NCBI RefSeq assembly: GCF_019668485.1
Contig: NZ_AP024619.1
Coordinates: 619,001 to 683,000 of the forward strand
Length of the DNA stretch: 64,000 bases
Source: Gelria sp. Kuro-4
GTDB taxonomy: Bacteria; Bacillota; DTU030; DUMP01
Direction: 5' to 3'
Positions 1 through 64,000 of the stretch are shown here, one piece after another. Position 1 is the first letter of the stretch. Each line of letters starts with the position of its first letter. A program made the translations under genes and the position numbers. A model generated the notes under the pieces. That model had not been told where the DNA came from and ran no database searches. It saw only the letters and a list, made by a program, of their open reading frames with translations.

Positions 1-260
1 CCCGGGACCTGGCCCGGCGCCTGGACGGGTGTACGGTTACCATCCGCGCCCGCGCCGGCGAGGGCGGCCGCCTCTTTGGCTCGGTGACCAACCAGGACGT
101 GGCTGCGGCCGTGGCCGAGGAGTTCCGGGTGAACCTGGATAAGCGCCGCGTGGAGCTGAAGGAGCCCATCAAGGCCCTGGGCAGCTACAGCGCCACCCTG
201 CACCTGTACACGGAAGTCACGGCAGAGATCACCGTCAAGGTGGAGGCCGCGCCGGAGTAA
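1..260 (+). CDS. rplI: 50S ribosomal protein L9, C-terminal part (5' end outside window)
   Basis: Reading from base 3 gives an uninterrupted frame to the TAA at 258-260. It contains GRLFGSVTNQDVA, the typical L9 motif at the start of the C-terminal domain, and ends in the usual beta-strand region (LYTEVTAEITVKVEA). L9 binds domain V of 23S rRNA and helps fidelity of translocation. Only about 85 C-terminal residues are present; the N-terminal domain and central helix lie before the window. The position just ahead of dnaB is the common Firmicutes order rplI-(lon-family)-dnaB. Confidence 0.93.
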   Translation, partial: RDLARRLDGCTVTIRARAGEGGRLFGSVTNQDVAAAVAEEFRVNLDKRRVELKEPIKALGSYSATLHLYTEVTAEITVKVEAAPE

Positions 261-269
261 CACGCGTTT

Positions 270-512
270 TGAGGCCGTCGCCGCCCTCTTGGCCCAGACC
301 GCTTCCCCCTACCTGCAGTACGTCATCCTCTGCAGGCCGCCAGAGTGGGGAAAACCACCGGCGGGTTGGATTCCGGAGAAGCTCTACGGCGCGCGCCGGG
401 CGGGCGTGCGGCGCTGCCGAAGGAGAACGGGCCCGACGTGCCGGCAGGGCTAAGCGGCCTGGACGTGGTGCCGGCCGCTACGGTGGGGGAGCTGATGTCG
501 GCTTTAACCTAG
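270..512 (+). pseudogene. Remnant of a Lon-family (LonC-like) protease gene, C-terminal fragment
   Basis: Between rplI and dnaB, where many Clostridia carry a Lon-family protease, only a broken tail remains. One frame around 370-410 reads IPEKLYGARRAGVR. A one-base shift then gives ALPKENGPDVPAGLSGLDVV ending at TAG 510-512. Together these match the Lon peptidase C-terminus (G-G-x-x-E-K-x-x-A-x-R-A-G ... LPKEN). The ATPase and catalytic Ser region are absent, so this is not a functional gene. The bases 270-365 look coding-like but I cannot assign them. The call rests on motif recall, not an alignment. Confidence 0.55.
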
Positions 513-539
513 AGGCTTGCCGAAAGGGAGAGAGGAACC

Positions 540-1880
540 ATGGCTGGAAGCGGCGGGGAGCGGATACCGCCCTGTAACATTGAAGCCGAACAGTCGGTAC
601 TGGGCGCTATGCTCCTGGATGCGGAGGCAGTGCTTACCGCCGCGGAGATACTGCGTCCCGAGGACTTTTACCAGGAAAATCACCAGCACATCTTTCGCAC
701 CATGCTGGAACTTTCCAGCCGGGGCGTGGCCTGTGACCTGGTAACGGTGAGCGAGGCCCTGCGCCAGGCAGGGCGCCTGGAGGCTGCCGGCGGCGTCGCC
801 TACCTTACGGACCTGGCGACGGCGGTGCCGAGCACGGCCAACGTGGAGCACTACGCCCGCATAGTGGCCGAGAAGGCGCTCCTGCGCCAGCTCATCCGCG
901 AAGCGAACAAGATCATCGAGCAGAGTTACAGCGCCAGCGACGAGGCGACCGCTATTTTGGACAGCGCCGAGCGGGCCATCCTGAACGTCTCCCAAAGGCG
1001 GAGCGGCCAGGACTTCCTGCCCGTACGGGATGCGCTGGTGGAGGCCTTCGATCGCATTGAGTACCTGGCCCAGAACCAGGGGGTTATCCCGGGCCTCTCC
1101 ACCGGCTTCCGCGACCTGGACCGCCTCACTTCGGGCCTGCAGCCGGCGGATTTTATTGTGGTGGCGGCGCGGCCGTCCATGGGTAAGACCAGCTTTTGCC
1201 TCAACATCGCCCAGCATGTGGCGGCGGTGGAGAAGCGGCCCGTGGCCCTCTTCAGCCTGGAGATGTCGCGGGAGCAGCTGGTGCAGCGCCTGCTGGCCGC
1301 CGAGGCCCGTATCGCCGGCCAGAAACTGCGCACCGGAGCGCTGGACGAGGATGACTGGCCGCGCCTGGTGGCGGCCATGGGCCGGCTGGCGGAACTGCCC
1401 ATCTACATCGACGACAGCCCGGTGCTCACCGCCATGGACATCCGCGCCAAGACGCGGCGGCTGGTACAGGAGCACGGGCCCGGCCTGGTGATCATCGACT
1501 ACCTGCAGCTTATCCAGGGCCACGGCCGCACCGACAGCCGCCAGCAGGAAATCTCAGAGATCTCCCGCAGCCTCAAGGCCCTGGCGCGCGAGGTGAAGTC
1601 ACCGGTGGTGGCGCTCTCGCAGCTTTCGCGCGCCGTGGAGCAGCGGCAGGACAAGCGGCCGGTCCTTTCGGACCTGCGCGAATCCGGGGCCATCGAGCAG
1701 GACGCGGATCTGGTGGCCTTCATCTATCGCGACGAATACTACAACCCCGACACCGAGAAGAAGGGCATCGCCGAGGTTATCGTCAGCAAGCAGCGCAACG
1801 GCCCCACCGGCGTGGTGCAGCTGGCCTTCCTCAAGGACTTCACCCTCTTTCACAACCTAACGCTGGAGCCTGCCCCCTGA
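540..1880 (+). CDS. dnaB: Replicative DNA helicase DnaB
   Basis: Hexameric 5'-3' helicase that unwinds the parental duplex at the replication fork. The 446-residue length is normal for the family and there is no intein. The N-terminal DnaB domain (about 10-110, starting PCNIEAEQSVLGAMLLD) is followed by a linker and a RecA-like ATPase. Walker A is ARPSMGKTS near residue 208 and Walker B is LVIIDYLQLI near 316. The C-terminus carries the motif LSDLRESGAIEQDAD and the arginine-finger region (SKQRNGPTG). The ATG at 540 has a GGGAGAGAGG ribosome site. A DnaC-like loader follows downstream, fitting a replication cluster. Confidence 0.97.
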   Translation: MAGSGGERIPPCNIEAEQSVLGAMLLDAEAVLTAAEILRPEDFYQENHQHIFRTMLELSSRGVACDLVTVSEALRQAGRLEAAGGVAYLTDLATAVPSTANVEHYARIVAEKALLRQLIREANKIIEQSYSASDEATAILDSAERAILNVSQRRSGQDFLPVRDALVEAFDRIEYLAQNQGVIPGLSTGFRDLDRLTSGLQPADFIVVAARPSMGKTSFCLNIAQHVAAVEKRPVALFSLEMSREQLVQRLLAAEARIAGQKLRTGALDEDDWPRLVAAMGRLAELPIYIDDSPVLTAMDIRAKTRRLVQEHGPGLVIIDYLQLIQGHGRTDSRQQEISEISRSLKALAREVKSPVVALSQLSRAVEQRQDKRPVLSDLRESGAIEQDADLVAFIYRDEYYNPDTEKKGIAEVIVSKQRNGPTGVVQLAFLKDFTLFHNLTLEPAP

Positions 1881-1901
1881 CGTGGAGAAGGTTAACCGGT
1901 A

Positions 1902-1922
1902 GGGCCGTTTCCCGCACGGCCC
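1902..1922 (+). terminator. Hairpin after dnaB (possible terminator)
   Basis: GGGCCGT and ACGGCCC form a 7-bp stem with a 7-base loop 21 bases after the dnaB stop. There is no T-run, so it is at best a weak or factor-dependent terminator. The rest of 1923-2121 holds nothing I can identify. Confidence 0.3.
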
Positions 1923-2121
1923 CCGGCGGAACTGGAGGGCTCCCGGCGGGCGACCTTAAAGCGGCGGGACCGTCAAGATGATCTTCCGCGATCATCCGCG
2001 CCGAAGGGGAATGCCTGCAGGAGCAAAATTCATCGTGGTGTCACCCTGGTACAGCCGTGGAGGGCTAAGGAGCAGGAGAACCGGCCGCCGGTAGAGAAAT
2101 ACTTACCAGGAGGGGAAGGCT

Positions 2122-2535
2122 GTGGCAGAGCTGAAGGGCCGGGTGATTGACCTTATCACCCGTTTTGTCAAGGAAAAACTGGCCCGTTTAAGCCCCCTGG
2201 CTTACGAACGCCTCTATAGCCTGCCGGACGAGGCACGGGACGCGCGGGAGCTCAGCATCCTGGCGGCGGCCGTGTACTACGCCCTCCTCAAGGACGCCCG
2301 CACCGTAACCTACCTGGAGCGTCTCTTTTTCAACTGGCAGGCCCATGGTGTGCCCCAGTGGGCCTTAAAACGCCTGAGCGGGGCCGATTTTACCGTGGAC
2401 CCGGAGCTTTTAAAGGAGCTTGGTTACCATGGAGAGACAGATGCGCCCTTTGATTTCAGCGCTGACGAGTACTACCGCTTCTACCGCCGCCCTGCCGTGG
2501 GAGATAAAGAAAGAGGAAGTGGCGGCGAGGGTTGA
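2122..2535 (+). CDS. DnaD-like small protein
   Basis: 137 residues from a GTG preceded by AGGAGGGGAAGGCT. The segment TVTYLERLFFNWQAHGV (about 75-91) resembles the C-terminal DnaD/DnaB_2 motif (Y-I-x-x-I-L-x-x-W-x-x-x-G-I) found in Firmicutes primosome proteins. The full DnaD domain is longer, so this is a short or divergent member. Its 3' end overlaps the start of the DnaC-like ATPase gene by about 107 bases in another frame, so the two are likely translated together. Inferred role: helicase loading or primosome assembly. Product identity is tentative. Confidence 0.55.
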   Translation: MAELKGRVIDLITRFVKEKLARLSPLAYERLYSLPDEARDARELSILAAAVYYALLKDARTVTYLERLFFNWQAHGVPQWALKRLSGADFTVDPELLKELGYHGETDAPFDFSADEYYRFYRRPAVGDKERGSGGEG

Positions 2536-3376
2536 GGCCCTCAAGAAGGAGCGGCTGGCCATCCAGCGCGGTGAGCGCCCCGATCCCCGCCCCGGACACC
2601 ACGTGCGCTTCGAGGGCGGCGGCCAAACCTACTACCGTTTTTACCCGCCCGGCCACTATTACTGCGCGCAGTGCCTGGACTACGAGCGCGTTTACACGGA
2701 AACCGACGGCGTTATCTCTTCGGCGCCCTGCGGCTGCCTGGAGCGGCGGCACCAGGAGGCGGAGAAGAAGAGCCTGGAAGAACGCCTGAGTGCCGCCGGC
2801 CTGCGCAAGAAATTCCGCGGCCGGACCTTTGAAAACTTCACCCTCAGCGACCTCAACCGGCCGGCCTGGGAAGCAGCGCGGGCCTACGCCAGGAACTTCG
2901 CCACCCACCGCCAGAGCGGCAAAAGCCTGTTCCTGGTGGGGGACTCCGGCCGGGGCAAAACCCACCTGGCGGCCGCGGTGGTGCAGGAGGTGGTCCGCCG
3001 GGGATTCCGGGCCCTGTTCGTGGTCACCCTGGAGCTTTTGAGCGACATCCGCGCCAGCTACCAGAGTGAAGGCCGAACGGAAGAGGAGATCCTGCGCCCG
3101 CTCAAACAGGTGGATCTATTGGTGCTGGACGACATCTCCGCCGTCGACCAGTTTTCCGAGTGGGAAAAAGGCAAGCTCTACGAGATCATCAACCTGCGCT
3201 ACGAGGCCGAAAAACCTATCCTCGTCACCAGCAACAAGATGGTGACCTGGATCAAAGACCGCCTGGGGAAAAAAGTGGTGGACCGGCTCCTGGAGATGTG
3301 CGGGGATTTTATCCCTGTGGGCGGCGAGAACTACCGCGAACGCATCGCCTGCAGCCTGCGCTCGGAGGACTACTAG
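2429..3376 (+). CDS. DnaC/DnaI-like ATPase, putative helicase loader
   Basis: AAA+ ATPase of the DnaC/IstB family. The N-terminal half has a Cys cluster (CAQC near residue 85 and CGC about 22 residues later) like the zinc-binding part of DnaI-type loaders. Walker A is GDSGRGKTH (about 170), Walker B is LLVLDDIS (about 230), and sensor 1 is ILVTSNK. I place the start at ATG 2429 because AAAGGAG lies 10 bases upstream. A TTG at 2420 is possible but too close to that site, and a GTG near 2519 would remove the overlap with the gene before. Location after dnaB and a DnaD-like gene supports loading of DnaB. Confidence 0.8.
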   Translation: MERQMRPLISALTSTTASTAALPWEIKKEEVAARVEALKKERLAIQRGERPDPRPGHHVRFEGGGQTYYRFYPPGHYYCAQCLDYERVYTETDGVISSAPCGCLERRHQEAEKKSLEERLSAAGLRKKFRGRTFENFTLSDLNRPAWEAARAYARNFATHRQSGKSLFLVGDSGRGKTHLAAAVVQEVVRRGFRALFVVTLELLSDIRASYQSEGRTEEEILRPLKQVDLLVLDDISAVDQFSEWEKGKLYEIINLRYEAEKPILVTSNKMVTWIKDRLGKKVVDRLLEMCGDFIPVGGENYRERIACSLRSEDY

Positions 3377-3452
3377 CCGGTGCGGGCGTATTTTCCACCT
3401 GCCCGGGGAAAATCTAAGGGCAAGGGCCTGCCGGGGCCAAAGGAGTGAGCCT

Positions 3453-4835
3453 GTGGGCGCAAAGTACGATGTCATTATAGTGGGCGCCGGACCGGCTGGC
3501 ATCTTTGCTGCGCTGGAGCTGGGGGAAAAGACGGCGCTCAAGGTGCTGATGCTGGAAAAGGGCGCCGATATCGAGGCGCGGCGCTGCCCCATGCAGCAGG
3601 CGGGTGTGTGCGCGCACTGCCCCATCTGCTCTATCGTCTCCGGCTGGGGCGGTGCAGGCGCCTTCAGCGACGGCAAGCTTACCCTCACCACCGCGTTCGG
3701 CGGCTGGCTGGACGAGTACATGGACCGCCACGAGGTGGCGCGCCTCATCAAGTACGTGGACGATGTTTACCTGCGCTTCGGCGCGCCGTCAACGGTTTTT
3801 GGCACCGACGACGAGCGGATCAAGGAGATCCAGCGCCAAGCCGCCCAGGCGGACTTAAACCTCATCCCCGCCCGTATCCGCCACCTGGGCACAGAGAAGT
3901 GCTTCACCATCCTGCGCGACATGCGCCGCTACCTGGGTGAGCGCGTGGACATCCGGCCGCGCACCGCCGTACGGCGCCTCCTGGTGGAGGAGGGGCGGGT
4001 GCGCGGGGTGGAGACAGAGCGGGGCGAAACGATCCCGGCCCGCTATGTCATCGTCGCCCCCGGGCGCGAGGGCGCCGAGTGGTTTGCCGGGGAGGCCACC
4101 CGCCTGGGGCTTCAGACCGAGGTCAACCCGGTGGACATCGGCGTGCGGGTGGAGGTGCCGGCCGTGGTCCTGGAGCACCTTACCGACGTGATCTATGAAT
4201 CCAAGTTCGTCTTTTTCTCCAAGGCCTTTGACGACCGCGTCCGCACCTTCTGCATGAACCCCTACGGCGAGGTGGTGCTGGAGAACAACGGCGGGCTTTT
4301 TACGGTAAACGGCCACTCCTACGCGGAAAAACGCACCGAAAATACGAACTTCGCGCTCCTTGTCAGCAAGACCTTCACCGAGCCCTTCCGCGAGCCCATC
4401 TCCTACGGCAAGTACATCGCCCGCCTGGCGAACCTTTTGGGTGGCGGGGTGCTGGTGCAGCGCCTGGGCGATTTTCTCTCCGGGCGGCGCACCACGCCGG
4501 AGCGCCTGCGCCGCGGTATGGTGGAGCCCACCCTCAAGGCGGCCACGCCCGGCGACTTGAGTCTGGTCTTGCCATACCGGCACCTGGTGAGTATTATTGA
4601 AATGTTGAAAGCCCTGGATGTGGTGGCGCCGGGGGTTTTCTCGCGCCACACCCTCCTCTACGGGGTGGAGGTTAAGTTTTATTCTTCCCGCCTGGAGCTC
4701 AGCAGCGAGCTCGAGACCGGGATTAAGAACCTTTTTGCTGCCGGCGACGGCGCCGGTATCACCCGCGGCTTAGCCCAGGCTTCCGCCTGCGGGGTGGTCT
4801 GTGCCGGGGCCATCGAGCGCCGCGAAACGGAATAG
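3453..4835 (+). CDS. FAD-dependent oxidoreductase, COG2509 type
   Basis: 460-residue flavoprotein. The N-terminal Rossmann motif [17 protein letters not shown] binds FAD, and the C-terminal FAD motif [17 protein letters not shown] completes the fold. A Cys-rich stretch near residues 46-60 ([16 protein letters not shown]) followed by [13 protein letters not shown] is typical of this uncharacterised dehydrogenase family; the cysteines may bind a metal or be redox active (inference). GTG start with AAAGGAG upstream. It lies between the helicase loader and purA; the substrate is unknown. Confidence 0.85.
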
Positions 4836-4858
4836 AGCCTGAAGATGGAGGTGGGCCT

Positions 4859-6142
4859 ATGCCCAGTACAGTGATAGTGGGGACGCAGTGGGGCGACGAA
4901 GGCAAAGGGAAGGTAACGGACTTCTTGGCCGAGCGCGCCGGTGTCGTGGTACGCTACCAGGGCGGCAACAACGCCGGGCACACGGTGGTGGTGGGCGAGG
5001 AAGAATTCCGTCTGCGCCTGGTGCCTTCTGGTATCCTCTATCCGGAGAAGCTGTGCCTGCTAGGCAACGGCATGGTGATCGATCCCGAGGCCCTGGTGAG
5101 CGAGCTTTCCGAGCTGGAGGGTCGTGGCGTCAGCACCGCCAACCTGCGCATCAGCGACCGCGCGCACCTTATCCTTCCCTATCACAAACGCCTGGATGAA
5201 CTGGAGGAGCGGGGGCGCGGCGCCGGCAAAATCGGCACCACCGGGCGCGGCATCGGTCCCGCCTACAACGACAAGTCCGCCCGTATCGGTATCCGCATGG
5301 CGGACCTCCTCGACCCGGCTGAGTTTCATGAAAAGCTGGCCGCCAACGTAGAACTGAAAAACCACTACCTGAAGCAGGTCTTCGGTGCGGACGGGTTTTC
5401 GGCGGCCGCCATCGAGGAGGAGGTCCTCGCCCTGGCGGAGAAATTCAAGGGGCGCATCACCGACACCAGCGTGGTCCTCCATGAGGCACTGCGCGCGGGC
5501 AAAAAGGTCCTCTTCGAAGGCGCCCAGGGAACGTTCCTGGACCTGGACCACGGCACCTACCCCTTTGTTACTTCCTCGCACCCCACGGCGGGCGGTGCCT
5601 GCATCGGCGCCGGCGTGGGGCCTACGGCCATCGATAAAGTCATCGGCGTGGTCAAAGCGTACACCACGCGCGTGGGTGCCGGACCCTTCCCCACGGAGCT
5701 TAAGGATGCCACCGGCGACCGTCTGCGGGAGCGGGGTCACGAATTCGGCACCGTCACCGGACGGCCACGGCGCTGCGGCTGGCTGGACGCGGTGGTGGTG
5801 CGTTATGCCGTGCGCGTGAGCGGCCTTACCGGCATCGCCATTACCAAGCTTGACGTGCTCGACGGCCTTGCCACCGTGAAAATCTGCACCGGCTACCGGA
5901 TCAAGGGCGAGGTGACGCAGCACTTCCCCGCCAGCCTCAAGGCCGTGGAAGCAGCCGAGCCCGTCTACGAGGAGCTCCCCGGCTGGAGCGAAAGCATCAG
6001 CGACGCCACCAAGCTGGCCGACCTGCCGGCCAATGCCCGCCGCTACCTGGACCGCATCGCCGAGCTCGCCGGCGTGCCGATCATCCTGGTGAGCGTGGGC
6101 CAGCGCCGCCGCCAAACCCTCATTCTGGACGAGCTCTTTTAG
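4859..6142 (+). CDS. purA: Adenylosuccinate synthetase
   Basis: Catalyses GTP-dependent joining of IMP and aspartate to adenylosuccinate, the first committed step to AMP. 427 residues, full length. Motifs: [11 protein letters not shown] at the N-terminus (P-loop, with catalytic Asp and Lys), NNAGHTV, the signature [14 protein letters not shown] (about 123-137), and [23 protein letters not shown] start with GGAGGT 8 bases upstream. Follows the flavoprotein gene closely on the same strand. Confidence 0.97.
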
Positions 6143-6200
6143 CTTAACGCGCCGGCGTGGCAGCATACCTTACTAAACGCTGCCTGCGCCGCACCGCCCC

Positions 6201-6229
6201 TTGACAGGCCGGGTTGCCTGTGATACCAT
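6201..6229 (+). promoter_or_regulatory. Promoter for tRNA-Lys
   Basis: Perfect -35 TTGACA (6201-6206), 17-base spacer, -10 TACCAT (6224-6229), about 10 bases before the expected transcript start of the tRNA. Confidence 0.7.
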
Positions 6230-6244
6230 ATCATAGTGCAGGTC

Positions 6245-6320
6245 GGGCCATTAGCTCAGTTGGCAGAGCACCTGACTTTTAATCAGGGTGTCCCGCGTTC
6301 GAGTCGCGGATGGCCCACCA
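6245..6320 (+). tRNA. tRNA-Lys (anticodon UUU)
   Basis: 76 bases including encoded CCA. The acceptor stem GGGCCAT pairs with ATGGCCC. The anticodon stem CCTGA/TCAGG holds loop CTTTTAA, giving anticodon TTT. The T-arm has GTTCGAGTC. Confidence 0.95.
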
Positions 6321-6333
6321 GAGAAACATAGCA

Positions 6334-6359
6334 GCCGCGCGAAAGCGCGGCGTTTTTTT
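6334..6359 (+). terminator. Intrinsic terminator after tRNA-Lys
   Basis: GCCGCGC-GAAA-GCGCGGC followed by GTTTTTTT: a 7-bp stem with a GNRA-type loop and a strong T-run. Confidence 0.9.
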
Positions 6360-6365
6360 GCCGTT

Positions 6366-6830
6366 TTACTTCCGGATGCGCACGACCAGCCCCTGGTTCA
6401 GGACGGGGAGCTGCTGCGGCGCGAGGCGCACGAGCGACCTTTCCGAGCCGCCTCCGGTGAGAACGAACTCTTTTTCCAGCACCTTGGGGTCGATGAGAAA
6501 GCTGGCCGCAAAACCGAAGGAAGGGACCCCGCCGCAGGGGTAACCCGTCTTCTCGAGGATTTCCTCCGGCGTTGCCGTACGGGGTGGGTCAATGCCCAGG
6601 GCCTGTCCCACCCGCTTGGTGCTGACCCTATCTTCCCCTTTGACGATGGCGACGATGAGGTGGCCTTCCCCGTCGATGAGGCAGACGTTCTTTACCAGGT
6701 CCTCCGGCGCGGCGCCCGCTGCCCGGGCTGCTTCGGCCACGGAATGACACGACTGGTTGAAGCTGAGGTGCTCCGCCGGGACGTTATGCTCCTGAAGGAA
6801 GCTCTGCAGCTTCTTTTCGTACTCCTGCAC
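6366..6830 (-). CDS. YbaK/EbsC-type Cys-tRNA(Pro) deacylase family protein
   Basis: 154 residues from a GTG (6830) preceded by GGGAGGGA at 7 bases; longer upstream frames lack a good site. The family (YbaK, ProX) hydrolyses mischarged aminoacyl-tRNA. Visible family features are VKNVCLIDG, the Lys-rich AIVKGEDRVSTKRV, and the conserved C-terminal GGVPSFGF with later FVLTGGGSERSLVRLAP. Stand-alone gene facing the tRNA-Lys terminator. Substrate (Cys-tRNAPro or other) cannot be told from sequence. Confidence 0.88.
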   Translation of the reverse strand: MQEYEKKLQSFLQEHNVPAEHLSFNQSCHSVAEAARAAGAAPEDLVKNVCLIDGEGHLIVAIVKGEDRVSTKRVGQALGIDPPRTATPEEILEKTGYPCGGVPSFGFAASFLIDPKVLEKEFVLTGGGSERSLVRLAPQQLPVLNQGLVVRIRK

Positions 6831-7002
6831 GCCGACATCCCTCCCGGCCGCGGCGGCGCGGCCTGCCAACATTCTGCTCGGCTTTAGGGAAATTGTACCA
6901 GAAGCACCGGGCCTGAGCAAGCGACAAGGGGTTCTCGGCGCTCTGGTCGGGTGGCGGATGAAGCACAGTGGGGCCCGCTGGCGGCTCAAGGGAGGCGACT
7001 AC

Positions 7003-7113
7003 ATGCCCCGCCTTCCGGCGCTGGGGGAAGAAGGTGCCCTCGAAAACCTCTTGAAGCATACTCGGGCCATTGACACCGAGAATTCGGGATTTGGGTGCAA
7101 TCTCGCCTACTAG
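7003..7113 (+). CDS. Short hypothetical ORF (36 codons)
   Basis: ATG at 7003 follows GGGAGGCGACTAC, a fair ribosome site, and reads 36 codons to TAG 7111-7113. The product begins MPRLPALGEEGALENLL. No family recognised. It may be a chance frame or a remnant; nothing else is visible in 6831-7143. Confidence 0.2.
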   Translation: MPRLPALGEEGALENLLKHTRAIDTENSGFGCNLAY

Positions 7114-7143
7114 GTCTTGACACTAACGCCGAGCCCCGGGCCC

Positions 7144-7172
7144 TTGACAACGCGGCGCAGACAGGCTAGGAT
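7144..7172 (+). promoter_or_regulatory. Promoter for the HD-domain gene
   Basis: TTGACA (7144-7149), 17-base spacer, TAGGAT (7167-7172), 39 bases before the ATG at 7211. Confidence 0.7.
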
Positions 7173-7210
7173 GCAAAGAAAGGAGAAATTCACAGAAAGA
7201 GGGTTTTGTT

Positions 7211-7792
7211 ATGGCAGGCGCCACGCCAACGCGGGAAGAAGCCTGGAAACTCCTGAACGAGTACAACCGGAATGAGAGCCTCATCCGCCATGCCCTGGCG
7301 GTGGAGGCGGTGATGCGCCACTTCGCCGAAATCCTCGGCGAACCGGATGTGGAGAAGTGGGGCATCATCGGCCTGGTGCACGACCTGGACTACGAGCGGT
7401 ACCCGGAGGAGCACTGCCGCAAGGTGCGCGAGATCCTCACAGAGCACAACTGGCCGGAGGAGTACATCCACGCGGTCCAGAGCCACGGCTGGGGCCTTTG
7501 TGTGGACGTGGAACCTGTGGAGAAGATGGAAAAAGTCCTTTACACCGTGGACGAGCTCACCGGCCTGGTGACGGCCACGGCGCTCATGCACCCCAGCCGC
7601 AGCGTGCTCGATCTCGAACCCCGCTCGGTGAAGAAGAAGTTCAAGCAGAAGGGCTTTGCCGCCGGCGTGAACCGCGAGGTTATCGAAAAAGGTGCCGAAA
7701 TGCTGGGGATGGATCTCAGCTCCATTATCGAGGAAACCATCAAGGGCATGCAGACGGTGGCGCAGGAGATCGGGCTTGAAGGGAACCACTGA
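7211..7792 (+). CDS. HD-domain hydrolase (HDIG family)
   Basis: 193 residues. An HD phosphohydrolase fold is shown by RHALAVEAVMR (first His, about 27), the HD pair GLVHDLDYERYPEEH (about 54-68) and a later His in the AVQSHGWG region (about 95). HDIG proteins cleave phosphoester bonds, often of nucleotides; no partner domain indicates the substrate. Monocistronic: it has its own promoter just upstream and a strong terminator just downstream. Confidence 0.85.
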   Translation: MAGATPTREEAWKLLNEYNRNESLIRHALAVEAVMRHFAEILGEPDVEKWGIIGLVHDLDYERYPEEHCRKVREILTEHNWPEEYIHAVQSHGWGLCVDVEPVEKMEKVLYTVDELTGLVTATALMHPSRSVLDLEPRSVKKKFKQKGFAAGVNREVIEKGAEMLGMDLSSIIEETIKGMQTVAQEIGLEGNH

Positions 7793-7810
7793 TCCGGGCA
7801 CAAGTGAAGC

Positions 7811-7835
7811 AGCCGCGCACACGCGCGGCTTTTTA
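7811..7835 (+). terminator. Intrinsic terminator after HD gene
   Basis: AGCCGCGC-ACAC-GCGCGGCT followed by TTTTATT: an 8-bp stem with a T-run. Confidence 0.88.
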
Positions 7836-7932
7836 TTGGGTCAGGTCTTACGCCCAACGCCAGACGAGAACGGGTGGGATCTCTTCAGGCGCAGATCTGA
7901 CGTGACGCTTTGGCGCCCATTGGGTCAGCGCC

Positions 7933-8589
7933 TTATTCCACGGCCACCTCCTGGAACCAGTAACCATCGTGGAAAACCTGCCCTCTCAGCTCCAGGCGCA
8001 GCGGTGCGGCGAAGAGCGGCCCCGCCGTCACCACGGTGTGGTATTCACCCTGCTCGCCGCAGGGATCGACTCCCTGGTTTTCCAGCTCTTTTACCAGGTC
8101 GCGGTCGAGGGTGCGGCCGAGAAAGCTCCGCTCCAGCGCGTCCGCGCGGACGGCGATGAGGGTGGCCTTAAAACCGGCCTGGAGCAGCTCTGCCAGCAGC
8201 TCGGACCGCGGGCACTGCCAGAGGGGGAGAAAGGCGCGCATCCCCGCCGCCGCGCACACCCTTTCCACCCAGTTGCGGTGTTCCTCAAGGTCGATGTCCC
8301 CGAAGACGCCGGCAGCCACGCCGGCGTCTTTAAACTCGCGCAGGGCGGTGAGAAAGACCTTTTCATAACCCTCCCACGAGGTCGCCCGGGCGGCGAGGGG
8401 AAGGCCCATGGCTGCCGCCTGCTTTTCAATGAGCCGCAGCGGCAGGCCGTGCGCCCGCGTCCTGTCCCCGGCCTCCGTGAGCGTGGTGAAAAGCAGGGCG
8501 GGTTTACCCCCGGCGCGCACGGCGCGGTAGAGGGCGAGGCAGGCGTCTTTTCCCCCGCTCCAGGAAGAGAAGAAAGACATGTTATCCAT
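7933..8589 (-). CDS. AANH-type ATP pyrophosphatase (diphthine-ammonia ligase-like, COG2102)
   Basis: 218 residues starting MDNMSFFSSWSGGKDACLAL. The SGGKD PP-loop binds ATP for adenylation. The C-terminal DPCGEQGEYHTVV is the signature of the MJ0570/Dph6-like family. Bacteria do not make diphthamide, so the true substrate is different. Last gene of the B12 operon, 26 bases after cobT, which suggests a B12-linked role (inference). A second ATG is 9 bases in. Confidence 0.8.
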   Translation of the reverse strand: MDNMSFFSSWSGGKDACLALYRAVRAGGKPALLFTTLTEAGDRTRAHGLPLRLIEKQAAAMGLPLAARATSWEGYEKVFLTALREFKDAGVAAGVFGDIDLEEHRNWVERVCAAAGMRAFLPLWQCPRSELLAELLQAGFKATLIAVRADALERSFLGRTLDRDLVKELENQGVDPCGEQGEYHTVVTAGPLFAAPLRLELRGQVFHDGYWFQEVAVE

Positions 8590-8615
8590 GGCCGTGACTT
8601 CCCCCCCAACCGCCC

Positions 8616-9668
8616 TTACAGCGCTCCGGCCACACCGGCGGAATCGAAGGTGGCCATCTCGCGCATGATCCGGCAGGCGGCCTCCAAGAGATGCATGGCC
8701 AGCACCGCGCCGGTACCTTCGCCGAGACGCATCCTCATTTGGAGCAGCGGCTTAAGGTCGAGCAGCGCCAGCATGTACCTGTGACCGGGTTCCTCGGAGA
8801 GGTGCGAAGCAATCATGAACTCCCGCGCCCGGGGCTCGAGCTTACCCGCTACCAATGCCGCCGCGCCGGAGATGAACCCGTCGATGATCACCGGTACCCG
8901 CCGGGCGGCGCAGCCGAGGATCACCCCGGCCAGGCCGGCGATCTCCAGCCCCCCCACCTTGGTGAGAACGTCCAGGGCGTCCCGCGGGTCGGGCCGGTTC
9001 ACCGCCAGCGCCCGCTCCACCGTCTCTACCTTGAGACGCAGGCGCCTGTCATCGACGCCGGTGCCGCGGCCGGTGAGCTTGGCCACCGGCAGCCCGCTGA
9101 AGGCGGCCAGAATGGCGCTGCCGGCGGTGGTGTTGCCGATGCCCATGTCCCCGGTGGCGATGAGGTCTGCACCCTGGTCAATCTCTTGCTCTGCCAGCGT
9201 GCTGCCGCGCTCCAGGGCCGTTACCGCCTCTTCCCGGCTCATGGCCGGCCCCCGGGCCATGTTGGCTGTACCCCGCCGCACCTTCCAAGGAAGCACGGTG
9301 GGGAAGTTGAGCTCCGCACATACACCCATGTCGGCTACAACCACTCGCGCCCCGGCCTGCCGTGCGAGGACATTGACGGCGGCCCCGCCGTTCACGAAAT
9401 TCTGTACCATCTGGGCCGTCACTTCGCTGGGGTAGGCGCTTACCCCTTCTTCTGTAACCCCGTGGTCGCCGGCCATCACGATGACCACCTTGTTCTTTAC
9501 CTCCGGCAGCGCCTGGCCCGTGATGCCGGCCAGGCGCACGGCCAGCTCCTCCAAAACCCCCAGGCTGCCCCGGGGTTTAGTCAGGCTGTCCAGGCGGCGC
9601 TGAGCGGCGGCCATGGCCTCCTGGTCCAGCAGTCCAATGGCCTCCCGGGTTTCTGCCAGCGTCTTCAC
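8616..9668 (-). CDS. cobT: Nicotinate-nucleotide-dimethylbenzimidazole phosphoribosyltransferase
   Basis: Makes alpha-ribazole 5'-phosphate from dimethylbenzimidazole and nicotinate mononucleotide for the lower ligand of B12. 350 residues, full length. Motifs: LTKPRGSLGVLEELA at the N-terminus, VIVMAGDHGV, GDMGIGNTTAGSA (phosphate loop), and the C-terminal LRLGEGTGAVLAMHLLEAA containing the catalytic Glu (G-E-G-T-G-A). GTG start with GGAGGTACC upstream; it overlaps the stop of the pduX remnant. Confidence 0.96.
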   Translation of the reverse strand: MKTLAETREAIGLLDQEAMAAAQRRLDSLTKPRGSLGVLEELAVRLAGITGQALPEVKNKVVIVMAGDHGVTEEGVSAYPSEVTAQMVQNFVNGGAAVNVLARQAGARVVVADMGVCAELNFPTVLPWKVRRGTANMARGPAMSREEAVTALERGSTLAEQEIDQGADLIATGDMGIGNTTAGSAILAAFSGLPVAKLTGRGTGVDDRRLRLKVETVERALAVNRPDPRDALDVLTKVGGLEIAGLAGVILGCAARRVPVIIDGFISGAAALVAGKLEPRAREFMIASHLSEEPGHRYMLALLDLKPLLQMRMRLGEGTGAVLAMHLLEAACRIMREMATFDSAGVAGAL

Positions 9669-9944
9669 TGCGGTACCTCCTTCGTTCGGTTGTTGCTCTG
9701 TACGGCTCCTCCGCCGCTGAGGGGGACGTAGCGCTTACCCACCGCCTGTACCGCCTCAAGGGGGGCGCCGGGCGCCGGCCTGGCAGGTGCCGCGGCCTCG
9801 CCGGTGGGAAGAAAACCTCCACCCTGGACCAGAGGTCCACCGGACAGGTGAACAGAAAGTGGCTGCCGGCCGGCGAGCCCTGCACAATTCGGCGCCGGTT
9901 CCCGGGGCCCTGGCAGAGCCGTACATCTCGCCCGGCACGGCCAT
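9665..9944 (-). pseudogene. Remnant of L-threonine kinase (PduX-type GHMP kinase) gene
   Basis: Begins at ATG 9944, overlapping the HAD stop as TGATG with GGGAGG upstream, and reads EMYGSARAPGTGAEL. A one-base deletion shifts to VQGSPAGSHFLFTCPVD, and a third frame runs into a TGA that overlaps the cobT start. PduX/GHMP threonine kinases start with A-R-A-P-G-x-C-G-E-L-V-Q-G followed by a strand with T-C-P. About 280 bases remain of a normal gene near 900, so there are frameshifts plus an internal deletion. The enzyme phosphorylates L-threonine for the aminopropanol arm of B12. Based on motif recall. Confidence 0.6.
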
Positions 9945-10696
9945 CAACCTCCCTCTTCTTGGTGGAGCAAAGCCCAAACCGCCCGGGCGGCCGCCGGAAA
10001 AGAGGTAACCACGTGGATTTTCCCTCTGACCTCCTCAGGGGCCGGCAGGCCGTACCTATTGAGCCAGACCACCCGCAGGCCCGCCTGCAGACCGCCGGCA
10101 AGGTCGGTGCGGGGCGAGTCCCCCACAAACACTCCCGCAGCGGGCGCCAGGTGCAAGGCGCTGAGGGCGCGGTGGAAAATGGCCGGGTCGGGCTTGGCAC
10201 CGCCGCCATCGCCGGAAAAAAAGAGGTTGCGCCCGGGAAAGTATACCTTAAGGCCCAGCCGCCTGAGCTTGGCCACCTGGAAGGGGCGGGTGCCGTTGCT
10301 CACCACCCCCAGGATTACGCCCGCCGCCCGCAGTTCCTCCAGCAGCGGGCGTACACCTGGGAAAGGCGCCAGCGCGGCAAAGAAGGCACGCAGCCAGGTG
10401 CCGCTCAGCTCGCGGCCGAAATGAGGACTCAAACGGGCCTGCCCGGCCCGGCATGCGGCGAAGGTGCGGGTCAAAACCTCCTCCAGGGCTGCGCGCGGGT
10501 CCCCGGGGCTGCTCTCCCTCTTCAGGTAGTGAAAATATGCCTGCCAGAAGGCCGCCTGAAGCGCCGGGAGGTGCTCGTCCGGGCAGCCCAGCTCTTCCTG
10601 TGCCCGGGCCAGGGTTGCTTTAAGGGCCACGGCGGCGCAGCCCGGGAAATCGTACAGGGTGCCGTCCAGGTCAAAGAAGACAAACGGCCGTTTCAT
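9944..10696 (-). CDS. HAD-superfamily hydrolase (YjjG/PgmB-like)
   Basis: 250 residues. Motif I FFDLDGTLYDF (nucleophile Asp about 9), cap domain, motif II VVSNGTRPF (about 126), motif III Lys region and motif IV FVGDSPRTDLAGG (about 190). ATG start overlaps the cobQ stop, so translation is coupled. In a B12 operon that lacks a visible cobC, it could dephosphorylate alpha-ribazole phosphate or adenosylcobalamin phosphate; that is inference from context only. Confidence 0.85.
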   Translation of the reverse strand: MKRPFVFFDLDGTLYDFPGCAAVALKATLARAQEELGCPDEHLPALQAAFWQAYFHYLKRESSPGDPRAALEEVLTRTFAACRAGQARLSPHFGRELSGTWLRAFFAALAPFPGVRPLLEELRAAGVILGVVSNGTRPFQVAKLRRLGLKVYFPGRNLFFSGDGGGAKPDPAIFHRALSALHLAPAAGVFVGDSPRTDLAGGLQAGLRVVWLNRYGLPAPEEVRGKIHVVTSFPAAARAVWALLHQEEGG

Positions 10697-12231
10697 CGCC
10701 GTCCGGGAGCCAGCCCCAGCAGCTGGTAGATGCGGCCCATGTTAAGGTGCGGCCGCACCAGGGTCGCCAGGCGGTCATACTTCTCGGCGCGCTCCCGGCG
10801 GGGATCGGCCCCCTGCCCCTTGAGGGGGGCAAGCCCGCGGCGCCGGCGCAGGTGATTCACGAAAGCGCGCCGGAAATTCCGGTTGTGAAAGATGTCGTGC
10901 AGGTAGGTACCCAGGACCCGGCCGTCGGCCGCCATGGCTCCCGCCGTGAGGTCCGGCGGGCCGGTTGCCGCCTCGAGCTGCAGCCACACCCGCCCGCCCG
11001 GGAGAAGCCGGGTCACGCCCATGTGGATCTCATAACCCTCCACCTGCTCGCCCTGGATGGCGGACAGGAAGCCTGCTTCGGCCGTCACCGTGCCCCGGAC
11101 GCGGACCACCCGCTTTTCTTCGGCAAACTCGGTGACCACGTTGAGCAGCCCCAGCCCGTGCGTTTCCGGCTCGGCGGACTCGACCCCTTTGGGGTCAAGG
11201 ATCCACTGCCCCAGCATCTGGTAGCCGCCGCAGATCCCCACCACCGGCACGCCCCGCGCGGCCAGGGCCTGAATCTCGCGCTCATACCCCGCTTCCCGGA
11301 GGTAGCGCAGGTCGGCCACCGTGCTCTTGCTCCCCGGCAGGATCACGGCATCGGGTGCCCCGATACTCTCACCGGCGCGTACGTAGCGCAGGTGCACGCC
11401 CTCCTCCTCTTCCAGCGGGTCAAAATCGGTGAAGTTGGCGATGTGAGGCAGCTGCACCACGGCGATGGAGACCGCCCCGGTCTTTTCCTGGCCTGCTGGG
11501 CGCTCCGCCAGGGCCACGGAGTCCTCCTCTTCCACCAGGTGTTCCGGCAAGAAGGGGATCACCCCCAGCACCGGCTTACCTGTGCGCTCTTCCAGGAAAG
11601 CCAGACCCGGCTGCAGCAGTCCCAGGTCGCCACGGAACTTGTTGACAATAAACCCCGCCACCCGTTCCCTTTCCGCTGGCTCCAGGAGTTCCAGGGTGCC
11701 GATGTACGCCGCGAAAAGGCCACCGCGGTCCACGTCGCCCACCAAGAGGACGGGCGCGTTGGCCAGCGCCGCGGTCGGCATGTTGGCGATGTCGCGTTCC
11801 TTGAGGTTGATTTCCGCCGGGCTGCCGGCTCCTTCAATCACCACGATGTCGAAGCGCTGCAGGAGGTCGGCCAGGGCTTCCTTCACCGTGGGCAGCACAG
11901 TGGGGAGATAAGCATCCCGGTACTCGCGGGCGCCGAGATGCCCCACCGGCCGCCCGAGCAGCACCACCTGGGCGATGCAGTCGGCGCTGGGCTTGAGCAG
12001 GATGGGGTTCATCACCGCCTCCGCTTCGATCCCGGCGGCCTCGGCCTGGACGCCCTGAGCGCGCCCAATCTCGCGCCCGTCCGGCGTCACGTAAGAATTG
12101 AGGGACATGTTCTGCGCCTTAAAGGGTGCCACGCGCCAGCCGTCCTGGTGAAAGATACGGCATAGAGCGGTGGCGATCACGCTTTTACCTACACTGGAGC
12201 CGGTCCCCTGCACCATAATGGCTTTACCCAC
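10693..12231 (-). CDS. cobQ: Cobyric acid synthase (glutamine-hydrolysing)
   Basis: Amidates adenosylcobyrinic acid a,c-diamide at positions b, d, e and g. 512 residues. N-terminal dethiobiotin-synthetase-like ATPase: MVQGTGSSVGKSV (P-loop) and AQNMSLNSYVT. C-terminal class I glutamine amidotransferase: VVGICGGYQMLG with nucleophile Cys, and GTYLHDIFHN with catalytic His. GTG start at 12231 with GGGAGGG 6 bases upstream, overlapping the stop of the cobD remnant. Confidence 0.96.
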   Translation of the reverse strand: MGKAIMVQGTGSSVGKSVIATALCRIFHQDGWRVAPFKAQNMSLNSYVTPDGREIGRAQGVQAEAAGIEAEAVMNPILLKPSADCIAQVVLLGRPVGHLGAREYRDAYLPTVLPTVKEALADLLQRFDIVVIEGAGSPAEINLKERDIANMPTAALANAPVLLVGDVDRGGLFAAYIGTLELLEPAERERVAGFIVNKFRGDLGLLQPGLAFLEERTGKPVLGVIPFLPEHLVEEEDSVALAERPAGQEKTGAVSIAVVQLPHIANFTDFDPLEEEEGVHLRYVRAGESIGAPDAVILPGSKSTVADLRYLREAGYEREIQALAARGVPVVGICGGYQMLGQWILDPKGVESAEPETHGLGLLNVVTEFAEEKRVVRVRGTVTAEAGFLSAIQGEQVEGYEIHMGVTRLLPGGRVWLQLEAATGPPDLTAGAMAADGRVLGTYLHDIFHNRNFRRAFVNHLRRRRGLAPLKGQGADPRRERAEKYDRLATLVRPHLNMGRIYQLLGLAPGRR

Positions 12232-12376
12232 TGAATTCCCTCCCTGCCTGAAAAAAACGGAGCAGCCCGGCGGCCTGCACCGCCTGGGCGTATTCGCCGC
12301 AGGTGGGCACCGGCAGCAGCACCCGTGCCGGTTGCCGGGCGCGGCAAAAGAAGTGGATCAATTCCGCGCCCCCTTG
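12224..12376 (-). pseudogene. Remnant of cobD (L-threonine-O-3-phosphate decarboxylase)
   Basis: In the 150 bases between cobS and cobQ one minus-strand frame reads ELIHFFCRARQPARVLLPVP then TCGEYAQAVQAAGLL, with its TAA overlapping the cobQ start. This matches the internal region of CobD (G-x-T-E-x-I ... P-R-R-x-x-I-V-x-P-x-F-x-E-Y). No N-terminus or PLP-lysine domain remains. CobD makes aminopropanol phosphate for the nucleotide loop of B12. Motif-based assignment. Confidence 0.6.
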
Positions 12377-12382
12377 CCTCGT

Positions 12383-13165
12383 TTAGCGGTAGGCCGCGGC
12401 GACCAGCAGGAACACCAGCTCCGCTGCCTGGTTCACCGCTCCGTAAACGTCACCGGTCAGGCCTCCCAGGCGGGCGGCCACCGCGCGGGCGAACAGCCCG
12501 GCGGCCAGGAGAGCGCCTGTGGCGGCCAGGAGGACGGGGACAAAACCCTGCCGCAACCCCGGCCAGAGCCAGTAAGCGCAAATGAAGAGCAGGCCGGTTA
12601 AAAGGAACGAACGCCCCACCTCCGGCCGCCCGGCCTGCAGGGCGTAACCGCGGCCCAGGCCCGGGCCGCTCCGGGCGTAACCGTGGAGGGAGATGGCCGG
12701 GACCATGGCCTGGCGGCCCACCACCGGGAAAAAGAAGAGGACGTACGGGCGCAGCGGGCCGGCCGCTTCGCAGAGGAACGCGAACTCAAGGAGCAGGGTG
12801 AGAGCCAGGGCCGTGGCTCCATGGGCACCGATGCGGCTGTCGCGCATAATCTCGAGGACGCGCTCCCGGTCCTTGTGGCTGAAGAGCCCGTCACAGGTGT
12901 CGGCCAGACCGTCCAGGTGGAGGCCGCCGTTTACGTACACCGCGGCCGCCAGCACCAGGGCGGAGCGCGCCGCAGTGGTAAAGAACCTCCCGGCTGCGGC
13001 ATCCACAGCCACCAGCAGCGCCCCCACCACGGCGCCCACCAGGGGAAAGAAACAGGTAGAGTGTCCCAGGTCCGCCGCGCCCGGCGGCAGGGAGGTAAAG
13101 CGGGGGCAGGGGAGAATGGTGAGCAGGGTCAGGGCGTCACAGAAGGCGTTCCAAATGCGGCGCAC
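12383..13165 (-). CDS. cobS: Adenosylcobinamide-GDP ribazoletransferase (cobalamin synthase)
   Basis: Integral membrane enzyme joining adenosylcobinamide-GDP and alpha-ribazole (phosphate). 260 residues from GTG 13165, chosen because AAAGGAGAG lies 6 bases upstream; longer frames have no good site. N-terminal FCDALTLLTILP, then the metal-binding GGLHLDGLADTCDG with the family D-G-x-x-D, and repeated hydrophobic helices. It follows the btuD-cobU fusion with a 117-base gap. Confidence 0.94.
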   Translation of the reverse strand: MRRIWNAFCDALTLLTILPCPRFTSLPPGAADLGHSTCFFPLVGAVVGALLVAVDAAAGRFFTTAARSALVLAAAVYVNGGLHLDGLADTCDGLFSHKDRERVLEIMRDSRIGAHGATALALTLLLEFAFLCEAAGPLRPYVLFFFPVVGRQAMVPAISLHGYARSGPGLGRGYALQAGRPEVGRSFLLTGLLFICAYWLWPGLRQGFVPVLLAATGALLAAGLFARAVAARLGGLTGDVYGAVNQAAELVFLLVAAAYR

Positions 13166-13282
13166 GGGAGGCTCTCCTTTCAACGGGGCAGCGTTAGAGC
13201 AAAGAGACAAGAGACGAGGATGCCCGTTCCCGGGGCCAGCCAGGCAGCCGGGCGCACCACGGCCTTGAACAGGGTGACCACC

Positions 13283-14737
13283 TCACTTCAACCGCAGCGG
13301 CAGGCCGGAAAAAAGCACGTACACCTCGTCCGCCGCCGCTGCGAAGCACTGGTTGCTTTTTCCCACCAGATCCCGGAAGAGCCGGCTGAGCGGGTTATCC
13401 GGCACCAGGCCCAGGCCCACCTCGTTGGAGACAAGCACCACGTCTGCCGCAACCTCGCGGGTGAGCGCCGCCGTGGCCTGGGCGTAGGCGAGGAGTTCGG
13501 CCAGGATGCTCTCCGCCCGGGCGGCATCGGCCAAAGCCTCCCCGTCTAGGCCGGCCCTCTCCAGCAGGTGGTTCGTGAGCCAGAGCGTCAGGCAGTCCAC
13601 CAGGAGGAGCCTGTCCGGGCTGCCGTAGCGCCTGAGGGCCTCTTCCAGCCGGAAGGGTTCTTCCACCGTCTCCCAATCGGCCGGACGGCGGCGCCGGTGG
13701 GCGGCGATGCGCCGGCGTGTTTCCTCGTCCACCACCGGGGAGGTGGCGATGTACACCACCTTCTTGCCGCTGTCCCGCGCGTAGCCCTCGGCAAAGGTGC
13801 TCTTGCCGCTGCGTGCCCCGCCGGTAACAAAGATCACCTTGCCTGCCGGTTGCGCTGTTGGCCCCTTCCTTCCTCGGCGGCCGCGCCGGCTTAGAGGGCG
13901 CCCACCGATTCGTTCTCCTCCGCTGGGAGGCCGGGACCTGCCCGCCGCTGCTCGGCCCCGGTCGGCTGCTACCGTAATGAAAGGCCTCCCCTGGAGACGG
14001 GAGACGATGACGTTGCAGCCGTAGACCTGCCGGATGTTCGGACCGGTCAGCACCTCCGCCACCGGCCCCAGGGCCACAATCCGTCCCTGGGCCAGAAGGA
14101 GGCACTTGGTAAAGTACTGCGCTGCCAGGTTGAGGTCGTGCAGGACGGCGATGATGGTCAGCCCCTGTTCCAGGCTCAGGCGCTCCAGGAGGCCGAGGAT
14201 CTCCACCTCATAGGTCAGGTCCAGGTGCGAGGTGGGCTCGTCCAGCAGGAGTACCTGGGGTTCCTGGGCCAAAGCGCGGGCAATCACCACCCGCTGGCAT
14301 TCCCCCCCGCTCAAGGTGGATACCGGCCGGTCTGCCAGGTGCAGGGTCGCGGTGAGTTCCATGGCCCGGTGCACGATCTCCAGGTCCCGGTCGCTCTCGC
14401 GCTGGAAGGCGCGCAGGTGGGGCTGCCGCCCCATCAGCACCACCTCCGCCACGCTAAAGTCGAAATCAACGCCGGTCTCCTGCGGCACCACCGCCAGGCG
14501 CTGCGCCACTTCCCGGGCCGTGTACGTGAGCATGTTGCGGCCGGCGAGCAGCACAGTGCCCGCCTGTGGGCGCAGGGCCCGGCTGATGCAGCGCAGAAGG
14601 GTGGACTTGCCGGATCCGTTCGGGCCGGCTATGGCCAGCATCTCGCCCGGTGCCACGCGCAAGGTTACCCCCGCCAGGGCCGGCGCCGCATTGTAGCTGT
14701 ACGTTACCCCGTGGATGTCCAGCAAAGCTTCCGCCAT
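13283..14737 (-). CDS. Fusion: B12 ABC transporter ATPase (BtuD-like) + CobU kinase/guanylyltransferase
   Basis: One 484-residue frame with two enzymes. Residues 1-260 are a FecE/BtuD-type ATPase: Walker A GPNGSGKST (about 37-45), signature LSGGECQR, Walker B VLLLDEPTSHLD, H-loop AVLHDLN. A Gly/Arg-rich linker (about 265-300) leads to CobU: P-loop GGARSGKST, the AHRRRRPADWETVEEP region, DCLTLWLTN and VSNEVGLGLVP. CobU phosphorylates adenosylcobinamide and adds GMP. The fusion ties import to salvage in one chain. No stop or frameshift is seen; an assembly error joining two genes cannot be excluded. Confidence 0.88.
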   Translation of the reverse strand: MAEALLDIHGVTYSYNAAPALAGVTLRVAPGEMLAIAGPNGSGKSTLLRCISRALRPQAGTVLLAGRNMLTYTAREVAQRLAVVPQETGVDFDFSVAEVVLMGRQPHLRAFQRESDRDLEIVHRAMELTATLHLADRPVSTLSGGECQRVVIARALAQEPQVLLLDEPTSHLDLTYEVEILGLLERLSLEQGLTIIAVLHDLNLAAQYFTKCLLLAQGRIVALGPVAEVLTGPNIRQVYGCNVIVSRLQGRPFITVAADRGRAAAGRSRPPSGGERIGGRPLSRRGRRGRKGPTAQPAGKVIFVTGGARSGKSTFAEGYARDSGKKVVYIATSPVVDEETRRRIAAHRRRRPADWETVEEPFRLEEALRRYGSPDRLLLVDCLTLWLTNHLLERAGLDGEALADAARAESILAELLAYAQATAALTREVAADVVLVSNEVGLGLVPDNPLSRLFRDLVGKSNQCFAAAADEVYVLFSGLPLRLK

Positions 14738-14749
14738 GGTACCACCTGC

Positions 14750-15874
14750 CTAATTAAACAAACGCAGCTTCTTGCGGTTGCGCAGGATGTACAGGAAAAA
14801 GGGCCCGCCGCTCAAGGCCGTGATCAGCCCCACCGGCAGCTCGGTCGGGGCGATGATGGTGCGGGCCAGGGTGTCCGCGGCCACCAGGAGTGCCGCCCCG
14901 GCCAGGGCGGAGGCGGGGATTAAGTAGCGGTGGTCCGGCCCGCCCAGGAGGCGCAGCGCGTGGGGCACGACCAGCCCGACAAACCCGATCAGGCCGCTTA
15001 CGGCGACGGCCGTGGCCGTAAGCAGTGCCGCCCCCGCCAGGAGCAGTTTTTTCGCCCGTTCCACCTCCACGCCCAGGTGCAGGGCTGTGTCTTCTCCGAG
15101 GAGCAGCGCGTTCAGCTCGCGGGCGTGCACGAGGATCACGGCGGTGCCCAGGGCGAAGTAGGGCAGAGCCAGGCGCACCTTGGACCAGTCGGCGCCCTCA
15201 AAGCCGCCCATCAGCCAGAACACCACCTGGTGCAGCCGCTGGCCGGCGAAGTACACCAGGAGGGAAACCAGCGCCGAAAGAAAGGAGCCCACGGCAATGC
15301 CGGCCAGGAGCAGGGTGAGGAGTGAAACGGCGTTGCCCACCCGCCCCAGCTGGTAAACCACCGCCACTGTGCCCAGGGCCCCGGTGAAGGCCAGGAGGGG
15401 CACCGCGCCCACGTCCAGAAAACGAAAGTTCAGCGCCAAGAGCAGCGCCAGCGTGGCCCCCAGGGCGGCGCCGGAGGAAACGCCGATCACGTAGGGGTCG
15501 GCCATGGGGTTGCGGAACAAGGCCTGGAAGGTGGCCCCGGCAACGGCCAGCGCCGCGCCCACCAGGGCCGCCAGCGCTACGCGCGGCAGCCGCAGCTCCC
15601 AGATGATGGCCCGGTTCACGGCCGACTGGGCTGCAGCCGGGGTGTGCACCGGTCCTAGGGCACGCAGCAGCTCGGCCGGGGAAATGTCCGCGGCGCCCAC
15701 ACACACCGCCACCAACGCCGCAGCGGCCAGTACCGCCAGCAGCGCCAGGACGAGTGCCCGTTCCCGCCGCCTTTTGCTCCGCAGCACCGGTAAAGTCCCG
15801 CCGCCGGGCTCCGGCGTGTCCCATTCCCTGGCGTGCGAGGGCTTCTGCGGCGCCCTGCGCCGGGCCGTCTCCAT
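14750..15874 (-). CDS. btuC: B12/iron-siderophore-type ABC transporter permease (BtuC/FecCD)
   Basis: 374 residues, about ten membrane helices after a basic N-terminal tail of about 40 residues. The FecCD signature is visible in LRLPRVALAALVGAALAVAG and GATFQALFRNPMADPYVIG, with the coupling region SGLIGFVGLVVPHALRLLGG near the C-terminus. ATG with GGGAGG upstream. Lies between the lipoprotein gene and the ATPase fusion, so it forms the membrane channel of the same importer. Confidence 0.92.
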   Translation of the reverse strand: METARRRAPQKPSHAREWDTPEPGGGTLPVLRSKRRRERALVLALLAVLAAAALVAVCVGAADISPAELLRALGPVHTPAAAQSAVNRAIIWELRLPRVALAALVGAALAVAGATFQALFRNPMADPYVIGVSSGAALGATLALLLALNFRFLDVGAVPLLAFTGALGTVAVVYQLGRVGNAVSLLTLLLAGIAVGSFLSALVSLLVYFAGQRLHQVVFWLMGGFEGADWSKVRLALPYFALGTAVILVHARELNALLLGEDTALHLGVEVERAKKLLLAGAALLTATAVAVSGLIGFVGLVVPHALRLLGGPDHRYLIPASALAGAALLVAADTLARTIIAPTELPVGLITALSGGPFFLYILRNRKKLRLFN

Positions 15875-15918
15875 ACCGGCTACCTCCCTGCCCTTGTGAG
15901 TGTGCTCCCGCCCGGTTC

Positions 15919-16920
15919 TTACTTTGCGAACAGCTCCGGGTGAATTAGGCGGGCCAGCTCCTCCAGCGCCTCGGCCACCCGGGGGCCGGGGCGGGAGATC
16001 AGGTCGGCGTCAATGCCGTACAGGCGGCTGTCTTTCACGGCGCTCACTTGCGCCCAGCCGCGCCGTGCCTTTATCTGTTCCACCGTCAAAGCGGCTGTAC
16101 CGTGAAACTGCGGGAAGATCATCACCTGTGGGTTACGCTTGATGATGGCCTCGGCGCTGAACTTAGGGTAGTCGGTGTCCGCGTCCTGAGCAATGTTGCG
16201 CCCGCCCGCCAGCACAATCAACTGCCCGATGAATGTCTTCGGCCCGGCGGACATAAGAGGATCCGAGTACACCTCGTAGTACACCCGGGGCCGCTCCTCC
16301 TGCGGAATGTTCTCCACCCGGGTCTTAACTTTTGCGATGCGCGCCTGCATCTCAGCCGCCAGTTGGTCCGCCTTGTCCTTTACACCGGCAGCCCGGCCTA
16401 CCCAGGCGATGCTTCTCATCACCTGATCCACGGTGCGCGGCAGCACTACGGCCACCGGGATACCCAAATCCTCGAGCTGCCGCACCGCCTGTTCGTGCAT
16501 GTCGGTGGCCAGGACCAGGTCCGGCTTCAGCGCCACCACCTTTTCCACACTCGGTTGGGAAAAGCTGCCGATCTTGGCTACCTGCGCCGCCTCCGGCGGG
16601 TAGTCGCTGTACTCGTCCACTCCCACCACCTTGGGTCCCAGGCCGAGGGCGAAGAGGATTTCCGTGTTGCCGGGCGAGAGGGAAACGAGCCGCACCGGCG
16701 GTGCCGGCAGGGTGACTTGCCTGCCCATGTCATCGGTAAAGGTGAAAGGGAATTGAGCATCGGCGGGTGCGGCCGCCTGGGTGCCGCCCTGCGCTGGTTG
16801 TGCCGCCGGGGCGCAGCCGGCGAGCAGGATGCTACAAAGCACCGCCGCCGCCACAACGACAGTGCCGATCCGAGCGATCCTGCTTAACGGCAGGCTCCTC
16901 TTTCTGGCTCTCGGGGCCAT
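15919..16920 (-). CDS. btuF: Cobalamin ABC transporter substrate-binding lipoprotein
   Basis: 333 residues. N-terminal signal with basic start, hydrophobic core and lipobox LLAGC (about 32-36), so it is anchored outside the membrane. The periplasmic-binding fold of the BtuF/FhuD type follows: VSLSPGNTEILFALGLGPKVVGVDEY and the second lobe with GGRNIAQD and a C-terminal RPGPRVAEALEELARLIHP. ATG with GAGGAGG upstream. First gene after the cobalamin riboswitch, which supports B12 or cobinamide as ligand. Confidence 0.93.
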   Translation of the reverse strand: MAPRARKRSLPLSRIARIGTVVVAAAVLCSILLAGCAPAAQPAQGGTQAAAPADAQFPFTFTDDMGRQVTLPAPPVRLVSLSPGNTEILFALGLGPKVVGVDEYSDYPPEAAQVAKIGSFSQPSVEKVVALKPDLVLATDMHEQAVRQLEDLGIPVAVVLPRTVDQVMRSIAWVGRAAGVKDKADQLAAEMQARIAKVKTRVENIPQEERPRVYYEVYSDPLMSAGPKTFIGQLIVLAGGRNIAQDADTDYPKFSAEAIIKRNPQVMIFPQFHGTAALTVEQIKARRGWAQVSAVKDSRLYGIDADLISRPGPRVAEALEELARLIHPELFAK

Positions 16921-16976
16921 GTTTCTCCTCCTCTCGCCGCCGGCCTGGCAGCCCGGGCTTTGTCCACCGCTTAACC

Positions 16977-17005
16977 TAAAAAGAAACCCCGGCGGCCAGC
17001 CGGGG
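16977..17005 (-). terminator. Riboswitch-controlled intrinsic terminator
   Basis: On the minus strand CCCCGGC-TGGCC-GCCGGGG is followed by TTTCTTTTT. It lies between the cobalamin aptamer and btuF, as expected for transcription attenuation. Confidence 0.85.
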
Positions 17006-17089
17006 ACTCTTCACGAAGCGCTGTGGGAGGCCGGGCCTCCCAGCCATGGCGTGAACCCCTTCCCCTCGAAGGCCGGTACCACGTACACA

Positions 17090-17256
17090 CCGACAGGCAG
17101 GTCTCCTGACTTCCGGATCATCATCGAGCGGCGCCTTCCCGTTCTCCGCGCGCGCAGCCTTCGAACAGTGGCCTTTGCCGGCGACTTCCCGGTTACAGTG
17201 GCGGGGCCGTTCAGGACTTACACCTGATTCCCTCTTGTGCCCTGCGGGCACCTGTC
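17090..17256 (-). promoter_or_regulatory. Cobalamin riboswitch aptamer
   Basis: Minus-strand RNA with the B12-box core GCCACTGT, preceded by AATCAGGTGTAAGTCCTGA, and the distal hallmark GTCAGGAGACCTGCC. The outer helix is GACAGG (17251-17256) with CCTGTC (17092-17097). A terminator lies downstream, so high B12 should switch off the btuF-cobT operon. Confidence 0.95.
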
Positions 17257-17278
17257 TGGAAATATGCTGTTTGGCTCT

Positions 17279-17306
17279 ATTATACCGGAAAAGCGCTTGG
17301 AAGCAA
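17279..17306 (-). promoter_or_regulatory. Promoter of the B12 operon
   Basis: On the minus strand -10 TATAAT at 17284-17279, a 16-base spacer and a weak -35 TTGCTT at 17306-17301. It starts transcription just ahead of the riboswitch. Confidence 0.6.
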
Positions 17307-17361
17307 ATACTTTATTTTCCTACGCTTGGCGAGCAAGCGACGCCCGGCCGCGCGGATGCCC

Positions 17362-17390
17362 TTGCAAAACTCGTAAGAGTGGGGTATAAT
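17362..17390 (+). promoter_or_regulatory. Promoter for tRNA-Gly
   Basis: TTGCAA (17362-17367), 17-base spacer, perfect TATAAT (17385-17390), 11 bases before the tRNA. Confidence 0.85.
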
Positions 17391-17401
17391 AAGAACACCG
17401 A

Positions 17402-17476
17402 GCGGAAGTAGCTCAGCGGTAGAGCATCGGCTTCCCAAGCCGAGGGTCGCGGGTTCGAATCCCGTTTTCCGCTCCA
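17402..17476 (+). tRNA. tRNA-Gly (anticodon CCC)
   Basis: 75 bases with encoded CCA. Acceptor GCGGAAG/TTTCCGC (one G-T pair), anticodon stem TCGGC/GCCGA with loop TTCCCAA, T-arm GTTCGAATC. Confidence 0.95.
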
Positions 17477-17482
17477 GATTTG

Positions 17483-17600
17483 ATAAGGGTTTCAGGGTTC
17501 AGGGTTTACTGCAGTAGTCTGGATCCTGGTTGGGTGAATAAAAAACCCGCAGGGGAGCGGTGGTTCCCTGCGGGTTGGCTGTGGTGGGCTGCTTCCTCTT
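17483..17600. repeat. Copy 1 of a tRNA-linked intergenic repeat
   Basis: Starts just after tRNA-Gly with AAGGGTTTCAGGGTTCAGG, then a hairpin AACCCGCAGGG/CCCTGCGGGTT and GCTGCTTCC. The same order of elements follows tRNA-Thr at 31579-31742. Function unknown. The remaining bases to 17815 hold no gene I can support. Confidence 0.6.
17538..17576 (-). terminator. Hairpin with T-run on the minus strand
   Basis: AACCCGCAGGG (17544-17554) pairs with CCCTGCGGGTT (17566-17576), 11 bp. Read on the minus strand it is followed by TTTTTTATT, a convincing terminator. No minus-strand gene is seen to its right, so the transcript it would end is unknown. Confidence 0.65.
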
Positions 17601-17815
17601 AGGGATGGGAGGGAGCCCTTTTCTTTTTCCCCGGTTCAGGAGAGGCAGGCCGTTCTTAGGCTTAAGGACTCGTTGAGGACCTGCCCAAGGCCGGGTTGTT
17701 TTTCACCGCCTGCTTCAGGGCCGCAGGCAGGACCCGCTCTTGCTTTGCCTTTTATCTACGGTGCCGGAAGGAACTGCGCCCCTGCATAGAGAAAGAGAAC
17801 AGGGGGGGTGGAGAA

Positions 17816-18088
17816 ATGTACAGGGTCAAGGTTACGGTGGAGTCCATCGCCGGGGAGTGCGCGGCCGGCTGCCGGATAGGCGACGTGTTCTATTACGAAG
17901 ACGGGAGCATCACGGTGGCAGACGCGCGGACCAGACTCTGCGCGTACGGCCTGGCCGCCGTCATACCTTACCTGGCCGCGTACTGCCGCCGGGGCGAGGC
18001 GGGCGACTGGATCGGCGGCATCGAACGCCTTGCCTGCCCCGACCCGGCGAATAACGTGGTGTTCCGGCTGGAACGGAGCGAAGCCTAG
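17816..18088 (+). CDS. TIGR04076 family protein
   Basis: 90 residues beginning MYRVKVTVESIAGECAAG, a start shared by this small family of anaerobe proteins (R-V-K-x-T-V ... G-x-C-A-x-G-x-x-x-G-D). ATG 17816 has GGGGGGTGGAG a few bases upstream. Two early cysteines and a later Cys are conserved-looking; function unknown. Followed by a strong terminator, so monocistronic. Confidence 0.75.
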   Translation: MYRVKVTVESIAGECAAGCRIGDVFYYEDGSITVADARTRLCAYGLAAVIPYLAAYCRRGEAGDWIGGIERLACPDPANNVVFRLERSEA

Positions 18089-18102
18089 GTTGCCAGGGGT
18101 AA

Positions 18103-18137
18103 AAGGCCCCGGGGTTCATGCCCCGGGCCTTCTTTTT
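18103..18137 (+). terminator. Intrinsic terminator after TIGR04076 gene
   Basis: AAGGCCCCGGGG-TTCATG-CCCCGGGCCTT with T-run TCTTTTT. The stem has one bulge. Confidence 0.85.
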
Positions 18138-18259
18138 ATATTTTCACAAGGCACTGGCTTTGACGCCGGCTGCCAGTTGGGGAAGATACTTCCTGGACAA
18201 GCAGCGGCTTTTATGGCATCATTTTCTAGTGCAGTCCAAACAGCAAGGAGATGGACAAA

Positions 18260-20245
18260 ATGAAGGTACGACTGCAGTTCCGCTCCCTTACCTTAAGGCT
18301 GACCGTAATCCTTCTGGTACTTACGCTCGTTCCGCTCGCTGCCCTGACGCAGGTGGTATCACGGCAAGTGAACCAGGTCATGATCGACCAGACGCTGCAG
18401 CAGTTCGACCGGCTGGCGCTACAGGAAGAACTGTTCCTCCAGCAGTACATCCGCGACCGCCAGAAAGAAGTAGCCATTATGGCCGAAAGCGCGGACATCA
18501 AGTCTCTGGATCCGAAGCGGGCCCACGACTATTTCAAGCGCTTCCTCGGGGCTACCGATGCCTATGAGACGCTCAACCTGATAGATACCAAGGGTACGGC
18601 TATCATCAACAGTAGTGGTACCAACGGCCTCAACTTTGCCGACCGCCCCCATTTCAAACAGGCCCTGCAGGGAAAAGCCGGTCTCAACGACATGGTGATG
18701 TCTAAAACCACCGGCTCTCCGGTGTTTGTGGTTTCGGCCCCGGTGAAAAATGACCAAGGACAGGTCGTCGCCGTGGTCTCCGGCACCGTCACAACCGGGG
18801 TGCTGCAGCAAAGCCTGCTGAATAACCGGCTCGGTGCGACGGGGAAAGCCTTCCTGGTCAACAAGGGCGGGTACTACCTGACCCTGCCGCCCGGAAAAGC
18901 CACCAGTGTCATCCTCAAAGAGAAGCTCGCAGGCAGCGTGAGCGAAAAGATCGAGCAGGGGCAGGAGGGTGCCGGGCTTTATACCGACGACAGCGGCAAG
19001 CAGGTGCTGGGCGCCTACCGCACAGTGCAGCACGACCTGGGTTGGTACCTGGTGATGGAACAGGACAGGGACGAAGCCCTCAGCCACAACCAGGCCCTGA
19101 CCCGTTTCCTTTGGGGGACCACCATCTTTGTCAGCCTGCTGGTCGCGCTGGTGGCCGTTGCCGTTTCGCGCCGCATTGTCCGGCCCATCGGGGGACTGGT
19201 GCGCGGGGCCGAGCAGATTGCGGCCGGGGACCTCACTGCTACGGTTGCGGCTAAGTCCCAGGACGAGATCGGGCGCTTGGCACAAGCGTTCGCCGGCATG
19301 AGCACCTCGCTCAAGGAGCTCATTCGCAAAGTGGCGGATACCGCCCAGAATGTGGCGGCGTCTTCGGAGGAGTTGAGCGCTTCCACCGCCGATGCCGAGA
19401 AGGCGGTGCAGCAGGTGGCGGCTACCACCCAGGATATGGCTCAGAGCACTAGTGACCAGGCCGCCGCAGCGCAAAAAGCGGCGGGGATGGTTAGCGAGAT
19501 CGCCGGCGCCATAACCAGTGCGCGCGAGCAAATCGAAAAGCTTGCCCGCAGCGCCGACCAGCTGCGGGGCCTGGCCGACCAGGGGACCAAGACCATTGCA
19601 GCCCAAAGCGAGAAGATGCGCGAGAACGCCGACTCAGCCGAGCGGGTGGCCGAGGCCGTCCACCAGCTGGCGAGCCAGGCCCAGGACGTGGGCCAGATCC
19701 TCGCCACCATCGCCAGCATAGCGGAGCAAACCAACCTTTTAGCCCTCAACGCAGCCATCGAAGCGGCCCGGGCGGGGGAAGCCGGCCGCGGCTTCGCCGT
19801 GGTGGCCGAAGAGGTCCGCAAGCTGGCCGAGGGCTCCAGCCAGGCCACCGAAGAGATCGGCCGGATTGTGCAAAACATCCAGGCTGGTGCCGAGGCGGCA
19901 GTGGCGGAGATGGACCGGGCGAAAGACATCGTTGTTGCCCAAGACGCGGCCACCCGCGACAGCAGCCAGGCCTTCCACGCCATCGCGGCGGCGGTGAACC
20001 AGATGGACGAGAGTATTAAACAGGTTGCGATCTTTGCCGAGCAGGTGGAGGGCAACGCCAAGAGCATTACCGAGACGGTGGAGTCCATCTCCAGCGCCGC
20101 CCAGGAGAACGCAGCGGCCACCGAAGAGTTGGCGGCCAGCAGTGAGGAACAAAACGCCAGCATGGAGCAGATAGCAGGCGCGGCTGAGGCCCTGGCGGGG
20201 CTTGCTCAGGAACTGCAGGCGGCGGTGGCGCGGTTTAAGCTGTAA
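18260..20245 (+). CDS. Methyl-accepting chemotaxis protein
   Basis: Transmembrane chemoreceptor, 661 residues. TM1 about 12-34, extracellular Cache-type sensor (about 38-275, with [17 protein letters not shown]), TM2 about 280-302, HAMP ([20 protein letters not shown]), then a long coiled coil. The signalling tip is the canonical [20 protein letters not shown], continuing [19 protein letters not shown] 18260 is chosen because AAGGAG lies 9 bases upstream; an ATG at 18251 abuts that site. Signals to CheA/CheW, none of which is in the window. The ligand is unknown. Confidence 0.95.
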
Positions 20246-20291
20246 CTCAGGCTGCCAGAGACCGGCTGTGCCGGCGCGGGAGAGCTACAAG

Positions 20292-20324
20292 AAAAGAGGG
20301 TGGGCACAAAACCCACCCTCTTTT
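20292..20324. terminator. Bidirectional terminator between MCP and glutaredoxin genes
   Basis: AAAAGAGGGTGGG and CCCACCCTCTTTT form a 13-bp stem around a 7-base loop; A and T flanks serve both converging genes. Confidence 0.9.
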
Positions 20325-20350
20325 GCTTTGCGTGTACGGAAACTGTAGCC

Positions 20351-20587
20351 TTAGTACCCGGCGGCCAGGGCGGCATCGATGCGGGGCCGGTCGAAACCGA
20401 TGATGATCTCCCCGTTGATGTCCAGCACCGGTACGCCCTGCTGGCCGGATTTGCGGATCATCTCCATGGCGGCGGCGTAATCGCGGCTGACATCGACGTC
20501 CGTAAAGGGAATGTTGCGCTCGGCGAGGTAGCGCTTGGCGGCCCGGCAGTACGGGCAGGTCGGCGTGCTGTAAACAGTCACTGACAT
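20351..20587 (-). CDS. Glutaredoxin-like protein
   Basis: 78 residues, thioredoxin fold. Active site STPTCPYCRAAKRYLAE has C-P-Y-C (about 11-14); cis-Pro loop GVPVLDING and C-terminal GFDRPRID. Likely a thiol-disulfide reductase of the NrdH/Grx type. ATG 20587 has GGAGGAG 8 bases upstream. A perfect CsoR-like palindrome lies in the promoter region, suggesting control by copper or persulfide stress (inference). Confidence 0.9.
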   Translation of the reverse strand: MSVTVYSTPTCPYCRAAKRYLAERNIPFTDVDVSRDYAAAMEMIRKSGQQGVPVLDINGEIIIGFDRPRIDAALAAGY

Positions 20588-20630
20588 GTGAATTCTCCTC
20601 CTTTTCACTGTCGAGTTATCTTGCTTTTTA

Positions 20631-20657
20631 ATACCCCCCATACCCTAAGGGGGGTAT
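20631..20657. promoter_or_regulatory. CsoR/CstR-like palindromic operator
   Basis: ATACCCCCC, 9 central bases, GGGGGGTAT: a perfect 9-bp inverted repeat 43 bases before the glutaredoxin start. CsoR-family sites have the form ATACCC...GGGTAT. No csoR gene is in the window. Confidence 0.5.
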
Positions 20658-20837
20658 CATCAAGTCACATTTTACTCCTGCCTGGTGCAGTTGTCAAGGG
20701 TATTTGTTAAGCTCACCACTCCAGCCCAGCCGGGGAGGTGTCCTGCGGGCGGGCGTGCGCCGCTGGCACCATACCCTGCGCGGCCGCATATCCTGGTAGA
20801 GAAATCGGATCCAGCAACAAATAAGGAGGCTGCTGGT

Positions 20838-21011
20838 ATGCCTGAAGATGCTAAGGCGCAGACCCTGCAGCAGCTACAGCTGGCGCGGGCTTATGTGCCC
20901 TTTCAAATCTTTACCACGCGCCTGGAGCCCCTGGAGGGTTTGCGGCGCGGTACTATCTTTCCTGAGCTTTACATGCCCTATCGCCCCCGGGAGAGGGGGA
21001 GTGCCGAATGA
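20838..21011 (+). CDS. cotJA: Spore coat-associated protein CotJA
   Basis: 57 residues. YVPFQIFTTRLEPLEGLRRGTIFPELYMPY is the CotJA core (quoted here only as YVPFQ ... FPELYMPY for matching). Small polypeptide assembled in the inner coat with CotJB and CotJC; expected control by mother-cell sigma-E. ATG with AAGGAGG upstream; stop overlaps the cotJB start (ATGA). Confidence 0.92.
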   Translation: MPEDAKAQTLQQLQLARAYVPFQIFTTRLEPLEGLRRGTIFPELYMPYRPRERGSAE

Positions 21012-21265
21012 TGCTTGAGCAGACGCAGATGTTGGTGCAGATCATGGCCCTGGAGTTCACGGCCGTGGATTTTAACCTCTACCTCGATACGCACCCCGAC
21101 GACCAACGCGCGCTCATGGACTACAACAGCGTCGTACAGGAACTCGCCGTCCTGAAGGACCAGTACCAGCGGCGCTTCGGCCCGCTGACCAACTTCGGTT
21201 ACGCGTCCAGCCAGTACCCCTGGGCCTGGGTGACGGAGCCCTGGCCGTGGGAAGTGGCGTTCTAA
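21008..21265 (+). CDS. cotJB: Spore coat protein CotJB
   Basis: 85 residues. LYLDTHPDDQRALMDYN and the C-terminal tryptophan-rich WAWVTEPWPWE are typical of CotJB. It overlaps cotJA by 4 bases and is 31 bases ahead of cotJC, so one operon. Confidence 0.93.
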   Translation: MMLEQTQMLVQIMALEFTAVDFNLYLDTHPDDQRALMDYNSVVQELAVLKDQYQRRFGPLTNFGYASSQYPWAWVTEPWPWEVAF

Positions 21266-21296
21266 GGCGCCGCACCCGTTAAGGAGGAATAAGCGC

Positions 21297-21869
21297 ATGT
21301 GGGTGTATGAAAAAAAGCTAGAGTACCCGGCCCGGGTGAGCGGCCCGAACCCGCGCCTGGCGAAGGATATTATCACGCAGTATGGCGGACCCGACGGAGA
21401 ATTGGCGGCCTCGCTGCGCTACCTGACGCAGCGCTACAGCATGCCGCTGGGCCAGGCCAAGGCGGTGCTCACCGATATCGGCACGGAAGAGCTGGCGCAC
21501 ATGGAGATTGTCGCCACCTTGGTCTACAACCTCATCCGCGATGCCAGCATTCAAGAGATCCGCGCTGCGGGCATGGATGATTACTATGCCGACCATGACA
21601 AGGCCCTGTACTTTGTCAATGCCGCCGGCGCCCCCTGGACGGCGAGTTACATTCAGTCCAAGGGTGACCCGGTGACCGACCTGCACGAGGACATGGCGGC
21701 GGAGCAGAAGGCCCGCTCCACCTACGAGTACCTGATCCAGCTGTCCGACGACCCGCTGGTCACCGAGACCCTGAGCTTCCTGCGCGAGCGCGAAGTGGTG
21801 CACTACCAGCGCTTTGGCGAGATGCTGCAACTGGTGTATCAGTGGCAGGGCAGCCGTCACATCTTCTAA
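21297..21869 (+). CDS. cotJC: Spore coat protein CotJC (manganese catalase family)
   Basis: 190 residues, di-manganese catalase fold. Metal ligands are visible in DIGTEELAHMEIV (E-x-x-H) and in the late EREVVHYQRFGE (E-x-x-x-H). Shorter than free manganese catalases, as usual for CotJC. ATG with AAGGAGG upstream. Ends the cotJABC operon before a strong terminator. Confidence 0.95.
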   Translation: MWVYEKKLEYPARVSGPNPRLAKDIITQYGGPDGELAASLRYLTQRYSMPLGQAKAVLTDIGTEELAHMEIVATLVYNLIRDASIQEIRAAGMDDYYADHDKALYFVNAAGAPWTASYIQSKGDPVTDLHEDMAAEQKARSTYEYLIQLSDDPLVTETLSFLREREVVHYQRFGEMLQLVYQWQGSRHIF

Positions 21870-21915
21870 TCGGTCGCACTAGGAGCAATTACCTCAATTG
21901 TACAAGAATGTATAC

Positions 21916-21946
21916 AAACTGCCGGTACGCCGGCAGTTTCTTTTTG
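21916..21946 (+). terminator. Intrinsic terminator of cotJABC
   Basis: AAACTGCCGG-TACG-CCGGCAGTTT followed by CTTTTT; 10-bp perfect stem. Confidence 0.93.
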
Positions 21947-22122
21947 GGCGGGACTGGAACTTTTCCCCTCGCCTCGTCGTCTATCGAGGTGAAACCGGCA
22001 AAGCAGCCCGTAACCCGAAGGTGCAGCTGTAGGGTAAAAGAAAGGAGGAATTCGCCTCTGGCCTACCGCCCGGAAAGGCTGTGGAAGACGAAGGAAAACA
22101 TAAGAAAAAGGAGGAAGACTGC

Positions 22123-24306
22123 ATGGCACGCAGGTTGCTTGCCATACTTATCAGCGCCATTGTTATATTGACGACGGTTGCCCCGGCGTTCGCCGCGCCG
22201 GCGCCGAAGGTGAGCCTGGAGGAGGCGGTGGCGGCGGCTAAAACTGCCTTCACCATCCCGCCTGCCTTTACCGAGTTCAGCTCCAGTTTTTCCAGCTACG
22301 GGGGCCGGCCGCGCTGGGAGCTCAGGTGGAACGCTCCATCGGGCAGTGCCACTCCCGGCAGCATGAACGTTGCAGTGGACGCTACCACCAAAGACATCCT
22401 GGAGATGCACACCTGGCAAGAGGACCGCGAGCCCAGAGCGCCCCTCCCCAAGCACAGCCGGGCCGAGGCGGAGAAGGTGGCCCGGGAGTTCGCTAAGAAG
22501 CTCCAGCCCCGCTTTGCCGAAACCCGGCCGGCACCGGAGCCGGATACTTCGCCGTACTGGGGGGGCTGGGTGGGCCAGTATACCTTCGTCTTTGAGCGCG
22601 TGGTGAACGGCGTACCCTTTGCCCAGAACGGGATCAGGGTCGAGGTGAACGCCAACACCCTCCAAGTGGTGGACTATTCCTTCAATTGGGACTATGAGCA
22701 GGAGTTTCCGGCGCCGGACAAGGCCATCGCTGTAGCCAAAGCGCAGGCAGCCCTTCTGGGTAAGGCGGCACCACGCCTGGTGTACTTCCGCCCCTCCGGC
22801 GACGGGGAGCAAGAACGGCCGGTCCTGCTCGTTTATGACGCCCCGTACGCCGGCCGCTACGGGGTGGACGCCTTAAGCGGCGAGGTCATCTCACTCGAGC
22901 CCTACTACTACCCCATGGGTAAGGGCGACCTGGGCGGGGGCGAGCCGCAGCGCGCGGCCAGCTATGTTAAGGAGGTGCCCCTCACCCCGGCGGAGCAGGC
23001 CGAGGTAAAAGAACTGGCCGGTTTCCTCTCCCAGGAAGAAGCCCTGGCCAAGGCGCAGGCCGCCGTTCAGGTGCCGGCCGGCTTTAAGTTTGAGAGCGCT
23101 TCCCTCAATAAGAACTGGGAGTACCCCAGCCAAAGACAGTGGACCTTCAGCTGGACACTGGCCCCCAAAGATCCGGACACTAAGAACGGGCACCTCAACG
23201 TAAGCGTTGACGCCCGCACCGGTGAGCTCGTCTCCTTCAGCCGTTACATCTTTGACCCGGCGCAGCAGAAAAAAGAGCCGGTGGTCAAGTATAGTGAAGA
23301 GCAGGCGAAAAAACTCGCCGCCGCCTTCATCGCCGGGCTCCAGCCTGAGCGTTTTGCGGCCTGTCAAGAGGAACCCAAGGAGCCCCCGGTGCCCCTCCCG
23401 GTGGTAAAGAAGCTCCCCGAGCCCCGCTCCTACTCTTTCCAGTGGGCGCGCAGCGTGAACGGCATCCCCTTCCCGCAGCAGGGCTTTGGGGTTACGGTAG
23501 ACGCCGCTTCCGGCGAGATAACCTCCTACCGCATGACCTGGGCCGACCTCAGCTTCCCGGCGCCGGAGGGGCTCATCGGGCAGGCTGAGGCCAATGAAGC
23601 CCTCCTGGCCCAGAGCCCGCTTACGCTGGAATATGTAACAGTTCCCGTCCCGGATCTGCGGCCGGGCGCGGATAAGGCGCCGGTACGCCTGGTGTACCGC
23701 CAGCGCGGCGCGGGGGACGCCCGCCGCTTCGACGCGAAGACCGGTGTAGCGCTGGACTGGAACGGCAACCCCCTGCGGAAGGAAAAGCCGGCCGCCTTCA
23801 ACGACATCGCCGGCCACCCGGCGGAGGGCGATATCGAGCTTTTGGCCGAACGGCAGATTGTCACCGGCACGCCCGACGGTAAGTTCCACCCGGACGAGTC
23901 CAGCACCCAGGCCGCCTACCTGGTGATGCTGCTTCGGGCCACAGGGTTTCAGCCGCGCGAGCAGGAGGCGGACGGGACGTGGTACGAACCTTACGAACGG
24001 GAAGCGCGCCGCCGCGGCCTCCTCAAGGAAGGGGAAACCTTCACCGCCGCCCGGACCTTAACCCGTGAGCAGACCGCCGTCTGGACGGTACGAGCTTTGA
24101 ACCAGGACCGCGTGGCTTCCCTGCGCGGCATCTGGCAGGTGCCGGCCAAGGACGCCGCGGCCATCAAGTACCCGGGCCACGTCGCCCTCTACCTGGGCCA
24201 GGACCTGGACCCCGACCGGCAGGAGCTCTTCCGCCCCGCCGCTTCGCTCACCCGCGCCCAGGCCGCCCAGGGCATCGTGCGCTTCCTGCGCCTGCCGCGC
24301 TCGTAA
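22123..24306 (+). CDS. Secreted YcdB/YcdC-repeat protein with SLH domains
   Basis: 727 residues with signal peptide (LLAILISAIVILTTVAPAFA). Two YcdB/YcdC-type modules (about 28-290 and 305-560) each have paired beta segments with R-W-x-L/F-x-W and V-x-V-D-A-x-T-G motifs. The C-terminus has S-layer homology: FNDIAGHPAEGDIELLAERQ ... GTPDGKFHPDESSTQAAYL and a second weaker copy ending FRPAASLTRAQAAQGIVRFL. It should sit on the cell wall through pyruvylated polymer. ATG 22123 has AAAGGAGG upstream. Function of YcdB domains is unknown. Confidence 0.88.
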   Translation: MARRLLAILISAIVILTTVAPAFAAPAPKVSLEEAVAAAKTAFTIPPAFTEFSSSFSSYGGRPRWELRWNAPSGSATPGSMNVAVDATTKDILEMHTWQEDREPRAPLPKHSRAEAEKVAREFAKKLQPRFAETRPAPEPDTSPYWGGWVGQYTFVFERVVNGVPFAQNGIRVEVNANTLQVVDYSFNWDYEQEFPAPDKAIAVAKAQAALLGKAAPRLVYFRPSGDGEQERPVLLVYDAPYAGRYGVDALSGEVISLEPYYYPMGKGDLGGGEPQRAASYVKEVPLTPAEQAEVKELAGFLSQEEALAKAQAAVQVPAGFKFESASLNKNWEYPSQRQWTFSWTLAPKDPDTKNGHLNVSVDARTGELVSFSRYIFDPAQQKKEPVVKYSEEQAKKLAAAFIAGLQPERFAACQEEPKEPPVPLPVVKKLPEPRSYSFQWARSVNGIPFPQQGFGVTVDAASGEITSYRMTWADLSFPAPEGLIGQAEANEALLAQSPLTLEYVTVPVPDLRPGADKAPVRLVYRQRGAGDARRFDAKTGVALDWNGNPLRKEKPAAFNDIAGHPAEGDIELLAERQIVTGTPDGKFHPDESSTQAAYLVMLLRATGFQPREQEADGTWYEPYEREARRRGLLKEGETFTAARTLTREQTAVWTVRALNQDRVASLRGIWQVPAKDAAAIKYPGHVALYLGQDLDPDRQELFRPAASLTRAQAAQGIVRFLRLPRS

Positions 24307-24327
24307 AGTCCCCAGCCTTACAGCAAA

Positions 24328-24365
24328 AGCCCGGGGTCCCGCTCAGTGGGCTCCCCGGGCTCCTT
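24328..24365. terminator. Bidirectional terminator
   Basis: AGCCCGGGG and CCCCGGGCT, 9 bp with a 16-base loop, between the SLH gene and the converging aminotransferase; TTTT follows on the minus strand. Confidence 0.7.
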
Positions 24366-24379
24366 TGCGCCGTCGCGCT

Positions 24380-25729
24380 CTACCAGCCCTTGACTGTTTC
24401 CAGCACCTCGTCCGGCACCCGGCCGGCGGTGACGTCGGCCAGGGCCTCCTCGATGATGTTGAGGCCACGTTCCAGCTCGGCGTCGGTAATGACGAGCGGC
24501 GGCTGGATTCTGAGCACTGAGTTGCTGAAGAAAGAGAGGAGCAGCCCCTTCTCCCAGGCGCGGTAGCACACCTTGGCCGCCTCCTTATAGGCGCGCTCGC
24601 GCGTCGCCCGGCTGGTTACCAGGTCCACCCCGATGGAAAGACCCCGGCCGCGCACGTCGCCGATGAGCTCATAGCGCCCGGCCAGCTCTCGGAAGCGGGC
24701 CATGGCCTGCTCCCCGAGGGTGCGGGAGCGCTCCACCAGGTTCTCCTCCTCAATGACCTCAATGGTGGCCAGCGCGGCGGCGCAGGAGACGGGGTTACCG
24801 CCCATGGTGAAAAGGTGCGCCGGCGCTTCCCAGGCCTGCATGATCTCTTTTCTTGCCACCAGGGCCGAAAGCGGCATGCCGGAGGCGATGGCCTTCCCCA
24901 GGATGAGGATATCCGGCTCGACGTCAAAGTGTTCGATGCCGAACCAGCGCCCGGTGCGCCCGAATCCCTGCTGCACCTCTTCGGAAACGAAAAGGATGCC
25001 GTGCTCGCGGCAGAGTTTAACCAGCCCCTTAACATACTCGACCGGCGGCACCACAATCCCGGCGTCGCCCTGGATGGGCTCCATGATCACGGCGGCCACT
25101 TCGTCAGGCGGGATGTAGTTGGCGAAGGCAAAGCGCACGTACTCCAGGCATTCCAGACTGCAGCTTCCGTGCTGCTGCCCGAAGGGACAGCGGTAGCAAT
25201 CCGGGTAGGGGATGTGCTCCACCTCGGGAAGGAGCGGGCCGATTTTGCGGCGCATGTTGAGGCTTACCGCCGAGAGGGTGATGGAGCCGTAAGTCGAGCC
25301 GTGATAAGAGCGGATGAAGGAGATGATCTTGGGCCGGCCGGTGTAGGCGCGGGCCAGCTTAATGGCCCCGTCGTTGGCGTCGGAGCCGGAAAGGCCGAAG
25401 GCCACCTGCTTGGGAAAATCCCCGGGTGTGATGCGCACCAGGGCCTGGGCCAGGTGCACCAGCGGTTCGTGGTACATATAGGCCGGGGTGTAGTGGATGA
25501 ACCGGGCCGCCTGTTCCTGTACGGCCTTTACCACCTTGGGATGGGCGTGCCCGGTGTTTAAGGCGGCGGCGCTGGCGAGAAAGTCGAGATACTCGTTCCC
25601 GTCGGCGTCCACCACGGTGGAGCCGTGTCCGCTTCGTACCGCCAGGGGATAGTAGGGCATACGGGAGGCCGGGGAGAGCACCTCCTTGTCTGCGGCCACG
25701 ATGGCCAGGCATTTTTCCAGGTTCCGCAC
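24380..25729 (-). CDS. Class III PLP-dependent aminotransferase (GabT-like)
   Basis: About 449 residues. Class III features: DADGNEYLDFLASAAALNTG, GLSGSDANDGAIKLAR, SYHGSTYGS, MEPIQGDAG, FVSEEVQQGFGRTG and the PLP-lysine in ILGKAIASGMP. Acts on an omega-amino group (4-aminobutyrate, ornithine or similar); the substrate is not determinable. A Cys-rich insert PYPDCYRCPFGQQHGSCSLEC occurs in many anaerobe homologues. GTG 25729 has AAGGAAGG at 8 bases; GTG 25738 is closer to that site. Confidence 0.88.
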   Translation of the reverse strand: MRNLEKCLAIVAADKEVLSPASRMPYYPLAVRSGHGSTVVDADGNEYLDFLASAAALNTGHAHPKVVKAVQEQAARFIHYTPAYMYHEPLVHLAQALVRITPGDFPKQVAFGLSGSDANDGAIKLARAYTGRPKIISFIRSYHGSTYGSITLSAVSLNMRRKIGPLLPEVEHIPYPDCYRCPFGQQHGSCSLECLEYVRFAFANYIPPDEVAAVIMEPIQGDAGIVVPPVEYVKGLVKLCREHGILFVSEEVQQGFGRTGRWFGIEHFDVEPDILILGKAIASGMPLSALVARKEIMQAWEAPAHLFTMGGNPVSCAAALATIEVIEEENLVERSRTLGEQAMARFRELAGRYELIGDVRGRGLSIGVDLVTSRATRERAYKEAAKVCYRAWEKGLLLSFFSNSVLRIQPPLVITDAELERGLNIIEEALADVTAGRVPDEVLETVKGW

Positions 25730-25759
25730 GGGGGCCACCTTCCTTCCAGCAGGGTTTTG

Positions 25760-26056
25760 TTAATCCTTCTTTATTCGCTGCCCGGGTGGCAATTCCTGCT
25801 CTTCGAGTTCGTAGACCCAGGCGATCACAGCGGCCACCACCTGGTACAGCTCGGGCGGGATCTCCTCGTCGATGTCGAGCCCCGCTAGGGCCAAGGCGAG
25901 CGCAGCGTCGTGGTAGATGGGCACCCCGGCGGCGCGGGCGCGCTCCAGGATGCGCTCGGCCACGCTGCCCCGGCCGCCCGCCACCAAGCGCGGCGCGTTG
26001 TCGCACGTCGGGTTGTAGGCCAGGGCCGCCGCGGCCTGTTTGGTCTTCTCGTTCAT
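25760..26056 (-). CDS. FlhB-like cytoplasmic domain protein (FlhX/YlqH)
   Basis: 98 residues matching the FlhB C-terminal cytoplasmic domain without the membrane part: AYNPTCDNAPRLVAGG, ILERARAAGVPIYHDAALA and LYQVVAAVIAWVYELE. FlhB self-cleaves at N-P-T-H; here the site reads NPTC. Such stand-alone domains can replace the cleaved FlhB tail in flagellar export switching. Next to a ylqG-like gene, as in Bacillus. ATG with GGAGGTG. Confidence 0.9.
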   Translation of the reverse strand: MNEKTKQAAAALAYNPTCDNAPRLVAGGRGSVAERILERARAAGVPIYHDAALALALAGLDIDEEIPPELYQVVAAVIAWVYELEEQELPPGQRIKKD

Positions 26057-26217
26057 CGCCTCACCTCCACGATGGCACTGCTTGGGGTGGCCCGCAGAGT
26101 TTTTTTAATTCTTAGCGCATAACGTGCCGCCCCCGGCGAACCGAGGTTGTCGCCCCCAGCTGACCACGCCGTAGGTTAATGTGGGCAGACAAAACGGCTG
26201 AGCGTAGGGGGAGAGGT

Positions 26218-27303
26218 CTAAACAGAAACGTCAATTCCGGAGTATGTAAGGCTTTCTGCCGGGGCCAAGAAGTCCAGGATGGAGTGCACCGCACGCTGGC
26301 CCACGCGCAAGGCGGCCAGGGTGAAGCCGAGGCCCTCGAGGCGTGCGGCCAGGCCTACCTGGGCCGCCTGGGCCAGGGCCGGCAGGGCCGGGTCAGCCGC
26401 GCTCACGCGGGCGGCGATATTCTTTCCGGTCAGGGTAAGTTCTACCCAGACCTCCCCCCAGCGTTCGGTGGCCACGCGTACCACCAGCCGCTTGGGTCCG
26501 GCGCCGTCGCCGGGGGAAGCGCGCCCTTCCCGCACCAGGTATACCTCGCCCTCCCCCCGGCCGGCCTGGAAGGACAAAAAGCGCACCACCTCCCGGCCGG
26601 GAAGGAGCGGCAGCGCCTGATTGAGCGCGGCCTGGCCCTCCGGAGCGGCGTCCGGGCGGCGCAGAAGGTACGGCAGGGCCTCGGCCAGCTCCTTGGGCTT
26701 GCCGGCCAGGTTCAAGGTCTCCAGCCAGGCGCGCGCCGCAAAAAAGAAAGGCTTCGCCTCCGGCGGCAGGTCCCGCGCTTCGGCCAGGAGCGCCCGCGCC
26801 GGCTCCGGCGAAAGCGGCAGGCGCCACCGCACCAGGGCGCGCACCAGCGCCGCACTTTCCTTGCCGGCCGGGAGCCCCAGCTCAGCGGCCAGGTCCGCGG
26901 GCGGCCGCGCCCCGGCGCCGGGTTCCGTAAGGAGCTTCAGCTTAATCAGACCCGGCGCCGCCGCTTCCACCCGCACCCAGAAACTCCCCGGCTCCGGCGG
27001 CAGCTGCCCGCGGGCGGTGAAGGACCGGCCGGCCAGGCGCACCCTGGCCTCGCCGGCGACAAGGGAGAGCACCTCCATAAGGAGCACCCGCCCCGGCTGC
27101 AGCGCCGGCGCACTACCCCCAATGGAGCCTACCGGTACCCCCGCTGCTGCTCCGGCTGCCGGCCCACCGGCCCCCGCCGTCGTTCCTGCCGGTGCGCTGG
27201 GTCCTGCAGCCGTCGCTGCCTCGGCCCCCGCCGCCCCCGGCCCCGCTCCAGCTGATGTCCCCGCTCCCTGCCCCGGCAGCACCTGCTGTAGCGCCAGTTC
27301 CAT
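26218..27303 (-). CDS. YlqG-like protein, putative flagellar hook-length control relative
   Basis: 361 residues. N-terminal 60 residues are a low-complexity Ala/Gly/Pro tract; a beta-rich middle (GRVLLMEVLSLVAGEARVRL) and a C-terminal domain (RWGEVWVELTLTGKNIAARV, then a helix and LGFTLAALRVGQ) resemble the FliK hook-length control fold. ATG 27303 has AGAGGTG 6 bases upstream. Pairing with flhX suggests work in flagellar substrate switching; weak sequence evidence. Confidence 0.6.
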   Translation of the reverse strand: MELALQQVLPGQGAGTSAGAGPGAAGAEAATAAGPSAPAGTTAGAGGPAAGAAAGVPVGSIGGSAPALQPGRVLLMEVLSLVAGEARVRLAGRSFTARGQLPPEPGSFWVRVEAAAPGLIKLKLLTEPGAGARPPADLAAELGLPAGKESAALVRALVRWRLPLSPEPARALLAEARDLPPEAKPFFFAARAWLETLNLAGKPKELAEALPYLLRRPDAAPEGQAALNQALPLLPGREVVRFLSFQAGRGEGEVYLVREGRASPGDGAGPKRLVVRVATERWGEVWVELTLTGKNIAARVSAADPALPALAQAAQVGLAARLEGLGFTLAALRVGQRAVHSILDFLAPAESLTYSGIDVSV

Positions 27304-27417
27304 GCCCACCACCTCTTACAGAATCTATCGGCACGGCCCCCGGTGACACTAAGCCCCCGGCCGAGGCGAAAGGGCCGGGGGCGGGCGCAAAGATGGCTGC
27401 TGCAGGCCGGCCGGAGG

Positions 27418-28188
27418 CTAGGCCGTCTCCTCCGCCTCAGAGGCGATGAGTGCGGCACCAACGGCGGCGCTGATCTGGGGCTCGGGCGGCACCAGCACTT
27501 CCACGCCCAGTTCAGTTGCAATCGCTCTGCGCAGGCCGGCGTTTTTCGCGGCGCCACCCGTGAGGACTACAGGCGAAGTCACCGGCGCCTTCACCATGCT
27601 CCGCACCCGCCGGGCCACCGCCCGGTGCAGGCCGGTGATGATCTTCTCTTTGGCCACGCCCTGGGCGAGAAGACTCACCACTTCGGATTCCGCGAACACG
27701 GTGCACATGCTGCTGATGGTCGCGCCGCCGTCCGGGCCGGCGGCCTGCCCCAGCTCAGCCACGGTAAGCCCCAGGGAGGTGGCCATCACTTCTAGAAAGC
27801 GGCCGGTGCCCGCTGCACACCTGTCGTTCATCACGAAGTCGACTACACGGCCGTCGCCGTCGGTGGTGATCACCTTGGTGTCTTGGCCGCCGATGTCGAT
27901 GATAGTGCCGCCGCGCCCGGTAAGGTAGTGAATGCCCCGTGCCTGGCACGTTATCTCGGTCACGGTACGGTCGGCGTCCGGCAAAATACCGCGCCCGTAA
28001 CCCGTGGCCACAATACAGGCGACATCGCTGCGGGCAAAACCGCTCCGGCTCAGGGCTTCCGCCAGCACGCACGCCCCGGCCTCCCGGGGATTCCAGCCCG
28101 TAGGCCGGACGGCATAGGCCTTGAGCCGGCCGTCGAAGAGCACGGCTTTCGCCGAGGTGGACCCGACATCGACTCCTGCTGTAAGCAA
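27418..28188 (-). CDS. BadF/BcrA/HgdC-type ATPase, activator of double-cubane reductase
   Basis: 256 residues. ASKHA-fold activator: GVDVGSTSAKAVLFDG (phosphate 1), GTIIDIGGQDTKVI (phosphate 2), MNDRCAAGTGRFLE with one of the two cysteines that share a [4Fe-4S] cluster in the homodimer, SSMCTVFAESEVVSL with the other, and TGGAAKNAGL. It uses ATP to push an electron into its partner. Starts from TTG; 27 bases after the partner gene. Confidence 0.92.
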   Translation of the reverse strand: MLTAGVDVGSTSAKAVLFDGRLKAYAVRPTGWNPREAGACVLAEALSRSGFARSDVACIVATGYGRGILPDADRTVTEITCQARGIHYLTGRGGTIIDIGGQDTKVITTDGDGRVVDFVMNDRCAAGTGRFLEVMATSLGLTVAELGQAAGPDGGATISSMCTVFAESEVVSLLAQGVAKEKIITGLHRAVARRVRSMVKAPVTSPVVLTGGAAKNAGLRRAIATELGVEVLVPPEPQISAAVGAALIASEAEETA

Positions 28189-28215
28189 CCGCTCGTCACC
28201 CCACGCGTGCCGGAA

Positions 28216-29502
28216 CTACGCCTTTTGCCCGGCGATCATTTCCAGGAAGGCCTCGATCCGCGTCTTCAGCTGGCCGCTGTCTTCTGCGCTGTAGTCGCTC
28301 TCCAGGCGCAGCACCGGGATCCCTTCTCCCTGGAGCGCCTTTTCCACCCTGCGCCCTTCCAGGGCGAACGGCTGGCAGAACTGGAGGGAGAAGTAAATCA
28401 CGCCGTCGGCTTTGGTTTCCCGAGCCAGGCGCAGCACGTCTGTGAGCCGTTCGCTGTTCGGCGTGAAGCAGGCGCAGTTTACCTTGGTGAAGCGCTGAGC
28501 GATATTCCTCAGCTGTTCGTCCACCGTCCGGCCGTCTTCCGCCACCATGCCGGCAAAGTAGCGCGTGCCGGTGCAGGTCTCTTCCGCGACAATTACGGCT
28601 CCGGCTGTTTCGACCAGGTGGTGCAGCTTCCAGAAAGGTAGAGCCATGGGGGTGCCCGACACAAGAATGCGCGGTGCTCCCTGTGGGGCCGCGCCTTCGC
28701 CTTTGGCGACGCGTACCTCCAGCTCATCGCACAGGCTGTTCAGCTCCCGCGTAAAGCGCTCCGGGTCGTCGAAGAAGGCCAGCTGGGTGATGAGGAGCGC
28801 GTCCCGGCCGCTGATGGGCGCCGGGTCGGCCCGGCGCGTGTGGTAGAGGCGCTCCAGGGCCGCCCGCCGGGCGTTGGCTGATTTAATCCCCCGCGCGATC
28901 CGCTCGGCGTCCAAGGTTACGCCGGAGCGGCGTTCAACCTCGTCCTTGATCCGCCGCACTTCGCTCTCCCAGAGCGCTCCATCGACTGCTTCCTTGCGCT
29001 GAGGCAGTTCCATCACCAGGGTCGGAACATATTCATTCAGGATTTCCCAGGTCTTCTTCTTGCCGTCGCAGGTGGTCTCGCCGATCAAGAAATCAACGGC
29101 TTGAAAGAAGGGACAGATGCGCTCCAGCTTGAAGCCCACCAGCGATTTGATCAGCGGGCAGAGGTTGCGCGTGAGGACCTGTTCCCCGGCGGGTACGGTA
29201 AACTGGGCGCCACCGCAGAGCCCGACGCTGACGCCGCCGGCTGCCAGAACAAGCTCTTCCGGAGCGTAGACACAAAAGGTACCGACCACCGGGTGACCGG
29301 CTTTTTTCTCTTCCAGGATTTCCTTGACGCGCCGGCTGTGGGCTTCACGCAGGAGGTTGTCGAAGTAAGCCATGCCTGCCGGGCGGTTGGGCTGCTGTAA
29401 AAAAACCTCACCGAAGGCTCCCGGCAGGGCGCTGAGAAACGCATCGTGTTTTTCCACGTCCATGCCCAGCCCGCGCCACATTTCATGATACTCGTCCGCC
29501 AC
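28216..29502 (-). CDS. 2-hydroxyacyl-CoA dehydratase-like double-cubane [8Fe-9S] reductase
   Basis: 428 residues from GTG 29502 (AAAGGGG 9 bases upstream; a TTG 24 bases earlier is possible). Cysteines likely to hold the clusters: GTFCVYAPEELV, LTRNLCPLIK, ERICPFFQ, GETTCDGKK, ETCTGTRYF, NCACFTPNSER and QFCQPFALEG. The C-x-C-F-T-P-N-S-x-R and paired activator fit the double-cubane-cluster proteins of Carboxydothermus and relatives, which reduce small molecules with ATP-driven electrons. A true HgdB/HgdA pair would need two subunits; only one is here. Confidence 0.85.
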   Translation of the reverse strand: MADEYHEMWRGLGMDVEKHDAFLSALPGAFGEVFLQQPNRPAGMAYFDNLLREAHSRRVKEILEEKKAGHPVVGTFCVYAPEELVLAAGGVSVGLCGGAQFTVPAGEQVLTRNLCPLIKSLVGFKLERICPFFQAVDFLIGETTCDGKKKTWEILNEYVPTLVMELPQRKEAVDGALWESEVRRIKDEVERRSGVTLDAERIARGIKSANARRAALERLYHTRRADPAPISGRDALLITQLAFFDDPERFTRELNSLCDELEVRVAKGEGAAPQGAPRILVSGTPMALPFWKLHHLVETAGAVIVAEETCTGTRYFAGMVAEDGRTVDEQLRNIAQRFTKVNCACFTPNSERLTDVLRLARETKADGVIYFSLQFCQPFALEGRRVEKALQGEGIPVLRLESDYSAEDSGQLKTRIEAFLEMIAGQKA

Positions 29503-29739
29503 TTTAGCCAGCCCCTTTCGCAACAAGTTCTCGGTGGCCGAACCCTAGCCCCCATAACCATTTTAGGCGATGGGCACCGGCTCCTCCAAATAGAGTTTCT
29601 TATGCCTACGTCTCCCACGGGACCAATAAGCCCCGCTTATTCCGGCCCGGCCCAGGCGCACCGCGGCAGGCGCGTACCGGTTCAACGGCTCAATAAGGCG
29701 GCGCGCAGTGACCGAGGCCTGGGAGTACAATCTGCCGCG

Positions 29740-29997
29740 CGTCAAGCGTCAGCTTTAGCCCTACGGGAGAATTGCCTGGACAGGGCGGAAGAATTCCTGC
29801 GCTTGGCCGCCGAGGCACGAAAGGGGGCAGCTCGTAAACGGGTACAGGCCTTGGCTGCCTACATACTCAGCAACTGGGATGGCATCCAAGCAACTCCTCG
29901 ATGGCCCCGGCCTGGGCACCATCGAAGGCCGGGCGCCACCGTGCGGGAACAAGTTCTGCTTTTGTTGCGCTCGCTGCCGCAGGCAGAGCCGGGATAA
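29740..29997 (+). pseudogene. Remnant of an ISLre2/UPF0236-type transposase
   Basis: One frame reads RVQALAAYILSNWDGI (about 29832-29885) and the next frame, after a shift, LLDGPGLGTIEG. ISLre2-family transposases carry Y-I-x-x-N-W-x-x-I followed by G-x-x-E-G-H-V near the C-terminus. Frameshifts and loss of the rest show it is dead. The bases 29503-29740 hold nothing recognised. Confidence 0.45.
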
Positions 29998-30020
29998 AAA
30001 AGGGGCGCCCCTTGGAGCCG

Positions 30021-30359
30021 TTACTTGGAGGCGCCCTCCTCGTATTTTAAGGCCTCAACATCTTCAATTGTTAAGAGGCTTCCCGATAAACACTCCTGAA
30101 GAAACGGCAGTATTTTTTCAATGTACGGCTCGGTGTCCACGATTTCAACCAGGATCGGCAGATCTGAGGAAAGCGCTAATAAGCGCGCCGAATGGATGCG
30201 GCTCGTAGCCCCGAAGCCCTCGATTCCTCGGTATACGGTAGCCCCGGCCAGCCCCAGCTCCCGAGCTTTTTTGACGATCCAATGGTAAAGAGGCTGCCCT
30301 TGATAGTGGTCTGATTCGCCCAGATAAATTCGCAGACGCTTCGCTAATCCGGGTTTCAA
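30021..30359 (-). CDS. DUF190 protein, partner of CrcB
   Basis: 112 residues, ferredoxin-like DUF190 fold: RLRIYLGESDHYQGQPLYHW, GATVYRGIEGFG and LSSDLPILVEIVD. DUF190 genes usually sit with crcB; role unknown. TTG start with GGGAGG 8 bases upstream, 31 bases after crcB. Confidence 0.9.
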   Translation of the reverse strand: MKPGLAKRLRIYLGESDHYQGQPLYHWIVKKARELGLAGATVYRGIEGFGATSRIHSARLLALSSDLPILVEIVDTEPYIEKILPFLQECLSGSLLTIEDVEALKYEEGASK

Positions 30360-30390
30360 GTATGATCCCTCCCCTTGACCTGGCTTTCGC

Positions 30391-30777
30391 TCAAATGCCG
30401 GATACGAACTTGGCCAGCACGCCGCCGAAAAAGGCGCCCAGAAGGCCCAGGATAACCGTAATGATTACGTTGAGCGTGGCGTTAAGGAAGAGCCCCTCTT
30501 GGATAAGAAGGAAGGTTTCGAGGGCAAACGTGGAAAAGGTGGTAAAGGCACCCAGAAAGCCGACCGTAAGCCCGTTTCGCCAGACAGGATTGAGGCTCGA
30601 TTCCAGGCTCAGAACGTACACGAAACCCAAGACAAAGGCGCCGCTTACGTTAATGACTAAGGTGCCGATTGGGAACCCGTCACCAAACAGGTTTTGTATC
30701 CAAAGCGACAAGAAATACCGCGCAAGTGCTCCCAAAGAGCCACCTAGAGCAATTCCCAGTATTACGTCTAACGCCAT
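30391..30777 (-). CDS. crcB: Fluoride channel CrcB/Fluc
   Basis: 128 residues, four membrane helices. Fluc motifs: GGSLGALARYFLS, FPIGTLVINVSGAFVLG (the central Asn), and GFLGAFTTFSTFALET (the TTFSTF track that holds Na+ and fluoride). Works as a dual-topology dimer exporting F-. ATG with GAGGT upstream. No fluoride riboswitch is visible in front of it. Confidence 0.94.
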   Translation of the reverse strand: MALDVILGIALGGSLGALARYFLSLWIQNLFGDGFPIGTLVINVSGAFVLGFVYVLSLESSLNPVWRNGLTVGFLGAFTTFSTFALETFLLIQEGLFLNATLNVIITVILGLLGAFFGGVLAKFVSGI

Positions 30778-31017
30778 GTGTGCAACCTCGCATTTCTAGT
30801 GGTATTAAAGCTGTCATTGGTTTTAAGTGTATTCTTTCGGCCCTCAAGTGCAAGTTTGGCCGACAGCGGATAGATGCATACCTTTTGCCTTGGATTGAAG
30901 CTGCCGCCCGCGAGCTTTTCCAAGGCTTCTGCCAACTGCCTTTCCGCCTCGGCCTTCTGCTGCCCACGCGCAACTTCTCGCGCTTCTTTTAGGTACTCTT
31001 CTAAAGCTGCATAAGTT
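30772..31017 (-). pseudogene. Coil-rich coding remnant upstream of crcB
   Basis: A frame free of stops for about 80 codons reads YAALEEYLKEAREVARGQQK and then EAERQLAEALEKLAGG, a helical, charged pattern that looks coding, but it has no start codon and merges into the crcB start region. Identity unknown; may be a truncated gene end. Confidence 0.25.
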
Positions 31018-31075
31018 GTCTCTTACCGGCTGAAGTGCACTTTTTTCCGCTCCTTTGCACTCAAGTAAAGATTAA

Positions 31076-31105
31076 GCCCCTATTGGGCACGCGCCCAATA
31101 GGGGC
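31076..31105. repeat. 13-bp perfect inverted repeat
   Basis: GCCCCTATTGGGC-ACGC-GCCCAATAGGGGC. On the minus strand it is followed by TTAATCTTT, so it could be a weak terminator. The surrounding 31018-31430 holds no supported gene. Confidence 0.6.
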
Positions 31106-31439
31106 CATCACGCTCTTCGCGATTAAGCGGGCTCCATCGCTGCTCTTTATTTTACCCGACACCGCATGCTAACGCAAGCTCCAAGCCGGGGTCGGCGAGC
31201 AACCCGTATCTCCTTGCGCACCTCACGGCAGGGCAAACCGTTGGTAGGCCGGCCCCTTGTGTAAGCGACTCCGTCTAGAGTATAAATATAAGTGACGGTG
31301 AGAAACCATGTCCGCAGCGTCAGGACAGTGCCGAGCCGGCAGGCGGGGGTGGTGTGGAGATGGCGAAGGTGGCTTGGTACGCGCTGGGCGGTTCCGGTGT
31401 CGTACTTGCCTGCCGGGAGTTTCCCCGCTCCGCCACCTC

Positions 31440-31468
31440 TTGCAGAGACGGCCGATCTCAGGTATAAT
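31440..31468 (+). promoter_or_regulatory. Promoter for tRNA-Thr
   Basis: TTGCAG (31440-31445), 17-base spacer, TATAAT (31463-31468). Nearly the same as the tRNA-Gly promoter. Confidence 0.85.
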
Positions 31469-31495
31469 AATCAGTGTCTGCGGCAAGTAAAATCG

Positions 31496-31570
31496 GCCGA
31501 TGTAGCTCAGTGGTAGAGCAGCGCATTCGTAATGCGCGGGTCGAGGGTTCAAATCCCCCCATCGGCTCCA
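31496..31570 (+). tRNA. tRNA-Thr (anticodon CGU)
   Basis: 75 bases with CCA. Acceptor GCCGATG/CATCGGC, anticodon stem GCGCA/TGCGC with loop TTCGTAA, T-arm GTTCAAATC. Confidence 0.95.
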
Positions 31571-31578
31571 GTAATGAC

Positions 31579-31745
31579 AAGGGCTTCAGGGTTCAGGACT
31601 TGCTGCGGTAAAGCAGGATTACTGCAATAGTACTGCAGTAGCCTTAGCGGCGTGTGTCCCTGGCCCTGAGTGGGAATAAAAAAACCCACAGGAAAGTGGC
31701 GTTTCCTGCGGGTTGGATAGTGGTTCCTGGCAGCTGCTTCCTTTC
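31579..31745. repeat. Copy 2 of the tRNA-linked intergenic repeat
   Basis: AAGGGCTTCAGGGTTCAGG starts 9 bases after tRNA-Thr, followed by a hairpin like that of copy 1 and GCTGCTTCC. The interior is longer than in copy 1. Bases 31746-32020 contain a CTTTCGG/CCGAAAG hairpin (31741-31763) but no gene I trust. Confidence 0.6.
31676..31714 (-). terminator. Terminator of the Na/Pi cotransporter transcript
   Basis: AACCCACAGGAAA (31683-31695) pairs with TTTCCTGCGGGTT (31702-31714) with one mismatch; on the minus strand TTTTTTTATT follows. It lies about 310 bases after the cotransporter gene. Confidence 0.65.
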
Positions 31746-32020
31746 GGCTTTTGACCGAAAGGAAGTTTCTTTTAGCAGGCGGTCCGGCCGGTCCACCTCC
31801 GGCTGTCTGCGCCGAACCTCCAGGCCCTCTTGTAACTCTTTAAGTACGGCTCTGAGGAGCCTGGCGTTACCCGCGTAGGTACCATTGCCAGGCAGGGGAG
31901 GAAGAAGGATCACAACTGGAACGCCGGGGAGTTTTTTCGTAAGCGAAAGCTTCCCTGGCACCACGAACACGCCGGGTCGATACCAGAGGAGCGGGTGGAC
32001 GCCGTGACTTACGTCGAAGT

Positions 32021-33652
32021 TCACTTAACCGGGAGCCTCGCATAGTGTCTATCCTTTCTTGCCAGATAGGAGGCCAGATTGAAAGCATGGTCGCCGATTC
32101 TCTCCAGGTTGGTTATTATACTCAGGAATATAAATCCAGAATTGGGGTTGCATGTACCATCGTTCAGCCGCTTGATGTGATCGTTCCGCAGCTTCTTGTC
32201 CATCTCGTCGATAAGATCCTCGTGTTGGATAACTTGGTTTGCAAGGTCGTGGTCAAGTTCCGTAAAGGCCTTGACGGCGTCAGAAAAACTCTGCTCCACT
32301 AAGGTGGCCATCTCCCGAAGTTCATTTACAGCCTTATTGCTGAACGGTAAAGCATTTTCCTGCCGGTCTTCAGCCAGCTCCAGCAGGTTAATGTCGTGGT
32401 CGCCGACTCGCTCCATGTCGTTTATCGCATTTATCATGTCGGCCACCTGACCGGCTTGGGCCGAAAGGAGCGGCTTTTGGGAAAGAAGAGCCAGAAACCG
32501 GGAAGTTTCCTTGGCAAGCTCATTGATTACAGCTTCCTTCTCCCGGAGCGAGGGGCCCTTTCTTTCATTGAAGCGGATGACCAGCTCCATGGCATCTATC
32601 AAATTAGCCAGAGCAAGTTGCCCCATGCGCCCTATTTCCTTTCGCGCCTGAGAGAGGGCTATTGAGGGACTTTCCAGGAGGCGGTCATCTATGTATTTCG
32701 CACCTCTTTCCATAATCTCTGTTCGACCTGGCACCAGCGTTGTAACCAGCTTGACCAGTAAGGCGGCGAAAGGCAGCTGGATGGCAGTGTTAATCACGTT
32801 GAAAAAGGTGTGGGCGTTGGCAATCTGCCGCATCGGATCTACGGATATCCACTGAACTACTGCCTGATACAGGGGGAGAACAGTAATAAAAATCATTGTA
32901 CCAACTGTGTTAAACATCAGGTGAATCATAGCTGCCCGTCGGGCTGTTATGTTGGTACCTATGCTGGAAAGTAAGGCCGTAACGCAAGTACCGATGTTAT
33001 CGCCACAGAGAATTGGAAGAGCTGCTGATATGGGGACTATCCCTTGGCCGGCCAGCGCCTGGAGGATACCGATTGTGGCACTGCTGCTTTGGACCACTGC
33101 TGTAGTGGCAAAGCCGACCAGGACACCCAAGATCGGATTCCTGCCGAAACCGGCGATAAACTGGACGAAAGCCTCGCTCTTGGCCAGAGGTTTCACGGCC
33201 ACCTCCATTACCTGCATACCGTAAAACAATAATCCAAATCCCAGGATGAACTGCCCCACGAACCTGAGGTTTTTCTTTCTGGCGAACAGGTGCATGGCCG
33301 TGCCCACGCCTATTGCCGGTAGAGCCACCTTGGTGAGCTTAAAAGCGATGAGCTGAGCGGTGACGGTGGTGCCGATGTTGGCACCCATTATTACTCCGAC
33401 TGCCTGCATAAGGTTCATCAGTCCGGCGTTTACCAAGCCCACCACCATCACAGTGGTGGCGGAGCTGCTCTGAAGGACCCCGGTGACCAAGGTGCCGAGA
33501 AGGACGGCCCGAATCCGGTTTCTGGTGAGGACTTCCAGCCAACGCCTTAACTTCCCGCCGGCAGACCTCTCCAGTCCTTCGCCCATCAGCTTCATGCCGT
33601 AGATAAAAAGGCCCAGTCCCCCTAGGAGGGTAAAGAGCATTTCACTGGACAC
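32021..33652 (-). CDS. Na+/phosphate cotransporter family protein (NptA/YjbB type) with PhoU-like tail
   Basis: 543 residues from GTG 33652 (AGGAG about 11 bases upstream); ATG 33640 and upstream frames are possible. Membrane part: TLLGGLGLFIYGMKLMGEGL, then the inverted repeats with Q-S-S-S-A-T (VLQSSSATTVMVVGLVN and VQSSSATIGILQAL) and GANIGTTVTA / GDNIGTCVTA. The C-terminal 200 residues are a PhoU-like helical domain (INDMERVGDHDINLLELAED and ITNLERIGDHAFNLASYL). Imports or exports phosphate with sodium. Confidence 0.92.
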   Translation of the reverse strand: MSSEMLFTLLGGLGLFIYGMKLMGEGLERSAGGKLRRWLEVLTRNRIRAVLLGTLVTGVLQSSSATTVMVVGLVNAGLMNLMQAVGVIMGANIGTTVTAQLIAFKLTKVALPAIGVGTAMHLFARKKNLRFVGQFILGFGLLFYGMQVMEVAVKPLAKSEAFVQFIAGFGRNPILGVLVGFATTAVVQSSSATIGILQALAGQGIVPISAALPILCGDNIGTCVTALLSSIGTNITARRAAMIHLMFNTVGTMIFITVLPLYQAVVQWISVDPMRQIANAHTFFNVINTAIQLPFAALLVKLVTTLVPGRTEIMERGAKYIDDRLLESPSIALSQARKEIGRMGQLALANLIDAMELVIRFNERKGPSLREKEAVINELAKETSRFLALLSQKPLLSAQAGQVADMINAINDMERVGDHDINLLELAEDRQENALPFSNKAVNELREMATLVEQSFSDAVKAFTELDHDLANQVIQHEDLIDEMDKKLRNDHIKRLNDGTCNPNSGFIFLSIITNLERIGDHAFNLASYLARKDRHYARLPVK

Positions 33653-33944
33653 CAAATCATTCACTCCTGGCCGGTAGGATTGGCTCCCAAACTCTGGCAG
33701 GCGAAACCACTTACTTAATGACAAGTTCTCTACCAAGGGCCCAGATTCCTCTCCCATATCCAGGCAACAGGGTTTCCCGGACCCCGATCCGCACCTACCT
33801 CCAGTTGTGTTGATTAGTTTGAAGATATCATTCCCTGGAGGGGGATACGGATTTCGACTCCAGATAGAGGCATTGGAGTGCTCTGACCCTAGCTAGAATC
33901 CATACAGCAACCAGGCGGAAGGGGATGAGAATGAGCGGAGCGCT
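33653..33944. other. Intergenic stretch without identified features
   Basis: No gene, RNA or strong promoter recognised. Base composition turns AT-richer from about 33780 on, marking the left edge of the foreign-looking segment. Confidence 0.4.
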
Positions 33945-34378
33945 TTAACCTATGTTACTCTCTGGTAACACACAGGTACCGAGTTTATGAAGTTTGTTAA
34001 TGTTGAGTTGCCTGAAATTGTCCCCCAGTTCATTCAAAGCGATGCTAGACAGGATTGATTCACCCTCGTGGCCAAACGGTGGATGTCCAAGGTCGTGCCC
34101 TAATGCTATCGCATTGGTCAATTCAGTGTTTAACCTAAGGCACTTCGAAATTGTGTAGCTAACAGAGGCAACATGATTGACATGTTCTATCCGTGCGCAG
34201 ATGCGATCATTTCTTGTTGCGAAGAAAACCTGGGTTTTGTGTTTTAATCTCCGATAAGCACGGCAATGAAGAATCCTGTTGTAATCACGGGTAAAGGGCT
34301 GCGGGGATCGTCATCCCTCTCGTACAAGCTTCCATGCCTTTCGATTGCTTGCAACCATTTTGAATTAGCGCAATTCAT
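33945..34378 (-). pseudogene. Broken dGTP triphosphohydrolase (dgt) gene, N-terminal part
   Basis: ATG 34378 opens MNCANSKWLQAIERHGSLYE RDDDPRSP; a one-base loss then shifts to FTRDYNRILHCRAYRRLKHK, TQVFF and the HD signature AIALGHDLGHPPFGHEGE, ending at TAA 33945-33947. This is the dGTPase/dNTPase fold (R-x-x-R-x-x-H ... H-D-L-G-H-x-P-F-G-H). The C-terminal two thirds of a normal gene are missing. Next to a defence-type array, where dNTPases are known to occur. Inactive as read. Confidence 0.78.
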
Positions 34379-34611
34379 TTGAACCTCGGCGAACGCTCCC
34401 TGTCCCATATACGGTCTATGCCCTCCCTCATTAGCTGATTCTTAGTAAAGGCCGATTCGAATACCAAGCTGCATAATTGCATGAAAGCAAGTTATGGGAG
34501 AATAATTAGTCAACCAAACCCTTGATCGTCCCCGGACGAGTAACACCTCCACTTGCCCGACAGGAACCGTCTGTTACGGCGGTTGGGTGCGGGAAGAGAC
34601 TGTACTTCTTG
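34379..34611. other. AT-rich spacer between dgt remnant and Mrr gene
   Basis: No gene or RNA recognised. A short AACCG/CGGTT hairpin lies near 34565-34590. Composition is clearly lower in GC than the flanking core genes. Confidence 0.35.
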
Positions 34612-35517
34612 TCACTCATCAAAGTAATCTAAATCTACTCGCTTCACCACATAGCGTGACACCTCTGTAACCCCTACATTGTGGTCAATCATAAGCTCTG
34701 CTAATTGTTCCCCATCTATGAGGACAATCTTCTTACCAACTTTCTTGGCGTAGTCTCTAGCCTCCGTTGAAAACTGTGAAGTTGTAATCATTACACCTTT
34801 ACTAGCTCGTTCGCCTTCCAAGCTTCCGGTGAAGGCCTGAACAACCGGCCTTCCGACTGTACCCTCCCAGCGCTTTGCTTGTACGTATATTACGTCAAGC
34901 CCCAGCTTATCTTCCTTGATAATCCCGTCAATACCACCGTCTCCGCTTCTCCCTATAGCCTGCCCTGCATCTCTTCTCGAACCTCCATATCCCATAGCCA
35001 CTAACAAGTCAACGACCAGTCTTTCGAAAAAAGCTGGTGAACAGGACTTGACACGCTCTAATAGATCCTGCGCCAGCTCACGTCTTATGCTTTGGTAAGT
35101 TAAGTCAAGTGTTTCCTCAGGTGTTTCAACCGTTGCCTCCATTCTTCCCTCATGGTCGGCGGATTCAAGTGCCAAGGCACCATACCTAAACTCCAGGTAC
35201 TCAGGAAACCGTTCCAGGTACTTACGATCAATAAGCGGAGGGTTTTCGGCTAAAACCTCAGTACCCCGTTGCGTTATTCTCAATCTCCCTCGTCCCACGC
35301 TTTCAATAAGGCGCGCTTTCGTTAGGTAGGTTCTAGCCCAAGCTACCCTGTTACGGAATTTGAGGCTCCCGCTGGGTAACAGCTCTTTTTTCTCACTCTC
35401 TTCCAAGTGAAACTCCTGGCTCAGTACTTCAACTAATTCGCCAAAAGCATGTTCTTGCCCATCCCTCAGGATCTTAAGGAGCGGTAGCATGAGAGATTGA
35501 AAACCTGGGATAGACAT
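34612..35517 (-). CDS. Mrr-type restriction endonuclease
   Basis: 301 residues. N-terminal winged-helix Mrr domain (SIPGFQSLMLPLLKILRDGQ ... LKFRNRVAWARTYLTKARLI). C-terminal PD-(D/E)xK nuclease: FERLVVDLLVAMGYGG, GRSGDGGIDGII with the catalytic Asp, and DVIYVQAKRWEGTVGRPVVQ with Q-A-K. Mrr enzymes cut DNA with foreign methylation. ATG 35517 has GGAAGGGG upstream at 7 bases. Lower GC than the genes to its right and 197 bases from the next gene, so it may be a separate acquisition. Confidence 0.9.
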   Translation of the reverse strand: MSIPGFQSLMLPLLKILRDGQEHAFGELVEVLSQEFHLEESEKKELLPSGSLKFRNRVAWARTYLTKARLIESVGRGRLRITQRGTEVLAENPPLIDRKYLERFPEYLEFRYGALALESADHEGRMEATVETPEETLDLTYQSIRRELAQDLLERVKSCSPAFFERLVVDLLVAMGYGGSRRDAGQAIGRSGDGGIDGIIKEDKLGLDVIYVQAKRWEGTVGRPVVQAFTGSLEGERASKGVMITTSQFSTEARDYAKKVGKKIVLIDGEQLAELMIDHNVGVTEVSRYVVKRVDLDYFDE

Positions 35518-35714
35518 CCTATCACCCCTTCCTTGATCATGAAAGGTCAAAGAATGACCTCTAGTCCCACTGCGGGTATGTGCCTGGCAAGTTACATTCT
35601 CAGCGCCATCCTTGTAGCCTATTCCGGCCCTGTAAATCATAGAAATCCGTGCTGCCGGGCTTAGTGTCGGTGGTAGTGTCAAAGAAGCCAGAACATCTAG
35701 GCCCTGCTCTGCAA

Positions 35715-38700
35715 TCAGTCCTCCTCAAATCCGTATTGGCTGAACTTAAGCGTGCGGCAGTTTTCGGTAACGGCACGAAAGACGTGCTCAGGAACTCCGT
35801 CTGGAACAGTCGCCTGAATCTCCAAGGTGATTTTCACCTGGGCATCGAGGAGCGAGGCCAGGTGTTGGATCACCTCTTCCGCTACCCGGCCGGCATCGCG
35901 GCCGACCCGGTTTACATCAAGGTTCACTGTTCCGTAGAAGCGCCGCAGCATCTTGGGCGCTGGCTCCGGCTCTGGAAGGCGGGGAACGAAGACGTCGTGA
36001 TTATCGCCAGCCGGTAACCCAGCTTGGCTCTGGCCTGCTGCGTTTTCACCACTTGCTCGGTAAACCACCTGTGGTTTTTCCGCTTCTATTTGCCTCTGCT
36101 CTTCCTCATCGGCGGCAAATTGCCTTCCGGCTGCCTCCGGTTTTACCAAGAAGCCAGACTCATGGACTGAGACTGAGCCGGCTGGATTGCCCAAGTGCAG
36201 ATCCAGGAACCTTCCCGCTTCGGTAACTCCAGCGGCGTAAGCAAAGAACTCTGTGGATGCGAGTCCTTCTTGGATGGTGTTCAAGAGTACCTGTACATCG
36301 CGCAAACGGGGTAGGTAACAGTATTGGGCCATATACTGCCACAGTCGTTTGATGGGGATGTAATCACTATCCCGCCAGAGCCATTTGTCCAGCTCCATCC
36401 TTAGGAGCGCAGGGCCCCACCTAGTGATAAGTTGTTCGTTGGAGCGGAGTTTTCTGGCTGCTTTAGAAACCCAGCTCTCTCCGCCGCCGGGAATCCGCAC
36501 TGCCTCCCAGGTGATGGGGCCGACACCGTCTTGGGTGGGGACAAGCAACCAGGTGTAGGCCTCCTTGATTCGTAAATCTACGGTTTCATCACTGCGTTGC
36601 ATACTTTCTTTGGCTTGTTTCCGCTGGTGGGCATCCAGGTTCAGAGCATCTTCATCTTCTACGATGGATTTCCAGGCCAGGTATTTACGGCTTTCGTTCA
36701 CTAGGCTGGCATAACCATCAGCATCGGGAGAAACAAAGACGAGCATGTTACGGTAGAGCCTGGGAGAGGTGCCGCGGTGGATGAGGATATCTTCGGCGGC
36801 AACTATCGCCGGGCTTTTCTCATCGCCGGGCTTATGGGTGTACCCCGGACCCAAGACTACCAGCCGCGCCTCTTGATCATCCGGTACATCGAGGGAGCAT
36901 GACGGGCAGGTATGAACGGCGGCGAAGTCGGCCCGTTCACGCACCCTTCTTAGCCGTGTCTCAAGTTCAAGGTCGATATCATCCTGGGTGACCTGTTGGG
37001 CACGTTCTTCCATAGTCCGGCGCAGGTTAGGCTGCAGGTCGTACCAGTAGCGTTGGTTGCTGCTGTAGAGATGGGTAAGCTTGTCACCCAGGTGTCCCAG
37101 CGCATCGTTGAACACCGCCACTTGTTCGCCCGGCTGAATGACACCCAGCCTTATGCGCACATCTTGAATTCCGCGCACGCGTTGCTCGCGCACGGAGGGC
37201 GCGCTGCCGAGAAAAATGGCCCGCGCCACCCGCCGGGCCGCCATCCAGCGGCCAAAGCGGGGGTTTTGCCTATCAATCTGGTACGGGAGAGAGCGAGGAC
37301 CGTCTACGTTACTTTCTACTACTGCATTCCAACCCTCACGCAGGTAGCGGGTGAGTTCCTCGCGCACCGTGGTGTTGTCCAAGGAAATGGAACCCGGCAT
37401 TATGAGGAGACTGGAATCCTGCCGCACCCACAGGTCATGGATTACCGCCGCCATCAGCCGTAGGACACCACGGGTCCTCTGGAAGCGTTCGAGCGTAGCC
37501 CAATCACCATACAAACGGTCAAACACTTCCGGGTGAATGGGGTAGCAGGCCTTTAATCGCTCGAAGTAGGACAGTTCCTTGGACTCGATGGGAAAGTCCG
37601 GTCCACCGTCGCGATACATCTCGCTAAAGGCGCGGCATACTTCCAACTGCCTGGACAGGTCCTGAACTGGGAGGAAAAGCCGCCGCCGCACAATCTCGAA
37701 GCCTTCCTCAGCCCCTACCGGCTTCCAAATCGCTTCCATACGGCCAAAGGTGTGCTCCAGCGCAGCCAGCGCAGCCTGTCCGGCTTCGCCTCCGATTTCA
37801 ATGTTGGACTCAGGAATGGAGGCCACAATCAAGCTGTTCTTACTTGCCCGCGCGGCCTCCGTAAGTTCCTGAACAAAACTTAGGACGGCATCGAAAGTGC
37901 CGGCTACCAGCTTTTCGGAAGCACCGTACAGCTTTCGGGCGTACGCTACCAGCTCATCTATCAAGATCACGCACGGCCCGCAGGCATCTAAGAGTTCAGT
38001 GAGGGTCTCAGATCCTGGTGGGACGGAAGCCTTGTCTGCTTCTCGGACCAGCTCATACAGTTCCTGTTGGCCAGCCTGTTCCGCCAGCTGTGCGGCCATC
38101 TCGCCCCACAGGGTCCGGATGGTGATGCCGGGGAAGGTGGGCGGCCGGCGAACCTTAGAAGGGTTGAGGGCCGTACCCACCAGCACTGCCACTTTGGCCT
38201 TGGGCTGCTCGTCCACGTCTGCCTTCGCCAAGACGGCGCGCACGTTAGGGAGCTTGTCCACTGGAACCTTCCCACGTAGTAAGTGATAAAGGGCCAGCAT
38301 GCTGTGGGTCTTGCCGCCGCCGAAGGCGGTCTTGAGTTGAATGACCGGTTCACCGCCGCACCCGGTGACCCGCCGCACGGCCTGAACCAAGAGGCCCTCC
38401 ATGCCTTCGGTAATATACGTGCGGCCGAAGAACTCCACCGGATCCTGGTACTCTACCTGGGCAGTTCCCCGCACTACTTGAGCCAAGTCGGCGGCAAACT
38501 CGGCCTGTTGGTAACGGCCTTGCGCTACGTCCGGGTGCGGTTCCACCACGAGTCGCCAGGGTGGTAAACCGACGCGCGGTGAAAGAGGCAAAACGTCCGT
38601 TGACCTCTGGTCAAGAGGAACATCGCTGCTTCTCTTGTCATTCGTGACTACAGTGGAAGGGCCCACCGTACCGTAGCGAATCTGGCGCGCCAAAGCCCGG

Positions 38701-39116
38701 ATGGCCTCGGTGGACTCGGCATCAATTTTTTCCACCAGGCGTGCCATGGTGTCCAGCGCGCGCCAGGCATCCTCGTCCGACACCGCACCGCTGCCTTTAT
38801 GCGCCCACTTGTTGCGTGTGGTGATGAGTTCTTTCACCCAGTTGCGGTGCTCCCGGCTCAGCTCAACGCGGAAGACATCGTTCCAGTGCAGGTCGATGAG
38901 AATTAAACAACGCAGGCTATCCAAAGAATCCACCAAGACGCCCCAGTCACCGAGATCAGGCAGGTTACGTCGTTGGTTGTCCGAGAGTACTTCGAGTACT
39001 CCCCGGCGCCACCAGTCCGTACGGAAATGTGTCTCCAGTTGCTGGCAGACGTAGGGTGCGAGAATTTCCGTTAATATCTCGAAACCTTTGGTGATAAGTT
39101 GGTAGTTGTCGGCCAC
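35715..39116 (-). CDS. HEPN (Swt1-type) + DUF499 AAA-type ATPase
   Basis: 1133 residues from GTG 39116 (GAGGAGGGGG upstream), 1 base after the methyltransferase stop. N-terminus: a Swt1-like HEPN domain with R-N-K-W-A-H at 101-106, which fits the R-x(4)-H RNase motif, followed by SDEDAWRALDTMARLVEKID. Then DUF499: Walker A LKTAFGGGKTHSML (about 255-268), Walker B CVILIDELVAYAR (about 375), RQDSSLLIMPGSISLD, a C-P-S-C zinc pair and a C-terminal beta domain RFYGTVNLDVNRVGRDAGRV. DUF499 proteins recur in predicted defence loci next to DUF1156 methyltransferases. RNase activity is inferred. Confidence 0.88.
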   Translation of the reverse strand: MADNYQLITKGFEILTEILAPYVCQQLETHFRTDWWRRGVLEVLSDNQRRNLPDLGDWGVLVDSLDSLRCLILIDLHWNDVFRVELSREHRNWVKELITTRNKWAHKGSGAVSDEDAWRALDTMARLVEKIDAESTEAIRALARQIRYGTVGPSTVVTNDKRSSDVPLDQRSTDVLPLSPRVGLPPWRLVVEPHPDVAQGRYQQAEFAADLAQVVRGTAQVEYQDPVEFFGRTYITEGMEGLLVQAVRRVTGCGGEPVIQLKTAFGGGKTHSMLALYHLLRGKVPVDKLPNVRAVLAKADVDEQPKAKVAVLVGTALNPSKVRRPPTFPGITIRTLWGEMAAQLAEQAGQQELYELVREADKASVPPGSETLTELLDACGPCVILIDELVAYARKLYGASEKLVAGTFDAVLSFVQELTEAARASKNSLIVASIPESNIEIGGEAGQAALAALEHTFGRMEAIWKPVGAEEGFEIVRRRLFLPVQDLSRQLEVCRAFSEMYRDGGPDFPIESKELSYFERLKACYPIHPEVFDRLYGDWATLERFQRTRGVLRLMAAVIHDLWVRQDSSLLIMPGSISLDNTTVREELTRYLREGWNAVVESNVDGPRSLPYQIDRQNPRFGRWMAARRVARAIFLGSAPSVREQRVRGIQDVRIRLGVIQPGEQVAVFNDALGHLGDKLTHLYSSNQRYWYDLQPNLRRTMEERAQQVTQDDIDLELETRLRRVRERADFAAVHTCPSCSLDVPDDQEARLVVLGPGYTHKPGDEKSPAIVAAEDILIHRGTSPRLYRNMLVFVSPDADGYASLVNESRKYLAWKSIVEDEDALNLDAHQRKQAKESMQRSDETVDLRIKEAYTWLLVPTQDGVGPITWEAVRIPGGGESWVSKAARKLRSNEQLITRWGPALLRMELDKWLWRDSDYIPIKRLWQYMAQYCYLPRLRDVQVLLNTIQEGLASTEFFAYAAGVTEAGRFLDLHLGNPAGSVSVHESGFLVKPEAAGRQFAADEEEQRQIEAEKPQVVYRASGENAAGQSQAGLPAGDNHDVFVPRLPEPEPAPKMLRRFYGTVNLDVNRVGRDAGRVAEEVIQHLASLLDAQVKITLEIQATVPDGVPEHVFRAVTENCRTLKFSQYGFEED

Positions 39117-39117
39117 T

Positions 39118-41937
39118 CTACTCCCCCTCCTCGGCAAGAAAACCTAACTGTACCGTTGGTGCGGCGGCGATCGCCGCCGCCTTTTCCTGGATTGCCGGCC
39201 AAGAAACCACCAGGGTGTTGTAGGCCAGTGCTTCTTCCGTCCAGCCGTGGCGTTCTGCTGTGGTGTAGAGGCGGTAGGCCAGCGCCTTGCAGGCTTCGCT
39301 TCGTGCGGTGCCTAGGTCCAGGCTTAGCCTCGCCGTCTTCTCCTCGCCACCGGCCTGGAGGCGGCGCACCAAGTGCTGGGTACAAAGCCAGACGCTCAAG
39401 CCATGGTGCAGCGTCGGCTTCCAGGCCGGATCGAGTCCTGCGCGGGGAAGCAAAGACACTTTTCCCTTGGCTGCCTGGAGCACTCCCTGCTCCACCAATC
39501 GGTCTACGGTAGTATTCTTGGCCCGTGCCAGCACGTCCGCCTCGCCATACGGGGCCTCTTGTAGGCCGTACTGCTCGTACCAGGCCAGGCAGAAGCGGGT
39601 ATCGGCGTCCAGGTCACCTTCCTGAACGGCGAAGAAGGCATCCAGTTCCTGATTGATAATCTGCAATGCCGTCCGCACCGGCATGGGTGTGCCGTCGGCC
39701 TCGAGCACCTTGGAATAACGGGAGAAGACGGCCATGCCTGGGCCGATGGCTGCCTGCGCCAGGTCCACGGGCGCGATGTTGCCCTCCTGTAGCTTCTTCA
39801 GTGCTAAGGGTAGTTCGCGCCGCAGGGCCGCAAGGAACTCCCGGCGCGTGGCCGGCGGCACGTCAGACGGGCGCGGACGGCAGACGAGGACAATGGAAGA
39901 AGCGAGAGCATTGGTGCCGTTGGCCACAGGGCGGTTGCTCATTTCACTGCGCATGGGCCAGGTTCCGGTTATGGTGAATTGGGCCCTCAGTAACCCTTCA
40001 AGCATGGTCTCCCAGCCAGTTGACGCCACACGGGGATCTTCATTGCCTTCGTTCGCGTCATCGGTGTCCGCCTCGGTTTGCCTGAAGGCATAGTAGACGG
40101 TTACAGGAAAGTCAGCGTTGCCGGCCTTCCTCATATGAGCAAAAGCCTGTCCCAGCCCACCTTCAAAAAACTGCCGTGCCTTATTCCTATCTCCCCCGAA
40201 ACGGTAGGGAGTAGCCACTAACTCCCCGGTCTTAGGCACAAGCAAAGTGTTGAATAAGTCCGGGTAGACTTCGCGCAAAGACCGGCGCAGCCAAACGTAG
40301 AAGAAATCGCTGAGATCGGCATAACCGATATTGTCGTAGTAAGGTGGGTCGGTAGATACCACGGGAGCCGTGACGCCGTTAATACCAGCGGTAGCGTCGC
40401 GCTGACTGCATGCGCCGGGTGCGGTAGCAGGTAGCCCCGCTATGACTTCAGAAACCCAGTCAACCGCGCCCAGGAAATTTCCTGTGGATGAACTGAAGGG
40501 ATTGGTTTCAGCAAAGTCCCAGGTCATCGGGATGGCTTGACGGGCGAAGGTATTTCGGATATTGTCACGAGTTACATCCCAAGTTGCTATAGTAGAGCTC
40601 CTATCTGCCAGGCGATCAATGCACAAACCCAGGTATGTTGCTACCGCGTCGGCATATGCCGTGGCACCCGTGCCGCCGGCAGCAAGGGTAATACCATCGT
40701 CGGGCATACCAGCGACGACCCCATCCCGGCGCACACTCTCCCAGGTTTCTTCCACCAAATCACTGAAGGTAGCAAGGGCAACCAACTGACGGTGGGTGAA
40801 AAGGTCTCTGAAAGTCTGCATACCGTAATTTGGTGTCTTGAAGTCCCTTGGATTGTGAGGCAACTCCATCTCAGGCCTCCACTTCGGCTTCGCTTCTTCA
40901 GCGGCCCTCATGTGCTCCTCGTTTGCCGGCAAATACACCCGCCCGTGCGGGCCCTCGGCCACAATGGCCATGAGCTGCGCGCCCATGCGGCCGGCGCGGC
41001 CTTCACTGCGAATGTAGTCGAAGGGTACTGGGGTACCACAGCAAATGCAGGTAGCGCCACGGCGGTTCACTGTGCCCTCCAGCGGCTTACCTTTTCCCGT
41101 CTTGACTTCAAAGCGAACCCGCTGGGACATGGAATCTGGAGTCGGTTCCACCCACGCCTCTTTCCCACGCTTCTTCGAAAGCCAAAACTTACTAGCCAAT
41201 GGCATCTCTGTCCCGCAGGCCGGGTTGGGACACTTTACGGTCCGTGCCCAGAGCCAGGCGATTACGGTGGCTTCGCCCCCGCCGTATTCGGGGGGCAGCT
41301 TCACCTTCGGGTACAAATGCCCGATGCGCTGCTCCGCTTCGTCCCGCATCCACTGCCCGTAGTAGCGCACGTCTTCGGCCAGGCCCGCGGCACCGGGCCA
41401 CTCCACCTGGTGCCCGATCTTACGCCGTGCCTCCGGGTTCACAGGTGGGCGGCCGGCGAATTTGGGCGGAATCTCAATTAAAGCTTTGGTAATTAACACC
41501 GCCACCGGGTTAAGGTCACCGGCATGCGCCTCCAGACCCAACCTCTGGGCTTCGAGGGGAATGGACCCGCCCCCACAGAAGGGGTCGAGCACTGGCGGCG
41601 GATTGCCGCCGGTGGACTTTAGAATCTCCGCCCTTGCCTTAGCCAGCACCTCTTCGTTATTCGAGTTCTCCCACTTCACTAGTTCCTCGATAAGGCGGAA
41701 GAGACGTTGCCGCTCGGCTTTCTGTGCTTCTTCCGTAGGGAACTCGTCGGGGCGGCTGGAGGGGTCATCTACCAACGAGGCGAAAAGAACTGCCCGGCAG
41801 GCGGCAAGCGGTTTGCGAGACCACCAAAGGTGGAGCGTGGACGGATGCCCGTGGCGGATTGATTTTTCCCGGGCCGACTCTTTGTTTATGGCCTCAAGGG
41901 GCAGGGCTACTTCTATGAGCTTCTTGTGCGTTGTCAT
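39118..41937 (-). CDS. DUF1156 DNA adenine methyltransferase
   Basis: 939 residues. N-terminal DUF1156 (LIEVALPLEAINKESAREKS, HPSTLHLWWSRKPLAACRAV). SAM-binding motif I DPFCGGGSIPLEA (118-130) and GDLNPVAVLI; catalytic motif IV STDPPYYDNIGYADL (about 525-540), the D-P-P-Y type that methylates the N6 of adenine (N4 of cytosine is possible). A zinc ribbon CPNPACG ... CICCG lies between. ATG with AGGGAGG 11 bases upstream. Probably protects self DNA from the nuclease parts of the array. Confidence 0.92.
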   Translation of the reverse strand: MTTHKKLIEVALPLEAINKESAREKSIRHGHPSTLHLWWSRKPLAACRAVLFASLVDDPSSRPDEFPTEEAQKAERQRLFRLIEELVKWENSNNEEVLAKARAEILKSTGGNPPPVLDPFCGGGSIPLEAQRLGLEAHAGDLNPVAVLITKALIEIPPKFAGRPPVNPEARRKIGHQVEWPGAAGLAEDVRYYGQWMRDEAEQRIGHLYPKVKLPPEYGGGEATVIAWLWARTVKCPNPACGTEMPLASKFWLSKKRGKEAWVEPTPDSMSQRVRFEVKTGKGKPLEGTVNRRGATCICCGTPVPFDYIRSEGRAGRMGAQLMAIVAEGPHGRVYLPANEEHMRAAEEAKPKWRPEMELPHNPRDFKTPNYGMQTFRDLFTHRQLVALATFSDLVEETWESVRRDGVVAGMPDDGITLAAGGTGATAYADAVATYLGLCIDRLADRSSTIATWDVTRDNIRNTFARQAIPMTWDFAETNPFSSSTGNFLGAVDWVSEVIAGLPATAPGACSQRDATAGINGVTAPVVSTDPPYYDNIGYADLSDFFYVWLRRSLREVYPDLFNTLLVPKTGELVATPYRFGGDRNKARQFFEGGLGQAFAHMRKAGNADFPVTVYYAFRQTEADTDDANEGNEDPRVASTGWETMLEGLLRAQFTITGTWPMRSEMSNRPVANGTNALASSIVLVCRPRPSDVPPATRREFLAALRRELPLALKKLQEGNIAPVDLAQAAIGPGMAVFSRYSKVLEADGTPMPVRTALQIINQELDAFFAVQEGDLDADTRFCLAWYEQYGLQEAPYGEADVLARAKNTTVDRLVEQGVLQAAKGKVSLLPRAGLDPAWKPTLHHGLSVWLCTQHLVRRLQAGGEEKTARLSLDLGTARSEACKALAYRLYTTAERHGWTEEALAYNTLVVSWPAIQEKAAAIAAAPTVQLGFLAEEGE

Positions 41938-41990
41938 AGTGTGCTATTCCTCCCTAATAGCTGCTAGCAGCCGGCGGCAGTATTCACTAG

Positions 41991-44900
41991 CTACCCCTTG
42001 CCAATAAGCTCTCTTACATCGTAGTTGACGCTGGTGACGGCAAAATCCGGCTCCCGCCGGAAGGGGCAGGGGACATAAATGGGCCGGCCTTGCTCTCCGT
42101 CTACCTCGACAATGGCCAGGATGTAGTCGTCCGGTTTGTTGAGGGCGGTCAGGATCTCGTTCTTGGTCACGGTAACGGTGGTAGCGCCTTTTCTCCGCCC
42201 TTTTACCTCGATAAAGCGCAGTTTTCCGGTGCCTGGTACGCGCGACTCGATGTCGTACCCGCACTTTTCAGCGCTGACGTCACACGGCTCATAACCCAGG
42301 CGCCTCTCCTCGGCCATTACGGCCGCCATGGCTATGCGTTCCACCTCGCGGGTTTCTAAAGCAAACATAGCCGGGGAGGTTTGCGCACCCTTCAGCCGGG
42401 CGATCAGGCCCTGGGGAACAATGAGCGCACTGCCGATCACCACCGGTGCCAGCGGTGCCAGGTGCCGTTCCTGTTCAAGCTCAGCCATGCGTTTCTCCAA
42501 GCGAGCGGTCAGCTCATCGGCGCGCTGGGACGCCTTGGCCGAGTTAATACGCGCATTGACTTTGCCCGCCTCTTCCTGGGCCTTAAGCTCAGCCGCCCGG
42601 TGGTCCCAATAGGCGATCTCCTTAGAGAGACGGTCCTTGACGGCCGCCATGGTCTTGGTTACCAGTTCTTCTCGACGGCTCTTGATTGCCTGCAGGTGGC
42701 TAGGGACGAGCTCCTTAATGGCATAAGCTGTGGCTGCAGCCTCCAGGTCCCGGCTCAACCAGCTTTTTTCGAGTACAGGCTGGACGAGTAGGCGTTCTTC
42801 TTCACTCAGCGCTCGGTAATCCAGATAGGGCGCGTACCCGGCTGAGTGCGCTTTACCCTCAGAGTCTACCTCCACAAACTGCAGCTGGCGGGAGGCCACC
42901 CGGCGGTTGCCGGCTTTATCCAGGCGGCCATCTTGTATGGTGTGTTCGATGTAAAAGAGGGCTCTGACCTCTTCACCCGGATCGCTGGGATCCAGCAACA
43001 CGGCTCCCTGTTTGAGCAGTTCGCGGTAACGCTCGAGAATTAGATCAATGGTGGCGTCCAGGAGGGGATGACCGGGACAGAGAAAGGCCGCCAGAGGCTT
43101 ACCGCTTACCGTGATTAGTTCCTTCTCAAAGGTAACCCGTTCGTAGCGGGGGAGTACCGGCTCGCCGGTACCGATAAGGCGGTCCCGGTTCCGTATCGCC
43201 AGTGGCACATGGGTGATCTCATAGCGTTTGGGTTCGCGCTCGCGGATGCTGCCGCCGAGCAGGGTGAAGGCCTTCATGAAGAACGAGGCGATAAAGTGCG
43301 GCTGCAGCCGCCGGGCCTCCAGACGCTCCATTTCCTCGCGGATCTCCTGGACACGGCGCACGTCCATGCTATCCCGCACCAGGGCGCGCTCCTCCAGGAG
43401 CCGGCGCAGGTGGTTGCGGTCGAAGGCGTTATCCACCACTCGGTGGAGGCGCGCACGCACCTCGGGCCGCTCACCGTAACGGATGGCCTCAAGAAGTAGG
43501 TCGCGCAACGGCCGGTTATCGAAGGTCACTCTACCCAGGACGTCAAACACCCGGCCACCTAAAGCCCTGCGCTCCTCTTCCAGCTTAGAAAAGAGGCGGT
43601 GGAAAACCTCACCCTCCCGTGTTTCCGCCGCCACCAGATTCCACAGGTGACAAACCTCGTTTTGGCCGATACGGTGGATGCGGCCGAAGCGCTGTTCCAG
43701 CCGATTCGGATTCCAAGGCAGGTCGTAGTTGACCATCAGGTGGGCACGCTGCAGGTTGATACCTTCACCGGCGGCATCGGTGGCTACGAGAATCATAACT
43801 TCCTTATCCTGTGAGAAGGCCTCTTGTGCCTTCCGCCGCTCTTCACGGCCCATGCCGCCCTGAATGGTAACCACAGCTTCACCCTTGCCGAGAAGGCTGC
43901 GGATGCGCTCGGCCAGGTAATTCAAGGTATCGCGGTGCTCCGTAAAGATGACCAGCTTGCGGCGGGTACCGGAAGCGTCGAACATCTCCGCGTTGTTCTG
44001 TAAGAGTTTGGAGAGCTCATCCCATTTCCGATCTGTTCCACTGGCTCGCAACTGATAAGCCTGTCTTTCCAAGCGCCTAAGTGTTGCGATTTCCGCTTCC
44101 AATTCCGCAATGGTCCGGGCCGCCGTGGCCTGATCGACTACCGTCTCCTCGGTTTCCTCCAGTTCGGCACCGGGTGCATCTTCCAGATCCTCGATATCGT
44201 CCAGGGACAAGGTCTGCGCTGCTTGGACCCGAGCTCCCCGCCTAAGGAGCTTTTCTTCTTGCAAACGTTCCTCCAGACGCAGACGGCGACGCCGAAGAGA
44301 CTGGTAAATGGCCTCGGGCGAGGAGGCCAAGCGCCGCTGCAGTATGGTCAGGGCAAAGCCCACGGTACCTTTGTGGCCTTCATTCTCCAGCGCGTCGGCA
44401 CGGTTGAACTCCTCGCGCACGTACTCGGTGACCTCCTTGTAGAGGGCGGCCTCAGCGTCGGAAAGGCTGTAGTTCACCGTGTAAGCAATGCGCTCCGGGA
44501 AGAGCGGCGTGCCGTCGAAGCGGTACAGTTCTTCCTTGACTAACCGACGCATCAGATCAGAGGCATCCACCGTATGGACGCCGTCCCGAAAACGCCCCTC
44601 GAACCGATCGCCATCGAGAAGGGCCATAAAGAGCTGGAAGTCTTCCTCTTTGCCGTTGTGGGGAGTAGCGGTAAGTAAGAGGAAATGGCGGGTAATGCGG
44701 GACAGCAGTTGGCCCAAGCGGTAACGCTTGGTGTACTTGACCTCACCGCCGAAAAAACTGGCTGACATTTTATGGGCCTCGTCGCAGACGATCAGGTCCC
44801 AATCGGTCTGTTCCAGCTTGGCTTGGAGGTCTTCGTTGCGCGCGAGCTTATCCAGGCGGGCAATGCAGAGCGGCAACTCCAAGAAAATATTGCCGGTGTG

Positions 44901-45470
44901 CGCTGCTTCAATTCGATCGTTGGTGAGAATCTCAAAGGGCAGGTGAAAGCGCTGACTCATTTCATCCTGCCACTGTTCGGCTAGATTGCCAGGACAGACA
45001 ATGAGACACCGGTGCAGGTCGCCCCGCAGCACCAGCTCTTTGATAAAGAGGCCGGTCATAATGGTCTTACCGGCGCCGGGGTCGTCGGCCAAGAGGAAAC
45101 GCAGCGGCTGTCGGCTGAGCATTTCGCCGTAAACGGCTGTTATCTGGTGAGGCAGTGGCTCTACAAGGGAAGTATGTACCGCCAAGTACGGGTCGAATAA
45201 GTAGCCCAAGCGGATACGATACGCCTCGGAAACCAGCCGGAGAAGCTCGCCGTCGGCAGCAAAGCTCCACAGGCGACCCTCAGTGACAATTTCAAGGGCG
45301 GGCTCATTGTCACGATAAAGCAGTTGGCTGCCCAGGCGCCCGGCAGTATCTTTATAAGTAAGGTCAATAACAGAGTCCCCATACCATTTAACGTCGACTA
45401 CCGTCACCGCGCGGTCCGGCAGTACTCCCCTAACTGTGGCACCCTGGGTCAAATCTTCCAGACGGGCCAT
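41991..45470 (-). CDS. SNF2-family helicase with C-terminal DUF3883
   Basis: 1159 residues. SF2/SNF2 motor: motif I LLADDPGAGKTIMTG (about 127-140), DEAH box DLIVCDEAHKM (about 228), TATPHN, then helicase C domain VATDAAGEGINLQRA and PWNPNRLEQRFGRIHRIGQ (about 590-625). The last 110 residues are DUF3883, a restriction-endonuclease-like fold: YDIESRVPGTGKLRFIEVKG with D ... E-V-K. Similar in layout to DrmD of DISARM. ATG with GAGGGGG upstream; 53 bases to the methyltransferase. Confidence 0.92.
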   Translation of the reverse strand: MARLEDLTQGATVRGVLPDRAVTVVDVKWYGDSVIDLTYKDTAGRLGSQLLYRDNEPALEIVTEGRLWSFAADGELLRLVSEAYRIRLGYLFDPYLAVHTSLVEPLPHQITAVYGEMLSRQPLRFLLADDPGAGKTIMTGLFIKELVLRGDLHRCLIVCPGNLAEQWQDEMSQRFHLPFEILTNDRIEAAHTGNIFLELPLCIARLDKLARNEDLQAKLEQTDWDLIVCDEAHKMSASFFGGEVKYTKRYRLGQLLSRITRHFLLLTATPHNGKEEDFQLFMALLDGDRFEGRFRDGVHTVDASDLMRRLVKEELYRFDGTPLFPERIAYTVNYSLSDAEAALYKEVTEYVREEFNRADALENEGHKGTVGFALTILQRRLASSPEAIYQSLRRRRLRLEERLQEEKLLRRGARVQAAQTLSLDDIEDLEDAPGAELEETEETVVDQATAARTIAELEAEIATLRRLERQAYQLRASGTDRKWDELSKLLQNNAEMFDASGTRRKLVIFTEHRDTLNYLAERIRSLLGKGEAVVTIQGGMGREERRKAQEAFSQDKEVMILVATDAAGEGINLQRAHLMVNYDLPWNPNRLEQRFGRIHRIGQNEVCHLWNLVAAETREGEVFHRLFSKLEEERRALGGRVFDVLGRVTFDNRPLRDLLLEAIRYGERPEVRARLHRVVDNAFDRNHLRRLLEERALVRDSMDVRRVQEIREEMERLEARRLQPHFIASFFMKAFTLLGGSIREREPKRYEITHVPLAIRNRDRLIGTGEPVLPRYERVTFEKELITVSGKPLAAFLCPGHPLLDATIDLILERYRELLKQGAVLLDPSDPGEEVRALFYIEHTIQDGRLDKAGNRRVASRQLQFVEVDSEGKAHSAGYAPYLDYRALSEEERLLVQPVLEKSWLSRDLEAAATAYAIKELVPSHLQAIKSRREELVTKTMAAVKDRLSKEIAYWDHRAAELKAQEEAGKVNARINSAKASQRADELTARLEKRMAELEQERHLAPLAPVVIGSALIVPQGLIARLKGAQTSPAMFALETREVERIAMAAVMAEERRLGYEPCDVSAEKCGYDIESRVPGTGKLRFIEVKGRRKGATTVTVTKNEILTALNKPDDYILAIVEVDGEQGRPIYVPCPFRREPDFAVTSVNYDVRELIGKG

Positions 45471-45513
45471 AGTGGCTACCCCCTCGCGGCTTAAGCTCTT
45501 ATGAAGCAGCTGA

Positions 45514-47949
45514 TTATCCCTTGTTCATCATCTCAACGACATATTCCGGTCTTTGCCTAATGACACTACCCGGGACACGGTGTGGGGCTGTGGCGCCTTC
45601 GTTCCAGATCTCCAAGCCGTCGGTAGTTATTTGCGGTCGGACTCGTATGTTCCGGCCCAAGAGGTGTAATTCCCAGCGACTGTCACCGGTGTCTACTACT
45701 TTGTACTTTATGCCCATTACCCTTAGTGCTTCTACCAGTCGTCGTTCTGTCTCCCGTTTCAGTCGCAGTTCGTCAATGGTTTGTGCTGTCAGGAGGGCTT
45801 CCAAAGTGGTGGTGATAAAGTCAAACCGGCGCCGCAATGGGTTGGTTATGGGTTTAGGGAGCTCCTGCCAACTATCGGGTAGCAGGCTTATTTTGTAATA
45901 AAGCCTTTCCCCATCGCCATGCAGGGGACGCAGCTCAGTAATCTGCGGAAGATCTTTCTCATGGACCACGGTAGTTTCTCCTGTCTGGGCAAACTGTTTA
46001 ATACACCCATCTGCAAAGAACGCCACGTACTCAAAACCAAGCCTGGCAGCGGAGAACTTGTCAACAGGGATGTGGTAGTAACCTACGCGACGAGCAAACG
46101 CCAGACGTTCGGGCCGCTTGTCGCGGCCGAGTGTCCCAACGAGGACCGGGTTGTTCCGATACCGCCTTCCCCAGAAAACATCGTGGTCCCGCGGAAAGAT
46201 GGCATGGTCCATATGGGCCACGTTGGGCCACTCAAGCAGCTTTCTCAGGAAAGCTTCGACTAAGTCCGTAGCCCCAGGCAAGAAAGGGAGGGCCCCGATG
46301 CCCACTTTCTCAAGGCTGCGAAAGAAGTGGTGCTGCACGAATTCACCGCGCCAAGGGAAAAGAATACACGCGCCTAGCGCGTCCCGGGTATACACCTGGG
46401 TAGAGGGGTCGCCGGCCAGGAAGGCATCGCGGTATCTGTGCATAGTATTGACGTCCTCTTCCTTTGGCCCCGGTGCACTGTACCTTTTTACATAGTCCGG
46501 CGTTGCATCAAGCCTATACTTAGCGTCTAGGATGTAACGATGGTGCCCGCCCGGCGTTTTACGGTCTATCGTTAGTAGCATATCCGGCTGTTGGGGTGTG
46601 GTTGGCGATTGAATGTCGGGATAGGCATTGTAACCGAGCTCGATGGTTGCTCCATCCGGTGCCTTATAGGTTACGCAGCTGGCTCTTCCTTTCTTTAGTA
46701 CTAACGCAACACCCGTGCTCTCAACCCGGATGATGTCTTGCGACTGCAACCGGCAGTAATGCGCCAGGATTTCCCTGAGCCTCAGGAAACACCAGTACTC
46801 ATAAAGCTCATGAATTGATTTCAGCCCCACCCGCAAAGCCGCGCCCTTTATGTTTAAACCCCGCAGAAGAAGAAGGTGGGCACGAAAAACTTCTCGATAC
46901 CCGGGACCGAACTGCAAGACCAGGGACGGACTGTAGCCGGGATGCCAGGTTCCTACATTTCTCAAGAATTTCAACTGCAGTAGCCGTTTTATCCTGGTCG
47001 CAAACTCGGCCAATACCTCATTCACAGCCGGGTTAGGGTAAGGTGAGCCCTGGTATTTCTGTTCCAGGCGCTTTAGATGCTTGAGGGTTTGTTCCAGGAC
47101 CCAGCGTACGAAGCGATTTTCGGGAGTATCGTACGTGACCTGCTTTTCGGCGGCGGGGAACTTCCAAGCGGAATCTGGTCGAGAGGGTTTTCCGTTAATT
47201 GCTTCCCACTGCTCAGGATGGTGTCTCAACCAGCGCAAAGCTGACTTACCAGGTCGCCGAACTTGGTCTATCCGGCGGAAATGCTCGTTAACCGCTAGAG
47301 AATGGTGCGGGTGATTTGCAACCGTGCGAACTGCCACTTCCAGGTCTTTAAGCAAGTATCGCAAGGTAGAGATCCACTCAACATCAGTAGGAGAGTGGCC
47401 GCTCTTCTGCGAGGAAACCGGGCGAAAAGTCTTAGTCAAGAAGTTAAAAACCAGGCCTAACACCTCAGAGTAGACTTCCTGAACCATTTGCTCGTAGTCC
47501 AAGCGATAATCAATTTTCGTGGGAAAGACCTCGACAGAGATACTGAGCACCTGGCGCTTGTCCCATAAAAAGACGAATTCCGAACTGCCCACTTCACTGC
47601 CAAAGTTGATGACGGCTGAGTAAACCTTGCCTTGACGATCCACAGGACGGACAGCAGCTCTTAATAGCGGGTTTTCGTGCCAAACGCCGAACTGGCCGGC
47701 CTTTTTTGTTGCTATGATTAGTTCGTAATTCTGTTGCTCAAAAAAGAGCGGTGGGTGCGCTTGCACTGAAAGCTGTTCTCCCAGCTCGCTGTGGTAGATT
47801 TCCAGGTGGTTGTACCTACCACGGATAACTGTTTTAGCCACGGCTCCTGCCTGCAAAGCTGGAACATACTGCAACACCTCTTCGGGTTTCGGACCCTTGA
47901 GGACGAGATCGAAGCAGTCGGTTTCCACGGTGACAAGGTTGGCACTCAT
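45514..47949 (-). CDS. DUF2357 protein with PD-(D/E)xK nuclease domain (McrC-like)
   Basis: 811 residues from ATG 47949, 7 bases after the McrB-like stop. The N-terminal half is the DUF2357 region (YELIIATKKAGQFGVWHENP, with ENRFVRWVLEQTLKHL about 280). The C-terminal half carries the nuclease core: QPDMLLTIDRKTPGGHHRYI then LDAKYRLD (D ... D-A-K, about 500-525). This arrangement is the usual partner of McrB-type GTPases where classical McrC is absent. Expected job: DNA cleavage powered by the McrB ring. Confidence 0.85.
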   Translation of the reverse strand: MSANLVTVETDCFDLVLKGPKPEEVLQYVPALQAGAVAKTVIRGRYNHLEIYHSELGEQLSVQAHPPLFFEQQNYELIIATKKAGQFGVWHENPLLRAAVRPVDRQGKVYSAVINFGSEVGSSEFVFLWDKRQVLSISVEVFPTKIDYRLDYEQMVQEVYSEVLGLVFNFLTKTFRPVSSQKSGHSPTDVEWISTLRYLLKDLEVAVRTVANHPHHSLAVNEHFRRIDQVRRPGKSALRWLRHHPEQWEAINGKPSRPDSAWKFPAAEKQVTYDTPENRFVRWVLEQTLKHLKRLEQKYQGSPYPNPAVNEVLAEFATRIKRLLQLKFLRNVGTWHPGYSPSLVLQFGPGYREVFRAHLLLLRGLNIKGAALRVGLKSIHELYEYWCFLRLREILAHYCRLQSQDIIRVESTGVALVLKKGRASCVTYKAPDGATIELGYNAYPDIQSPTTPQQPDMLLTIDRKTPGGHHRYILDAKYRLDATPDYVKRYSAPGPKEEDVNTMHRYRDAFLAGDPSTQVYTRDALGACILFPWRGEFVQHHFFRSLEKVGIGALPFLPGATDLVEAFLRKLLEWPNVAHMDHAIFPRDHDVFWGRRYRNNPVLVGTLGRDKRPERLAFARRVGYYHIPVDKFSAARLGFEYVAFFADGCIKQFAQTGETTVVHEKDLPQITELRPLHGDGERLYYKISLLPDSWQELPKPITNPLRRRFDFITTTLEALLTAQTIDELRLKRETERRLVEALRVMGIKYKVVDTGDSRWELHLLGRNIRVRPQITTDGLEIWNEGATAPHRVPGSVIRQRPEYVVEMMNKG

Positions 47950-47956
47950 ATGCGTT

Positions 47957-49699
47957 TCACATCCAGTACGATGTGTATCCTTCTTCTTCGAAACGGCGAA
48001 GCATAACGCCGATTTTCCGGGCCGTCCTTGGGTAGCGTGCATCTTCGGGGGGTTCGGCGACCTTGGCTACCAGATCGGGATCGTCTTCAGAAACCGTGAC
48101 ACCGGTTGTCCAATTCCACAGACCAACGAGAACCTGCCGAGTGGTGCTTGAACTACCCTGTACCCGAGGAAGAATCTTGCTCTGGAGTTGCATGTCGAAG
48201 CTCAGGTCATATTCCAACCCTGCTTCCCGCGCATGCAAAAGGAATAAACAGACCTCATCCCGCACGCGGTAACCAACCTGAAAATAACCTGGTTCGAGGA
48301 TGGCATTTACCTGCTCAAGAGAAGCGATGGTCTGCTCGAACAAGGCCGGCGCTTGGTCATAGAACTCTGGCAGGCGACAAAACACTGGACGCAGGGGGTG
48401 CCAATCCAACGGCTCACTGGCCACCGGCTCCGTGCCAGGACCTGCATGATAGCTTAGATTGACATGGTTAAACTCAAACACGTTAGCCCGATCCAAGACT
48501 TTACGGCTGAACGGATGGGTGGTTTCGTCCATGTTGACAGTACCGATAAAAAACACGTTATCGGAAACGTAGACCTTCGACCAAGGAGCTTCTGTAAATT
48601 CCGCCAGCACTGGCGGGGTTACAACCTTTCCATGCTGACGGTTACGCTTCTCAATTATGCTTAGGAACTCAGCAAAGTAATGCTCTACTCGGGCCAGGTT
48701 CATTTCGTCAAGACAAATAAAGTAGGGCAGGTCCGGGTGAGCGTTGGCATCCCTCAGAATCTCCAACAAAGGGCCCGGCCGAAAGTGACCCTGTAGGTCC
48801 CGGTAGCCTAAAAGGTCTGTACTGTCACTCCAATCAGGTCGAACGGCAATTGTATATTCGTGTGCGCCAAACTGGTGCGCCAGCAGCTCAACCAAGCGGG
48901 TCTTCCCGGTGCCTGAGATACCGGCCAAGAGCACAAAAGGCTTGCTTTTTAGGGATACACAGAAGGCTGCGAACTCTTCCGGTGGGTAGAAGAACCCCTG
49001 CCTCGTAATGCGTTGGTGTGCTTGCGTAATCAGTTGCTCCAAAGGAAGCTCACCTGGCCCTTCCACCTTGTTCGGAGGCAGATCAATGGTAGGAGCAGAG
49101 GTCGCAGCGGTGCTTGTTTCGATCGCGTACGCGCGGTACACGCGAAGGAGGGCTTCTAAATCCTTTGCCAGGCTGTCATCCGTGGGTAGAGCTGTACGTT
49201 CGTACGCTTTGTAGGCTATGGTTGAATCCACGTATCTGGCACCAGTTCCCTTAACTGCTCCAAGATTGATGTCCCAGTTCAGCTGAAAGCCAGGTAAACT
49301 GCGTATGTCTGGACGCTGCCGAAGAGCCTCAGCTCGGCTGCGCAGGGCTGGCTTGGCTTCCTTGGCGCCCAGCTGGTCATACACCTCTGTAACTCCCTGA
49401 TTAAGAGTCAGGTAGACGCGCGTCATATCGGCTGCAAACAAAAACACCACGTACACGCCGTTCTGCATCGAAGGAGCAACCCGTGAATCTAAAAAGGCGA
49501 TCCAAGGGATGGTGGCCCAGTTGCCTTGGCCGAGCGAGCCCTTGACTTTTAGCTCGGGATAATTACGCACGGCAGGAAGGGCTTTTAGCTCCTCTTCAAT
49601 CTGGTGGAGGGTGGTATGCAGTGGATGCTTCCCAAAACTTTGCTCCTGGGCTCCAACATAATTTTGCATTAGGTGTTCTAGTAGCGCCGCTAATCCCAC
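47957..49699 (-). CDS. McrB-like GTPase with DUF3578 N-terminal domain
   Basis: 580 residues from GTG 49699 (AGGAAGGCG 6 bases upstream). N-terminal DUF3578/MrcB domain (about 10-180: GNWATIPWIAFLDSRVAPSM, VYVVFLFAADMTRVYLTLNQ). Then the McrB-type AAA+ motor: P-loop LLAGISGTGKTRLVELLA (about 265), Walker B LPYFICLDEMNLARVEHYFA, and FFIGTVNMDETTHPFSRKVL (sensor, M-N-x-D-E-T). McrB rings bind modified DNA with the N-terminal domain and move it to the nuclease partner. First gene of the array. Confidence 0.92.
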   Translation of the reverse strand: MGLAALLEHLMQNYVGAQEQSFGKHPLHTTLHQIEEELKALPAVRNYPELKVKGSLGQGNWATIPWIAFLDSRVAPSMQNGVYVVFLFAADMTRVYLTLNQGVTEVYDQLGAKEAKPALRSRAEALRQRPDIRSLPGFQLNWDINLGAVKGTGARYVDSTIAYKAYERTALPTDDSLAKDLEALLRVYRAYAIETSTAATSAPTIDLPPNKVEGPGELPLEQLITQAHQRITRQGFFYPPEEFAAFCVSLKSKPFVLLAGISGTGKTRLVELLAHQFGAHEYTIAVRPDWSDSTDLLGYRDLQGHFRPGPLLEILRDANAHPDLPYFICLDEMNLARVEHYFAEFLSIIEKRNRQHGKVVTPPVLAEFTEAPWSKVYVSDNVFFIGTVNMDETTHPFSRKVLDRANVFEFNHVNLSYHAGPGTEPVASEPLDWHPLRPVFCRLPEFYDQAPALFEQTIASLEQVNAILEPGYFQVGYRVRDEVCLFLLHAREAGLEYDLSFDMQLQSKILPRVQGSSSTTRQVLVGLWNWTTGVTVSEDDPDLVAKVAEPPEDARYPRTARKIGVMLRRFEEEGYTSYWM

Positions 49700-49723
49700 T
49701 GTACTCGCCTTCCTAAGGTTGAC

Positions 49724-49751
49724 TCTTTACCTTTTACCAATCATTGTACAA
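49724..49751 (-). promoter_or_regulatory. Candidate promoter of the defence array
   Basis: Minus strand TTGTAC (49751-49746), 16-base spacer, TAAAGA (49729-49724), 25 bases before the McrB-like start. Moderate match only. Confidence 0.4.
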
Positions 49752-49811
49752 TTCTACTTCCCAGTAGGAAAGTCCTGCCCAACTGTTGACGCAGGGCTGA
49801 GCGAAAGCCCC

Positions 49812-49963
49812 ATGGCTTACACGCCATCCTGGCCTGGCTGGAGCCGAGCGGCTACCGCGTGGCCGGCCCGGTGCGCGAACACTACCTCCGGAGCCCGGCG
49901 GACGTGAGCGACCCGGCGCAGTTCGTCACGGAAATTCAGATACCGGTGGAACGAGCAGAGTAA
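49812..49963 (+). pseudogene. Remnant of a GyrI-like effector-binding domain gene
   Basis: A plus-strand frame ends AWLEPSGYRVAGPVREHYLR ... FVTEIQIPVERAE and TAA 49961-49963. The G-Y-x-x-x-G-P-x-x-E-x-Y and F-x-T-E-I-Q-I-P-V pattern closes GyrI-like/AraC effector-binding domains. Only about 50 codons remain and no start is seen, so it is a 3' fragment. Confidence 0.5.
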
Positions 49964-49968
49964 AAGGC

Positions 49969-50014
49969 AACCCCTGGGGTGCACTGGGTTTGCACAGTGT
50001 CCCCGGGGGTTTTC
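49969..50014. terminator. Bidirectional terminator hairpin
   Basis: AACCCCTGGGG pairs with CCCCGGGGGTT, extended inside by CACTG/CAGTG; TTTTCC follows on plus and TTGCCTTTT on minus. It can serve the flavodoxin gene and the old GyrI-like gene. Nothing else is seen in 50015-50149. Confidence 0.7.
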
Positions 50015-50149
50015 CTCACTATTTTGTGCTCTCCTGGGCGCAACGGGAGGCAACGACGCCAGGGCGAAGGAGAAAGCGTGGTCAATGTGCCACCCAGGGG
50101 CACACAGTCTCAGAGGTTCTGGAACACGGGGCCGTCACGATCACTCGGG

Positions 50150-50635
50150 TTACCAGCTGGTGGGTGATCCTGGACCCAGTCCTGCGGCGAAAGCGTCTAC
50201 CTCTTCGAGAAACGTCCGGCTGCTGCTGCAGAGGCTTTTGGCGGCCAGGTGGGCGCGGCCGATTAGGCTGTCCATCTCGGCGCAGATTCCCAGGTATTCG
50301 TTGCGGCGGTCGGCGCGGGTCAGGAGGTAGGCGACGTGCTTAATCCTAGACCCATATTGGGTAAGAAACGCCCGCACCGGGCTGCTCATTTTGCCGGCCC
50401 ACACGGGTGTGCCGACGACGACAAGGTCGTAGGCATCGAGGTCGGCCTTTACCTTGCCGATTTCTGCGCTCTTGCCGGTGAAGGCCTGATATCCACCCTT
50501 AAGAAAGCCAAGCGGTCCTTGATGGTTGTTGAGGTCTTGAATCTCCTCCAGGTCAGCACCCACCGCGGCCGCCAGCCTTTCGGCGGCCTTTTTGGTGTGC
50601 CCGCTGCGTGAGTAATAGACTACCAAGGTTTTCAT
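50150..50635 (-). CDS. Flavodoxin family protein
   Basis: 161 residues. FMN phosphate loop YYSRSGHTKKAAE (about 8-20) at the N-terminus, GTPVWAGKMSSPVRAFL for the 50/60s ring loop, and a final helix after the AYLLTRADRR segment. Single-domain, fits an NADPH-quinone or electron-carrier role. ATG with GGGAGGTG. Stands alone between the decayed GyrI-like fragment and the uncharacterised genes to the right. Confidence 0.88.
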   Translation of the reverse strand: MKTLVVYYSRSGHTKKAAERLAAAVGADLEEIQDLNNHQGPLGFLKGGYQAFTGKSAEIGKVKADLDAYDLVVVGTPVWAGKMSSPVRAFLTQYGSRIKHVAYLLTRADRRNEYLGICAEMDSLIGRAHLAAKSLCSSSRTFLEEVDAFAAGLGPGSPTSW

Positions 50636-50874
50636 TACAACACCTCCCGCCGTGTATGCTCTTCACGCCGGTTTCCACGACTCCCCTAGGCTGCTTACAA
50701 GCTCCGCTTGAACGCATTTTACGCACCGCGTCTGAACGGTCTCAAGTTCCAGGGTGCCGACTTTCCTTATCCTGTCGCTAGAGCGTTCCCCAGGATCCGC
50801 GTCAACCATCAGTCCCATCCTAGCAGTTTAGAAAGAACATAGCAAGTAAGATAATTTTAACTTGTTGTTAAGCA
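50636..50874. other. Intergenic region, AT-rich at the right
   Basis: Holds the flavodoxin upstream region. Around 50830-50865 an AT-rich stretch (AAGATAATTTTAACTTG) may be a promoter element; none is convincing. Confidence 0.3.
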
Positions 50875-51348
50875 CTACTCAGCCGGTGTGTGCCCACTCA
50901 GAGCCTGCCACCACCGCTGTATGGCTGCGTGTACGTGCGCGGCCCCTTCGGGTTGGCCGCGCTCCACCAGCTCTTGGGCGTAAGCTGCAAGGCCATCGGC
51001 GCTCAAGAGTCCGCCGGCCGGATCTGCGGTCAGAACGTTCTCGAGCGCCTGCAGATAGAATAGTTCCAGAGCGCGCTGTTCCGACCGAAGGATGTCATTG
51101 CCAATGCTTCCAAGCAAGAAATCGACCGACTCTGTTAGCTCCGGTTCTGCAGCGGCGTGGGCCTCCGCCCAAGCCTGTAACGCTTTCTTAACCTCTTCTA
51201 GAAAGACCTCATAGCCCCTCTCCCAGACGTTTTCCCGGATAAAGTCCCACAGCTGCAGTTGTAGCCAGTTTTCGGGGCTACCCGGCGAGGCGTTGGCACG
51301 GAAGGTTTGTCGGCTGGCCAGGCACATGTCCACCAGGGCGTTGACCAC
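50875..51348 (-). CDS. Hypothetical protein, likely truncated at the 5' end
   Basis: 157 residues from GTG 51348, but the same frame continues upstream without a stop to about 51555 (VDVLARHPSLEADFSQRSWE) where no start codon exists. Helical, acidic, ends HAAIQRWWQALSGHTPAE. I do not recognise a family. Lies 541 bases downstream of the DUF6930-like gene on the same strand; probably the end of a larger gene whose front has been frameshifted. Confidence 0.45.
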   Translation of the reverse strand: MVNALVDMCLASRQTFRANASPGSPENWLQLQLWDFIRENVWERGYEVFLEEVKKALQAWAEAHAAAEPELTESVDFLLGSIGNDILRSEQRALELFYLQALENVLTADPAGGLLSADGLAAYAQELVERGQPEGAAHVHAAIQRWWQALSGHTPAE

Positions 51349-51888
51349 CGCATAGGGGGGTACGGAAAAGGGGATTGTCCTGTCGCTCAGCGCGCCCAGG
51401 GCCGGAACAATCTGCTCCCAGCTTCTCTGTGAAAAGTCCGCCTCTAGAGACGGATGGCGCGCCAGGACGTCTACCAGATCCGAGGAGGCTCTTGTGGTGC
51501 CTTGGCTCGACCTCCCGTGACCGCAACCAAGCGATGATCTACCTGCTGCTCATCGAGCTTTTCTTTACCTTGTTTGCTGACCAACCCCTCCAAAAGCTCT
51601 GTGACAAGCGAGAGCAGTGTGGCCGGGGTGGGGGGCTCTTCCTCGGCGTCAGGCCTAAGCCCAGAGATGAGGCCGAGGGCGGTGCCTTTTTAGAGGAAAC
51701 AAACCCAGGCCGGGACCTGCGTTTTAGCCTCGTGCGCTTAAAGAAGTTTCTAGAGAGCGAGGCCGCCCCGGAGAGCGGAAAAGACGAAGAGCTGCATCAG
51801 GGATTAGTGTCCCACAGACAAAAATCGTTACGGCCGCCACCTCCTACTAGTAGTGCGCGATGGATTCCTGGTAACTTGCACCTTACGC
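51349..51888 (-). pseudogene. Frameshifted upstream part of the hypothetical gene
   Basis: Three minus-strand frames each show coding-like pieces: ISGLRPDAEEEPPTPATLLS and LVTELLEGLVSKQGKEKLDE in one, SREVEPRHHKSLLGSG in a second, DLVDVLARHPSLEADF in the third leading into the gene at 51348. This pattern fits a single gene broken by at least two shifts. No plus-strand gene is supported here. Confidence 0.35.
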
Positions 51889-52926
51889 TTAGACCAGCTC
51901 TACACCGGTGCCATTTAGAATTTCCTTCCGGATGGCCGCCACGGCGGGTAAGCCGCGCGCTGCCAATAGACGAAACCCCAACTTTTCGGCCAGTGGTGCC
52001 AATGCTGCACGGGTGGCGTAGTTTTGTGTCCCTACCAGCCGAGGAATGACGCCGGTCTGTTCTAGGAGGTCGAGAAACCTCGATTGGAGTTGTCGCGGCA
52101 AGTCTCCGGACGGCAGCATATCATAGCTGAGGATGAGGCGGCTATGAGCATCGACGCAAAGGAAAATGCGGGGATAGTAAGGTCGGGAGCCCTTTTCCTC
52201 TTGAATGGGGATGGGAGCGAGCGAGGCGTCCACCTCCCAAACCGCGTCGACTAGTTTACAGGACGCCTCGACGGCTCGTATCCGTGCCCGGTTTACCGCC
52301 AGTTTCATTTCTGCCATGGGGGCCGGGCGCGGACGAAGCAGTTTACTGCTCCAACTCAACCCGCCTTCTTGTCGTTCAGGGACCCGTACCAAGTATTCAC
52401 CTTCCGCTGTCAAGAGATAGTTCGGGTTCTCCCTGCAGGCGCAGGCCACATCCTGCGCCTGCTTGAGGGCCACAGTCAAGAATTGCGCCTCGGCCTTCTC
52501 GAGGAACCAGGGGTGATAGCCGGGCCGGAAACTGCGAAAGCACGGCCACTGCTTCCGACCGCGGAATTTTAGTCCCAAGGCCTTTATCGTCTCCAGATCC
52601 TCTTTCGCCAGTTGGTCGCGATCTTCGAAGGAGACGAGCAGGCATCTCTGGTCCAGCCCTCGATCAGGATCTTCTATCCTTCTCTCCTCCTGGTCCAGCA
52701 GCCTAAGCAGTGAGGCCAACCCTTCTTCGCCGAGGTAGAAGGCCAGGCCGAAGATATCTTTGCCGGCGCCCAGCACACTGGCGTACCCGATCTCGCCGCT
52801 GACTGGGTCTTGCACACCAAAGATGTCGATGTCCGACAGCCAATTCCAGCACGCGAGCCGCTTGAAGTCTTCGGCCGCCTGATAAAGCTCCCTATACTCG
52901 TCCAACCCCGGCGCTATGCTCTTCAT
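51889..52926 (-). CDS. DUF6930/DUF7309-like protein of unknown function
   Basis: 345 residues. The N-terminal half (SGEIGYASVLGAGKDIFGLA) and the C-terminal half (FLCVDAHSRLILSYDMLPSG, LEKLGFRLLAAR-like end) resemble uncharacterised proteins that pair these two domains; I am not certain of the DUF numbers. ATG with GAGGAG 9 bases upstream. No catalytic motif or signal peptide is seen. The next bases to the right (52927-53246) hold no supported gene. Confidence 0.6.
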   Translation of the reverse strand: MKSIAPGLDEYRELYQAAEDFKRLACWNWLSDIDIFGVQDPVSGEIGYASVLGAGKDIFGLAFYLGEEGLASLLRLLDQEERRIEDPDRGLDQRCLLVSFEDRDQLAKEDLETIKALGLKFRGRKQWPCFRSFRPGYHPWFLEKAEAQFLTVALKQAQDVACACRENPNYLLTAEGEYLVRVPERQEGGLSWSSKLLRPRPAPMAEMKLAVNRARIRAVEASCKLVDAVWEVDASLAPIPIQEEKGSRPYYPRIFLCVDAHSRLILSYDMLPSGDLPRQLQSRFLDLLEQTGVIPRLVGTQNYATRAALAPLAEKLGFRLLAARGLPAVAAIRKEILNGTGVELV

Positions 52927-53246
52927 TTTGCTCCGCTCCTCACATGGTTCTTTTCTGGGGGATGCCTTGCCTTAGTCCAAGGGGTTTTGTTCTGCTGCCA
53001 TAACAGTTCACCATGCAGGCTTGTTTTCCTTCGCGGCCTTAACCCCGGCCCTGCTCCTCGGCGTCGAGGCTCGTGCCTTTATACCCTTCGCCGCCTTCTC
53101 TTGGCTGCAGCCGCTTATCGAGCTGCTTTTTCTGCGCCGGGGAAGCTTTGCGCGGACAAAAAATACACCCAACCCCGACCGCAGATGACGGGGCGGGTGT
53201 GTTAGAATCAAGTTGAGCAGCTTGAGCGGGGGTCGCTGCGGAAGCG
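52927..53246. other. Stretch without a supported gene
   Basis: Minus-strand frames here have coding-like pieces such as CPRKASPAQKKQLDKRLQPR but no start and no family match; possibly debris of an old gene. Nothing else seen. Confidence 0.3.
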
Positions 53247-53579
53247 TCAACTTCTTGTGTAGTGCTTGGCAAAAGGAAAAAGGTATTCGCACACGCCTTC
53301 CTCGGTCCACCAGAAAATCACCCGTGCCTGTTTGTTCACTCGGAAGCTATACAGCTTGGGGTACTTTTTCAGCCCTTCGGGACGGGTGACTTTCCCCTCC
53401 AGCGCTTCCACGTTTAGACCGGGAGTTGGACGATAGGGCGGCGTAGTCAGGCAGCGCTCAAAGTATTCCCTTTTCTCTTCGATCTGGTCGGCCAGCTTCC
53501 GGTTGAACTCACGGATGTTAGCCAACTCCTCATCGTAGGTCGAGGTTCGGCGAAACTTGATCTCCCTGCCCATACTCAC
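53247..53579 (-). CDS. RelE/HigB-like toxin of a type II toxin-antitoxin pair
   Basis: 110 residues, basic, with LKKYPKLYSFRVNKQARVIF and EYLFPFAKHYTRS at the end, matching the RelE/ParE-fold pattern (R-x-x-K/N-x-x-x-R-V-I-F ... H-x-x-x-Y/S). Start overlaps the upstream gene stop by 4 bases (ATGA). Probable mRNA interferase or gyrase poison; class not certain. Confidence 0.7.
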   Translation of the reverse strand: MSMGREIKFRRTSTYDEELANIREFNRKLADQIEEKREYFERCLTTPPYRPTPGLNVEALEGKVTRPEGLKKYPKLYSFRVNKQARVIFWWTEEGVCEYLFPFAKHYTRS

Positions 53580-53833
53580 ACCTGGGGCTTGCTGTACTCG
53601 GTGTAGCGCTTTTCCTTAAGGTCTTCCGCCGCCCGGCCCAAGAGGTCTTGGAAACGCTGGCTTTCTTCGGGGGACAGGTGCCAAAAGTCGCCCTCACTAC
53701 CTTCATCGCCGATTTCAACGGGAATATCAAAATCCCGGGCAATCACCTTGAGCAGCTCGCGCAGCTCTTCCCGGCTTAACCGGTCTTTCTTGATAGCCGT
53801 CAGGTGCTTTCTTACCTTGGGGGATGGGAGCAT
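53576..53833 (-). CDS. Antitoxin partner
   Basis: 85 residues, acidic C-terminus: IGDEGSEGDFWHLSPEESQR. Coupled to the toxin gene by a 4-base overlap, antitoxin first, as in most type II modules. ATG with AGGAGG 7 bases upstream. No recognised DNA-binding motif beyond a basic N-terminus. Confidence 0.65.
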   Translation of the reverse strand: MLPSPKVRKHLTAIKKDRLSREELRELLKVIARDFDIPVEIGDEGSEGDFWHLSPEESQRFQDLLGRAAEDLKEKRYTEYSKPQV

Positions 53834-53999
53834 GGGACCACCTCCTCACCCACCATTATAGTGGAGACGTTAGGAACTTACAACCGCAGCCGTCTGCCTA
53901 TACCTCCTGGCGGGCGATGGTACCGCTGTCGGGCGCGGACCGTTCCCCGGCGCAGAAATTCCTCCTTTCCAGTGAGTCTCGTAGGCGAAAACCGGTCGT

Positions 54000-54028
54000 T
54001 TGCCCGCCGGCCTGCGGAGAAATATGAG
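54000..54028 (+). promoter_or_regulatory. Candidate promoter of the gamma-glutamyl operon
   Basis: TTGCCC (54000-54005), 17-base spacer, TATGAG (54023-54028), 65 bases before the GTG at 54093. Bases 53834-53999 show nothing else. Confidence 0.4.
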
Positions 54029-54092
54029 AAAAAATAGGATTCCGGCCCTGCGGTGGCCAATACCCTAACAAATCTGAAAGGAGGGTGAAGTT

Positions 54093-55841
54093 GTGAAGAA
54101 GCTCCGGACAATAAACGCGTTCCTGGCCCTGGTGCTCAGTGTTAGCCTGGTTGCTGGTTGCACTCCAAAGGCGCCACCGCCAGCGCAGCCGCCGGCCCAA
54201 ACCGAGGCCCGGAAACCGGCGGAATCACCAGCGCCACCACCGCTTAAGAATGTTGAAGTCGTAAGTAAGAATGGTATGGTGGCGGCAGCGCACCCGCTGG
54301 CGGCCGAAGCCGGTGTGGAGGTACTGAAAAAGGGCGGCAATGCCATTGATGCGGCCGTGGCCACTGCTCTTGCCGTCAGCGTCGTAGAGCCCAACGCCTC
54401 TGGCCTTGGCGGTGGAGGCTTCATGCTGATACGGTTTGCCAAGACCGGCGAGACCGTAGTTATCGACTATCGTGAGGTTGCCCCCCAGAAGGCCACCCCC
54501 GACATGTATAAGGTGGTTGACGGCAAAGTCGTGGACGATGCCGATCACATCGGGTACAAGGCGGTGGCTGTGCCGGGTTACGTAGCGGGTCTCAGTCTGG
54601 CTCTCAAGAAATACGGGACCATGAAGCTTGCCGACGTAATGCAACCGGCTATCAAGTATGCGGAAGAAGGAATCACCGTAACGGCGACTTTGAGCGGTAT
54701 CATCAAAGACAACTTTGACAAGATCAGCAAGTTCCCGGCTACGGCGAAGATTTACTTAAAAGACGGTCTGCCGTACGAAGCTGGGGACAAGCTGGTAAAC
54801 AAAGATTATGCCAAGACCCTGCGGCTGATTGCGGCCAAAGGCCCGGATGTGTTTTACAAAGGCGAGATCGCAGACGCCATTGCCAAGGACATGGCCGCGA
54901 ACGGCGGCCTGATTACCAAGGCCGACTTAGCGGCTTACCAACCGAGCATTAGAAAACCAGTCAGCGGCACCTACCGCGGCTATGAGATAATTTCCTCGCC
55001 ACCGCCCAGCTCCGGCGGCACACACGTGATTGAGATCCTCAACATGCTGGAAAATTACGATGTAAAGAAACTCGGCCACAACACGCCGGATGCACTGCAG
55101 CTTTGGACGGAAGTGATCCGGCGCGTCTTTGCCGATCGGGGCAAATACATGGGCGATCCAGCCGTGGTCAAGGTGCCGCTCGATGGATTGCTGAGTAAGG
55201 AGTACGCCAAGGAAAGAGCGAAAGACATCGACCTCAACAAAGCCGGCACCGAGGTGACGGCCGGCGATCCCAGCGCTTACGAGGGGGCGCACACCACCCA
55301 CCTCTCCGTCATCGATAAAGAAGGCAACATGGTGGCCTTGACCCAGACCATTGAGTGCTTCTTTGGTTCGGGCGTGGTGGTGCCCGGGCTGGGCTTCCTG
55401 CTGAACGACGAAATGGACGACTTTGATGTGGAACCTGGCCGGGCGAATTCCCCCGGACCGGGCAAGAAACCACTCTCCAGCATGTCGCCGACCTTGGTTC
55501 TCAAGGACGGTAAGCCGTTCCTCAGCGTCGGTTCACCCGGGGGACCGCGTATCATCACTGCGGTGGCTCAGGTTCTGAGCAACATCATCGATCACGGTAT
55601 GTCGATTCAGGAAGCGATCGAGGCCGCCCGCATCCATGCGGACAACCAGAGCGTTTACGTAGAAGGCCGTATTCCCGAACAGGTCCGGCAGGCCTTGGAA
55701 GCCAAGGGCCAGAAGGTTACGGTGAAGAAAGAATACGACCTTTACTTCGGTGGGGCCCAGGGTGTGTTGTTCGATACGGCTAAGGGTGAATTCCACGGCG
55801 GCGCCGATCCCCGCCGCGACGGCAAAGCCGTAGGCTACTAA
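54093..55841 (+). CDS. ggt: Gamma-glutamyltransferase, lipoprotein form
   Basis: 582 residues. Signal with lipobox LVAGC (about 19-23) and a Pro/Ala linker, so it is tethered outside. Ntn-hydrolase: the self-cleavage site and nucleophile Thr lie in GAHTTHLSVIDKEGNMVALT (about 405), with the glycine loop GSPGGPRIITAV and the N-terminal GGNAIDAAVATALAVSVVEP. Moves or hydrolyses gamma-glutamyl bonds (glutathione, poly-gamma-glutamate). GTG 54093 with GAAAGGAGGG. First gene of the operon. Confidence 0.94.
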   Translation: MKKLRTINAFLALVLSVSLVAGCTPKAPPPAQPPAQTEARKPAESPAPPPLKNVEVVSKNGMVAAAHPLAAEAGVEVLKKGGNAIDAAVATALAVSVVEPNASGLGGGGFMLIRFAKTGETVVIDYREVAPQKATPDMYKVVDGKVVDDADHIGYKAVAVPGYVAGLSLALKKYGTMKLADVMQPAIKYAEEGITVTATLSGIIKDNFDKISKFPATAKIYLKDGLPYEAGDKLVNKDYAKTLRLIAAKGPDVFYKGEIADAIAKDMAANGGLITKADLAAYQPSIRKPVSGTYRGYEIISSPPPSSGGTHVIEILNMLENYDVKKLGHNTPDALQLWTEVIRRVFADRGKYMGDPAVVKVPLDGLLSKEYAKERAKDIDLNKAGTEVTAGDPSAYEGAHTTHLSVIDKEGNMVALTQTIECFFGSGVVVPGLGFLLNDEMDDFDVEPGRANSPGPGKKPLSSMSPTLVLKDGKPFLSVGSPGGPRIITAVAQVLSNIIDHGMSIQEAIEAARIHADNQSVYVEGRIPEQVRQALEAKGQKVTVKKEYDLYFGGAQGVLFDTAKGEFHGGADPRRDGKAVGY

Positions 55842-55859
55842 ACCAGGAGGAGAATTACT

Positions 55860-56492
55860 TTGTATGTACGCCGGAAAGCAGTGACTCTTTTCTCCCTGGT
55901 GCTTGCCCTCATGCTAGTTGCGGCTGGTTGCAGTTCACCTGCACCGAAGCAAGAGAGCGTACCCGGAGGTAAGGCACCGTCTGCACAGCAAGAGGTGAAG
56001 CGATTAAGTGGTCCTATGGCTGAACAGCCGGCCCTTATCACCTCCATCGGTCAGAGTGCGGACGCTCAGATGGTGAAGGCATTGGCCACCAAAGCTGCGC
56101 TAAAGTTTGAGTTTAATCCCTTGGCGACGGAAGCACAGATTCCAACTGGCACGAAAACGCTGGTGGCGGTTATCGGCGGCAGTTCCAAGGGTTTAGGCGC
56201 TGCGGGAATCAAGGCGGAGGACGAACTGGCGCGCGCCAAAGCGCTGGTCGCGAAGGCGAAAGCGGAGAATCTGAAAGTGGTAGCGCTGCATGTTGGGGGC
56301 GAAGCACGCCGCGGCGCTCTTTCGGATGGCTTTATCAAGGAAATCGCCCCGCAGGCGGACCTGCTCATCGTAGTAGAAGAGGGCAACAAGGATGGCCTGT
56401 TTACGCAGATTGCAGCTTCAAAGGAGATCCCTTTGGAACTCGTGCCTAATGTCTCGGCCAGCCTAGAACCCTTGAAAAAGGCGTTCAAGTGA
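55860..56492 (+). CDS. DUF6305-family lipoprotein
   Basis: 210 residues from TTG 55860 (AGGAGG 9 bases upstream). Lipobox LMLVAAGCSS, then a Rossmann-like domain: ITSIGQSADAQMVKALATKA, TLVAVIGGSSKGLGAAGIK, VVALHVGGEARRGALSDGFI. Extracellular partner of unknown role; 18 bases after ggt. I place it in DUF6305 from memory. Could bind a ligand for the permease encoded next (inference). Confidence 0.7.
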   Translation: MYVRRKAVTLFSLVLALMLVAAGCSSPAPKQESVPGGKAPSAQQEVKRLSGPMAEQPALITSIGQSADAQMVKALATKAALKFEFNPLATEAQIPTGTKTLVAVIGGSSKGLGAAGIKAEDELARAKALVAKAKAENLKVVALHVGGEARRGALSDGFIKEIAPQADLLIVVEEGNKDGLFTQIAASKEIPLELVPNVSASLEPLKKAFK

Positions 56493-56554
56493 AAACGGTA
56501 ATAGGAAGGGCGCGGGCCAGGAGCCCGCGCCTCTCCGCCGGGGAGGATTGACGA

Positions 56555-57826
56555 GTGAGCGTTGAGCTGTTGGCGTTTTTACTAATGCTGGCGGTCTTTA
56601 TCGGATCATCCTTCTGGGCCAAGCTGCCGATCGGCCTGGCTATGGTTGCAGCTGCAATAGCGGGAACGCTCGTTTCCGGGTTTGGTGTTCCAGTTCGACA
56701 CTTGGTTGAAGGCATGTTCGGCTATCTGGATACGGTTCTCGTTATTGCCACTGCCATGGTTTTCATGAAGGTTGTGCAGGAGTGTGGCGCCCTGCAGTTC
56801 ATCACCCAAAGTGTCTTTGTGCATGCCTATAAGCACCCGACCATTCTTCTGGTGTTCCTCATGCTGGTCAGCATGTTTCCCGGCATGATCACCGGGTCGT
56901 CCACTGCCTCGGTGCTCACCACCGGTGCTATCGTGGCCCCTATCCTACTGTCCATGGGTTTTCCCAAGGTGGATGCGGCGGCCTTTATTGCTATGGCGGC
57001 TTTGTTCGGGATGATTGCACCGCCGGTTAATCTCCCTGCCATGATCATCGGTGCCGGCGTCGACATGCCGTACATGGGCTTTACCAAACCGCTTCTCCTG
57101 TTAACCATGCCACTCGCTGTTTTCACGGCTCTTTACCTGGGGCTGCGCTTCGTCAACAGTGAACGCATGCGTGAGGTGGCGCTCAGCCTCAGAAACGAAC
57201 AAGGTGCTACGGGAGTTCGCTCGATCTTACCGCTGGGGGCCCTTCTCTTGCTAATGTTAGTACCTAAATGGATGCCTCACCTGGTCCCCGATCCCGGTCT
57301 TCCTCTCACTTTCCTTCTTGCGAGCCTGAGCGGCTTTCTCGCGCAGCCACGGCTCAACTTCACAAAGGTAGCTCTGATCGCCGTGCACGACGCTCTGCCG
57401 GTCATGGGCATTCTCATGGGCGTTGGTATGTTCATTCAGGCCATGACCCTTACCGGCGTCCGGGGCTTGATAGTGGTAGGAGTTCTTGGTCTGCCGTCTC
57501 TCTTGCTCTATCTGGGGATCGCCCTGGCCATGCCGGCCTTCGGGGCGGTGTCTTCTTTCGGTTCTGCTTCCGTTCTAGGGGTGCCGTTTCTCCTCGCGCT
57601 TCTCAGTCAAAACCAGGTCATCACCGGTTCCGCCTTGTCGTTAATTGCTTCCTTGGGTGACCTGGTCCCACCCACGGCTCTGGCAGGTATCTTTGCCGCC
57701 CAGGTACTGGAAATGGACAACTACTTTCCTGTGCTCAGAAAATGCATTGTACCTTCTGTCGCCATCGTTCTTGTCGGCCTGGCGGCAATTCTAGGAGCCA
57801 ACGCGCTGGCCGCATGGATGCTGTAG
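56555..57826 (+). CDS. TRAP-type large permease (DctM-like)
   Basis: 423 residues, about 12 membrane helices. Family features: IGLAMVAAAIAGTLVSGFG, MFPGMITGSSTASVLTTGAI, the MIAPPVNLPAMI segment and a second half ASLGDLVPPTALAGIFAAQV (P-P-x-x-x). GTG with GGGGAGG upstream. A hairpin (CGCGGGCC/GGAGCCCGCG, 56503-56525) sits before it. The usual TRAP small permease and periplasmic receptor are not seen, so the substrate-binding partner may be the DUF6305 lipoprotein. Confidence 0.82.
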   Translation: MSVELLAFLLMLAVFIGSSFWAKLPIGLAMVAAAIAGTLVSGFGVPVRHLVEGMFGYLDTVLVIATAMVFMKVVQECGALQFITQSVFVHAYKHPTILLVFLMLVSMFPGMITGSSTASVLTTGAIVAPILLSMGFPKVDAAAFIAMAALFGMIAPPVNLPAMIIGAGVDMPYMGFTKPLLLLTMPLAVFTALYLGLRFVNSERMREVALSLRNEQGATGVRSILPLGALLLLMLVPKWMPHLVPDPGLPLTFLLASLSGFLAQPRLNFTKVALIAVHDALPVMGILMGVGMFIQAMTLTGVRGLIVVGVLGLPSLLLYLGIALAMPAFGAVSSFGSASVLGVPFLLALLSQNQVITGSALSLIASLGDLVPPTALAGIFAAQVLEMDNYFPVLRKCIVPSVAIVLVGLAAILGANALAAWML

Positions 57827-57838
57827 GGGGTGCGGGCA

Positions 57839-57988
57839 ATGATGATGACGCTGATCTACCGTGTTATCCTCGGCGGGGTACTCTTGGCCACGGTCATCAA
57901 CATGCTGCGCGAGAAAGACCTTAAGCTTCAGGCCAATGGAGCGCTGGTGATCATTCCTTTGGTTCTGCGCCTCCTGATGATCAAGTGA
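57839..57988 (+). CDS. 49-residue membrane protein
   Basis: MMMTLIYRVILGGVLLATVI and a second hydrophobic stretch ALVIIPLVLRLLMIK with a charged bridge NMLREKDLKL: two membrane helices. It begins 12 bases after the permease stop, and GGGGGTG lies 4 bases before the first ATG. Possibly a TRAP small-subunit substitute; no family recognised. Confidence 0.6.
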   Translation: MMMTLIYRVILGGVLLATVINMLREKDLKLQANGALVIIPLVLRLLMIK

Positions 57989-58003
57989 GGAAGGGATGTT
58001 GAC

Positions 58004-59137
58004 GTGCGGCTCAAAGGTTCAAAGCTGACAGCTCTTGGCTTCCTGGTATTAGCCGGATTTGTGATCCTTAACAGCGGTTTCACGTTCCGGGAGATGTTTC
58101 GCCCAGAGCCCATTGTGCCAGGCCCTGGTGTTACCGAGGTGAAGCATCTGAGCGATTACTTTCCGGGTCTCAAAGGCACGGCCGGCGATACCGAGGTGTA
58201 CGTTTTGGCCGGGAAAGAAGCGGGCGGAACGGCACTGGTGTTGGGCGGTACGCATCCGAATGAACCGGCCGGTTTTCTAGCAGCCGTTCTCTTGATTGAA
58301 AACGCGGTACCATCCCGGGGCCGCTTGCTCGTTATCCCCCGCGCCAACAACAGCGGCTTTACCCATACCGACCCGCAGGAAGGGACCCCCCAGAAGTTTA
58401 CCATAAAGACGCCCTCCGGCGAGCGTTGGTTCCGCTTCGGATCGCGGGCGACAAACCCGGTGGACCAGTGGCCGGACCCCGATATCTATATTCATGCGGC
58501 TTCGGGGCAGAGGCTCTCCGGCAGCGAGGTGCGGAATCTAAACCGCGCCTATCCCGGCCGCCCGGATGGCAATCTGACCGAAAAAGTGGCTTACGGCATC
58601 GTCCAGCTTATCAAGGTGGAAAAGGTGGATCTCACCATCGACCTGCACGAGGCTTCCCCGGAATACCCGGTTATCCATGCCACGGTGGCCCATGATCGCG
58701 CCATGCCCATGGCGGCGGAGGTGACCATGAACCTGCAGGTGGAAGGAATAGAGATGGGACTGGAACCCTCACCGGTGAACTTCCACGGCCTTAGTCACCG
58801 GGAACTAGGCGATTATACGGACACGCTGGCTATCCTCATGGAGTCGGCCAACCCCTCCCAGGGGCGTTTGCGGGGGCGCACCGACGAAGCCTTGGTGGTC
58901 AAGGGGCAGGACAAGGAGTACGTTCAGGCGGCCAAGCTGGGGCGGCTTTTCGTTCCCTTTGATGAGAAGGGACACCCACTGGAAGAACGGGTGGGCCGCC
59001 ACACGACCGCTGTGGCTGCTTACCTGGAGGCGCTGGGTCGGTACAAGCCGGGGGCGGACATGGCCGTCGAGGGTATCCCTAAACTGCCGGAGCTCATGGC
59101 GGAAGGTGTGGGTGCCTTTCTCAAGCCGGTGAGATAA
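58004..59137 (+). CDS. Succinylglutamate desuccinylase/aspartoacylase family protein (1)
   Basis: 377 residues. N-terminal membrane anchor (ALGFLVLAGFVILNSGF). M14-like zinc site: VLGGTHPNEPAGFLAAVLL (H-x-x-E) and LTIDLHEASPEYPVIH with the third ligand. The insert EGTPQKFTIKTPSGERWFRF may shape a larger substrate pocket. GTG with GAGGAAGGG upstream. Predicted exported amide or ester hydrolase acting near the cell surface, perhaps on gamma-glutamyl chains (inference). Confidence 0.82.
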   Translation: MRLKGSKLTALGFLVLAGFVILNSGFTFREMFRPEPIVPGPGVTEVKHLSDYFPGLKGTAGDTEVYVLAGKEAGGTALVLGGTHPNEPAGFLAAVLLIENAVPSRGRLLVIPRANNSGFTHTDPQEGTPQKFTIKTPSGERWFRFGSRATNPVDQWPDPDIYIHAASGQRLSGSEVRNLNRAYPGRPDGNLTEKVAYGIVQLIKVEKVDLTIDLHEASPEYPVIHATVAHDRAMPMAAEVTMNLQVEGIEMGLEPSPVNFHGLSHRELGDYTDTLAILMESANPSQGRLRGRTDEALVVKGQDKEYVQAAKLGRLFVPFDEKGHPLEERVGRHTTAVAAYLEALGRYKPGADMAVEGIPKLPELMAEGVGAFLKPVR

Positions 59138-59901
59138 TGACTGGCCGGGCGAAGATACGCTGGCTACTGGTCTGCCTGGGTCTCGGTATACTGCTCGGTA
59201 TCGGTGGCATGGCTGAGGTGGGCACGCCCGTTGCCCCGGTGACCAGAGAAGTCATCGGCACGGGCAAGTACCAAACACAGGCCTACGTCTTCACAGGTGC
59301 TGGGCCGGGGCCGACGGTTTTAGTGGTGGGTGGCGTCCACGGCAACGAGCCGGCAGGGCACCTGGCCGCGCTCAGGCTGGCGAAAAGACGCTGGCGGCTG
59401 GCGCGCGGGCGGCTGATCATTGTGCCTGCTGCCAACGCACCCGCGCTTAAACTGGGCTTACGCGCGGTGCCCTACGAAGGCGATCTTAACCGCAGCTTCA
59501 GCGCCGGAGCGAACGGGCAGGGGGCGGGGGCGTTGGCGTGCGCTCTCCTTGCGGCGGTGGAGAGTTGGCACGTGGCCGCCGCAGTAGACCTGCACGAGGG
59601 GCGCGACTACGCAGCACACGCGGAGGAGAGTGTAGGCCGGTCGGTGATCATCTATCCCAATGATGCCTCGGCAACCCTCGCCTTGGCTGTTCTAGAAGCC
59701 CTGAACGCGCCGCCCGGCACGGGAGCTGCGTTTACTCCATTGGGTCCTCCGGTCCAGGGTTCCCTGACCGCGGCGCTAGGTGCTGAAGGTGCCGCGGCCC
59801 TTATTATCGAAACGAGCGAACGCGATCCCCTGGAACAAAGAGTAAAAGAACACTGTTTGGCGGTTGAACAAGCTCTTCAAACCCTGGGACTACTGCAGTA
59901 A
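59137..59901 (+). CDS. Succinylglutamate desuccinylase/aspartoacylase family protein (2)
   Basis: 254 residues, shorter paralogue-like neighbour. N-terminal membrane segment (WLLVCLGLGILLGIGGMAEV), zinc motif VVGGVHGNEPAGHLAALRLA and VDLHEGRDYAAH. The ATG overlaps the stop of the previous gene by one base. Two such enzymes side by side suggest different chain ends or lengths as substrates. Confidence 0.82.
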   Translation: MTGRAKIRWLLVCLGLGILLGIGGMAEVGTPVAPVTREVIGTGKYQTQAYVFTGAGPGPTVLVVGGVHGNEPAGHLAALRLAKRRWRLARGRLIIVPAANAPALKLGLRAVPYEGDLNRSFSAGANGQGAGALACALLAAVESWHVAAAVDLHEGRDYAAHAEESVGRSVIIYPNDASATLALAVLEALNAPPGTGAAFTPLGPPVQGSLTAALGAEGAAALIIETSERDPLEQRVKEHCLAVEQALQTLGLLQ

Positions 59902-59966
59902 GTAGAAGGGATATCCATCATTTTGCCGAATCATTGCGAGAGAGTCTGATGGGTGGAGGCAGGGGT

Positions 59967-61169
59967 ATGCTTGTCCTTGCCGGCATGTTCCTTGGTTTTA
60001 TTATGCTCGGCATTGGGGAGAAGAAGCGTCACCGGCGCAATCTGTCCCTGATCCCGGTACGAGTGCATGTTAACGGAACGCGCGGCAAATCCACCGTTAC
60101 CCGGTTGATCGCCGCGGGACTGCGAGCGGGCGGGCGCCGGGTGGTAGCTAAGACCACTGGCACCGCCGCACGCCTGATTCTCCCGGATGGGAGCGAAAAG
60201 GCTGTTGCCCGGCGGGGACCAGCTAATATCCGGGAACAGCTGGCGGTGGTGGCGGAAGCAGCCCGGCTGGGAGCCGATACGCTGGTGGTGGAGTGCATGG
60301 CCGTGCAACCGGAGTTGCAGCGGGTGAGCGAGGCGGAATTCATGCGGGCAACCGTTGGCGTTATCACCAATGTTCGCCCGGACCATTTAGATGTCATGGG
60401 GCCGAGGCTGAGCGACGTGGCGCGCAACCTGGCGCGAACTATCCCCACCGGGTCGACCGTATTCACGGCGGAAGGGGAAGCGGACATGCTGAGCATCCTG
60501 GAGCGCGAAGCGCACCGGCGAGGGAGCACGCTGGTAGCTGTTCCTTCCGGCACCGCACCGGCCGGCTTTGTCCGTGATTTCGCGTATCGCATGTTTCCGG
60601 ACAACCTGGCCCTGGCGCTGGCTGTCTGCCAGCATCTGGGTGTGCCGCCCGCGGTTGCGTACCAGGGTATGTGTGCGGCCCAGCCCGATCCAGGGGTACT
60701 GCGCGTTTTCCGCTGGCCGGCCAAGGACCGTTCCTGGCTGTGTGTTAACGCCTTCGCAGCCAACGATCCCGTTTCCACGGCCGCTGTCTTGTCCACGCTG
60801 CCACCGGCGTCGGGGCCGCTGGTTTATCTTGTCAACCTGCGGCCGGACCGGCCGCAGCGTACCCTGCAGTACGCGACCCTCGTAGGCGGAGCCGAGGTTG
60901 ATCAGGTGGTGGTGCTGGGGGCCCAGCGCAAGCTCTTTGCCCGTCTGGCCGTCTGGCGGGGCGTCGCCCCGGAACGCCTGCTCCTACCGCCGCAGCGCAG
61001 CGCGGCCGACGTCATGGCGGCACTCTGTCCCGGCCCGGGGACGCTGGTGGGTATCGGTAACATCGCGGGCTTAGGGCAGGAACTGGTCGAACTGTGGGAG
61101 CGGGAGGGGGAGGTACTGCATGGAAGTCACCTTTGGCTTGGGGGTGCTCCTCAGTTTAGCCGCGCATGA
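59967..61169 (+). CDS. pgsB: Poly-gamma-glutamate synthase PgsB/CapB
   Basis: 400 residues. N-terminal membrane helix then the amide-ligase fold of the Mur family: RVHVNGTRGKSTVTRLIAAG (P-loop, about 32-51), KTTGTAARLILPDG, ECMAVQPELQR, VGVITNVRPDHLDVMGP, and a C-terminal LVGIGNIAG. It adds glutamates through the gamma-carboxyl at the membrane. ATG 59967 has GGTGGAGG upstream; a TTG 33 bases earlier is possible. Overlaps pgsC by 50 bases. Confidence 0.93.
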   Translation: MLVLAGMFLGFIMLGIGEKKRHRRNLSLIPVRVHVNGTRGKSTVTRLIAAGLRAGGRRVVAKTTGTAARLILPDGSEKAVARRGPANIREQLAVVAEAARLGADTLVVECMAVQPELQRVSEAEFMRATVGVITNVRPDHLDVMGPRLSDVARNLARTIPTGSTVFTAEGEADMLSILEREAHRRGSTLVAVPSGTAPAGFVRDFAYRMFPDNLALALAVCQHLGVPPAVAYQGMCAAQPDPGVLRVFRWPAKDRSWLCVNAFAANDPVSTAAVLSTLPPASGPLVYLVNLRPDRPQRTLQYATLVGGAEVDQVVVLGAQRKLFARLAVWRGVAPERLLLPPQRSAADVMAALCPGPGTLVGIGNIAGLGQELVELWEREGEVLHGSHLWLGGAPQFSRA

Positions 61170-61539
61170 GCTTCTGAACGTAAGTCCCGGCGGAATCATT
61201 GTCCCGGGGTACTTGGCGCTCTACCTCACCCAACCGGCGCGGCTCGGGGGGACGTTCTTGGTGAGCCTGGCCACCCTCGGTGTTGTCAAGCTCTTGAGTA
61301 ACGCAATCATCCTGTACGGCCGGCGCAAGTTCGCCTGCTACGTGGTTGTGGGACTCATCCTCACCTGGGTGCTCGCAGCCTTACACCTCAATCTGGCCGG
61401 TCCCTGGCGGGCACTGGGTTATGTTATCCCGGGCCTGATCGCGCGCGATATGGAGCGACAAGGGGTTCTGGCCACGGTGGCTGCCGCGTTGCTGGTTGCT
61501 TGCTTGGTGTATACTTTTTCCCTGGCGCTACGAGGTTGA
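61120..61539 (+). CDS. pgsC: Poly-gamma-glutamate synthesis protein PgsC/CapC
   Basis: 139 residues, four to five membrane helices: AHELLNVSPGGIIVPGYLAL is the conserved N-terminal motif, followed by FACYVVVGLILTWVLAALHL and GYVIPGLIARDMERQG. Forms the membrane complex with PgsB. It overlaps the end of pgsB in another frame, a known arrangement in these operons. Confidence 0.93.
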   Translation: MEVTFGLGVLLSLAAHELLNVSPGGIIVPGYLALYLTQPARLGGTFLVSLATLGVVKLLSNAIILYGRRKFACYVVVGLILTWVLAALHLNLAGPWRALGYVIPGLIARDMERQGVLATVAAALLVACLVYTFSLALRG

Positions 61540-61543
61540 GCGT

Positions 61544-62632
61544 ATGTTGATACAGCTCTCGAAGCGTTATCTTGCAGTCCTTACGGCCGCGGCCCTGCTG
61601 GCGTATGTACTGGTGTGGGCCTACACCTGCCGGCCGGTCCGACGCCCGCACCCGGCCCATGCTGCCATGCTGGAAGCGGCGGGCACCATGAAGCGGGCCG
61701 CGCAACAAGTGGCCCTGGAACGCCGCCGAAGCGGTTGGCGGCCCGGTCCGGAAGATCCGAACGCCACGGGTTTAATCGGCGCGGAGACCAGTGTCATCAC
61801 GACCACCCTGGGGAACCTGAGCGCCAAGCGGACTGCCACCAATCCGAACTTTGCCGCCCTCATCGTGCGTTTGCTCTGGGAGGCGGGCGTCCGGCCCGGG
61901 GATACGGTGGCGGCTTCTTTTTCCGGGTCTTTTCCTGGTCTTAACATCGCCACCATGGCGGCTGGACAGGCACTGCGCCTAAGGCTCATTGTTATCTCCT
62001 CGGTCGGGGCCTCTTCCTGGGGGGCCAACCTGCCCACCTTGACGTGGCCGGATCTGGAGCGCCTGCTCATCCGCGCCCACGTATTGGCGGACGTACCGAC
62101 GGCTGTTACCTTAGGGGGCGGCGAAGACCTAGGCCATGGATTTTCCGCAGCCGGCCTGGCAGCTGCCCAGGCCGCGGCCAGGCGCAGCGGGTTTCCTCTG
62201 CTGAAGGCAAACAGCTGGCCCGAGCAGCTGCAGACACGCCTGGATTTTTACACGCACGCCGCCGGCAGGCAACCGATCAAGGCGTATGTTAACGTGGGCG
62301 GTAATGCGGCCAGCCTCGGCGTTTATCCGGCCAGCGAGCGTATTGCCGGCGGGCTGAACCCAGGCGGCGTTTTATTGGGGTTACCTAAGGCAGGAGAGGG
62401 GAATGCTCACACTTTTTTGCGCCGCGGGGTGCCGGTGCTGAACCTCCTCGATGTACGAAGCCTTGCCCTGCGCTATGGTCTGCCCGTTGACCCGGTGCCC
62501 TTGCCCGAACCGGGGCAGGGCGGTATTTACGAGCGCGCGGTTCCGGTCGCGCTGCGCTGGGCCGGTGTGCTGCTGCTGAGTTTCTTGACCGGTGTGGTGG
62601 CTTGGGTGGGTGCAAAGGAGGCTGCGCGGTGA
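61544..62632 (+). CDS. pgsW: Poly-gamma-glutamate system protein PgsW
   Basis: 362 residues from ATG 61544, 4 bases after pgsC. N-terminal helix YLAVLTAAALLAYVLVWAYT; the body has NATGLIGAETSVITTTLGNL, TVAASFSGSFPGLNIATMAA and YVNVGGNAASLGVYPASERI; a second C-terminal helix ends the protein. Matches the poly-gamma-glutamate system protein family (TIGR04332) seen beside pgsBC in anaerobes. Its biochemical role is unknown. Confidence 0.85.
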   Translation: MLIQLSKRYLAVLTAAALLAYVLVWAYTCRPVRRPHPAHAAMLEAAGTMKRAAQQVALERRRSGWRPGPEDPNATGLIGAETSVITTTLGNLSAKRTATNPNFAALIVRLLWEAGVRPGDTVAASFSGSFPGLNIATMAAGQALRLRLIVISSVGASSWGANLPTLTWPDLERLLIRAHVLADVPTAVTLGGGEDLGHGFSAAGLAAAQAAARRSGFPLLKANSWPEQLQTRLDFYTHAAGRQPIKAYVNVGGNAASLGVYPASERIAGGLNPGGVLLGLPKAGEGNAHTFLRRGVPVLNLLDVRSLALRYGLPVDPVPLPEPGQGGIYERAVPVALRWAGVLLLSFLTGVVAWVGAKEAAR

Positions 62633-64000
62633 ACAAGCGACGCCTGTTCCTGGGCGCAGCGCTTATTGTGCTCGGCATTCTTGGCCCGACACTGCTGCCC
62701 ATCCATCTTTTCGGCATTATTCCGGACCTCTATCGGGCCATAGAGACAGCCCACCAGGGGTTGCTCATTCTCGTCGCGGCCAAGCTGGTTCTCATCAACA
62801 CGCTGCGCGGCGTACCCCACTACCTGGGTACTTTTCTGGTCGCGGACGAGCTTTACGTTCTGGGCGGGCGATACGGTAGCCTGTTCAGCGCAGCCGCCCC
62901 ACTCATCATTCTTCCTTTCGTCTATCACAGCATTTACCTACTTCATGGTGTAACTTATGACCTCGGTACCCCGGCGGTGGTCACCATTGTGGGAATGCTG
63001 CTTCTCAGCGCCATGCGTCGCGACGTCCCAGGAATTATGAACCGCGCGCTGATCGTGTTGCTGGTTCTTTTTGGTGTGCAGTGGCTGGACGTCATGCCGG
63101 CGTTCGACAGCTTCCGTTCAGGCCGCGGTGAGATCTCCCACGAAATAAAGGCCGTGGCGGATTTCCTCGGCTCGCAGGAAGTCCTCAACTTTCTGGGCTG
63201 CACCTTTCTTGTCGTCATCTTGACCATGGCTTTTCTGTTGGTGCAACTTCTTGTGGCCCACCACCGGGAAATCGAGCGGGAGCGCTTGGATCGCGAGCGC
63301 GAGCGGGAACTGGAACGGATGCGCATCGCAGCACTAGAGGCCAAAAGCCTGCGCGAAATCCAAAGTCTGGTGCACGACCTAAAGACACCGCTGACGGCTA
63401 TCCAAGGACTGAGCAGTGTCCTTGAACTCACCTGGGCCGCCGGAGAAAGAGGAACGGACCTTGGGGCGGTCTTCGCCCGCATGAATAAGGCCATCGATGC
63501 CATGAACAACATGGTTTCCGATCTGTTGGTGGAAAAGCGTCGTCAACCTCTGGAGGTTGAGGAGCTGCTCAAGTACGTAATTGCACAGGTGTCGACCCAG
63601 CAGGGGGCGTGTACAATTGAGCTCAAGGTGGAGCCTGGCCTGCCCAGAGTGGCAGGGAACCGGATCCGCCTGGCGCGTGCTCTGGCTAACCTTTTGGAAA
63701 ATTCGCTGCAGGCCGTGCCCCAGGGCGAAGGCCGGATAACAATTCGGGCGCTCTCAAAGCCTGGCGGCGGTGTGCGGATAAGTATTACGGACAACGGCAG
63801 CGGCTTAGGCGAGCCCGACCAGGATCGTGTGTTTGCGCCGGGCTTCAGCACCAAAGGCTCCACAGGGTTGGGCCTTCCGTTTGCTCGTGAAGTCATCGAG
63901 ACTCATGGCGGATACCTGACTTTGAGCTGCAACGCCGGAAAGGGAACGACAGCAATAGTTGACCTTCCGGGGGTGAAAGAGAGTGCCGGTGCACATTCTG
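62629..64000 (+). CDS. Sensor histidine kinase (3' end outside window)
   Basis: GTG 62629 overlaps the pgsW stop (GTGA). The frame stays open to the window end (about 457 codons). Five to six membrane helices in the first 200 residues (LGAALIVLGILGPTLLPIHL at the start), a coiled stretch EREREREL, the H-box SLVHDLKTPLTAIQ (His about 250), an N-box ALANLLENSLQAVP, and G-boxes TDNGSGLG and TGLGLPFAREV. A 5TM-type sensor with no PAS domain. Its place suggests control of the gamma-glutamyl operon; the response regulator would lie beyond 64000. Confidence 0.9.
   Translation, partial: MNKRRLFLGAALIVLGILGPTLLPIHLFGIIPDLYRAIETAHQGLLILVAAKLVLINTLRGVPHYLGTFLVADELYVLGGRYGSLFSAAAPLIILPFVYHSIYLLHGVTYDLGTPAVVTIVGMLLLSAMRRDVPGIMNRALIVLLVLFGVQWLDVMPAFDSFRSGRGEISHEIKAVADFLGSQEVLNFLGCTFLVVILTMAFLLVQLLVAHHREIERERLDRERERELERMRIAALEAKSLREIQSLVHDLKTPLTAIQGLSSVLELTWAAGERGTDLGAVFARMNKAIDAMNNMVSDLLVEKRRQPLEVEELLKYVIAQVSTQQGACTIELKVEPGLPRVAGNRIRLARALANLLENSLQAVPQGEGRITIRALSKPGGGVRISITDNGSGLGEPDQDRVFAPGFSTKGSTGLGLPFAREVIETHGGYLTLSCNAGKGTTAIVDLPGVKESAGAHS

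Follow-up and report, generated by a model that had tools for sequence, protein, structure and literature searches.

The window analysed here, 64,000 nucleotides of Gelria sp. Kuro-4 DNA, carries six genes on the same strand encoding, upstream first, an McrB-like protein, a DUF2357-PDDEXK_7 protein, HmaA, HmaB, HmaC and Mrr. The genes, together with the parts of HmaA and HmaC that are relevant to the argument, are arranged as follows.

47957-49699, minus strand: McrB-like AAA protein (MrcB_N + AAA_5; Pfam)
45514 to about 47949, minus strand: DUF2357-PDDEXK_7 protein (Pfam)
41991..45470, minus strand: HmaA, SNF2 helicase with a C-terminal NOV_C/DUF3883 PD-(D/E)XK nuclease (PADLOC, 1760 bits)
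42075-42344, minus strand: nuclease part of HmaA, DIES...EVK (Pfam NOV_C, E 6e-24)
39118..41937, minus strand: HmaB, DUF1156 DNA amino-methyltransferase with an ATG start and the motifs LDPFCGGG and DPPY (PADLOC, 1221 bits; Pfam DUF1156)
35715..39116, minus strand: HmaC, HEPN plus DUF499/BrxC-like AAA+ ATPase, 1133 amino acids, GTG start (PADLOC, Foldseek)
38721..39089, minus strand: HEPN_Swt1 domain, HmaC residues 10-132 (Pfam PF18731, AF2 model, weak PDB matches)
38799..38816, minus strand: R-x4-H motif RNKWAH, with HmaC R101 and H106 (sequence and conservation)
38565..38669, minus strand: HEPN-ATPase linker, about residues 150-184 (low pLDDT at 151-170; the HmaC model match begins at 184)
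38307..38321, minus strand: Walker A GGGKT, residues 266-270 (invariant in 50 aligned HmaC proteins)
37953..37964, minus strand: Walker B LIDE, residues 385-388 (D387 and E388 invariant)
35721..35948, minus strand: C-terminal beta-alpha-beta-alpha-beta segment, residues 1057-1132 (AF2, moderate to low pLDDT)
34612 to about 35520, minus strand: type IV restriction enzyme of the Mrr family, the next gene after HmaC (Pfam)

The Hma genes are separated by 53 bases (HmaA-HmaB) and by 1 base (HmaB-HmaC): HmaB ends at 39118 and the GTG start of HmaC, preceded by a GAGG-rich stretch, lies at 39116, which is the spacing that the first-pass annotation had given between a DNA methyltransferase and the HEPN protein. 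Its suggestion of a defence-system setting was also substantiated, PADLOC detecting HmaA, HmaB and HmaC as strong full-length matches in the helicase-methylase-ATPase order of the described Hma system (PMC8565338). HmaC scored 1134 bits over residues 184 to 1132; because the PADLOC model begins at residue 184, it omits the HEPN part, which therefore passes unremarked in the Hma description. HmaA is intact and, in aligned relatives, conserved in its Walker A, DEAH box and motif VI, as well as in the nuclease motifs GYDIES and FIEVKG. HmaB likewise has intact and conserved DPFCGGG and DPPY motifs, which are of the amino-methyltransferase kind. This type of methylase has been assigned to N6-adenine in one study (PMC12839542) and to m5C in another (PMC8565338); judged from sequence, the motifs of HmaB are in line with the former assignment and not with the m5C label.

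The McrB-like and DUF2357-PDDEXK_7 genes form an McrBC-like pair (45514-49699) directly upstream of HmaA. As an Hma component this pair was rejected: it was seen in none of the relatives' loci, with flanks reaching about 3 kb past HmaA, and, when positions were compared in the 38 genomes of the phylum with DUF2357, it lies beside an HmaC match only in the window's own. The Mrr gene downstream of HmaC recurs in only two of the related loci, L019 and L020 (36% identity). On this comparison, the McrBC-like and Mrr neighbours are not conserved parts of Hma. A DUF2357 relative of 71% identity is present in another genome, G178, apart from its HmaC-like match.

We conclude that the locus is almost certainly a complete Hma, or Type-1 BREX-related (BR), system with a HEPN-bearing HmaC. 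It is an ordinary member, both the HEPN-DUF499 fusion and the surrounding system being already known. The fusion, with an SNF2-DUF3883 helicase, was described in 2013 by Anantharaman et al. (PMC3710099), Payne et al. gave the three-gene system the name Hma in 2021 (PMC8565338), and Rakesh and Krishnan described it in 2026 as Type-1 BR, reporting the HEPN fusion in 1370 taxa (PMC12839542). Since fusion and system have been described since 2013 and in more than 1000 species, the find is sound but ordinary; the first-pass annotation had missed that the architecture and a functional proposal for it were already published. With Type-1 BR the locus shares the HEPN-DUF499 ATPase with its BrxC-like core, the DUF1156 methylase and the SNF2 helicase with the motifs of an active C-terminal PD-(D/E)XK nuclease, and there is no substantive difference between the two, the McrBC-like and Mrr genes adjoining the system here. 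A TUDOR domain, which Type-1 BR features at the HmaA N-terminus, gave no match to Pfam profiles. The Ava_2192-type HEPN-AAA+ restriction-modification operons (PMC3710099) have in common with this locus a Swt1/Abi2-family HEPN-DUF499 protein, an SNF2-DUF3883 helicase and restriction-modification components, but their ATPase was likened to McrB, whereas the HmaC model matches BrxC. Among the six genes scanned, Type-2 BR was rejected for the absence of a DUF3780 gene and an HKD-helicase, DISARM for that of DrmA, DrmB (DUF1998) and DrmC (PLD), and BREX proper for that of PglZ and BrxA/BrxB; the similarity of HmaA to DrmD is weaker than its HmaA score.

Translation of 39116..35715 (minus strand) places RNKWAH at residues 101-106 of HmaC, as had been read at first pass, and the description of a Swt1-type HEPN fused to a DUF499 ATPase held as well. 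Residues 10-132 are matched by the entire Pfam HEPN_Swt1 model (PF18731) with E = 1.2e-27 and 96.9 bits, where the cut-off is 27.5; residues 307-726 match Pfam DUF499. The span originally noted, 38700-39116, covers the domain, the Pfam match proper being 38721-39089. Structure prediction, which had been put forward as a check of the HEPN fold, gave a divided answer. Modelled alone by AF2, the domain forms a confident, all-helical bundle (mean pLDDT 90.5), but its best PDB match in Foldseek, the C-terminal domain of yeast Swt1, was not significant (probability 0.85, TM 0.41-0.47, E 0.35). AbiF was also among the Foldseek matches, weak and family-appropriate; a PDB search with the HEPN as a single sequence found no relative, and a PDB profile search reached an E of about 0.6 at best. 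Because the PDB fold matches do not go below an E of 0.35, the fold assignment rests mainly on the Pfam match. The AbiF/AbiD HEPN RNases belong to the same Abi2/Swt1 grouping as the HmaC HEPN, but they occur outside such operons and are associated with the ncRNA RF03085. An Rfam scan of window positions 30000-52000 at curated thresholds detected only a tRNA, and no AbiF-type ncRNA.

RNKWAH had been said to fit the R-x(4)-H motif of active HEPN RNases, and its presence is no accident of sequence. Across 75 aligned HEPNs (that of the query plus those of 74 homologous reading frames in related loci; 184 columns), R101 is conserved in 74 and so is H106, the sole exception being the locus L048, with W and Q at those positions. 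Both residues are within the five least variable columns of the 184, D66 and D122 ranking just ahead, while mean column identity is 39% in the HEPN alignment against 50% for full-length HmaC. Such retention of the motif in a domain much of which varies is what one would expect of an active catalytic site. In the actinobacterial HmaC proteins (L063-L078), the first half of the HEPN is too divergent for BLAST and matches begin at about residue 82; R-x4-H is retained in these proteins, and L063 gives a strong HEPN_Swt1 match (E 8.4e-30). The N-terminal part of HmaC is thus, on sequence grounds, a HEPN domain, which probably is active and cuts RNA. A rival reading sees no toxin in the domain: it might chiefly bind RNA or mediate dimerisation, or it might cleave phage transcripts alone. 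Within the Swt1 family some HEPNs, including that of eukaryotic Swt1, are predicted to be inactive binders that have lost the motif (PMC3710099). In the present alignment the conservation of D66, D122, R119, E96 and W78 is similar to that of R and H; structure may therefore account for part of the constraint, and the conservation data may be compatible with a structural cause for R and H themselves. However, loss of the motif is what marks the predicted binders, and here each of the two residues persists in all sequences but one; a non-toxic role appears quite improbable to us.

The ATPase part of HmaC points to BrxC. The full-length AF2 model (pLDDT 84.5) matched BrxC structures 9zll/9zdx in Foldseek with a probability of 1.00 and an E of about 1e-7. 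BrxC of BREX, whose AAA+/wHTH fold is similar to that of HmaC, forms ATP-dependent dimers, with higher oligomers promoted by DNA (PMC13326643). It differs from HmaC in that no HEPN is described for it, and its partners BrxB and PglZ are both absent from this operon. In the model, the linker near residues 151-170 is predicted to be flexible, and the C-terminal segment is a candidate RRM/ferredoxin-like domain, such as has been reported for DUF499 ATPases (PMC12839542). Sensing of invading DNA, one of two activators of the HEPN considered at first pass, is plausible in our analysis because HmaC models like BrxC, which binds and oligomerises on DNA. The HEPN would not be the sole effector, since HmaA of the same operon carries a DNA nuclease, a point that the first-pass annotation had overlooked.

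HmaC relatives came from 80 loci found in one genome-collection scan, a sample that favours HEPN-bearing relatives because the search patterns included the HEPN peptide THFRTDWW, and from a phylum sample drawn with the PADLOC HmaC model, without the HEPN. The HmaA-HmaB-HmaC order recurs in most sufficiently long loci of the 80, some with inserted genes. HmaB and HmaC are spaced by 0-60 bp or overlap shortly in 49 of the 63 measurable loci; HmaB was not found adjoining HmaC in L032, L038, L044 and L048. One clade has an additional HmaB-like gene between HmaB and HmaC; it is divergent (33-36% to HmaB) and perhaps provides a second specificity.

L021:7572-9983: second HmaB-like gene, DUF1156 found in this copy
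L028:7738-9993: second HmaB-like gene
L047:7769-9988: second HmaB-like gene

Cargo located between Hma genes comprises Schlafen-AlbA proteins (L033:8072-9577 and L083:6468-8171), a GmrSD N-domain protein (L064:3556-5421) and an EAD7-WD40 protein (L040:6643-9084).

The HEPN is found in 14 of the 15 phylum-sample matches above 1000 bits, the window's own included, with L082 as the exception. In the core HmaC clade, 84 of 92 rows are HEPN-bearing and 5 of the remainder are cut by contig ends; members of the HEPN clade come from many phyla. More divergent DUF499 proteins are without a HEPN, the stretch that precedes their ATPase being too short to accommodate it. From trees built with FastTree (131 rows) and IQ-TREE (37 rows), we infer that the HEPN marks a single HmaC clade, with one gain at its base and two losses, one in the sister pair L026 and L082 (99%) and one in L041. 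L058 was also scored as HEPN-less, but its HEPN is encoded in another reading frame that overlaps, probably as a result of frameshifts. An AbiEii/OLD-like AAA_21/AAA_15 ATPase is carried as cargo in the HEPN-less locus L041 (L041:1892-3091).

HEPN-less L082 has intact HmaA, HmaB and HmaC, showing that the Hma core does not need the HEPN. In L026 (L026:2-4297), HmaB, from about residue 386 at the contig start to residue 892, runs in-frame into the HmaC ATPase and the HEPN is missing. As this is a metagenome assembly, the fusion may be an assembly error; the same genome also has a separate HEPN-bearing HmaC with the motif RNRWAH. Co-occurrence of the HEPN with the HmaA nuclease is uninformative, because nearly every locus of the HEPN clade in which the end of HmaA can be read has the nuclease. 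Rakesh and Krishnan proposed that the HEPN is a backup, a last-resort suicide RNase (PMC12839542), triggered only when HmaA restriction fails or is inhibited. The complete but HEPN-less set of L082 and the divergent DUF499 systems without a HEPN fit such a role. Yet the core clade nearly always keeps the HEPN with both catalytic residues, beyond what would be expected of a dispensable add-on, in a sample that leans towards HEPN-bearing loci, and we consider a purely backup function rather unlikely.

The other activator considered at first pass was loss of modification, in which the end of HmaB methylation would unleash the HEPN in a toxin-antitoxin-like manner. The tight coupling of HmaB and HmaC speaks for it, and so does L048 (L048:1-6967), where HmaC follows HmaA directly, HmaB being missing from the locus, and the HEPN lacks both catalytic residues (R to W, H to Q). 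However, L048 is one case only, and its HmaA retains the nuclease motif. Its genome has other HmaB genes, and its branch is long (0.9-1.0), which general decay would produce; decay therefore explains this locus equally well. We regard a toxin-antitoxin-like release as improbable; the present data are compatible with either trigger, unmodified foreign DNA or loss of self-modification.

Taken together, we favour, with somewhat better than even confidence, the reading of this region as a complete Hma locus whose HEPN is an RNase activated by assembly; for its mechanistic part, taken separately, the chances are in our view about even. The active site of HEPN RNases is generally formed by two domains together. 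Because two domains are normally needed, we propose activation by clustering, and the position of the HEPN on the flexible arm of a DNA-clustering ATPase suggests a switch. HmaB would methylate self DNA, and HmaC, by analogy with BrxC, would bind and assemble on unmodified DNA as a BrxC/ORC-like AAA+ ATPase, while HmaA would translocate along and cut the unmodified DNA. The N-terminal HEPN would be kept off in resting HmaC; clustering of HmaC on DNA would then pair the HEPNs and turn on the RNase, and the activated HEPN may cleave RNA, stopping the infection by dormancy or death. What we infer here is every step beyond a BrxC-like ATPase with a conserved HEPN, and our literature search found no experiment on any HEPN-DUF499 protein. 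PMC12839542, citing PMC11232893, credits a reported phage defence to HmaA; this would not require RNA cleavage and counts against our explanation, as do the complete HEPN-less set of L082 and the weak significance of the Foldseek matches to the HEPN. More tentatively, and with some doubt, HmaC might form a ring or filament on unmodified DNA that pairs the HEPNs, making them a regular RNA-cutting arm and not a failsafe, with an evolutionary coupling between HEPN and methylase (joint loss, or an HmaB-HmaC fusion replacing the HEPN).

To the published descriptions our analysis adds the conservation count, the pattern of HEPN gain and loss, the BrxC match of a HEPN-bearing HmaC, and natural variants. 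The latter, HEPN-less L082 and L026 and catalytically dead L048, would offer simple tests of the role of the HEPN. If the HEPN is active, a single polypeptide in the widespread Hma/Type-1 BR systems links the distinction between self and non-self DNA to the destruction of RNA.
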